Part shown: piece after piece, positions 1 to 31,076 of the stretch | How positions within the stretch are numbered: the first letter of the stretch is position 1 | Layout: the number at the start of each line of letters is the position of its first letter | Virus record (IMG/VR): IMGVR_UViG_3300042860_001796 | Location: 1 to 31,076 of that record | Strand: one strand, 5' to 3' | Length of the DNA stretch: 31,076 nt | Source: a virus | The notes under the pieces: generated by a model | Database searches by the model: none | Told to the model about the DNA's origin: nothing | Seen by the model: only the letters and a program-made list of their open reading frames with translations | Program-made: the position numbers and the translations under genes

Positions 1-1
1 T

Positions 2-454
2 ATGATTACTCCACCATTAAAATATCTAAATATAAATGTAATTAATCCATGTAATAAGCCTATTAAACTCATAAAAGAAGATGAGACTACAAGATCTGTT
101 ATAGACCACTATAAAAATACTGGACAGTTTGATAAGATTAAACAAGAGTATGGACATATAAGAAATGCTGACTTAAGATGTGTTGACGTATCTGACTTTA
201 TTATAGCCAGAATAGATATGAGTGTTCATATGTGTGGTTCATATGAAGAAATTGTCACAGCTAATAGACAAAAAAAACCAGTATTGGTTTGGTGCGAACA
301 AGGCAAACATAATGCCCCAAATTGGTTATTTTTTATGTTGCCACATGAACATATATTCAGTAGAATGTACGAAATTCTAGATTATTTACATGAAGTTAAT
401 GATTCAATAAATATTGATCTACTAGATAGATGGATATTCTTCACTAAAGAGTGA
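2..454 (+). CDS. Nucleoside 2-deoxyribosyltransferase-like protein (5' end cut off)
   Basis: This resembles the nucleoside 2-deoxyribosyltransferase fold seen in many phages, which moves deoxyribose between bases or hydrolyses deoxynucleotides for salvage. The open frame touches the window edge, and the first residues (ITPPLKYLNINVINP) match the part of the family that follows the first strand and helix. The Met at base 2 is therefore probably internal and roughly 20-30 residues are missing. The core DLRCVDVSDFIIARID corresponds to the strand before the active site, and HMCGSYEEI carries the candidate catalytic Glu. The C-terminal part (residues 95-135) ends in a helix typical of the family. 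It lies upstream of two DUF1501 genes. The family call is fairly good; the substrate cannot be told. Confidence 0.6.
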   Translation: MITPPLKYLNINVINPCNKPIKLIKEDETTRSVIDHYKNTGQFDKIKQEYGHIRNADLRCVDVSDFIIARIDMSVHMCGSYEEIVTANRQKKPVLVWCEQGKHNAPNWLFFMLPHEHIFSRMYEILDYLHEVNDSINIDLLDRWIFFTKE

Positions 455-514
455 CACATTAATAAATTGTGTATATTTATATATGATTCTACTACAAAAA
501 ATAGGAATTTATAT

Positions 515-1804
515 ATGAATAGAAGACATTTTTTATCAATAGGATCATTATGTTTTAGTAGCTATACCCTTGCTTTGCCAGATATATTGAAAGCAGATAC
601 AATCAATGGAAAAAAAAAGAATTTAATCAATATATTTTTGGCTGGAGGACCACCACATCTCGATTTGTGGGATTTAAAACCAGACGCTCCATCAGAAATA
701 AGGGGATTATTTAAGCCAATTTCTACCAATGTAAATGGAATACAAATTTGTGAAGTATTCGATAAACTATCGAAAAGGATTGATAAATGTTCTATCATAA
801 GATCAATAATTAATTCTCATGGAGATCATGCTGCATTTCAATGCATGACAGGATGGAAGCCAGATAATTTAAAAAATATTGGTGGTAGACCATCTATAGG
901 CTCTGTTATATCTAGACTACATGGCTCAAACGATCCATCTATACCAGCATACATTGGTCTAGCAGCACCAACGCAGCACATGCCTTGGAGTGATTCTGGT
1001 ACTGGAGGATTTTTAGGCCAGACTTATAATCCATTTAAGCCAAGTGGGGATAGTATTAAAGATATGACTCTTCATATTGATGCTAAAAGATTGTATGATA
1101 GAAAAAATCTATTATTACAATTAGATCAACTTAAGCAAGATATTGATTTTAATCTAAGATTTAATAGTTATGATAAACATGTTGAAAAGTCATTTGAAAT
1201 ATTGACAGATAATAAGTTATTACAAGCACTAGATATATCTAAGGTAAACAAAGACATATTAGAAAAATATGGAGATGGTAAGCCTTATAAATATCAATAT
1301 GATGGAGCGCCCACAGATAATAGTCAATTATTAATAGCAAAAAGACTGCTTGAAGCAGGGGCTAGAGTTGTATCTTTGAGTTATGGTAGATGGGATAGTC
1401 ATGGTGCTAATTTTGATTTAGTTAAAGATCATGGATCTAAATTAGATCAATGCTTATCGGCTTTAATAGATGACTTACAGACATCAGATATGCTTGATAA
1501 TACATTAGTTATAGTTTGGGGAGAGTTTGGACGAACACCAAAAATTAATAAGGACGCAGGAAGAGATCATTGGCCTCAAGTAAATAGCGCTTTATTATTT
1601 GGTGGCGGATTGAAACATGGACAGGTTATTGGATCAACGAATAAACTTGGTGAATATGCTGTAGATAGACCTGTTGATTTTCAAGAAGTGGTAGCTACAA
1701 TATATAACACTCTTGGTGTAGAAACTTCCTCAACTACTATTATTGATACAACAGGAAGACCACAATACTTAGTAGACCATCCATATATGAAAGAATTGAT
1801 ATGA
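515..1804 (+). CDS. DUF1501 family exported protein, copy 1
   Basis: A 429-residue protein of the DUF1501 family, related to the alkaline phosphatase/sulfatase superfamily and very common in Planctomycetes; its reaction is not established. The ATG at 515 is preferred over an earlier in-frame start because it has AGGA upstream and gives the Tat-like N-terminus MNRRHFLS followed by a hydrophobic stretch. Family landmarks: GGPPHLDLWD (44-53), SHGDHA (101-106), WDSHG (293-297), GEFGRTP (336-342) and GRDHWP (349-354), whose Asp and His residues are candidate metal ligands. The length is normal for the family. Its stop overlaps the start of copy 2 (ATGA). Export by the host Tat system is inferred from the N-terminus. 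Confidence 0.85.
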   Translation: MNRRHFLSIGSLCFSSYTLALPDILKADTINGKKKNLINIFLAGGPPHLDLWDLKPDAPSEIRGLFKPISTNVNGIQICEVFDKLSKRIDKCSIIRSIINSHGDHAAFQCMTGWKPDNLKNIGGRPSIGSVISRLHGSNDPSIPAYIGLAAPTQHMPWSDSGTGGFLGQTYNPFKPSGDSIKDMTLHIDAKRLYDRKNLLLQLDQLKQDIDFNLRFNSYDKHVEKSFEILTDNKLLQALDISKVNKDILEKYGDGKPYKYQYDGAPTDNSQLLIAKRLLEAGARVVSLSYGRWDSHGANFDLVKDHGSKLDQCLSALIDDLQTSDMLDNTLVIVWGEFGRTPKINKDAGRDHWPQVNSALLFGGGLKHGQVIGSTNKLGEYAVDRPVDFQEVVATIYNTLGVETSSTTIIDTTGRPQYLVDHPYMKELI

Positions 1805-3045
1805 ACAGAAGACATTTTTTATCGCATCTCAATGGAACAATTGCACTTACATCAAGTACAGTTTTATTGCAGAATTCTATTTTAGCAAATGCTGAAAAAC
1901 TTAAAAAACAAAACAAAAGTACAATATTATTATGGATGAGCGGTGGTCCTAGTACTATAGATATTTGGGATTTAAAACCAAATAGTCCAAGCGGTGGACC
2001 ATTTAAACCAATATCTACTAATGTCGATGGAATACAAATATGCGAGCATTTACCATTATTATCTAAAAACATGGATAATCTTAGTATTGTTCGCAGTATG
2101 AGTACAAGGGAAGCTGATCATGGCAGAGGTAGATACTATATGCATACTGGATATGTGCCTAATCCTAATGTGGAATATCCAAGTTATGGATCAGTTATAT
2201 CTCATGAATTGTTAAAAAATACTACTAATCAGATAGGAATACCACCTTTTATTAGTATAGGTGGTGCCAGTATTGGTCCGGGGTTTTTAGGTGCTACATA
2301 TTCCCCACTTGTTGTTGATTATAATGGAACAATTAGAAATTTACAATCAAGTGTAGATTATCAAACCGTGCAAAGAAGATTAGAAGTTCTATCAGTAATA
2401 GAGAACAAATTTATTCAAGAAAAACGAGGAGAATTAGCAAGCGATCACGCTAAAATGTTGAATAAAACTGTTGATTTAATGTTTGGTCCACATACTCAAG
2501 TCTTAAACATAAATAAAGAACCACAAAACATTCGTGATAGATATGGCAACACTTCATTTGGTAAAGGTTGTCTCATGGCAAGAAGACTAGTAGAAATTGG
2601 CGTACCATTCATAGAAGTAGATATGGGTGGATGGGATAATCATATGGATATTTTTACAACACTACCAGATAAACTATCTCAAATGGATATTGGAATGAGT
2701 GCATTAATTGAAGATCTAGTAAGTAGGGGATTGTATGACAATACCACCATTATATGGATGGGGGAATTTGGTAGAACTCCAGATATAAATAAAAATGCTG
2801 GTAGAGATCACTGGGCTAGAAGCTGGAGTGCTGTAGTTGGTGGTGGAAAATTAAACAAAGGCATAGTTGTTGGTGAAACTGATGATGATGGAAAAAAGGT
2901 AATAAGTGAAGCTTATTCTTCAGAAGATTTAATGGCAACTATACTAAAAAGTTTGGATATTTCACTTGAAACTACATTTACCTCTAAAAATGGTCGTCCA
3001 ATGAAGATTGCTAATTCTGGACGAGTAATTAAAGAACTATTCTAA
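1801..3045 (+). CDS. DUF1501 family exported protein, copy 2
   Basis: A 414-residue DUF1501 paralogue starting in an ATGA overlap with copy 1, so the two are probably translationally coupled. The N-terminus MNRRHFLSHL plus a hydrophobic stretch ending in LANA looks like a Tat signal peptide with a signal-peptidase site near residue 31. Family motifs are all present: SGGPSTIDIWDLKP (47-60), GGWDNH, GEFGRTP and AGRDHWA. The first eight residues equal those of copy 1, but the rest has diverged clearly, so this is an old tandem pair and not a recent duplication. No DUF1553/DUF1549 cytochrome partner, usual beside DUF1501 in planctomycete genomes, is present. Function unknown; an exported hydrolase is the best guess. 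Confidence 0.85.
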   Translation: MNRRHFLSHLNGTIALTSSTVLLQNSILANAEKLKKQNKSTILLWMSGGPSTIDIWDLKPNSPSGGPFKPISTNVDGIQICEHLPLLSKNMDNLSIVRSMSTREADHGRGRYYMHTGYVPNPNVEYPSYGSVISHELLKNTTNQIGIPPFISIGGASIGPGFLGATYSPLVVDYNGTIRNLQSSVDYQTVQRRLEVLSVIENKFIQEKRGELASDHAKMLNKTVDLMFGPHTQVLNINKEPQNIRDRYGNTSFGKGCLMARRLVEIGVPFIEVDMGGWDNHMDIFTTLPDKLSQMDIGMSALIEDLVSRGLYDNTTIIWMGEFGRTPDINKNAGRDHWARSWSAVVGGGKLNKGIVVGETDDDGKKVISEAYSSEDLMATILKSLDISLETTFTSKNGRPMKIANSGRVIKELF

Positions 3046-3060
3046 ATATAAAGGATGTGG

Positions 3061-3088
3061 TTGACTCTCAAGCCAAATCGTGTAGAAT
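3061..3088 (+). promoter_or_regulatory. Sigma70-like promoter upstream of the dCMP deaminase/ThyX genes
   Basis: TTGACT (3061-3066) and TAGAAT (3083-3088) are separated by 16 bases, in one of the few non-coding gaps (3046-3119). Transcription would start about 25 bases before the ATG at 3120, after GGAGA at 3110-3114. It probably drives the run up to ThyX and the tmRNA. Confidence 0.55.
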
Positions 3089-3119
3089 GACGATATAACA
3101 GAGCTTATGGAGATAAACA

Positions 3120-3419
3120 ATGAAAAAAAGAATTGCTACTAAGCAAAAAACCCACAAACGATCAGACAAAATGGAAGTTATCGATCTAAAATCTACATCC
3201 ATACCACAAAATGAACTAGAAAACTTTGTAGGATATATAAAAAATCTACACAAGATAGATTGTATACGGATATGGGAAAATCATTTTAGAATCAATGTTT
3301 GGATAGAAAAATATTGTGATAATTCAGTTTATCCAAAATATTCTATTACAAAATCATTTTTTGTATTTTATGATGGATGGCATATCGTAGATAAAACAGA
3401 TAATAAAATACTAACATGA
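3120..3419 (+). CDS. Hypothetical protein, first gene of the nucleotide-metabolism operon
   Basis: A 99-residue protein I do not recognise. The N-terminus is strongly basic (MKKRIATKQKTHKR), followed by a mixed alpha/beta stretch with aromatic residues near the end (SFFVFYDGWHIVD). There is no signal peptide or membrane segment. The start has GGAG six bases upstream and a promoter about 30 bases before it. Its stop overlaps the start of the dCMP deaminase gene by ATGA, so the two are co-translated. The basic tail could bind nucleic acid, but nothing else supports this. Confidence 0.7.
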   Translation: MKKRIATKQKTHKRSDKMEVIDLKSTSIPQNELENFVGYIKNLHKIDCIRIWENHFRINVWIEKYCDNSVYPKYSITKSFFVFYDGWHIVDKTDNKILT

Positions 3420-3856
3420 ATAGAACATTAAAATGGGATATTAGATTTCTTGAGCTAGCTAAGTTGATTTCAACTTGGTCTAAAGATCCATCAACGCAAG
3501 TTGGAGCAGTAATTACAGATGGCATCAAAGTAATATCTATTGGATATAATGGTTTACCAATGTCTGTACGTGACGATGTAAACATCCTCAATAATAGAGA
3601 AGAAAAATATAAGTACATTATACATGCAGAAATGAATGCTATACTAGCTGCGAAATGTAATTTACATAATTTTACATTATACACATATCCATTTCTTCCA
3701 TGTACTAATTGTGCATCTATGACGATCCAAGCAGGAATAAAGAGAGTAGTATCTATAGTATGTCAAAATGACAGATGGAAAGAAAGATTAGAGCAATCTA
3801 AAGATATTTTTAATCGTGCAAATATTGATGTAGTTGAACTTGGTGTGTATATATAA
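3416..3856 (+). CDS. dCMP deaminase
   Basis: A zinc-dependent deoxycytidylate deaminase of 146 residues, converting dCMP to dUMP, the substrate of thymidylate synthase. The cytidine deaminase signature is complete: His70-Ala-Glu72 (HAEMNA) supplies one zinc ligand and the catalytic Glu, and PCTNC supplies Cys96 and Cys99. The N-terminal DPSTQVGAVI block is typical of dCMP and related deaminases. Phage enzymes of this family are usually 140-190 residues, so this one is short and may lack an extended allosteric region. It is coupled to the gene before it by ATGA and lies two genes ahead of ThyX, which fits a dTMP pathway. Confidence 0.9.
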   Translation: MNRTLKWDIRFLELAKLISTWSKDPSTQVGAVITDGIKVISIGYNGLPMSVRDDVNILNNREEKYKYIIHAEMNAILAAKCNLHNFTLYTYPFLPCTNCASMTIQAGIKRVVSIVCQNDRWKERLEQSKDIFNRANIDVVELGVYI

Positions 3857-3882
3857 TTGCATATATCACATGGAGTATCAAT

Positions 3883-4188
3883 ATGTTCTACAAAGAAGAG
3901 TTATGTGCAATAATGAATTTTGCATACGACTATCCAATAGACATAGAAGCCGCTTGGGCCGCTTATAATAGATTCAATCGACACATTCAAAGTGCTGACT
4001 TACATACAATTAAATATTTTCTGAAGATAATTTGCTACACAGACAATGAATTACTTTCTTTAAGAAATATTATGGCTGAAAGTGGAAAAGAATTAACGCC
4101 AAGTGAACTATCTCAGTATATTTTTATACTAAGCATATGTTTTTTTGATAGACTACATCAAACAATAGATACTCAAAAACATGAATAA
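3883..4188 (+). CDS. Hypothetical protein between dCMP deaminase and ThyX
   Basis: A 101-residue protein without a recognised family. It appears mostly helical, with AAWAAYNRFNRH near residues 23-34 and a second half predicted as two helices. The ATG has GGAG eight bases upstream (ATGGAGTATCAATATG). It overlaps the ThyX start by 8 bases (4181-4188), the same coupling seen elsewhere in this genome. Lying inside the nucleotide-metabolism operon it may be an accessory protein, but no function can be read from the sequence. Confidence 0.75.
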   Translation: MFYKEELCAIMNFAYDYPIDIEAAWAAYNRFNRHIQSADLHTIKYFLKIICYTDNELLSLRNIMAESGKELTPSELSQYIFILSICFFDRLHQTIDTQKHE

Positions 4189-4804
4189 AGTACAATTGAT
4201 TGGATATTATGGTGGCGATGAAACACACGCATTATCAGCATGGACAAGCACATCAAGAGATTTAACAGAAGATAAAAGAAATAGAATAGACAAGTTGCTT
4301 TATATGCTAGCATCTGAGGGACATCATACGCCATTTGAAAAGTCTTCACTACATTTCTTGATATGTACAGACATAGCAACACACATACATATATTAAAGC
4401 ATCGCATTGGAATTTCTGTTAATGCAGAATCAGCCAGATATAAAGAAATCAAAGAGGATTGTTTTTATATACCTTCTGATTTTCCAGACACTTGGCAACA
4501 AAAACTAGAAACATATACTAAGGCTGGGTTAGATTTGTATCATGAGTGCATCAAGGATTTAGTGGATACTCATGGTTTTAGTAGAAAAAGGGCTAAAGAG
4601 GCAGCAAGATTTTTTAGAACCTATAATACTCAAATTTCAGCAGATGTTATGTTTAACTTCAGAAGTTTTGCTCATTTTCTTGGGCTACGTAACACAGAAA
4701 ATGCTCAATTAGAAGTCAAAAATATTGCAAAAGAAATGCTAGAATTAATAAAAAATATAGATGGTAATCCATTTAAGTATAGTTTAGAAGGTTTCAATCT
4801 ATAG
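4181..4804 (+). CDS. thyX: FAD-dependent thymidylate synthase ThyX
   Basis: Makes dTMP from dUMP using methylene-tetrahydrofolate, FAD and NAD(P)H, and regenerates tetrahydrofolate directly, so no dihydrofolate reductase is needed. The 207-residue protein carries the ThyX signature in the form KHRIGISVNAESARY (73-87), where the canonical first Arg of RHRxxS is Lys. HHTPFEKSSLHF (48-59) is the other conserved block. The length is close to other phage and bacterial ThyX proteins. It overlaps the gene before it by 8 bases and ends four bases before the tmRNA. Together with dCMP deaminase, dUTPase and the reductase it completes a dTTP supply route. Confidence 0.92.
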   Translation: MNKVQLIGYYGGDETHALSAWTSTSRDLTEDKRNRIDKLLYMLASEGHHTPFEKSSLHFLICTDIATHIHILKHRIGISVNAESARYKEIKEDCFYIPSDFPDTWQQKLETYTKAGLDLYHECIKDLVDTHGFSRKRAKEAARFFRTYNTQISADVMFNFRSFAHFLGLRNTENAQLEVKNIAKEMLELIKNIDGNPFKYSLEGFNL

Positions 4805-4807
4805 AAA

Positions 4808-5157
4808 GGGCCGGTAAAGGTATCGATTGGATCGTAGTTATTATGGTTAGCAAGTAGTGGTTGATCGACAGGCCACTTTAAAAGTCGATTAAACGCTTTA
4901 ACTGGCGTAACACAGTTAGCTCTTGCTGCTTGAGAAAGTAGCAACAATCTTAGGAAGCGATGAAGGTAGCGTCCAAAAGATTGTCGTTAAATCCTTCTGC
5001 TGCTAGAATAGCCAACGGGTTCTAGCTAAGATTTGTTGGTACGGAAAGATGAATGTTGATTGTTCTTTAATCTTTCTTAAGAATTTATGAACAACTAAAC
5101 TTGTAGAAGCTATATTAACACTATCACAAGACATGGGTTCGACTCCCATCCGGTCCA
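4808..5157 (+). ncRNA. ssrA: tmRNA (ssrA), phage-encoded
   Basis: A complete one-piece transfer-messenger RNA of about 350 nt. The acceptor stem GGGCCGG (4808-4814) pairs with CCGGTCC (5150-5156), putting a G-U at the third pair, the alanyl-tRNA synthetase identity element; the discriminator is A5157. The T arm is ATGGG-TTCGACT-CCCAT (5133-5149). CCA is not encoded. The tag frame reads GCT (4895) to TGA (4931-4933) and encodes ALTGVTQLALAA; the TAAAC before the resume codon resembles the conserved region of bacterial tmRNA. A clear H-type pseudoknot follows: GCTAGAA (5002-5008) with TTCTAGC (5020-5026), interlocked with CCAAC (5012-5016) and GTTGG (5035-5039). It would free stalled ribosomes and tag peptides for proteolysis, presumably with host SmpB, as no smpB is seen here. 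Confidence 0.93.
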
Positions 5158-5168
5158 CTTAAATAATA

Positions 5169-5417
5169 ATGATCAAAAAATCAATCAAACATTTAAAAGA
5201 AAATAACATGCATTATGGTGAACATTTATTGTTTGCTTGGTCGCATGGTATAATGTGTATTGTGTCTGGTGCATTATTGATCATACATGGCATAATACCA
5301 TCTTTATTTCCTAAGATTGGCTCTAGATTGATAGAAATATTAAACTATAGTTTCACTAATCGTAGGGGGTTTAAAAATGGCACTACTATCAGCAAGAACA
5401 CTGATCGCGTTAACTAA
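5169..5417 (+). CDS. Small membrane protein, DUF6356-like
   Basis: An 82-residue protein with one clear hydrophobic segment (about residues 20-46: LLFAWSHGIMCIVSGALLII and onward). The stretch GEHLLFAWSHGIM followed by IIHGIIPSLFP resembles DUF6356, a small family of proteins in bacteria and phages with no known role. The start could be 5169 or the internal Met at 5208 (MHYGEH), where the family-like part begins; neither has a strong ribosome site. It begins 11 bases after the tmRNA and its 3' end overlaps the endonuclease VII reading frame by 41 bases. The last 25 residues look unlike the family. Confidence 0.6.
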   Translation: MIKKSIKHLKENNMHYGEHLLFAWSHGIMCIVSGALLIIHGIIPSLFPKIGSRLIEILNYSFTNRRGFKNGTTISKNTDRVN

Positions 5418-5859
5418 AATTATTTTCTTTGGAAGAATGTTGTTTTCTGCTATATATCAAGTACTAATGAAAACTAAAAAATGTATATATTGTGGCATAG
5501 AAAAAACTGTTGTTCATTTTCCTAAACATATTATGTATAAGGATAAATTGGACATGAGATGTAATACATGTATTAAAAGTCAAAGAAAAATAAGAAACTA
5601 TCTTCATAAGACGGCGCCACCAAAACCAGAAGTGTGTTCGTGTTGTGGTAAACAGCCAATAAAATGGTGTTTGGACCATGACCATATATCTAACGAATTT
5701 CGTGGTTGGATATGTGAAAAGTGTAACACTGGAATTGGTAAATTAGGAGATGATGTTAATGGTTTAGTAATGGCATTAAATTATCTTTTAAGCTACGAAT
5801 TAGAAAGAAAAAAAATAGACATGTTGACTGAATCAGAGTCTGATGCTATAATAGAGTAG
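5377..5859 (+). CDS. Recombination endonuclease VII-like protein with hydrophobic N-terminal extension
   Basis: A His-Me finger nuclease like phage T4 gp49, which resolves branched DNA before packaging. From residue 31 (MKTKKCIYCG) there is a zinc-ribbon-like part with two CxxC pairs, then the endonuclease VII core: CSCCGK, WCLDHDH with the catalytic Asp-His, and FRGWICEKCNTGIG followed by GDDVNGLVMALNYL. The start at 5377 has an excellent ribosome site (AGGGGG, 5364-5369) and adds 30 mostly hydrophobic residues not usual for the family. The ATG at 5467, which gives a normal 130-residue enzyme, has no visible ribosome site. The nuclease call is firm and the start is not. The gene contains the ssb promoter near its end. 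Confidence 0.85.
   Translation: MALLSARTLIALTKIIFFGRMLFSAIYQVLMKTKKCIYCGIEKTVVHFPKHIMYKDKLDMRCNTCIKSQRKIRNYLHKTAPPKPEVCSCCGKQPIKWCLDHDHISNEFRGWICEKCNTGIGKLGDDVNGLVMALNYLLSYELERKKIDMLTESESDAIIE
5824..5852 (+). promoter_or_regulatory. Strong sigma70-like promoter for ssb
   Basis: TTGACT (5824-5829), a 17-base spacer and a perfect TATAAT (5847-5852), with an extended -10 TG at 5844-5845. It lies inside the last codons of the endonuclease gene and would start RNA near 5859. It is the best promoter match in the window and points to separate transcription of ssb. Confidence 0.65.
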
Positions 5860-5874
5860 ACTTAGAGAAGTCTA
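5857..5874 (+). promoter_or_regulatory. Hairpin at the endonuclease VII stop / 5' end of the ssb mRNA
   Basis: TAGACTT pairs perfectly with AAGTCTA around the loop AGAG (7 bp). It overlaps the endonuclease stop codon and falls at the predicted +1 of the ssb promoter, so it would be a 5' terminal stem-loop of the ssb transcript. T-rich sequence follows (TTTTGATTAATTTTT), so it could also be a weak terminator for the upstream operon. Confidence 0.4.
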
Positions 5875-5902
5875 GGGTTTTGATTAATTTTTAGGAGGTA
5901 TT

Positions 5903-6232
5903 ATGTTAAACAATAGAATTATACTGAAGGGAAATTTGACTAAAGATCCAGAATATAAGACTGTTTCCGATAAGGAACTAGTCACATTTAGAATTGCTGT
6001 TAATGAATCTCTTGGAAATGGTAAAGAGGAAACCGTTTATCTTGATGTAGATGGATGGGGTAGTCATGCAGAGTATTCTAGAAATGTGGAGCTATCTAAG
6101 GGCGATAGAGTAATTATTGATGGTCGCCTAAGACAGCGTGATTGGGAAGACAAAGAAGGAAATAGCAGAACATCATATAGCGTTCTACCAAGTACCTTCT
6201 CTAAAGTTGTAAAGCCAAGTTTATCAAAGTGA
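5903..6232 (+). CDS. ssb: Single-stranded DNA-binding protein
   Basis: A 109-residue SSB of the bacterial OB-fold type that coats single-stranded DNA during replication and recombination. MLNNRIILKGNLTKDPEY is the first strand pair of the family, VTFRIAVNE the second, and GDRVIIDGRLRQRDWEDKEG the later strands. Unlike bacterial SSB it has almost no Gly/Pro-rich linker and no acidic C-terminal tip (it ends in KPSLSK), so it probably does not recruit host partners through that tail. It has the classic ribosome site TAGGAGGT six bases upstream, its own promoter at 5824-5852 and a strong hairpin just past the stop, so it is likely a monocistronic, highly expressed unit. Confidence 0.92.
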   Translation: MLNNRIILKGNLTKDPEYKTVSDKELVTFRIAVNESLGNGKEETVYLDVDGWGSHAEYSRNVELSKGDRVIIDGRLRQRDWEDKEGNSRTSYSVLPSTFSKVVKPSLSK

Positions 6233-6238
6233 GTTCAT

Positions 6239-6275
6239 TGAGGTTCGTTGCCGCCTTCGGGCGGCACGAACTTCA
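6239..6275 (+). terminator. Very stable UUCG hairpin after ssb
   Basis: A 16-bp stem from TGAGGTTCGT and GCCGCC to GGCGGC and ACGAACTTCA, with one bulged T (6248 or 6249) and one G-T pair, closed by the very stable C(UUCG)G tetraloop (6256-6259). It is GC-rich in an AT-rich genome. There is no long T-run, only TTCATTATTAAT, so intrinsic termination may be incomplete. It ends 8 bases before the next ATG (6284), so it could also control that gene's translation or protect the ssb mRNA 3' end. Confidence 0.7.
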
Positions 6276-6283
6276 TTATTAAT

Positions 6284-6487
6284 ATGAGCATTAATAGTAT
6301 AATTTCAAAATTAAACGCTATAGATCAACAAATGTCGGTTCTATCAGAACGACAATATCAACCACAAATTAGTGCTTCTGATCAAAGAGAGATTCTGAAA
6401 AGAAAAAAGAAGCTAGAAAAAGATCAGAAAAAATTACTTAAAAGACTTCAAGCAATAAAAAATGGAAATAATGATAACTATGAATAA
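6284..6487 (+). CDS. Small coiled-coil protein
   Basis: A 67-residue, highly charged helical protein. MSINSIISKLNAIDQQMSVL is followed by a Lys/Glu-rich helix (residues 36-60, KRKKKLEKDQKKLLKRL) with heptad-like Leu spacing, suggesting a short coiled coil. A TTG start at 6248 would extend the frame back through the hairpin and is unlikely; the ATG at 6284 is preferred although no Shine-Dalgarno sequence is visible and the hairpin stem ends 8 bases before it. It overlaps the next gene by 8 bases. No family recognised. Confidence 0.6.
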   Translation: MSINSIISKLNAIDQQMSVLSERQYQPQISASDQREILKRKKKLEKDQKKLLKRLQAIKNGNNDNYE

Positions 6488-6737
6488 GAATCATCGACAA
6501 GCGAAACATGAAAGAAGGCGTAGACTAGCACTAAAGAAAAGAGCAGAAAAAGATACTAATAAACTAGAGAGAGAAATAGAAAAAATCCAAAATAAAAATA
6601 CACATATTGTAAAAGAAAGTTCTGAAAAGGAACATAGAAGAATTGCACTCTCTATGTTGCCTAAAGAAAAGATACAAATTACCAATATTAAAGAATATAG
6701 AAAAACACGAAAAAAGAAATTTAAGGGCGTAAAATGA
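6480..6737 (+). CDS. Small, very basic helical protein
   Basis: An 85-residue protein dominated by Lys, Arg and Glu (HRQAKHERRRRLALKKRAEK at residues 4-23, then a charged helix), with a basic tail KTRKKKFKGVK. It has no Cys, signal peptide or membrane segment. The start is uncertain among Met codons at 6462, 6471 and 6480; 6480 is chosen because it gives the 8-base overlap common in this genome. It overlaps the following gene by ATGA. The charge suggests nucleic-acid or scaffold binding, but no family is recognised. Confidence 0.6.
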   Translation: MNKNHRQAKHERRRRLALKKRAEKDTNKLEREIEKIQNKNTHIVKESSEKEHRRIALSMLPKEKIQITNIKEYRKTRKKKFKGVK

Positions 6738-7126
6738 GTAATGCTGGCTTTGCAAATTCTAGTGGTGCTATTATATATTTAATTTTATTATTGCTGCCAA
6801 CCACCCTATGTTTGGCTACACCATTAATTAATAAATTATATTCTAGAAATTATATTCGACAGACATGTAATGCTTCAAATACAGTCTATAAGACGATATA
6901 TGTTGAAAAACCAGCTAAGATCAACAAAACTGTAAGACTTAATAATGAAAAACAACTAGAAACTTCTGCTGAATTACTTACAAATACTAGGCAGGCATTA
7001 GTAAAATTGGGATATAGGGTTAGAGATGCGAAGTCTGTAATAGAAAAAATGTGTAAAAATAAATGCTACACAGATGAGGTAAGTCTGATACGTGACTGTG
7101 TATCATATACACACAAAAATAAATAG
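6734..7126 (+). CDS. Membrane-anchored protein with RuvA C-terminal-like helical domain
   Basis: A 130-residue protein with a single N-terminal hydrophobic segment (about residues 12-31, AIIYLILLLLPTTLCLATPL), a charged linker, and a C-terminal region (about 80-122) containing TRQALVKLGYRVRDAKSVIEKM. That block resembles the three-helix domain at the end of RuvA, a fold that binds partner proteins. Four Cys lie in the mature part. Its first codons (ATGAGTAATGCTGG) are repeated inside the next gene at 7253. Function unknown; a role in DNA processing should not be assumed from this domain alone. Confidence 0.6.
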   Translation: MSNAGFANSSGAIIYLILLLLPTTLCLATPLINKLYSRNYIRQTCNASNTVYKTIYVEKPAKINKTVRLNNEKQLETSAELLTNTRQALVKLGYRVRDAKSVIEKMCKNKCYTDEVSLIRDCVSYTHKNK

Positions 7127-7135
7127 GAGAAAATC

Positions 7136-8050
7136 ATGCCACTACCAAAAAGAGGGGAAAAAGAAACAAGGGAACAATTCATGTCAAGATGCATGAGTGA
7201 TGAAACAGTACAAAAAGATTTCCCAAATCAAGACCAAAGAGTGGCAGTTTGCATGAGTAATGCTGGATTTAATGCAAAGTCTATGGATACAGTAGATTTT
7301 GCATATAATTATGAAACATTTGGCTTTACTGAAGACTTAAATGAAGATAATTTTTATACCCCACTAGAGTGCGAATATGTTGATTTAGGCGAACAAACAC
7401 AAGAATGGGATATTTCTAAAGAAAATGCAAGTTTATGGGAAAATATACGTAAGAAAAAGGAAAGAGAAGGAAAAAACTATAAGCCAGCACAACCCGGAGA
7501 TAAAGATAGACCAACTAAACAAGCTTGGAAGCAAGCAAAGTCTGACAGCGGAGATGCAATGGCTATAGAGCAATTGCAAAAAATGCATGACCAATTGATG
7601 GGCATAGTATCAAAAATAAAAATGATGGATATTAAATTTCAAGATTGGACCAAAGATATGATATCTAAGGCAGAAATATATGTACAAAATGTTTATGATT
7701 TTGTTTCATATTATGAGCCGGGTAAATATGAAGATGAATATGTGGAAGAGCCTTCAGAGCTTGAGGATGAGGATGAGGATATGGAAGATGACAGTGCATA
7801 TGCCTCTGAGTATCAAGGAAGAAAAGTCACATTAAATAAACCATTTAGAACACCAAAAGGTCCAAAAAAGTTTAGTGTTTATGTCAAAAATGATAAAGGT
7901 AATGTAGTCAAAGTAAATTTTGGTGACCCAAATATGGAAATTAAAAGAGATATTCCAGCTAGGCGTAAAAGCTTTAGAGCAAGACATCAATGCGATACTA
8001 ATCCGGGTCCAAAGTGGAAAGCAAGATATTGGTCATGCAAAATGTGGTGA
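7136..8050 (+). CDS. Conserved phage virion/assembly-type protein with acidic linker
   Basis: A 304-residue protein in three parts. Residues 1-48 (GEKETREQFMSRCMSD, FPNQDQRVAVCMSNAGF) match a short module common in phage head-assembly and structural proteins. The middle holds a helical region (about 145-190) and a strongly acidic stretch (ELEDEDEDMEDDSA, about 207-222). The last 75 residues (KFSVYVKNDKGNVVKVNFGD, then RRKSFRARHQCD and KARYWSCKMW) form a second conserved phage module with paired Cys. Acidic linkers and such modules are typical of scaffold or prohead-core proteins; that role is inferred. GGAG lies 8 bases before the ATG. It heads a virion-like cluster. Confidence 0.65.
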   Translation: MPLPKRGEKETREQFMSRCMSDETVQKDFPNQDQRVAVCMSNAGFNAKSMDTVDFAYNYETFGFTEDLNEDNFYTPLECEYVDLGEQTQEWDISKENASLWENIRKKKEREGKNYKPAQPGDKDRPTKQAWKQAKSDSGDAMAIEQLQKMHDQLMGIVSKIKMMDIKFQDWTKDMISKAEIYVQNVYDFVSYYEPGKYEDEYVEEPSELEDEDEDMEDDSAYASEYQGRKVTLNKPFRTPKGPKKFSVYVKNDKGNVVKVNFGDPNMEIKRDIPARRKSFRARHQCDTNPGPKWKARYWSCKMW

Positions 8051-8053
8051 CAT

Positions 8054-8473
8054 ATGAAAAAAAGAAATATACTTAAAGCAGTAGAAAATCAAATAGTTTG
8101 TCCAAAATCTACACAAGATATTAGCATCAATCTACAAAATAGACAAATATGTGTGGATAAGGCTAATTATGGTCCAGCAAATCCATCATTAAATGATGAA
8201 CAGTTTTGGCAAAAAAAGGCTTTATTATTTAAAACATCCATTGAAAATGCAAAAACAATGAGATGTGCAAATTGTGCAGCTTTTATAAAAACAGAAAAAA
8301 TGTTAAACTGTATACATAAAGGAATAGCTGAACTATCCGAAGAAGAGCAAGAACTAAAGATAGCAGAGGAAATAACAGATAAAGCTAATCTTGGATACTG
8401 TGAACTATTTGATTTTAAATGTGCTGGTGATAGAACTTGTGATGCTTGGATTACTGGTGGTCCAATAACCTAG
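8054..8473 (+). CDS. Cys-rich protein, HiPIP-like metal-binding pattern
   Basis: A 139-residue protein three bases behind the previous gene. The second half has an ordered Cys pattern, MRCANCAAF, LNCIHKG, LGYCELFDFKCAGDRTCDAW, ending in GGPIT. This resembles the short high-potential iron-sulfur-like proteins found next to phage structural genes, where the Cys may hold an Fe-S cluster or zinc. No signal peptide. The N-terminal half (residues 1-65) is not recognisable. Position between two virion-type genes suggests a capsid or tail-associated role; the metal is unknown. Confidence 0.55.
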   Translation: MKKRNILKAVENQIVCPKSTQDISINLQNRQICVDKANYGPANPSLNDEQFWQKKALLFKTSIENAKTMRCANCAAFIKTEKMLNCIHKGIAELSEEEQELKIAEEITDKANLGYCELFDFKCAGDRTCDAWITGGPIT

Positions 8474-8499
8474 TATTAATTATAGAAATAAATATAAAA

Positions 8500-8949
8500 A
8501 TGATTAACAAGTTTATTCAACTAATGTCAGAATATAACAAGTCTGATGCTTTACAATATGGGAAACCCGGCCCAAAAGATCCAAGAAAAACACCAGCACC
8601 TAAGAAGGATCAAAAAAGGGGTTCCAAAAAAAATCCACCAAAGAGTGCTGATAAACCAAATACCAAGATAGATTTTAGTAAGGATGTTGAAGATCAACTT
8701 AAAAGTATGGTAGCAGAGCATAATAAAAAGAATAAAGGTAGCAAAGCCACCCTTGGTATGTTAAAAACAGTATATAGAAGAGGAGCAGGAGCGTTTAGTA
8801 CAAGCCATCATCCAAAGATGAGTAGACATGGATGGGCTATAGCAAGAATAAAAGCCTTTCTTTATCTCTTAAGAAATGGTAGACCGTCTAATCCAAACTA
8901 TAAACAGGATAATGATTTATTACCAAGTGGACATCCAAAGAAAAAATAA
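8500..8949 (+). CDS. Basic conserved phage protein of the virion cluster
   Basis: A 149-residue basic protein. The ATG at 8500 is preferred to an earlier in-frame start inside the gene before it. A Pro/Lys-rich disordered region (about residues 20-60, including KKDQKRGSKKNPPKS) is followed by a conserved-looking domain with KGSKATLGMLKTVYRRGAGA, FSTSHHPKMSRHGWAIARIK and FLYLLRNGRPSNP. Similar short basic domains occur in many phages, alone or fused to structural proteins, without known function. It could bind DNA in the head, but this is inference from charge and position. Confidence 0.6.
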   Translation: MINKFIQLMSEYNKSDALQYGKPGPKDPRKTPAPKKDQKRGSKKNPPKSADKPNTKIDFSKDVEDQLKSMVAEHNKKNKGSKATLGMLKTVYRRGAGAFSTSHHPKMSRHGWAIARIKAFLYLLRNGRPSNPNYKQDNDLLPSGHPKKK

Positions 8950-8970
8950 TATATACGTGGAATATATATA

Positions 8971-9801
8971 ATGCTTAATATCGGCTCTAATGAAATAAAA
9001 AAAATATACTTTAGCTCTCAAGAAGTGCAAAAAATATATGGTGGCTCATTATTAATTCCAACACAATCAACCACCACTACAACAACCACTGCTGCTCCAA
9101 CAACCACAACCACAACCACTGCGGCACCAACCACCACAACAACCTCAACTACTACTACCACTGCGGCACCATTTTCACCAATGGCAGTTATGCTAACAAC
9201 TGGTTCTTCATATACAGTACCAACTGGTGCCACCACTATGAAAGCATGGGCTATTGGAAGTGGTGGAAACTACGAAAAGGGGGCTGGTGGAACAGCATAT
9301 AAAACTTGGAATGTTAATGGCGGCTCTTCTGTAGCTTATACAGTTGGTGCTGCTGTTAATAATGCTAATTATGGCTCATTTGGTAATAATACAACAATAA
9401 CATATGATAACACAACCATTACCGGCTGTGGTGGAGGTAGGTTAATTAGTGGATTTGGATTCAATGGTGGTGACGGTGGCGCTAACGGTGGGGGTGGAGG
9501 ATATCAAGGTGGTGGAGAATACGCTAACGGAGCAGTTGGTGGAAATACTCCACAGGGTGTGGGTAGGCCAGTATTTAAAGCAACAGATATAGACGGCCTA
9601 TTTGCCGTATTAAATCTATTAGGAATAGATCCAACTACATACGTTAATTATAATTATGATATGACTAATCCAAATGTATTTGGTGCTGGTACTAAATTTG
9701 ATAAGTATGGAAGTTTTGCCTCTGGCGGTATAGGCGGCGGTAATGGATTCGGCACAGTAGAAACTAGAGAAACTGGAGCAGTAATACTTTACTTTACATA
9801 A
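8971..9801 (+). CDS. Tail-fibre/adhesin-like protein with Thr-repeat linker and Gly-rich domain
   Basis: A 276-residue protein in three parts. Residues 1-27 (IGSNEIKKIYFSSQEVQKIY) form a short repeat-like module seen at the start of phage tail proteins. Residues 31-66 are almost only Thr, Ala and Pro (TTTTTTAAP repeats), a flexible linker common in phage fibres. The remainder is a Gly-rich domain with GGxGG runs (for example GGDGGANGGGGGYQGGG), like receptor-binding Gly-rich proteins, ending in a beta-like strand ETGAVILYFT. It probably sits at the tail tip and contacts the host surface. It lies directly ahead of the glycan/sulfation module, whose products could be its partner or its modification. 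Confidence 0.7.
   Translation: MLNIGSNEIKKIYFSSQEVQKIYGGSLLIPTQSTTTTTTTAAPTTTTTTTAAPTTTTTSTTTTTAAPFSPMAVMLTTGSSYTVPTGATTMKAWAIGSGGNYEKGAGGTAYKTWNVNGGSSVAYTVGAAVNNANYGSFGNNTTITYDNTTITGCGGGRLISGFGFNGGDGGANGGGGGYQGGGEYANGAVGGNTPQGVGRPVFKATDIDGLFAVLNLLGIDPTTYVNYNYDMTNPNVFGAGTKFDKYGSFASGGIGGGNGFGTVETRETGAVILYFT
9070..9171 (+). repeat. Imperfect Thr-codon (ACN) repeats
   Basis: Tandem ACC/ACA/ACT codons broken by GCTGCTCCA or GCGGCACCA blocks, encoding three to four Thr-run/AAP units. Slippage in this tract could vary linker length between related phages. The antisense V-rich frame here is only its shadow. Confidence 0.8.
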
Positions 9802-9803
9802 TC

Positions 9804-10280
9804 ATGCCAAGCATATTAACAAGCCCGAATGGAAATAGTATAATTCTAATTCCTCGCAGTGGATCGCACTCAATAGCAATGGCTATGTTACAGTCCTTTT
9901 ATCCAGATATAGAAATAACAGATTCATATCATCCTGCTTATTTTTATCCAATTAGCCAAGACAATGGTCAAAAATGTGTTATTGTTAGAAATCCAATTGA
10001 AAGATTTCGATCTATGGTGGCTCATGGAAATAGAACAGTTGAAGAACAATTAGAAAATCCAATATACGGCTGCGAGTTCTGCCATATTACAAATTATGAC
10101 AGAGCATTTTTATTTGAAACGCAATTACAAGATTGCGCAAATTGGCTTGGAATTACAGTGCCATTGCCACATTTGGATGCTAGTGAAAATAAACCTATTT
10201 TAACGCCAGAACAAGAAAATAGAGTTCGTGAAATATATGCAATAGATATTGAATTATGGGAGTCATTGATGAATCCATAA
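9804..10280 (+). CDS. Small sulfotransferase-like protein, copy 1
   Basis: A 158-residue protein with the two PAPS-binding signatures of sulfotransferases: IPRSGS (16-21), the 5'-phosphosulfate loop, and VIVRNPIERFRSMV (59-72), the 3'-phosphate motif. It would transfer sulfate from PAPS to a sugar, protein or lipid hydroxyl. At 158 residues it is much shorter than typical carbohydrate sulfotransferases (about 250-350) and the acceptor part is minimal, so it may be reduced or regulatory. It starts two bases after the adhesin-like gene, without a clear ribosome site, and is followed by a glycosyltransferase. No PAPS synthesis gene is in the window. Confidence 0.65.
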   Translation: MPSILTSPNGNSIILIPRSGSHSIAMAMLQSFYPDIEITDSYHPAYFYPISQDNGQKCVIVRNPIERFRSMVAHGNRTVEEQLENPIYGCEFCHITNYDRAFLFETQLQDCANWLGITVPLPHLDASENKPILTPEQENRVREIYAIDIELWESLMNP

Positions 10281-10284
10281 TTTT

Positions 10285-11154
10285 ATGAGTCAAAAATTAT
10301 TAACAATTGGTATGGCAACATATGATGATTATGATGGAGTATTTTTTACAATACAAAGTTTAAGAATGTATCATGAAATCTGTAACACAGATTCTGTAGA
10401 ATATATTGTTTTAGATAATAATCCAAATAGCGAAAGCGGAAAAGTTACAAAAAAATTTGTTGAAAACGGATTAAATCAACTTGGTAAATACATACCAAAA
10501 GAAGATAAAAGTTCTAGTTTTAACAAATATGAAATAGTAAAACATGCTATTGGAAAATATGTTCTTATTATTGATTGTCATGTTTTATTAGTTAAAGGCG
10601 CTATTAATTCGTTATTAAATTATTATGCAGAAAATAAGGATTGTAAGAACTTGATACAGGGACCGTTGATTTATGATGATCTAAAAAATTTTTCTACTCA
10701 TTTTGATCCCAATTGGAGCGGAGATATGTACGGAACATGGGCTACTGATCATGAAAAATATAAATCTAATAAACCATTTGAGATACTAATGCATGGTATG
10801 GGTTTGTGTTCTTTTGAAAAGAAAAACTGGCCGGGAATATGTGAACACTTTAAAGGATTTGGTGGAGAAGAAGGATATATAGCAGAAAAATTTAGAAGAA
10901 ATGGTGGCAAAAATATATGCTTGCCACAACTTGGATGGGTACATAGATTTGGAAGACCGCTTGGTGTAAAATATCCATTAATACTTGAAGATAGGATATG
11001 GAATTATTTTGTTGGATGGCTAGAATTAACTCAAGATCCAGATCATGAAATGATAAAACAAATTTTCTCATATTTTAAATCAAGAATACCAGAAAGCTCT
11101 ATAGAAAACATATTTAATTCCGCTCTAAATATAATCAAACTAAAAAATGAATAG
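10285..11154 (+). CDS. Family 2-like glycosyltransferase
   Basis: A 289-residue GT-A fold glycosyltransferase resembling family 2. The N-terminal strand LLTIGMATYDD leads into the nucleotide-sugar domain; YIVLDNNPNSE (40-50) and VLIIDCHVLLVKGAI (93-107) are the expected core strands, with Asp97 in the place of the DxD metal-binding motif (here DCH). HGMGLCSFEKKNW and FGGEEGYIAEKFRRNGG correspond to the acceptor-side ED-like motif of GT2 enzymes, and LGWVHRFGRP follows. No membrane segment, so cytoplasmic. Donor and acceptor are unknown. It overlaps the following DUF1501 gene by 8 bases. Confidence 0.8.
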   Translation: MSQKLLTIGMATYDDYDGVFFTIQSLRMYHEICNTDSVEYIVLDNNPNSESGKVTKKFVENGLNQLGKYIPKEDKSSSFNKYEIVKHAIGKYVLIIDCHVLLVKGAINSLLNYYAENKDCKNLIQGPLIYDDLKNFSTHFDPNWSGDMYGTWATDHEKYKSNKPFEILMHGMGLCSFEKKNWPGICEHFKGFGGEEGYIAEKFRRNGGKNICLPQLGWVHRFGRPLGVKYPLILEDRIWNYFVGWLELTQDPDHEMIKQIFSYFKSRIPESSIENIFNSALNIIKLKNE

Positions 11155-12418
11155 AAGAAATATATTACAGCTTGGCGCATTGAGTTGTATTGGTATTAAT
11201 AATACTAATTATTCAATGTTAATTGCAGATGATAACATTGCTACAGAAGCAAAAGCAAAATCTGTAATTTACATATATTTACCCGGTGGATTTTCTACCC
11301 AAGAAACATTTGATCCTAAACCATTTGCCCCAGCAGAATACAGGGGGCCACTATCATCAATAGATACTTCAATTACTGGAATTAAATTTAGCGAATTATT
11401 GAAAGATACTGCCAAGATTGCAGATAAGATAACAGTAATACGATCTATGAACCATAATGAGGCAGCACATGAACGTGGAACACACAATATGTTTACCGGA
11501 TGGCGACCATCGCCAGCAATACAATACCCCAGTATTGGTTCTATAGTGGGTCATGAATTAGGTGGAAAAAACAATCTACCACCCTATATTACAGTACCAA
11601 ATGTACCTAATGAATTCGCTGGTGCCGGTTATTTAAGTCATTCATATTCTTCTTTTAGTCTTGGTGGAAATCCAGAAGATCCCAATTTTAAAGTAAGAGA
11701 TCTAAGATTGCCAGAAGGAATATCGATACAAAGATTTGATAAAAGAAAAAAAATGTTGGAGGTCGTCAATAAAAATTTTGATGCAACACAAAAATCTGAT
11801 GCTTTAGTTGCCATGAATTCATTTTATGAAAATGCTTTTGAGCTAATGGATTCTAATGCGGCTATAGAGGCATTTGATTTATCATTAGAAAAAGATGAAA
11901 CAAAAGAAACATATGGCAAGAATTCTGCTGGCATGAGGATGTTATTATCAAGAAGGCTAGTAGAAGCTGGAGTAAGATTTATAACAATGACATATGGTGG
12001 ATGGGATCATCATGATAATATTGCTACTAATATGCAAACTCAATTACCACCTTTTGATAAAGCATTTTCAAGTTTAATACTTGATTTAGAATCAAGAGGA
12101 TTATTAGAATCTACATTGGTAGTAGTTGGAACAGAGTTTGGAAGAACACCAAAAATAAATCCAACTGCCGGAAGAGATCATTGGCCCAAGCTATATAGTG
12201 GAATAATGGCTGGTGGCGGTATAAAATCTGGAATAGTATATGGATCTAGCAATGATACGGCCACTGATCCACTAGATAATCCTGTGTCAGTAGAAGATTG
12301 GGCCTCGACTATATATACACTACTTGGTATTAATCCAGAAAAACATATTATGGCTCCCGGCAATAGACCTGTAAAAATAGTAGATGGCGGAAAACCAATA
12401 TTAGAAATAATTGTATGA
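11147..12418 (+). CDS. DUF1501 family exported protein, copy 3
   Basis: A 423-residue DUF1501 protein inside the glycan module. It begins MNRRNILQLGALSCIGI, a twin-arginine-like start. GGFSTQETFDPKP (47-59) is closer to the usual planctomycete form of the family than copies 1 and 2; the Asp that is third in LDLWD of copy 1 is Glu here. GGWDHHDN, GTEFGRTP and AGRDHWPK are the other landmarks, so the putative metal site is intact. Separate position and sequence suggest independent acquisition from copies 1 and 2. It is coupled on both sides (8-base overlap before, ATGA after), so it probably works with the glycosyl- and sulfotransferases, perhaps as an exported phosphatase- or sulfatase-like enzyme. 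Confidence 0.85.
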   Translation: MNRRNILQLGALSCIGINNTNYSMLIADDNIATEAKAKSVIYIYLPGGFSTQETFDPKPFAPAEYRGPLSSIDTSITGIKFSELLKDTAKIADKITVIRSMNHNEAAHERGTHNMFTGWRPSPAIQYPSIGSIVGHELGGKNNLPPYITVPNVPNEFAGAGYLSHSYSSFSLGGNPEDPNFKVRDLRLPEGISIQRFDKRKKMLEVVNKNFDATQKSDALVAMNSFYENAFELMDSNAAIEAFDLSLEKDETKETYGKNSAGMRMLLSRRLVEAGVRFITMTYGGWDHHDNIATNMQTQLPPFDKAFSSLILDLESRGLLESTLVVVGTEFGRTPKINPTAGRDHWPKLYSGIMAGGGIKSGIVYGSSNDTATDPLDNPVSVEDWASTIYTLLGINPEKHIMAPGNRPVKIVDGGKPILEIIV

Positions 12419-12750
12419 CACTTGTTAGATTCTTAAATACTTTTCTTTGTATATTAGTATTTGCTGGCTTGACATCAAAATATTGTATTGCGGATGATTT
12501 ATATATTTTTAGTGCCAAATGGTGTCCTTCCTGTGTTAATTTAAAAAAATTTCTAGATGATAATACAGATCTACATGACATATACAATATTGTGATTATC
12601 GATATAGATGAATCACCAGATCTAAAAAAACATTTTAAAATTAGAGTTGTGCCAACTACTATCATTCTAAATGATGATTCTTTAGAAGTAGCAAGAATAA
12701 CTGGATACGACAATTCTTATCAGAACAGACTAAAAAAATTAATGAAATAA
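12415..12750 (+). CDS. Exported thioredoxin-fold protein
   Basis: A 111-residue protein with a signal-peptide-like N-terminus (hydrophobic run about residues 8-20, then KYCIADD) and a thioredoxin core: LYIFSAKWCPSCVNLKKFL with the CPSC redox pair, followed by VVIIDIDESPDLKKHFKIRV and VPTTIIL containing the cis-Pro. It would reduce or exchange disulfides outside the cytoplasm. It overlaps the DUF1501 gene by ATGA, which suggests a role in folding or activity of exported proteins, though copy 3 has few Cys. The cytoplasmic phage glutaredoxin role is unlikely given the signal peptide. Confidence 0.75.
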   Translation: MTLVRFLNTFLCILVFAGLTSKYCIADDLYIFSAKWCPSCVNLKKFLDDNTDLHDIYNIVIIDIDESPDLKKHFKIRVVPTTIILNDDSLEVARITGYDNSYQNRLKKLMK

Positions 12751-12761
12751 GGGAAAATAAA

Positions 12762-13625
12762 TTGGATATTGAAATCTTTGCTATCAATGAAACCAAGAAA
12801 AATAATCAACCAAAACAACTAGTACTAAATAATAAACAATATAAATTAGCTATTGATAGTTTTAAACACGAAATATCATATTACGAATTATCTGCTCAAA
12901 TACATAAAATAAGTATTGATGATTTACCTAGCCAAGTAAAATCTAGTATTGTTATTATAGTTGATAATACATTTTATGTAGAAGATGATTACTTAAATAA
13001 GATCATTTCTATTAATAATTTATTAAGAGATGGTGGTATATTCTGTGGCCCAACTAATACACATACACACGCCTCACTTAATAATGGTATCCATAAGATA
13101 AATCAAAAATATCAAAGATATAATCTTGATAATGGTCATAATGTTATATCAGATCTTACTGAAGAAATACATCTATATCCAGATTTATTATACTGTGCCA
13201 TATCTGGAAGAGCCTATAATGATTTTTCCTATAGGCCAGTAATTTCATATAGACATAAAAATATAAGTAATAAATTATTTATAGCACAAATGGCTAATAG
13301 ATATCGTGTTTATTATTGTAGTACACTGAGTAAAATAAAATATCTAGATGAAATAGATTTTTCAATGGAAAAGATATCTGATTTTTATTATGATTCTGGA
13401 TACCAAGATGGATTATTAGTCAGCAATAAAAACTTAGATGAAAAAAGAAAAGAATTGTGGCATAGATTTGTAGAGTCTCCAGAAATGCTAGATAATGAAA
13501 TGCCAAGATGGCTATTAGATTCAAATCCAGACATGGATGGTGATTATTTGGAAAATTTGGTTATATGTAAGTGTAAATATCAAATAGGATTTTATGAGGG
13601 GATGCTATCTAGAAAACTGATATGA
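12762..13625 (+). CDS. Unknown protein of the glycan module, possibly glycosyltransferase-like
   Basis: A 287-residue protein beginning at TTG (12762), with AAGGGA about nine bases upstream and no ATG near; the next Met is far inside. The N-terminal 80 residues end in SIVIIVDNTFYVEDDYLNKI, which looks like a GT-A strand with an acidic motif, then RDGGIFCGPTNTH. Further on are YCAISGRAYND and a Tyr-rich stretch. The last part (ESPEMLDNEMPRWLLDSNPD) is acidic. I do not recognise a family firmly; a divergent glycosyltransferase is the best guess from neighbours and from the DD-type motif. It overlaps the next gene by ATGA. Confidence 0.6.
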   Translation: MDIEIFAINETKKNNQPKQLVLNNKQYKLAIDSFKHEISYYELSAQIHKISIDDLPSQVKSSIVIIVDNTFYVEDDYLNKIISINNLLRDGGIFCGPTNTHTHASLNNGIHKINQKYQRYNLDNGHNVISDLTEEIHLYPDLLYCAISGRAYNDFSYRPVISYRHKNISNKLFIAQMANRYRVYYCSTLSKIKYLDEIDFSMEKISDFYYDSGYQDGLLVSNKNLDEKRKELWHRFVESPEMLDNEMPRWLLDSNPDMDGDYLENLVICKCKYQIGFYEGMLSRKLI

Positions 13626-14587
13626 TTACAATTGATTTATCTAAGTCATCTGGATTTATACATCATAGATCTGGATGGCAGTTTTGTTTAAGCCAATTAA
13701 AAACACTACACTCACGTAGTGGTATTTTTTGTGATGACTTTATTGAAAGATCTTTTTCTTGGTATTTATACGATCATTTTCGTGGAAAAAGTATTCATAA
13801 AATACCATATAAGCATAAATGGATAGGTTTTTTGCATAACCCGCCAAATATGCCAAATTGGTTTAATTATTTTGATTCCCCAAATGCTATATTGAGTCGT
13901 CCAATTTTTCAAGAATCTTTAAAAACATGTAAGCTTTTAATTGTACTATCTAAGTATTTGAAAGAATGGCTTTCGTCGCGTGTTGATGTTCCAATAATAG
14001 ATCTTAAGCATCCAACACAGATTCCAAAGTTAAAATGGTGTCCAGATAAATTTATACACCAGCGTTGCAAGCCAGTAATACAACTAGGATATTGGTTAAG
14101 AAAATTAGATTCACTACATAAATTAAATATAGGAACAGATTATACAAAAATCTGGCTTCCTAGTTCGTATGATTATACTTTAACTATGCTCGATGTATAC
14201 AACAAAACAAATCCAGACGCCCATCAATCTAGATATATGTGGGCTGGAGTATCAATGTTAAAATTTCTAGAAGCCGATCAATTTGATGAACTATTAACTA
14301 GGGGTGTAGTATTTTTGGATCTATATGATAGTTCTGCTAATAATGCGATCATAGAATCTATGTCTAGAAATACACCAATAATAGTAAATAAATTACCAGC
14401 AGTAGTTGAATATCTTGGTGCTGATTATCCATTATACTTTGATAATCTTTCTGAGGCTGAATCAAAAATAAGAAACACAGATTTAATCATCGAAGCCCAT
14501 GAATATCTAAAAAATATGCCTAAATACTTTTTAAGTGGCAGATATTTTGTCAATGATTTTAAGAAAAAGTTAGAGAATATATTATGA
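13622..14587 (+). CDS. GT-B fold glycosyltransferase-like protein
   Basis: A 321-residue protein. The N-terminal half contains HKWIGFLHNPPNMPNWF and KTCKLLIVLSKYLKEWL, matching the acceptor domain of GT-B enzymes (the sentinel 'serine-lys' segment where other family members have 'vS.....'). The C-terminal domain has VVFLDLYDSSANNAIIES and MSRNTPIIVNKLPAVVEYLG, the usual donor-binding region with its Glu (in AIIES). No signal or membrane segment. It is coupled to both neighbours by ATGA overlaps, so it is a core member of the module. Sugar and acceptor unknown. Confidence 0.7.
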   Translation: MITIDLSKSSGFIHHRSGWQFCLSQLKTLHSRSGIFCDDFIERSFSWYLYDHFRGKSIHKIPYKHKWIGFLHNPPNMPNWFNYFDSPNAILSRPIFQESLKTCKLLIVLSKYLKEWLSSRVDVPIIDLKHPTQIPKLKWCPDKFIHQRCKPVIQLGYWLRKLDSLHKLNIGTDYTKIWLPSSYDYTLTMLDVYNKTNPDAHQSRYMWAGVSMLKFLEADQFDELLTRGVVFLDLYDSSANNAIIESMSRNTPIIVNKLPAVVEYLGADYPLYFDNLSEAESKIRNTDLIIEAHEYLKNMPKYFLSGRYFVNDFKKKLENIL

Positions 14588-15312
14588 AGTTAATTTTTTC
14601 ACCAGTTCCAAGATCTGGTTCAACAGCTTTATGTGAGTATATAGCATATTCATCTGAAAGTACTTTGTCTGTGGAACCATATAATCCAGAGTGCAATGAA
14701 AATAGACAAGTAACATTAAAAGATAAGTTCGAAGAAATACAAACATATGATATTATAAAAATATTAGGCTGGCCTCTAGATATATTAGATAATTTTGAAA
14801 TAATAGATGTGGCTGAAAAGATTATTTTTTTATATAGAGAAAGTGTCTTGGATACTATGCTATCTAATATTGTATCGATGACCTATTCTGGAGACTATAA
14901 AATATACGAAAAGCATAGACTAAAAAATAGTTTTCAAAATGATGTAGCTCAGTCTTTATTAAATGATTTTTATTCTGAAGTAAGACCACCAATCGACTTA
15001 AAAGAATTTGCTGTCTGTTATTTTGATTTCATAAAAAATATTCAATGTTATTACAATTATGTAAAATTTTATCATAGCAATAAAACCTTAATAGTGAAAT
15101 ATGAGGATTTATATTCTGAAAATCAATCACTAGAACTAGATAAAATAATGCATTTTTTGAATTTGCAAGCAAAAAATATTGACAGTTTATCGCTGATGGA
15201 CGCATCAAATAAATTAAATAATTATGATACATATAAAAAAATTATACCAAATCTGGATGAAGTGATGAATTGGCATAAATGTTTAAATGAAAATGAGTGT
15301 TTATCAAAATGA
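14584..15312 (+). CDS. Sulfotransferase-like protein, copy 2
   Basis: A 242-residue protein with the sulfotransferase 5'-loop PVPRSGSTALCEYI (7-20) and the 3'-phosphate strand KIIFLYRESVLDTMLSNIVS (79-98), where Arg and Ser bind PAPS. TLIVKYEDLYSEN (about 168-180) is the further conserved block of carbohydrate sulfotransferases, and its length is near the normal family size. It is longer and more complete than the 158-residue copy, so it is the more likely active sulfotransferase of the module. It overlaps its neighbours by ATGA and 4 bases. The acceptor is most likely the glycan built by neighbouring enzymes; this is inference. Confidence 0.75.
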   Translation: MKLIFSPVPRSGSTALCEYIAYSSESTLSVEPYNPECNENRQVTLKDKFEEIQTYDIIKILGWPLDILDNFEIIDVAEKIIFLYRESVLDTMLSNIVSMTYSGDYKIYEKHRLKNSFQNDVAQSLLNDFYSEVRPPIDLKEFAVCYFDFIKNIQCYYNYVKFYHSNKTLIVKYEDLYSENQSLELDKIMHFLNLQAKNIDSLSLMDASNKLNNYDTYKKIIPNLDEVMNWHKCLNENECLSK

Positions 15313-16160
15313 AAAACTCAATATATACATCATATGGATTTGGAGTATTGAATAATAAAGAAAATATAGATTGGGTTAACTTGCAAAAAAATAAGATGAT
15401 AGAATATTGCAAGAAACATGGACTTGCTTTTAATGTAATAGATGAAAAAAATAAATTCATGCAAATTATACTCAATAATTTTCAGACAGATAAAAAACCT
15501 TCTTGTAAAGATTACAGTGTATATACATTAAGTGCAATAGCTGCAATATTGGATTTTTGTGATTCTGGTTATGACAATTTTTATTGGTTACATTTAGATA
15601 TGGCTATTAACTTAGATAATATTAATATCTTTGATATACTTAACATTGATAATAATCACGTTTATTGCTGGTCAAATAAAAAACCAACACAAGAAGACAA
15701 GATTGGTTGGGCAAATACAAAAATCGAATGGCTAAAATACCTCATATCTAAAATCAATTTATCGCAAGATGAAGAATTTTACACATTATCTAATGCGTCT
15801 CTAATTTTTGCAAACAAACAATCAGCTATGTCGTTTAAGCAAATATTGCTAGAACATCTTGATATATTAAATATCAAAATAGAAACAAAATGCATTGAGG
15901 AAACTATTTTAGAATTAGTGTATTACATATGTAAAAAGAAAAATTTAAATCTAAACATTAAGGAGTTTTGGGGGGCTAGAAAAACAGGTCCATATGCCCC
16001 AGCACAATTTTATGAAGAGTCATTTGATAATCTCTCCATAGATGAAACTGTAGACAAATATAAGAATGCGATATTTATACATTTTTGGGGTGAGAGCAAA
16101 AAACATATACCAGAATTTTATAGGCGAAAAAATGAAAATAATAATAACACTGTCTGGTAA
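15309..16160 (+). CDS. GT-A fold glycosyltransferase-like protein
   Basis: A 283-residue protein. The ATG at 15309 overlapping the previous stop is used rather than an earlier in-frame start. Features of a GT-A galactosyl/mannosyltransferase: SIYTSYGFG at the start, LAFNVIDEKNK, then YDNFYWLHLDMAINLDNINI with the HLDMAI acidic motif in the place of DxD, and NASLIFANKQSA. Near the end FIHFWGESKKHIPEFY contains the His that often helps bind the metal in this type. The acceptor is unknown. It overlaps the next gene by 29 bases. Confidence 0.6.
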   Translation: MKNSIYTSYGFGVLNNKENIDWVNLQKNKMIEYCKKHGLAFNVIDEKNKFMQIILNNFQTDKKPSCKDYSVYTLSAIAAILDFCDSGYDNFYWLHLDMAINLDNINIFDILNIDNNHVYCWSNKKPTQEDKIGWANTKIEWLKYLISKINLSQDEEFYTLSNASLIFANKQSAMSFKQILLEHLDILNIKIETKCIEETILELVYYICKKKNLNLNIKEFWGARKTGPYAPAQFYEESFDNLSIDETVDKYKNAIFIHFWGESKKHIPEFYRRKNENNNNTVW

Positions 16161-16965
16161 AAGTGAAAGATTTACTAAAAATGGATATCCAGAAAAATCA
16201 TTCATAAAAGTTGTAAATAAATACATGATTGAACATGTAATCAATATGTTTGATGGCATCTCACATGATAATATATATTTGATCACAAAAAATTGTAATG
16301 TTGCTAGTAATAGAATTCTACAAAAACTATTTCCAAAAATAAATATTAATCCAATATCGCCAAATTCAGATGGTCCAGTTGTATCAATATTATCGGCAAA
16401 TTTAGATATCAATCCAGAAGAAGAAATTATTGTAAGCTATTGTGATCTAGTAAGTATCTTTAATTTAGACAAACTAATTTCATATGTTCATACAAATAAT
16501 GCTGATGGATGTATATTGACACACTGTGGATTACATCCGCATAAATTTTACAATACTAATTTTGCACATGTTAGACATGATAGCAATAATAATGTATTAG
16601 AAATTAAAGAAAAAGGATGTTTTACAGCACATCCAATATTTGAACACGCATCTAATGGAATATATTATTTCAAATCATTCCAAATGATGAATCATTATTT
16701 TAGAAAATTGATAGAATCTGGCAACAGAGTCAATAATGAATTTTATGTAACAATGCCATATAATTTAATTATTAACGACAATCTAAAGATATTGATGTAT
16801 GAAACAGAACAATATATATGTCTTGGCACACCAAGAGATGTAGAATTAATAAATGCGTGGAATGATATCATAGTAAAGTCTAATATACATCAAGATGAAG
16901 ATTTAATTATGGTATATAACTATTGGAAGAAAATATTCAATGATAAATTTTATAGCTCCAATTAA
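16132..16965 (+). CDS. Sugar nucleotidyltransferase-like protein
   Basis: A 277-residue nucleotidyltransferase of the NTP_transferase type that activates a sugar or polyol phosphate with a nucleotide. IIITLSGKSERFTKNGYPEK (3-22) is the Gly-rich nucleotide loop ending in the conserved Lys, followed by SFIKVVNKYMIEHVIN; IIVSYCDLVS holds the metal-binding Asp. The end GTPRDVELINAW resembles the usual closing block GTP.D...a. The ATG at 16132 is chosen over an upstream in-frame start because TAGGCG lies seven bases before it and the family motif begins there. It would supply the donor for the neighbouring glycosyltransferases. Overlaps the next gene by 26 bases. Confidence 0.75.
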   Translation: MKIIITLSGKSERFTKNGYPEKSFIKVVNKYMIEHVINMFDGISHDNIYLITKNCNVASNRILQKLFPKININPISPNSDGPVVSILSANLDINPEEEIIVSYCDLVSIFNLDKLISYVHTNNADGCILTHCGLHPHKFYNTNFAHVRHDSNNNVLEIKEKGCFTAHPIFEHASNGIYYFKSFQMMNHYFRKLIESGNRVNNEFYVTMPYNLIINDNLKILMYETEQYICLGTPRDVELINAWNDIIVKSNIHQDEDLIMVYNYWKKIFNDKFYSSN

Positions 16966-18013
16966 TAATCTCGGCTATGGTATAGCTGGATATAATCTAC
17001 TGAAAGAATTATATCAAATAGATAATACAATTGCATTATATCCAATTTCAAGACCAGAAAATATGGATGATACCCATATTATATCTATAAGTATTAATAA
17101 TCAACTTTATTTTGATAAACATAGACCGTGTATAAAATTATGGCATCAACATGATTTACAGACCAAAGTTGGTAATGGTACATATTTTGGTTTTCCAATA
17201 TTTGAATTAACCAAATTTAATTCTCATGAAATAGTCAGTTTATCTCATTGTGATAAAATTATGGTATGTTCTAACTGGGCAAAAGAAGTCGTAATGAATA
17301 ATGTGAATAAATTTGATCAATCAGACATTCATGTAATTCCGCTTGGTGTAGATGCTACTGTATTTAGGCCATGTACACTGCCAAATAAAAGGTCAACTAC
17401 AGTCTTTCTCAATTGTGGAAAATGGGAAATTAGAAAAGGTCACGATATTATTGTTGAGTGTTTTAATAGGGCATTTACCTATCATGACGATGTAGAACTA
17501 TGGATGTTATGCGATAATCCTTTTATAGGCGAACAAAATAATGAATGGAAAAGCCTATATAAAAACTCACAGCTGGGTGAAAAAATAAGGATAATACCTA
17601 GACAGCAAACCCAAAAAGATGTGTATAATATTATGAGGCTCTCAGATTGTGGAATATTTCCATCTAGGGCTGAAGGGTGGAATTTAGAGTTACTTGAAAT
17701 GATGTCATGCGGAAAACATGTAATTACTACCAACTATTCTGCACATACAGAGTTTTGCAATAATCAAAATGCCATGCTTATAGATGTCGATAATCTAGAG
17801 ACAGCGTTTGATGGAGTATTTTTTGATGGTAAATGTGGTTTTTGGGCTGAGTTGTCTGATAATCAAAAAGAAGAAACTATAAGTCATATGAGGCTGGTGC
17901 ATAAGAAAAAACAGAACGGTGAACTAAATATTAATGTAGATGGTATTCAGACAGCAGAAAAATTTTCATGGCAAAACTCAGCTAAAGGAATATTAAATGC
18001 AACTCGACTTTAG
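16940..18013 (+). CDS. Family 4 glycosyltransferase
   Basis: A 357-residue GT-B glycosyltransferase of family 4. The acceptor domain starts INFIAPINNLGYGIAGYNL with the Gly-rich loop; KIMVCSNWAKEVV (106-118) and VIPLGVDATVFRP (132-144) lead into the donor domain. FLNCGKWEIRKGHD (156-169) and SRAEGWNLELLEMMSCGK (242-259) are the diagnostic donor-binding blocks; Glu245 and Glu253 form the EX7E pair. It is the clearest glycosyltransferase in the window and closes the module. Its 3' end overlaps the peptidase gene by 17 bases. Donor unknown. Confidence 0.88.
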   Translation: MINFIAPINNLGYGIAGYNLLKELYQIDNTIALYPISRPENMDDTHIISISINNQLYFDKHRPCIKLWHQHDLQTKVGNGTYFGFPIFELTKFNSHEIVSLSHCDKIMVCSNWAKEVVMNNVNKFDQSDIHVIPLGVDATVFRPCTLPNKRSTTVFLNCGKWEIRKGHDIIVECFNRAFTYHDDVELWMLCDNPFIGEQNNEWKSLYKNSQLGEKIRIIPRQQTQKDVYNIMRLSDCGIFPSRAEGWNLELLEMMSCGKHVITTNYSAHTEFCNNQNAMLIDVDNLETAFDGVFFDGKCGFWAELSDNQKEETISHMRLVHKKKQNGELNINVDGIQTAEKFSWQNSAKGILNATRL

Positions 18014-18926
18014 TACTCCATCAAAAATTCTAAAGACGTACAAGGATGGATTCGTCGGTAGCATTTGTGATCCAGAAGATACTGATAAATTATTGGGTGA
18101 ATTAAGACATCCATTATTCGGTGCTGCTGCATATAAATTATATGGAACAGGAAAAGGAAAATTATCTCTTCCATTTAAAAATCTATTAAAATTCGATCCT
18201 AATTTTGGTCCTTCAGAAAGACAAGTAGTTGGTGATTGTGTCTCACACTCTACTCGTAATGCAATAGATATCACTAGAAGCTGTGAAATTATCAATGGAG
18301 AAAATGAAGAGTTTGTTGCTCGCGGTGCTACAGAAGGCATATATGGTTCACGCGGACACGGTGGTGAAGGCATGACATGTTCTGGTGCGGCAAGATTTGT
18401 CAAACAAACTGGTGGTGTATTAATTAGACAAAAATATGACAATATTGATTTAACATCATATCAAGGTAAACTTGCATCGTCTTGGGGACGAAGCGGGCCA
18501 CCTAAGACGCTTATAGAAGAAGCACAAAAGAGGCCAGTAAGAACAGCCAGTTTAATAACAACCGTAGAAGAGGCCAGAGACGCTCTGGCAAATGGATATG
18601 GCATAAGCGTATGTTCAATGTTTGGATTCAGTTCTCGTAGAGATAAGTATGGTATAGCCGCCCCATCTGGATCTTGGGCGCACGCTATGGCTTGGATAGC
18701 CGCAGATGATACCCATGAAATATATAATGAAACTCTTTTCTTGGTTCAAAATAGTTGGGGAGTTTGGAATAATGGCCCAAAACGACACGATCAACCAGAT
18801 GGAAGTTTTTGGATTAGAGAATCTGTAGCCCGTGATATGTTAGGCTCTAGTGGATCATGGGTGTTTAGTGATGTTGATGGCTTTCCAGCAAGAAATATAG
18901 ATTGGACTCTTGATGAGGTATTTTAA
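17997..18926 (+). CDS. Papain-like (C1 family) cysteine peptidase
   Basis: A 309-residue protein with a papain-type catalytic arrangement: Gln76 and Cys81 in RQVVGDCVSHS, His229 in GSWAHAMAW, and Asn252 in LVQNSWG. The order Cys-His-Asn and the NSWG block are typical of the C1 clan. There is no signal peptide or evident pro-domain; about 70 residues precede the active site. It would cleave proteins, or peptide bonds in the cell envelope. It starts inside the GT4 gene with AAAGGA upstream and is followed by small exported and membrane proteins, so lysis, entry or virion maturation are all possible. Which is correct cannot be told here. Confidence 0.78.
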   Translation: MQLDFSTPSKILKTYKDGFVGSICDPEDTDKLLGELRHPLFGAAAYKLYGTGKGKLSLPFKNLLKFDPNFGPSERQVVGDCVSHSTRNAIDITRSCEIINGENEEFVARGATEGIYGSRGHGGEGMTCSGAARFVKQTGGVLIRQKYDNIDLTSYQGKLASSWGRSGPPKTLIEEAQKRPVRTASLITTVEEARDALANGYGISVCSMFGFSSRRDKYGIAAPSGSWAHAMAWIAADDTHEIYNETLFLVQNSWGVWNNGPKRHDQPDGSFWIRESVARDMLGSSGSWVFSDVDGFPARNIDWTLDEVF

Positions 18927-18927
18927 T

Positions 18928-19251
18928 ATGAGAAATCTTAAATTTGTAGCTTTATCACTTACATTATTATTGCCATTTATATTTCATGGAGTAATACAAA
19001 CTCAAGATTCTAACTTTAGTTCATCAAAAATAAACATAGAAGATCTTGTGTATAGTGCTAATAATGCTTTTAGTAAGGCAGAAAAAGAAATATTTGAAAT
19101 TAAGCCAAAACCAGATGACAATATAATTAGACCAAATCCAGATCCTAAAAAGTGTCCATGCAAAGGAACTGGAAGAATAATACACGGTGATGGACATACA
19201 ACAGAATGTCCATTTCATGGCGCGGGGTTAATAATCAAACAACATCAATAG
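18928..19251 (+). CDS. Small exported protein with DnaJ-like CxCxGxG zinc motif
   Basis: A 107-residue protein. The ATG at 18928 is used, giving the signal peptide MRNLKFVALSLTLLLPFIF; an upstream in-frame start is less likely. A helical, charged mature part follows, then a Pro-rich linker (KPKPDDNIIRPNPDP) and a C-terminal zinc-like block CPCKGTGRIIHGDGHTTECP with a second CP and His, comparable to one half of a DnaJ zinc finger. It may be exported or membrane-tethered. It lies between the peptidase and a holin-like gene. Function unknown; the metal site is inferred from the Cys/His pattern. Confidence 0.6.
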   Translation: MRNLKFVALSLTLLLPFIFHGVIQTQDSNFSSSKINIEDLVYSANNAFSKAEKEIFEIKPKPDDNIIRPNPDPKKCPCKGTGRIIHGDGHTTECPFHGAGLIIKQHQ

Positions 19252-19260
19252 GAGCGAAAA

Positions 19261-19437
19261 ATGAATAAAGTCAAATCTTTACTCACTTCAAGACGTTTTT
19301 GGGTTGCAGCAATTGGTTTAGCAACAGTAGTTTCATCTGAATTATTTGGTGTTCAACTTGATCATGAGCAACTTTTAGCGGTTACCAGTATTGTTGTAGC
19401 ATGGGTAGTTGGAGATACTATTAGAGAGACAAAATGA
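19261..19437 (+). CDS. Small holin-like membrane protein
   Basis: A 58-residue protein reading MNKVKSLLTSRRFWVAAIGL at its start and VAWVVGDTIRETK at its end. It has a basic N-terminus and two hydrophobic segments (about residues 13-28 and 38-50) separated by a short polar loop with HE, typical of small phage membrane proteins annotated as holins. GGAG is eight bases before the ATG and the stop overlaps the next gene (ATGA). Such a protein could open the inner membrane at lysis; this depends on size and layout only. Confidence 0.6.
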   Translation: MNKVKSLLTSRRFWVAAIGLATVVSSELFGVQLDHEQLLAVTSIVVAWVVGDTIRETK

Positions 19438-19751
19438 TGAAAGATATTTTAGGTTTATTAACTCCTACTCAATGGATTGTCTTGGGGTGTGGTGTATTGA
19501 TGCTAATACTTGGTTCTAAAGATTATGTAGTATCAAATGTAAAAAGTTTGTTTGATAATAAACAGGAAGTAACACCCAAACCAACTACTAATACAGATTT
19601 AACATCTATAGTAGCAAAGTGGGAAATATTATCAAATGCCTGTAAACAAGCTAATTTACTTGATGCTTACAATAAATTACAAGAAGTATTTCCAATGTTG
19701 GTATCTGTATATACACTAGAAAAAAATAGGAAAACTATTGATGAAAAGTAA
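19434..19751 (+). CDS. Small membrane protein
   Basis: A 105-residue protein with one N-terminal membrane segment (about residues 13-27, WIVLGCGVLMLILG) followed by a Lys/Pro/Thr linker and a helical C-terminal domain (ALNEIL-like pattern in SIVAKWEILSNACKQANLL). ATG codons at 19434 and 19437 are both possible; the first overlaps the previous stop by ATGA. It is followed by another protein of the same plan, suggesting partners in one membrane complex. No family recognised. Confidence 0.6.
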   Translation: MMKDILGLLTPTQWIVLGCGVLMLILGSKDYVVSNVKSLFDNKQEVTPKPTTNTDLTSIVAKWEILSNACKQANLLDAYNKLQEVFPMLVSVYTLEKNRKTIDEK

Positions 19752-20181
19752 TTATTTGCTTATTGCTGGATTAGCTCTGGTGGTTTTTGTATTTCTAAGC
19801 AAAATATCTGGAGTAGAAAAGGATGTCACTCCAAGCCTTGGTATACAAAAACCAACAGATGCTATAGCACAACAAGTGTCTAAGATCACTAATATAGTCA
19901 CAAATGATACTGATAGATTAAACCTAGCAGTGTTTAATAAAGTATTTGCTGATAGAATTATATCATATGATATAGATACGCAAAAATTAAATCATTTATA
20001 CACACTGGCTGGTAAATATTTTTTTGGGGATTCGCTCAAAGATAAATATGCAGATCTTGACATTTTCTTAATCAATAGTATAATAGACACGGTTGGAGAT
20101 AAAAATCATATACTATCTGATAATGAAAAGTTACTACTACAAGAAAAATTCTATGGAATTGCTTGGTACTTGAATAATTGA
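19741..20181 (+). CDS. Small membrane-anchored protein
   Basis: A 146-residue protein starting at 19741 (MKSNYLLIAGLALVVFVFLS), with TAGGA upstream and a signal-anchor-like first segment. The remaining 120 residues are polar and mostly helical (DRLNLAVFNKVFADRIISYD and later NEKLLLQEKFYGIAWYL). It overlaps the previous gene by 11 bases. It resembles that gene in layout (short anchor, long soluble domain). Whether it acts in lysis or in virion assembly is not clear. Confidence 0.6.
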   Translation: MKSNYLLIAGLALVVFVFLSKISGVEKDVTPSLGIQKPTDAIAQQVSKITNIVTNDTDRLNLAVFNKVFADRIISYDIDTQKLNHLYTLAGKYFFGDSLKDKYADLDIFLINSIIDTVGDKNHILSDNEKLLLQEKFYGIAWYLNN

Positions 20182-20191
20182 AAGGAAAATA

Positions 20192-20419
20192 ATGGATATT
20201 TTAGGAGCGGCTGAAAGCAGATTACAATCTATTATAGACGAAAATTCTTTTATTATCAATGTCTTAGTTAAAGATCAATCTAAGAATAATTCTTTAAATG
20301 AATTATTGAATGCTATTAGACAGTATCAAAGTGCGGCATCACAATTAGAAATTGTCAAAAATCTAAAATCACAAGTCCAATATACTACAACTAATTCTGA
20401 TGCAAAAGAACCAACATGA
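20192..20419 (+). CDS. Small helical hypothetical protein
   Basis: A 75-residue protein, fully helical in appearance, with no hydrophobic segment or Cys. GAAAGGAAAATA precedes the ATG as a good ribosome site. It ends in an ATGA overlap with the next gene. No family recognised; small size and position suggest an accessory or assembly-type protein. Confidence 0.55.
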   Translation: MDILGAAESRLQSIIDENSFIINVLVKDQSKNNSLNELLNAIRQYQSAASQLEIVKNLKSQVQYTTTNSDAKEPT

Positions 20420-20784
20420 AAGTAGCATTGACACTAATTGTCGTGCAACAAAATCCTAATGTACAGTATTCGCACGATGATTTTTTCAAATTCTTGCTCA
20501 CAGAAGAAGGTCAATTTCCTAGTAAATATATCTCTACCAAAGATATAACAGATACCGCGAGGGACTTATTTTCTGAATATGTTAGTGTGTACTTTGATTG
20601 GACTTCAATTGAGTTGATGGACTTTAGAAAAGTAAATACCACAGATTGTGAAGTAGTTTATGCAATAAAATTACCTAATTTGCTTGGTATAGAAAAACGT
20701 GGAAAATTTGTTTCACACAACAATAAGCCAAATTTCGAAAGTTTTTATGGAAGAATTCTATCAAGAAAATTCAGAATATTCTAA
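20416..20784 (+). CDS. Hypothetical protein, 122 residues
   Basis: A mixed alpha/beta protein (MKVALTLIVVQQNPNVQYSH at its start, a beta-rich C-terminus with KLPNLLGIEKRGKF). No signal peptide, Cys cluster or known motif. Its 3' end overlaps the next open frame by 38 bases when the latter starts at 20747, an unusually long overlap for this genome, so one of the two frames may start elsewhere. Nothing supports a function. Confidence 0.5.
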   Translation: MKVALTLIVVQQNPNVQYSHDDFFKFLLTEEGQFPSKYISTKDITDTARDLFSEYVSVYFDWTSIELMDFRKVNTTDCEVVYAIKLPNLLGIEKRGKFVSHNNKPNFESFYGRILSRKFRIF

Positions 20785-21076
20785 GCTAGATGTGTTAGCA
20801 CAACTATCTCTATACATTGAAAAAGAAACTAATGAATTAATGTTTGTTTGTGATTGGGACAATACACAAGATGGGGTAAAATATATATCACAGATCATAT
20901 TTGAGTTAAAGTATGGAGATATTCTAGAAAGAATATTACAACATTTATACTCCCAATGTGTAGAAAATAATAGGCTTGATGAGTTTAATGAAATCAAGAA
21001 TAATTTATCACAATTACATAAAAACAAAATATCGAGCAATAATAGTATTGTAGTGCGCCCAAGAGATATCAAATAA
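20747..21076 (+). CDS. Hypothetical protein, 109 residues
   Basis: An acidic, helical protein (MEEFYQENSEYSKLDVLAQL at the start, MFVCDWDNTQDGVKYISQII in the middle). The ATG at 20747 is used in place of a GTG at 20699, which would lie still deeper inside the previous gene. There is no strong ribosome site. It ends with a basic tail (VVRPRDIK). No family recognised. Confidence 0.5.
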   Translation: MEEFYQENSEYSKLDVLAQLSLYIEKETNELMFVCDWDNTQDGVKYISQIIFELKYGDILERILQHLYSQCVENNRLDEFNEIKNNLSQLHKNKISSNNSIVVRPRDIK

Positions 21077-21097
21077 TTCATCCAGTGAGGGATAATT

Positions 21098-21721
21098 ATG
21101 CACAAAATAAAAAAAATAGCTTGGGAAAGTTGGAATTCTAAAGTAGAAGAATCTTTATCTGATAATGCCCTTAGTGAGGCAAGCGTAAGCTTGCTAGAAG
21201 ATTCGGATGACGAGTATCCATTACTTGCACATGATTTGTTATTTCAGAACAAAATAGTTCATACCCCTATGGGTCCATACCCACAAGATTCTCTATTAAA
21301 ACCTTCTGATAGATGGGATTGCTGGATCGGACATACAAATTTTGATGTAACAGTTAATATTGCAGAAATAATTGAAAAAATAGAAGGAGTTGAAGCCTTA
21401 AAAATTATGGGTAGATATTCTTTTTTTATAGGGGTTGCTAGACTATTTAATATTAAGCACGTAAGAAAAGATATAGAAAATGCTATCTGTAATTATACAG
21501 AAGAAGAAATATTATCAGATAATGATCTACGACAAACCGTAGATTTGGTCAAGAAACAGTTGCAATCTGTCGATTACTGGTCTATACTAGTGTCTCCAGA
21601 CGGTGAAGTAGAATACATAGCTTCTGATAAAATGGATAAAACTTACTTAGACGGACTAAATAAGTTAACGGTTATGAAAAATAAAAAGGGTGGAATTATC
21701 TTAAGAGGTACTAATGGATAA
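21098..21721 (+). CDS. Conserved-type phage hypothetical protein before the sigma factor
   Basis: A 207-residue soluble protein. The ATG has GTGAGGG nine bases upstream. PLLAHDLLFQNKIVHTPMGP (about 42-61) and RWDCWIGHTNFDVT look conserved in phage proteins of similar size, but I cannot name a family. The middle is helical (residues 85-150). It overlaps the sigma-factor gene by 8 bases, so the two are probably made together; it could be a partner or regulator of the sigma factor, by analogy with T4 late genes. That link is speculative. Confidence 0.55.
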   Translation: MHKIKKIAWESWNSKVEESLSDNALSEASVSLLEDSDDEYPLLAHDLLFQNKIVHTPMGPYPQDSLLKPSDRWDCWIGHTNFDVTVNIAEIIEKIEGVEALKIMGRYSFFIGVARLFNIKHVRKDIENAICNYTEEEILSDNDLRQTVDLVKKQLQSVDYWSILVSPDGEVEYIASDKMDKTYLDGLNKLTVMKNKKGGIILRGTNG

Positions 21722-22175
21722 AAATATTGAAAACTATTTGAAAGACAGCAACATACGTAATATAATAAATTCTGTGTCCAATAAGTTCATGTATGCATTA
21801 GACCATAATGACATATCTTCTATTGCTATGGTAACATTATGGAAATGCATAGAAAAGTATGACCCAACAAAGGGTGCAAAGTTTACATCTTATCTATATC
21901 AACAGCTTTTATATGCTCTTAAAAATGAACTAAAAAAGAAAAATATAGAATATGCTTCGGACAGCATAGAACAACCAATAAGTTTTTCTATTAAGAATGA
22001 AGTATTTGACATATTAGAGAGCCTGCCTAGCGGTATGAAAACTCTATTAGAGCAAAGATTTTTTCATAATATGACCATGACTGAAATTGCTGACGAGAAT
22101 GGCTATAGTAGAGAAACAGCAAGAAGAAGATTAAAAAAAGCTATTAGGATGTGTAAAAATCTAGTTAAAAGTTAA
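21714..22175 (+). CDS. Phage sigma70-family (ECF-like) RNA polymerase sigma factor
   Basis: A 153-residue sigma factor with only regions 2 and 4. The region 2 helices include SIAMVTLWKCIEKYDPTKGA and KFTSYLYQQLLYALKNELKK (about 39-80), matching the core-binding and -10 recognition part. Region 4 is LPSGMKTLLEQRFFHNMTMT and EIADENGYSRETARRRLKKA (about 104-145), the helix-turn-helix that reads the -35. It would direct host RNA polymerase to a set of phage promoters, most simply late ones. The next gene downstream is a monocistronic virion-like gene with an extended -10 promoter. No anti-sigma or sigma-appropriation protein is recognisable beside it. Confidence 0.85.
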   Translation: MDKNIENYLKDSNIRNIINSVSNKFMYALDHNDISSIAMVTLWKCIEKYDPTKGAKFTSYLYQQLLYALKNELKKKNIEYASDSIEQPISFSIKNEVFDILESLPSGMKTLLEQRFFHNMTMTEIADENGYSRETARRRLKKAIRMCKNLVKS

Positions 22176-22213
22176 TACCATTTTGTGTATATAGCTATGG
22201 ACATGGATTGTAT

Positions 22214-22240
22214 TTAGGATAATTAGGATTATGTTATATT
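22214..22240 (+). promoter_or_regulatory. Extended -10 promoter with tandem 9-base repeat
   Basis: TGTTATATT (22232-22240) is an extended -10 (TGn + TATATT). Directly before it lie TTAGGATAA and TTAGGATTA (22214-22231), an imperfect tandem repeat occupying the -35 region, which could be an activator or alternative sigma site. RNA would start near 22247; GGAG (22251-22254) then serves the ATG at 22262. The gap 22176-22261 holds nothing else. Confidence 0.5.
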
Positions 22241-22261
22241 CAAATTACATGGAGCATAATT

Positions 22262-22942
22262 ATGCCAGTTCCTACATCTAAAGCTAATTATCTAAAAAAT
22301 ACAACAGGTGGCGCTTATAGTAGTACCAGACAGGGTGGAACTATCCTTGGCAATACTACAACAAGCACTGAAAGAATTACCAAAGCTCTTGCACTCAAGG
22401 ATAATGCCACAGAATATACAGATGGCACTTTACCAAGAGTGAAAGATAATGGTCTTAGTCACAATCGTAAACCATACTCTAGTGGCACATTTGCCTATAG
22501 CGAAGCTGGTAAATATGTAATTGCAGCGAGTAGTGCTACACTATCTGGTGCTGCTAATACTAATATTCTAATTACTGGTAGGGGTGATAATACTAGATCT
22601 ATTGCTCAATTTGAGCATGATTTTGGTGCTACTACTACTAGCTTTATTAGAAGTAATAGATTTGCCAGAAGTGGATATCTCAACAATGGTACTAAGCTTC
22701 AGTCGCGTAGACTATTCCTTAATGCTGCTGGTACAGCATCTGCTAAACCCACTGCTCTTAATACATTTAGTAGTGGTTATATGTGGAGTCCAGTTAATGA
22801 TAATAAAGCTCGTCATATAGATAATGCCGCTAATCCAACCAGAGCAGTTCCCGGTGAACTAGTTATGAAGGTAGACTTCGTAACATTATCTGTGGCTAGT
22901 GGTGGCGACTTCTTCAATTATAAAGCAATAACTGGTATGTGA
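22262..22942 (+). CDS. Probable virion structural protein (monocistronic)
   Basis: A 226-residue protein rich in Thr, Ser, Gly, Ala and Asn with few charged residues and no Cys (MPVPTSKANYLKNTTGGAYS at its start). Repeated small blocks such as SGTFAYSEAGKYVIAASSAT suggest beta structure. It has no signal peptide. It is flanked by its own promoter and a terminator hairpin, a layout common for abundant virion proteins such as decoration, capsid or tail-tube proteins. I do not recognise a named family, so capsid versus decoration versus tail cannot be decided. Confidence 0.6.
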   Translation: MPVPTSKANYLKNTTGGAYSSTRQGGTILGNTTTSTERITKALALKDNATEYTDGTLPRVKDNGLSHNRKPYSSGTFAYSEAGKYVIAASSATLSGAANTNILITGRGDNTRSIAQFEHDFGATTTSFIRSNRFARSGYLNNGTKLQSRRLFLNAAGTASAKPTALNTFSSGYMWSPVNDNKARHIDNAANPTRAVPGELVMKVDFVTLSVASGGDFFNYKAITGM

Positions 22943-22955
22943 TTTATGTTGGTGT

Positions 22956-22986
22956 GACATAGGGGGTATTAAAAGCCCCCTGTGTC
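22956..22986 (+). terminator. Terminator hairpin after the virion-like gene
   Basis: GACATAGGGGG (22956-22966) pairs with CCCCCTGTGTC (22976-22986) over 11 bp with one T-G pair, around the loop TATTAAAAG. No T-run follows (TACCAAAATAAT), so termination could be partial or factor-aided. It ends the single-gene unit. Confidence 0.65.
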
Positions 22987-23018
22987 TACCAAAATAATAT
23001 CCTATAAGGAGTGCTATA

Positions 23019-23351
23019 ATGAACGATGCTTTAAATATTTGGTCACTATTTCACAATATCATAGAAGTACTTGGTATTATATTTATACCATTCATTGCTT
23101 GGGTTATGTTAACATTGGTTAATCATGGCAAACAAATAATTATTCTTGAAGAAAAAGTCAATGATTCATTAAATAGAAGAATGCTGTCTTTAGAAGATAG
23201 GGTTGTTGGAATGGAAAGCAGACTAGAATCTAAAATAGATGCAATAGAGAAAAATGTAATTGATTGTAAGATATCAATAAATGAAAAGGCATCTTCGTTA
23301 AATCATATCATACAAAAAATTGAAATACTACTCAATAAAGTAACACACTAA
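23019..23351 (+). CDS. Membrane-anchored coiled-coil protein
   Basis: A 110-residue protein with an N-terminal membrane segment (about residues 14-32, IIEVLGIIFIPFIAWVMLTL) and a long charged coiled coil (about 40-105, with ERRMLSLEDRVVGMESRLES-like heptads; the sequence reads RRMLSLEDRVVGMESRLES). Single-helix plus coiled-coil proteins of this plan occur in phages as holin partners or tail/membrane proteins. It has GGAG before the ATG and is followed by a tiny gene and the reductase. No named family. Confidence 0.6.
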   Translation: MNDALNIWSLFHNIIEVLGIIFIPFIAWVMLTLVNHGKQIIILEEKVNDSLNRRMLSLEDRVVGMESRLESKIDAIEKNVIDCKISINEKASSLNHIIQKIEILLNKVTH

Positions 23352-23354
23352 CAT

Positions 23355-23537
23355 ATGATACAAATCTTAGTTAATTCTATTATCAAAGAGCTTGGAATTA
23401 AAAAGAGTTTAGTTGACAAAATCACTACTTTGGCCGATAATGTAAATATCTATCAAAGGGATGATAAGACAGTAATTGAAATAAATCTCAATAAGATAAC
23501 TATCACACTAGAAAAAGATCCATCAGAGAAAGATTAA
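23355..23537 (+). CDS. Small hypothetical protein ahead of the reductase
   Basis: A 60-residue protein (MIQILVNSIIKELGIKKSLV at the start; a beta-like half NIYQRDDKTVIEINLNKITI). It begins three bases after the previous stop and ends two bases before the reductase start. A sigma70-like promoter (23413-23441) overlaps it. The short length makes the call less certain than for its neighbours, but the spacing on both sides supports it. Confidence 0.55.
   Translation: MIQILVNSIIKELGIKKSLVDKITTLADNVNIYQRDDKTVIEINLNKITITLEKDPSEKD
23413..23441 (+). promoter_or_regulatory. Sigma70-like promoter for the reductase/dUTPase genes
   Basis: TTGACA (23413-23418), 17 bases, GATAAT (23436-23441). It lies inside the small gene before the reductase, whose ATG is 99 bases further on. 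In an AT-rich genome some chance matches are expected, so this rests on the spacing and on its position. Confidence 0.45.
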
Positions 23538-23539
23538 AT

Positions 23540-25738
23540 ATGTCACTTAAAGCTCTTATGAATTATACGTTTGTGTCTAAGTACGCTAGATGGTGTCCAG
23601 AAAAAAAAAGAAGAGAAACTTGGAATGAGGCAGTAGACAGAGTAAAGCAAATGATGATTGACAAATATATTGATCAGTCTAATCCGGCCCATAAAGAACT
23701 TCAGCAAGAAATTGAATGGGCTTATGAGATGATGAGGAAGAAGAGGGTGCTTGGTTCACAAAGAGCTTTACAATTTGGCGGAAGTCCTATCTTTAAACAC
23801 AACGCTAGAATATATAATTGCATTGCCTCATACGTAGATCGCGTTAGATTCTTCCAAGAGTGCATGTATCTATTACTATGTGGATGTGGTACAGGATTCT
23901 CAGTACAAAAACACCATATTAATAAACTTCCTAATTTAGTAAAAACTAAATCTGGAAATAAAAAGTTTACTATATCTGATTCAATCGAAGGATGGTCTGA
24001 TGCTATTGGAATATTAGTCTCTAGTTATTTTGAAGATACAGACTTATTTCCAGAATATAATGGTAAAAATATAACATTCGATTTTTCTGAAATTAGACCG
24101 GCTGGAGCATTTTTACAATCTAGTGGTGGTAAGGCTCCGGGTCCAGAGCCATTACGCAAAGCCTTAAATAATATTAAAAAACTATTAGATAAGAGTATGA
24201 AGTCTGGAATAGGAAAATTACTTCCAATAGAAGCATATGATATAGTTATGTATAGTGCTGACGCTGTAATTAGTGGTGGAGTCAGACGTAGTGCTACTAT
24301 TTGTGTTTTTAGTCCAGACGATCAAGATATGGCAAAGGCCAAAACTGGTAATTGGTTTATTGAAAATCCACAACGCGGTAGATCAAATAACTCAGCATTA
24401 TTATTGAGAAAAGAAACTACTAAAGAACAATTTAATGAGTTAATGCAATCTGTCAAAGATTTTGGAGAGCCGGGATTTGTATGGTCAGATTCAACTGAGT
24501 TAATTGTTAATCCTTGTGTTGAAATTGGTATGTGGCCCGTAGATATAGAAACTGGACAAACTGGCTGGCAGGCATGTAACCTAAGTACAATCAATTGTGC
24601 CAAAGTAAAAACAGAAAATGATTTTTATGATGCATGTAGGGCCGCATCTATAATTGGAACACTACAAGCAGGATTTAATAAATTTGATTATTTGGGTTCT
24701 GTGTCAGAAAGAATTATCTCAAGAGAAGCACTACTTGGTGTTTCTATGACCGGAATCATGGAACAATATGATATATGTCTTAATGATACCATACAAAGCG
24801 CTGGAGCAAATATTGTTAGAGATACCAACGCTAAAATAGCTAATATGATAGCAATTAATCAAGCCGCAAGAACTACATGTGTTAAACCAGAAGGTACATC
24901 AAGTTGCATTTTAGGCACATCCAGCGGTATACATCCTCATCATGCTAAAAGATATATTCGTAAGGTCCAAGCAAATAAAATGGAACCAATATATCAATAC
25001 TTCAAATCAGTTAATCCAAGGGCATGTGAAGATAGTGTATGGTCAAATAATGATAGTGATGATGTCATTTCATTTTGCGTAGAAGTTCCAGATGGGTCTA
25101 AAATAAAAAATCAAATTGACGCCATACAATTATTAGAGCATGTAAAAAATACCCAAAAAAACTGGGTATTAAATGGTACAAACAAGCATTTATGTACACA
25201 ACCTTGGCTGGTACATAACGTATCAAATACGATAAATATTAAGCCAGAAGAGTGGTCTATTGTTACTGACTACATATATAATAATAGAGAATACTTTTGT
25301 GGGATATCATTATTGCCAATTACTGGAGATAAAGATTATCCACAGGCACCATTTACAACAGTTTATACTCCACACGAACAAGTAAAACATTATGGAGATG
25401 CTTCATTGTTTGTGAGCGGCTTAATAGAAGTGGCATTAGAACTATGGGAAGATAATTTATGGGCCGCTTGTGATTCCTTGCTTGGAATAGGACAAAAAAT
25501 CAAGGGATCAGAAAAGAAAGAATTTGCAAATAGATGTAAAAAGTTTGCAGGTAAATATTTTGATGGGGATTTACGAAAATTAACATACTGTATGAAGGAC
25601 GTATTTAACTGGAAAGAGTGGGTAGATCTAAATCGTGAATATCAAGATATAGATTTCACCAGCGTCATAGAAGAAACAAACAATACAAAAGCAGAACAGG
25701 AATGGGCTTGTTCTGGCGGAACATGTGAACTAGTATAA
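23540..25738 (+). CDS. nrdJ: Adenosylcobalamin-dependent (class II) ribonucleotide reductase
   Basis: Reduces ribonucleotides to deoxyribonucleotides using a radical from adenosylcobalamin (vitamin B12). At 732 residues it has the length of the single-subunit RTPR type. Landmarks: RALQFGGSPIFKHNARIYNC (75-94, with Cys94 as the N-terminal redox Cys), GGCGTGFSVQ-type block (LLLCGCGTGFSVQ), GGKAPGPEPL (196-205), NPCVEIG (324-330) with the Cys that forms the thiyl radical and catalytic Glu328, and QACNLSTINC (345-354) with the second redox Cys at 353. KPEGTSSCILGTSSGIHPHH follows. The C-terminus CSGGTCELV carries the paired Cys724 and Cys729 that re-reduce the active site. It works with either oxygen level but needs host B12. 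Confidence 0.92.
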   Translation: MSLKALMNYTFVSKYARWCPEKKRRETWNEAVDRVKQMMIDKYIDQSNPAHKELQQEIEWAYEMMRKKRVLGSQRALQFGGSPIFKHNARIYNCIASYVDRVRFFQECMYLLLCGCGTGFSVQKHHINKLPNLVKTKSGNKKFTISDSIEGWSDAIGILVSSYFEDTDLFPEYNGKNITFDFSEIRPAGAFLQSSGGKAPGPEPLRKALNNIKKLLDKSMKSGIGKLLPIEAYDIVMYSADAVISGGVRRSATICVFSPDDQDMAKAKTGNWFIENPQRGRSNNSALLLRKETTKEQFNELMQSVKDFGEPGFVWSDSTELIVNPCVEIGMWPVDIETGQTGWQACNLSTINCAKVKTENDFYDACRAASIIGTLQAGFNKFDYLGSVSERIISREALLGVSMTGIMEQYDICLNDTIQSAGANIVRDTNAKIANMIAINQAARTTCVKPEGTSSCILGTSSGIHPHHAKRYIRKVQANKMEPIYQYFKSVNPRACEDSVWSNNDSDDVISFCVEVPDGSKIKNQIDAIQLLEHVKNTQKNWVLNGTNKHLCTQPWLVHNVSNTINIKPEEWSIVTDYIYNNREYFCGISLLPITGDKDYPQAPFTTVYTPHEQVKHYGDASLFVSGLIEVALELWEDNLWAACDSLLGIGQKIKGSEKKEFANRCKKFAGKYFDGDLRKLTYCMKDVFNWKEWVDLNREYQDIDFTSVIEETNNTKAEQEWACSGGTCELV

Positions 25739-25753
25739 CATTGGAGACATATT

Positions 25754-26242
25754 ATGTCAATTGATTTAACAACCTTGATAGATTGTTCAGCTATAAATAT
25801 ATCAAATACTACCTATAATCATAGTATCCATTTTAAGAAGCTAGATAAAAATGCTATAGCTCCATCTAAGGCTAATCATACAGATGCTGGCTATGATTTA
25901 TATGCCCTAGAGGATTGCATAATACCATCACAGAATAGATTGATGATTAAAACTGGAATATCTATGGCAATTCCAGATGGCTATGTTGGTTTAATATGGC
26001 CTAGATCTGGATTGGCTGTTAAGCACGGGCTTGATACTATGGCTGGAGTGGTTGATAGTGGTTATCGTGGCGAAGTGTGTGTTGTGTTACAAAATCATGG
26101 ATATGAACCATATAATGTTAAGGCTGGGGATAGAATAGCACAAATATTATTTCAATCTATTTTATCTGTACAAATGATAGAGACTGAGGAATTAAATAAT
26201 TCTGACAGAGGACAGTCTGGTTTTGGCAGTAGCGGAAATTAA
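25754..26242 (+). CDS. dut: dUTPase
   Basis: Hydrolyses dUTP to dUMP and pyrophosphate, keeping uracil out of DNA and feeding thymidylate synthase. The 162-residue trimeric-type protein shows all five motifs: DAGYDLYA (44-51), PRSGLA (83-88), GVVDSGYRGEV (98-108), GDRIAQILF (125-133) and RGQSGFGSSGN (152-162), the last closing over the active site. An extra 25 residues at the N-terminus are not part of the usual domain. GGAG lies seven to ten bases before the ATG. It lies 15 bases behind the reductase and probably shares its transcript. Confidence 0.93.
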   Translation: MSIDLTTLIDCSAINISNTTYNHSIHFKKLDKNAIAPSKANHTDAGYDLYALEDCIIPSQNRLMIKTGISMAIPDGYVGLIWPRSGLAVKHGLDTMAGVVDSGYRGEVCVVLQNHGYEPYNVKAGDRIAQILFQSILSVQMIETEELNNSDRGQSGFGSSGN

Positions 26243-26244
26243 AT

Positions 26245-27342
26245 ATGTCTCAAAATAGAGTTTTCTATGCCTGTCAGGCTGTACTGTATAGAAAACGAAA
26301 TACTAAATCTGGTGGAACTTATGCATACTTAGATGGCGCTCAGTCAGTTGGCGTAAGTAGCACTAGCGAATCTTCATCTATAGTAGACATTGGTAGATTT
26401 CAAAGAAGGTTTCGTTTTGAAAATAAGAACCGTACTCATGAAATTAATATTTCTAGAATAATACCAAGGGGTGGACAATTATTCTACTATGATGAAAGTT
26501 CTAGTACTAATTATAATCAGTGTCATCTACTATCTAATACAAATCTAGGATGTCAAGGATCAGACACATATACTAATAGTAGTGGATTAAAAAATTATGA
26601 TATTATAATAGTATATGGAGAAGATGATGTATCTTTAATACAAGATAGTGCAACACTGACAAAAGTGTCATATAAAAATTGCCTACTAACAAATATATCA
26701 TATGATATTGGTGTTGATCAAATCACAGAAACAATTACACTTATTAGTAATATTGTAAAATATGATGATGGCGATATTGATGCTTTACCCGATTCAGCTC
26801 AAGATGGAGATATTCTAAAAAGACAGCATATTAAAATGTCTTCTACTATCTTGCCAGAAGAAGCCAATCAAATTTTTAAATTGAATAGTCCACTATCTAT
26901 AGACAATAAAGATGTATTTGGTTTACAGTCAATACAAATTGAAGCTACAATAGATTATACAGAACTAAATGATATTGGTATTTGGAGAGGGGCAAATGAT
27001 GAAACAGATGTCAATCTCTGGAAGTTTGTGAACTTACCAATCAGTATAACCTGTTCATTGGTAGGTGTTATTAGAAGTATATACCTATATCAAGATATAT
27101 TGCGCTTAGATAAAACATTCGAAGAAAACAAACAAATAAAAATTGTAGCTGATGCTTTAGGCAGTCAATATTTTGTGTGGGATTTAGGGACGAAAAACTA
27201 CCTAGATAATATCTCTACTTCTGGTGGAGATACCGGTGGAGGTAATGTGGAACTAACACTGTCATATAAAAATGATTATAGTGATTTAGTACAATACAAA
27301 GGTGCTACTATTCGTTCAATCTCAAACACTGGGCCATATTAA
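26245..27342 (+). CDS. Probable virion protein, tail-tube-like
   Basis: A 365-residue protein rich in Asn, Ser, Thr, Tyr and Asp with beta-rich appearance and few membrane-type stretches. A segment SYKNCLLTNISYDIGVDQIT and an Asp/Gly-rich end (DTGGGNVELTLSYKNDYSD) resemble tail-tube or baseplate-type proteins. No signal peptide. It begins two bases after dUTPase and ends one base before PhoH, so a structural gene sits in the middle of replication genes. The tail-tube idea is inference from composition; no family is identified. Confidence 0.55.
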   Translation: MSQNRVFYACQAVLYRKRNTKSGGTYAYLDGAQSVGVSSTSESSSIVDIGRFQRRFRFENKNRTHEINISRIIPRGGQLFYYDESSSTNYNQCHLLSNTNLGCQGSDTYTNSSGLKNYDIIIVYGEDDVSLIQDSATLTKVSYKNCLLTNISYDIGVDQITETITLISNIVKYDDGDIDALPDSAQDGDILKRQHIKMSSTILPEEANQIFKLNSPLSIDNKDVFGLQSIQIEATIDYTELNDIGIWRGANDETDVNLWKFVNLPISITCSLVGVIRSIYLYQDILRLDKTFEENKQIKIVADALGSQYFVWDLGTKNYLDNISTSGGDTGGGNVELTLSYKNDYSDLVQYKGATIRSISNTGPY

Positions 27343-27343
27343 A

Positions 27344-28015
27344 ATGAGAAAAAAAAGAACAACAGATTCTAATAAAGAAAAAAAGCCACCATTAAGAAAA
27401 GTATTCAAACCTAAAACACAAAATCAAGTAGACTATATTAGAACAATGTCTGAATGCGATATAACTTTTTGCGTAGGACCAGCTGGTAGTGGTAAAACAG
27501 CTGTGGCCGTTGGATTGGCATGTGAATATTTACTAACTAATAGAATTGAGAAAATTATTATTACTAGACCTGTTGTAGAATCTGGTCGTGGTTTAGGATA
27601 TTTGCCGGGAACATTAACAGAAAAGGTATTACCATACTTAATACCCACGTTGGAAGAAATGAAACTATATTTAAGTACTGACACATTTAATAATTACAAG
27701 AATACCAATGCCATAGAATTATGTCCACTAGAATATATGAGAGGAAGAAATTTTCATAATTCATTTATGATATTAGATGAAGCACAAAATGCTACATATG
27801 AACAGATAAAAATGTTCTTAACAAGAATTGGAACACAATCTAAAGCGGTAATTAATGGCGATATCACACAAACGGATTTGAACGAACAGTCTGACGGCGG
27901 TTTAGATGACTGCATAGAAAGACTTAGGGGCGTTGAAGGTGTTGGGATATGTAAACTATCATCAGAGGATATTGTAAGAAATAAAATTATTGCTAGAATT
28001 ATTGCCAGACTTTAG
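27344..28015 (+). CDS. phoH: PhoH-like ATPase
   Basis: A 223-residue P-loop protein of the PhoH family, common in marine and freshwater phages and possibly tied to phosphate stress or RNA metabolism. After a basic tail (MRKKRTTDSNKEKKPPLRKV) comes TQNQVDYIRT, then Walker A GPAGSGKT (45-52), the PhoH block RPVVESGRGLGYLPGTLTEK (75-94), and Walker B FMILDEAQNA (141-150), followed by TRIGTQSKAVINGDITQTDL. The ATG at 27344 is used because an in-frame upstream start lies in the previous gene. It works in the cytoplasm; its biological substrate in phages is unproven. Confidence 0.9.
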   Translation: MRKKRTTDSNKEKKPPLRKVFKPKTQNQVDYIRTMSECDITFCVGPAGSGKTAVAVGLACEYLLTNRIEKIIITRPVVESGRGLGYLPGTLTEKVLPYLIPTLEEMKLYLSTDTFNNYKNTNAIELCPLEYMRGRNFHNSFMILDEAQNATYEQIKMFLTRIGTQSKAVINGDITQTDLNEQSDGGLDDCIERLRGVEGVGICKLSSEDIVRNKIIARIIARL

Positions 28016-28023
28016 TATGTTGT

Positions 28024-28052
28024 GTGTTTTTTGATTATGATCTATCTATAAT
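28024..28052 (+). promoter_or_regulatory. Possible promoter before the zinc-ribbon gene
   Basis: A perfect TATAAT (28047-28052) lies in the gap 28016-28082, but the -35 region 17 bases before it (GTGTTT) is poor. AAGGAAGG and GGAG precede the ATG at 28083. No hairpin is seen in this gap. Confidence 0.35.
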
Positions 28053-28082
28053 GAAGGACAAAGGAAGGTTACGGAGAGCTAT

Positions 28083-28424
28083 ATGCCAACATACGATTTT
28101 GAGTGTGAGCCATGTGCGTTTTATATAGAAATTAAACAGGGATTTAATGATCCCTCTACTCATACTTGCCCAATCTGTGGAAAAGAAACATTAGTTAAAG
28201 TTTTTATTAATCCACCAGCAATCATGATAAGGGGAGAACCTGTAACAATTGCACAACTAGCAGATAGAAATACCCAAAAAATGGGAAAATATGAGTTACA
28301 AGATAAGAATGCTAAAAATAATATTCATCAAGCATCAGAAATCACAGAACAACGTAAACTTAATAGAAGAATTAATAAAATGACCCAACAAGAAAAAGTA
28401 CGTTGGATTAAAGATGGTGACTGA
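28083..28424 (+). CDS. FmdB-type zinc-ribbon protein
   Basis: A 113-residue protein with the N-terminal zinc-ribbon of the FmdB/regulatory family: MPTYDFECEPCAFYIEI and CPICGKETLVKVF, giving two CxxC pairs (Cys8/11 and Cys29/32). The rest is charged and helical (IHQASEITEQRKLNRRIN). FmdB-type proteins are small, frequent in phages and bacteria, and mostly of unknown role, possibly nucleic-acid or protein binding. The stop shares a base with the next start (TGATG). It opens the run of small genes leading to recA. Confidence 0.8.
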   Translation: MPTYDFECEPCAFYIEIKQGFNDPSTHTCPICGKETLVKVFINPPAIMIRGEPVTIAQLADRNTQKMGKYELQDKNAKNNIHQASEITEQRKLNRRINKMTQQEKVRWIKDGD

Positions 28425-28654
28425 TGAATCATAATTTGAGTAATAGAAAAGAACACCCACATCATGTCACTATTACAATGAAAATTGATATTAGAAAGAT
28501 ATTACCAGATGGAACGCTTGATCAACAAGTATTAGGAAATAAACTTCTATCTGATTATGGTATATCAAATAAAGCACAATTTTATTTTTCTGCCGTGTCA
28601 GAGGCAGAAGCAATTAAATATCTTAAACAAAAATTGGAGAGATTAAATGGCTAG
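28424..28654 (+). CDS. Small hypothetical protein
   Basis: A 76-residue protein (MNHNLSNRKEHPHHVTITMK at the start; a helical C-terminal half with AVSEAEAIKYLKQKLERLNG). His-rich near the N-terminus but no clear metal motif. Coupled to the genes before and after by 1-base and 8-base overlaps. No family recognised. Confidence 0.65.
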   Translation: MNHNLSNRKEHPHHVTITMKIDIRKILPDGTLDQQVLGNKLLSDYGISNKAQFYFSAVSEAEAIKYLKQKLERLNG

Positions 28655-28988
28655 GTGGGAAAATGAAGATGTAAGTGATCTAAATTTACCAGATCCAGTA
28701 CATCTTGTCAGGACTTTCTTTGACAAAAACGCCAAAGAGACTAATAATGAAGAAGTAGCATTCGCCAAAAAAACAATTAATGACGATAAAGAATTATATT
28801 ATATTAAATATGCGCGTGGAGAGATTATAGATCCACATCATATAGATAGTAGCATACGCAATACTACATATCCAAAAATATTCAAAAAGGTTAATAAACA
28901 GGCATTCGATTCATATATAAAATTTCTTCAAACAAAAAATCGTTTATACTTTACAATGGCAAGAAGAATAGTAATGGAGCAAATATAA
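28647..28988 (+). CDS. Hypothetical protein, 113 residues
   Basis: A charged, helical protein with no Cys or membrane segment (MARWENEDVSDLNLPDPVHL at the start). The region FFDKNAKETNNEEVAFAKKT and a C-terminal helix rich in aromatic and basic residues are visible, but no known motif. It overlaps its neighbours by 8 bases and 1 base. Function unknown. Confidence 0.65.
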   Translation: MARWENEDVSDLNLPDPVHLVRTFFDKNAKETNNEEVAFAKKTINDDKELYYIKYARGEIIDPHHIDSSIRNTTYPKIFKKVNKQAFDSYIKFLQTKNRLYFTMARRIVMEQI

Positions 28989-29302
28989 TGAGAAAAGGAC
29001 CACTATCTAAAGCAGATAAAGAATTTATTGACGCTAATAGATCTAATATGACACTAGTTGAACTAGCCTCTAAATTACAAAGATCAGATAAGGTTGTTGA
29101 GACATATTTGAAAACACTTACTCCTACAACTGATACCAATAATGGTGGTTCAGATATAAATCTATACGCAAGAAACAAAGAGCGTGGTGTAGTTGTTATG
29201 ACAGAATCTGCTTCAATGTCAGCGGATGAAAAAAAGACTAAATTAGATGTATACTCATCTAGAAAATATAGAGATGTAATTCATAAAATTCGGGAGGATT
29301 GA
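28988..29302 (+). CDS. Small helix-turn-helix-like protein
   Basis: A 104-residue protein whose first half (LSKADKEFIDANRSNMTLVE and LASKLQRSDKVVETYLKTL, about 6-45) has the size and pattern of a helix-turn-helix like those of small phage DNA-binding proteins. The second half is low-complexity with Asn, Asp and Lys. It could be a transcription regulator of the recA region, but DNA binding is inferred from pattern only. It starts one base into the previous stop. Confidence 0.55.
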   Translation: MRKGPLSKADKEFIDANRSNMTLVELASKLQRSDKVVETYLKTLTPTTDTNNGGSDINLYARNKERGVVVMTESASMSADEKKTKLDVYSSRKYRDVIHKIRED

Positions 29303-29303
29303 T

Positions 29304-29810
29304 ATGATTTGCAAAAGTATAGATGGATACATGGAAAAATTATGCTATCATGATCTTATGATCAGTTGGCAAATTACTCTTAATGATGGCACAAAAGCTT
29401 ATGGAGATTATGACAGAGAAGGATTTGATAATCCTTGGATTAGACTTAAAAGATATTGTGCAGAGAATGATGTATATCCAGTAAAGGTGGAATTACATAT
29501 GTTTGGTGCGCCTCATGAGATTTTCTTTGAAGATGAAGAAGGTCTAGATGGCGTGTTTGTTATGCGTGGCATGGCTAAAGATCAAGCAATGGATGGAAGT
29601 CATTCACAGTCTTTTCAAACAATAACAGTTGGACTTTTAAGAGATGACTGTTCTTGTATAGATGTTGCAAAATATACTTGGCCTATTAGTCAGTTTGAAA
29701 AAAGACATAGTACTAGAGTATTGACAGAAGAAAATGTTGCAAGCATGTTATTTAAAAATGGATCAAAAAAACGAGAACATCCAGAAATACAAAAGTTGCT
29801 CAACGGGTGA
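29304..29810 (+). CDS. Hypothetical protein, 168 residues
   Basis: A soluble protein with a beta-rich N-terminal half (LMISWQITLNDGTKAYGDYD and YPVKVELHMFGAPHEIFFED) and acidic loops; the end is basic and helical (GSKKREHPEIQKLLNG). GGGAGG, a strong ribosome site, lies just before the ATG at 29304. No catalytic motif recognised. Its 3' end overlaps the next gene by 53 bases if that gene starts at 29758. Confidence 0.6.
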   Translation: MICKSIDGYMEKLCYHDLMISWQITLNDGTKAYGDYDREGFDNPWIRLKRYCAENDVYPVKVELHMFGAPHEIFFEDEEGLDGVFVMRGMAKDQAMDGSHSQSFQTITVGLLRDDCSCIDVAKYTWPISQFEKRHSTRVLTEENVASMLFKNGSKKREHPEIQKLLNG

Positions 29811-30237
29811 ACCCTGTACCGCAGCACAATATATAGCTGAATTGGTGTGTATTAGGAAAAGAGAAAAAGATAATACTGGTAATCTAGAATATAAATTTTG
29901 GAATAAATCGCAAAAGGACGAGTATCAGATACAAATCCGAGTTGCCAATAAATTAATAAATAAATATTCAATAGAAGCAGTATTACATTATTTAAATACG
30001 GCACACGGTAAAAAAACATACTCGTTAGGTTTTTTACATTCATCTAAAAAATTTGTATTGATTTCTAAATATGTTGAAGATTATATTAAAATCAGTTTTG
30101 AAATAACAGAAGCTGAAAAACAAAAACCAAAAAAGACTCTTGACACAGCAAACATTGACAAATTAGAATATACAACCAGACCAAAAAATTTAAAAACTAC
30201 ACTCTTGAATAAGATTAGGAAAGCACAAAATGGCTAA
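29758..30237 (+). CDS. Hypothetical protein directly before recA
   Basis: A 159-residue basic protein (MDQKNENIQKYKSCSTGEPC, then CTAAQYIAELVCIRKREKDN and NYKFWNK-type aromatic block, seen as LEYKFWNKSQKDEYQIQIRV). It resembles phage proteins of about this size encoded beside recombinases, with a role that is unknown to me. Start at 29758 is chosen, but 29734 is also possible and neither has a strong ribosome site. It overlaps recA by 8 bases, so the two are probably translated together. Confidence 0.6.
   Translation: MDQKNENIQKYKSCSTGEPCTAAQYIAELVCIRKREKDNTGNLEYKFWNKSQKDEYQIQIRVANKLINKYSIEAVLHYLNTAHGKKTYSLGFLHSSKKFVLISKYVEDYIKISFEITEAEKQKPKKTLDTANIDKLEYTTRPKNLKTTLLNKIRKAQNG
30140..30169 (+). 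promoter_or_regulatory. Possible sigma70-like promoter for recA
   Basis: TTGACA (30140-30145), 18 bases, TAGAAT (30164-30169), inside the gene before recA and about 60 bases before its ATG. It belongs to the same loose class as the promoters at 3061, 5824 and 23413. Confidence 0.4.
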
Positions 30238-31076
30238 AGAAAAAGATCCAGAATATCTTACAAAGATTCTAAAACAGTATGGTAATATTATATCTAATGG
30301 TCAGCAGATCCTAGAGGAAAAACGTAACTACAAAGTTATATCTGTGAGTCCAGCCATAGATATTGCTTTAGGTGGAGGTATTCGTGAAGGAACTTGGCTC
30401 ACACTTACTGGAGATCCAAAAAGCGGTAAGACAACAACTGCAATGCAAATAGCATCTAATTGCCAAAAGGAGGGAAGACCGGTTATATATTTAGATGTTG
30501 AGGGCAGATTGAAAGATATGAACTTTGAAGTAAGAGATTTAGATGCCTCAAAAATGAAAATTATACATCCAGAAGATAAACCACTACCAGCAGAGGATTT
30601 TTTAGATGTGGCACATAAGTTAATGAGTCATCCAGATTATCATGGTGCGGTACTTATTATAGATTCTATATCCTCATTAATGCCAGCAAAAGAATTAGAT
30701 GGAGATATGACCCCCGGTAGGGCTGGATTACCAAAGATTCTATCTATCTTTACTAAAAAGATGGGTCAGCTCTTACCAAGACAACGTGGCTTAATAATAG
30801 CAATTACACACTTCATAGCAAACACAGCTGGATTTGGTGCCACTAAAATGGCTGATGGTGGTACAAAAATTCAATATCAAGCAGATACAAGAATGGAAAT
30901 CAAGAGTGGTGGAGAAAAGCTATCCGCTGTAACTCCTTGGACTAATAATAATCAAGAAAGAATTGGTCAGGTTGTGAACTGGAAAATTTTATGTTCATCG
31001 ATGGGGCCACCCGGTGGACAAGTACAAAGTTGGATTAGATATGGTCATGGAATTGATAAAGTGCAAGAGGTATTGA
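30230..31076 (+). CDS. RecA/UvsX-type recombinase (3' end cut off)
   Basis: The first 282 residues of a RecA-fold strand-exchange protein, which runs off the window. Walker A is GDPKSGKT (61-68), followed by YLDVEGRLKDMNF with the strand that holds the catalytic Glu, and Walker B VLIIDSISSL (141-150). PAKELDGDMTPGRAGLPKIL and then LIIAITHFIANTAGFGATKM lie where loops L1 and L2 of RecA contact DNA. GDPKSGKT instead of RecA's GPESSGKT marks it as the phage type. The start has an 8-base overlap with the previous gene. It drives recombination-dependent replication together with SSB and endonuclease VII. The missing C-terminus cannot be judged. Confidence 0.88.
   Translation, partial: MAKEKDPEYLTKILKQYGNIISNGQQILEEKRNYKVISVSPAIDIALGGGIREGTWLTLTGDPKSGKTTTAMQIASNCQKEGRPVIYLDVEGRLKDMNFEVRDLDASKMKIIHPEDKPLPAEDFLDVAHKLMSHPDYHGAVLIIDSISSLMPAKELDGDMTPGRAGLPKILSIFTKKMGQLLPRQRGLIIAITHFIANTAGFGATKMADGGTKIQYQADTRMEIKSGGEKLSAVTPWTNNNQERIGQVVNWKILCSSMGPPGGQVQSWIRYGHGIDKVQEVL

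Follow-up and report, generated by a model that had tools for sequence, protein, structure and literature searches.

Do ten closely packed phage genes build, sulfate and export a glycan as one unit, or do they share a stretch of DNA for other reasons? The window, the whole 31,076-nucleotide stretch of viral DNA analysed here (IMG/VR record IMGVR_UViG_3300042860_001796; GC content approximately 32%), carries ten genes at positions 9804–18013, designated m1 to m10, which the first-pass annotation had read as such a unit. All ten open reading frames (ORFs) proved open on the plus strand, joined by overlaps or short gaps as described. Gaps of at most 20 nt separate 9/9 neighbouring pairs inside the block and 30/40 pairs outside it; tight packing is therefore normal in the window and nothing special to the block. 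Most of the proposed family assignments held against Pfam or PHROGs, but m5, m6 and m8 have no clear family and m1 has only a weak PHROG match. PADLOC models gave 0 matches to the ten proteins at E-values up to 0.01.

Gene order in relatives does not bear out the proposal that the ten genes act as one unit. The full order was found in near-identical contigs only. It was missing from all 24 DUF1501-bearing viral loci outside the species, several of them short, in which only DUF1501, GT4 and the NTP-transferase (28–29%) recur, and also from loci found through the papain-like gene and GT2. In three relatives, DUF1501 lies 19–39 kb from m1, its position having been searched in 16 records chosen among DUF1501-bearing loci. 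Sub-blocks do recur: the order m5-m6-m8-m10-papain-like gene is kept in two loci (L181/L182), with a weak m8 match. The separable pieces in relatives are the fibre tip with m1, sometimes with GT2; DUF1501; a variable glycan slot; and GT4 with the papain-like gene. On gene order and normal packing, the ten-gene unit was rejected.

The first of these pieces begins upstream of the block. An ORF at 8971–9801 (plus strand) encodes a fibre- or adhesin-like protein whose translation comprises a short N-terminus, a Thr-rich stalk (about 9061–9171) and a Gly-rich C-terminal tip domain (9172–9798). It has no Pfam or PHROGs match itself; a scan of ten fibre-like ORFs lying upstream of m1-like genes gave matches for several of them to the Mtd_N, tail fibre, Gly_rich_2, Laminin_G_3 or fn3 families. 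The next gene is m1 (9804–10280). After m1-like ORFs shorter than 100 aa and those at least 90% alike were dropped, 29 remained, 28 of them with an upstream ORF, and in 17 of these 28 non-redundant loci the ORF immediately upstream is Ser/Thr/Gly-rich (Fisher p 1e-4 against 106/426 ORFs of the same loci, "fibre-like" being an ad hoc composition rule and m1 loci being rich in such ORFs). The rule was applied unchanged to a second set from the same gene family, with relatives drawn from the best 80 of 118. Its 34 loci were picked by eye as new; 33 lie on contigs absent from the first set, and one (L369) shares its contig with a first-set locus (L333) but is a different gene. Three were lost for want of a matching ORF, and 11 for redundancy or 90% likeness to first-set members; 20 remained, and 19 of these possess an upstream ORF. 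A fibre-like ORF lies directly upstream in 16 of these 19, compared with 29/128 other genes there (p 3e-7). The Thr run does not occur in every fibre upstream of an m1-like gene.

The association extends to the DNA itself. The tip of the window fibre is common to longer fibre-like ORFs of other phages, and stalk, tip and m1 occur together in phages whose fibre N-termini and flanking regions differ. The shared cassette, at 9058–10357 on the plus strand, comprises stalk, tip, sulfotransferase gene and, in most cases, the first ~70 nt of the GT2 gene, and is 83–86% identical among these phages by blastn; the GT2 start has decayed in three loci (L292–L294). Synonymous divergence is higher in the tip (dS 0.36–0.55) than in m1 (0.10–0.15), so the cassette is itself mosaic and not the product of one clean transfer. 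With dN/dS of 0.11–0.18, compared with 0.38–0.54 for the fibre tip, m1 is under purifying selection. One locus (L332) carries a Sulfotransfer_4 gene (6e-25), a weak aspartyl-hydroxylase-like match and a second m1-like gene. The recurrence of a small sulfotransferase beside fibre genes in many phages suggests that phages sulfate the receptor-binding fibres that they themselves make.

For m1, a minimal protein of 158 aa, profile matches, a structure model and conserved residues were examined. Its PHROG sulfotransferase match is weak (0.0097), and Pfam Sulfotransfer_2 matches 5/34 family members at E-values up to 0.1 (best 0.0073), m1 itself not being among them. The structure model (pLDDT 89.5) aligned 149 of 158 residues with heparan sulfate 6-O-sulfotransferase 5t05 (Z 8.9, rmsd 3.8; VIA), a Z-score only slightly above the range of 7–8 typical, according to the tool, of models that match nothing clearly. 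All 50 structural neighbours among the matches listed are sulfotransferases, including Teg12, which we take to be one; Foldseek alone was weak, giving nothing below 1e-3 and 3rnl as its best match (5.6e-3). Residues R18, R62, P64, R67, F68 and S70 are invariant in 34/34 aligned family members. R62 and S70 form an R-x7-S pattern, presumably the 3'-phosphate-binding Arg...Ser motif, and the m1 sequence RSGS fits [RK][ST]G[ST], which we take to be the 5'-phosphosulfate loop. The Arg of this loop is invariant in 34/34, and 9/34 members depart from the motif as a whole, so some may be inactive. The PAPS-binding residues on which the first-pass annotation had staked its sulfotransferase proposal are thus conserved in the m1 family, together with a sulfotransferase-like fold, and m1 is a predicted sulfotransferase-like protein with conserved PAPS residues. 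Among 17 records, often fragmentary, none had an APS kinase scoring over the cut-off; PAPS would therefore presumably come from the host. A search of 343 Planctomycetota genomes, run without a positive control, returned no m1-like gene, and 50,697 annotated phage records gave no match to m1, m2 or the papain-like protein.

Directly behind m1 lies m2 (10285–11154, plus strand), a GT-A (GT2) glycosyltransferase (PF00535, E 9e-7) with a weak GtrB-like PHROG match (5.5e-4). Its family is widespread in large phages and occurs in two contexts: directly behind fibre and m1, as in L257/L258, and beside a nuclease-like gene (identified by eye) rather than a fibre, as in 18 of 29 distinct m2-like ORFs, found by motif in 65 loci and required to have an upstream ORF. 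A role as a fibre-specific enzyme is consequently not general. D97, H99, E195, E196 and H220 are invariant in 33/33 members, a DxH ... GGE ... H arrangement that we assume to be the metal/active-site pattern of polypeptide GalNAc-transferases. Assignment to that class found no support beyond the pattern: m2 has no Glyco_transf_7C match, and apart from one unrelated lectin the entries listed in a PDB profile search are all other kinds of glycosyltransferase. The earlier suggestion of a sulfated virion glycan, for which the Thr-rich adhesin might serve as acceptor, gains independent support from fibre adjacency, PAPS residues and fold, but only as regards m1 and perhaps m2, not the rest of the block.

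The distal genes, all on the plus strand, have a patchier distribution. The possibly GT-like m5 (12762–13625) and the GT-B-like m6 (13622–14587; by eye) have relatives of 24% and 39%, respectively, in the same order in L181/L182, and m8 (15297–16160), GT-A-like by eye, has a weak relative in L181. A second sulfotransferase, m7 (14584–15312), matches Sulfotransfer_1 at 23.8 bits against a cut-off of 22; its viral relatives in an exact-pattern scan are near-identical contigs only (7 loci, 97–100%), and an uncultured phage of 484 kb supplied one further match at 24%. The sugar-phosphate nucleotidyltransferase-like m9 (16132–16965; NTP_transf_3, 6.6e-7; phrog_3980) probably starts at 16132, because the listed ORF overlaps the preceding gene by 95 bp. 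The GT4-type glycosyltransferase m10 (16940–18013; 2.4e-15) resembles exopolysaccharide GT4s below the cut-off and directly precedes the papain-like gene in 18/71 relatives among the matches listed. This gene (17997–18926), called papain-like by eye, has no Pfam match and closes the slot; its relatives were taken from the best 80 of 153, and it was detected in 9/343 Planctomycetota and 0/337 Verrucomicrobiota genomes.

The two putatively exported proteins are m3 and m4. The DUF1501 protein m3 (11147–12418, plus strand) matches PF07394 over its full length (1–390 of 390; 1.8e-109). Where a single DUF1501 gene had been described in the block, the whole window holds three, the others being copy a (467–1804, true start probably 515) and copy b (1801–3045), both plus-strand profile matches. 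The proposed exported sulfatase/phosphatase-superfamily protein is upheld in its alkaline phosphatase superfamily fold (Z about 20 to NPP/PafA, 245–274 residues in the best rows) and twin-arginine N-terminus, but not as a sulfatase: CxPxR/SxPxR, which we take to be the formylglycine signature of S1 sulfatases, is absent as [CS]xPxR from all three window copies, and an SxPxR string occurs in 2/46 aligned rows, both bacterial. H108, D287, H289, E330 and H345 are invariant in 46/46 rows, and we would guess from the motif positions that they may serve in the active site. With relatives taken from the best 80 of 147, and window copies a and b left out of the tree, the 12 phage rows form one clade (100/100) beside Planctomycetaceae (98/93); the m3 clade is of Planctomycetota-side origin. 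PSD1 had no match in 14/16 related records, many of them fragments and chosen among DUF1501-bearing loci, and is present in two relatives. Annotated phages contributed one partial DUF1501 match (27.8%) among 50,697 records. The neighbouring m4 (12415–12750, plus strand) is thioredoxin-like (8e-10), with a CxxC motif and, by eye, a signal-like N-terminus.

Four other readings of the locus deserve consideration. That all ten genes form one operon building, sulfating and exporting one glycan, with DUF1501 as the exported sulfatase/phosphatase, would accord with ten co-oriented genes without gaps, with two sulfotransferase-type genes in the block, and with DUF1501 adjoining other sugar-type genes in nine loci judged by eye (L012–L014, L018–L020, L026, L028, L029). 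PMC5122149 reports that bacterial DUF1501–DUF1800 genes neighbour those for chitin synthases and a sugar epimerase, and its figure legend adds a NodH sulfotransferase. Against these points stand the confinement of the full order to near-identical contigs, the distance between DUF1501 and m1 in relatives, the equally close packing elsewhere and the absent sulfatase signature, which leave this reading quite improbable. Decoration of phage DNA bases by the glycosyltransferases and sulfotransferases is more remote still: PMC10829341 states that nucleotide modification of both types has been reported in phages, but the ten genes include no base-oxidising or base-modifying Pfam match, and m1-like genes sit with fibre-like genes.

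The same fibre context weighs against remodelling of the host surface, in which an altered envelope glycan would block adsorption by other phages. The weak GtrB-like match of m2, the resemblance (below the cut-off) of m10 to exopolysaccharide GT4s, the twin-arginine N-terminus of DUF1501 and the differing slot contents among relatives all fit such a role, whereas m1 comes after fibre-like genes, no GtrA/GtrC-type Pfam match occurs among the ten genes, and m1-like genes did not appear in the Planctomycetota genomes (searched without a positive control), a place in which one might look for genes of lysogenic conversion; we consider it unlikely. In T4-like phages, gp38 sits at the corresponding place by the fibre gene, and m1-like proteins could similarly be retired sulfotransferase folds serving as fibre assembly factors. 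Their small size (only about 160 aa), the altered first motif in 9/34 members and the position of one m1-like gene (L293) between a distal fibre and a holin-like ORF, by eye, are compatible with this. The invariance of both phosphate-binding Arg residues and of the Ser in 34/34, and the Sulfotransfer_4 and weakly hydroxylase-like genes adjoining the m1-like gene of L332, make it unlikely.

The explanation that we favour, as modestly probable, is that 8971–18013 is no single ten-gene machine but a mosaic of cargo genes in a large uncultured phage, with a fibre-modification cassette that sulfates the phage's own fibre tip or a tip glycan. In this first part, the fibre would be made and the adjoining m1 would transfer sulfate from host PAPS to the C-terminal tip region, or to a sugar added there by m2, altering how the tip is charged and what it binds, and hence perhaps receptor choice or virion stability. 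Genes m5–m9 would fill a variable slot ahead of the backbone pair of GT4 and papain-like gene, while DUF1501 and thioredoxin would be separately acquired, the former probably yielding a Tat-exported protein that acts at the envelope of a host that is probably a member of the Planctomycetota. The data show the gene positions, the sulfotransferase-like fold with its binding motifs, the recurrent placing of m1 beside fibre-like genes, the purifying selection on it and the Planctomycetota-side origin of the DUF1501 clade; in this scheme we infer the catalysis and its substrate, whether sugar or sulfate comes first, the export, the host and the benefit.

More tentatively, many large or jumbo phages may carry a virion-sulfation system: a minimal sulfotransferase behind the fibre, sometimes with a hydroxylase, a second sulfotransferase or a GT2, that would sulfate the tip or mucin-like O-glycans on the Thr-rich stalk and tune host recognition, tip and enzyme being swapped as a cassette. 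If so, sulfation would become a virion modification in phages, and a family fixed beside receptor-binding fibres offers a concrete, testable answer. It would explain why dissimilar phages combine one and the same tip domain with a fibre-linked enzyme, and would matter for sequence-based prediction of host range. Phages keeping a planctomycete-type DUF1501, with PSD1 in two relatives, also offer a way into two large, functionally uncharacterised families.

Several known systems resemble parts of this locus. The gtrABC cassettes mediate O-antigen conversion with a GtrA flippase and a GtrC-type membrane protein; they share with the locus a GT2-type enzyme, and differ in that GtrA/GtrC-type Pfam matches are absent from the ten proteins. 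Virion glycosylation in mycobacteriophages relies on phage-coded enzymes. There, according to Freeman et al. 2023 as cited in PMC12619734, capsid and tail tube carry sugars; both cases would involve groups added to phage virion proteins, whereas here a sulfotransferase, known from sequence and model, is tied to a fibre/adhesin gene. Phage-coded sulfotransferases are listed as auxiliary genes in the accessible portions of PMC10580990 and PMC8290583, the former naming the Sulfotransfer_3 type and calling their function unclear, and neither portion mentions a fibre linkage. A literature search on phage or virion sulfotransferases gave no match, co-mentions of sulfotransferase, tail fiber and phage being incidental in the text examined. 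The DUF1501 proteins encoded with PSCyt/PSD1 in Planctomycetes and Verrucomicrobia share with m3 a strong family match, the twin arginine and the invariant residues; here the gene is phage-borne, in low-GC DNA, and PSD1 is mostly unmatched in the related, often fragmentary records. Closest to m1 are the carbohydrate sulfotransferases (heparan sulfate 6-O/2-O, Sulfotransfer_2), with the same fold, R-[ST]-G-[ST] loop and R-x7-S helix, from which m1 differs in its length (about 160 aa, compared with about 250 or more), its weak profile score and its place beside a phage fibre.

All ten plus-strand genes that the first-pass annotation assembled into one glycan-building and sulfating unit (9804–18013) in this virus record of 31,076 bases are open at their assigned positions, share one orientation and are close-packed. 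Family searches supported the calls for GT2 (10285), DUF1501 (11147), thioredoxin (12415), Sulfotransfer_1 (14584), a sugar nucleotidyltransferase (16066, start probably at 16132) and GT4 (16940); the sulfotransferase-like gene m1 (9804) gave only a weak PHROG match, and ORFs 12762, 13622 and 15297 returned no clear family. Gaps of at most 20 nt separate 9/9 gene pairs within the block and 30/40 outside it, and because short gaps are also common outside, close packing is no argument for a single unit here. A tmRNA gene with the tag GVTQLALAA lies at 4808–5158 of the same phage fragment.

The proposal that the ten genes act as one unit was not borne out, as their full order is not kept in the loci compared from outside the species and their packing is ordinary. 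A DUF1501 search of IMG/VR yielded 31 loci. Seven come from near-identical contigs of this phage, one of them found via the DUF1501 copy at 1801–3045; of the 24 others, 22 show 66–71% identity. In the DNA examined for these 24, no other module gene recurred except relatives of the GT4 (45–48% identity) and the NTP-transferase (28–29%). In relatives, DUF1501 has a different location: it follows RuvB- and rIIA-like genes and precedes ParM-like and protease-like genes, and other sugar genes often adjoin it (functions assigned by eye). On three contigs carrying both, m1-like and DUF1501 genes lie 19–39 kb apart. Two related loci, L181/L182, retain the order 12762–13625 (m5, 24% identity), 13622–14587 (m6, 39%), 15297–16160 (m8, a weak local match), 16940–18013 (m10, 53%) and the papain-like gene at 17997–18926 (62%). 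Counting near-identical ones, this last gene, 3' of the block, has no fewer than 153 relatives in viruses; among the 71 listed loci from outside the species, 18 have a GT4 relative immediately upstream of it. In the seven of those 18 that were examined, the slot upstream of the GT4 differs in cargo, which by eye ranges from GT11-like fucosyltransferases and a methyltransferase through a pilin-like or virion-like gene to almost nothing. As judged from gene order and placement in relatives, the block is a mosaic containing conserved pieces and not a single ten-gene system.

The cargo slot of another phage contains an ORF (L205:6844–7965) that by eye looks pilin-like and akin to the DUF1559 proteins of planctomycetes. 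At L293:8200–10146 the papain-like gene is far longer (648 aa), continuing into a stretch that appears intein-like.

The first gene of the block, m1 (9804–10280, 158 aa), has relatives in 54 viral loci; a broader profile found 118 stretches, the best 80 of which were retained. No relatives were detected in 50,697 annotated phage records or, in a search without a positive control, in 343 Planctomycetota genomes. The PAPS-binding residues called for by the sulfotransferase reading are present, R18, R62, P64, R67, F68 and S70 being invariant across 34 aligned members. PAPS sulfotransferases carry the phosphate-binding motifs [RK][ST]G[ST] and R-x7-S, which these residues match; the first motif is altered after its Arg in 9/34 members. 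The AlphaFold model (pLDDT 89.5) is nearest to heparan sulfate 6-O- (Z 8.9) and 2-O-sulfotransferases (Z 7.9), and all 50 rows listed in the structure comparison are sulfotransferases, with the tool's warning that Z near 8 may reflect a common arrangement; Foldseek alone gave no match below 1e-3. A dN/dS of 0.11–0.18 indicates purifying selection.

Fibre-like ORFs were defined by our own composition rule (Ser+Thr+Gly 33% or more, charged residues 22% or less). Such an ORF lies immediately upstream of the m1-like gene in 17/28 non-redundant members of a first set, against backgrounds of 64/2,212 for ORFs from other viral loci and 106/426 for those from the same loci (p 1e-4 for the latter). Under the same rule, a second set gave 16/19 versus 29/128 for the remaining genes at those loci (p 3e-7). 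Among the upstream-type ORFs scanned (ten against PHROGs, seven against Pfam), several had hits to families of tail fibre, tail spike, baseplate or virion proteins and to Mtd_N, Gly_rich_2, Laminin_G_3 or fn3 domains; the window's fibre ORF (8971–9801) had no match in either database. Several members that the first count left out have a single enzyme gene between the m1-like gene and a fibre-like ORF, such as a second m1-like gene in loci L329, L330 and L332 or a 2-oxoglutarate oxygenase, identified by eye, in L333 and L338–L340. L332 also contains a Sulfotransfer_4 gene (6e-25) and an ORF weakly matching aspartyl-hydroxylase.

The association is also visible as a shared segment. Window positions 9058–10357, spanning Thr stalk, Gly-rich tip and m1, share 83–86% DNA identity with loci L292–L296 and L305, which are unlike the window in the N-terminal half of the fibre and in the flanks. 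Across L292, L293, L294 and L296, m1 is 95–97% and the tip 79–83% identical, and a decayed GT2 gene start is retained 3' of m1 in three of the four (L292–L294). The tip is less constrained than m1 (dN/dS 0.38–0.54); it is also more diverged at silent sites, and the cassette has therefore been shuffled internally. Fibre, m1-like and GT2 genes keep the window's order in L257/L258; a general GT2–fibre tie was rejected, as 18/29 GT2 relatives adjoin a nuclease-like gene. At L293:10454–11917, a Thr/Pro-rich ORF ends in an apparent FGE/C-lectin-like domain, a kind targeted by diversity-generating retroelements.

The DUF1501 protein (11147–12418) was modelled (pLDDT 79) with an alkaline-phosphatase-superfamily fold, which scores a Z of about 20 against PafA and nucleotide pyrophosphatases. 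H108, D287, H289, E330 and H345 are invariant in 46/46 aligned rows, and a twin arginine falls within the first 25 residues in 38/46, the other eight being matches that start downstream of the N-terminus. No sulfatase signature was found in the window's DUF1501 proteins, which include two tandem copies (467–1804 and 1801–3045) that adjoin a nucleoside deoxyribosyltransferase-like ORF and share 37% identity with one another and 33–34% with the third. A PSD1 relative lies near DUF1501 in 45/80 listed bacterial loci and adjoins a further DUF1501 in 2/16 phage records. These phage PSD1 genes, of planctomycete type, stand beside DUF1501 at L135 and L136, with an HNH-like ORF, by eye, between the two at L135.

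Twelve phage DUF1501 proteins form one clade (100/100) next to Planctomycetaceae (98/93), while those of loci L030/L031 branch on the Verrucomicrobia side of the tree and mark a separate, second entry. Relatives of the papain-like gene occur in 9/343 Planctomycetota versus 0/337 Verrucomicrobiota genomes. One, on a Pirellulaceae contig (L342), accompanies a subtilisin-like ORF (by eye) in an arrangement resembling the phage backbone, with a short match (15 residues, 80%) to the window ORF at 18910; the other five papain-like loci examined had no further window relative in the less than 4 kb covered at each. Together, the DUF1501 placement and the papain-like gene distribution make Planctomycetota likely, though not proven, hosts.

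For the first part of the block, the most likely predicted working is that m1 would sulfate the fibre tip or a glycan on it, with PAPS supplied by the host; a search of 17 phage records, many of which are fragmentary, gave no APS kinase above the cut-off. The finding loses rank as a ten-gene system and gains rank as a fibre-linked sulfotransferase family. In the library searched, phrases for phage or virion sulfotransferases brought up no paper. The role of phage sulfotransferases is described as unclear in a phage paper (PMC10580990), nucleotide sulfation systems are named in PMC10829341, and bacterial DUF1501 is linked to chitin-synthase clusters in PMC5122149.
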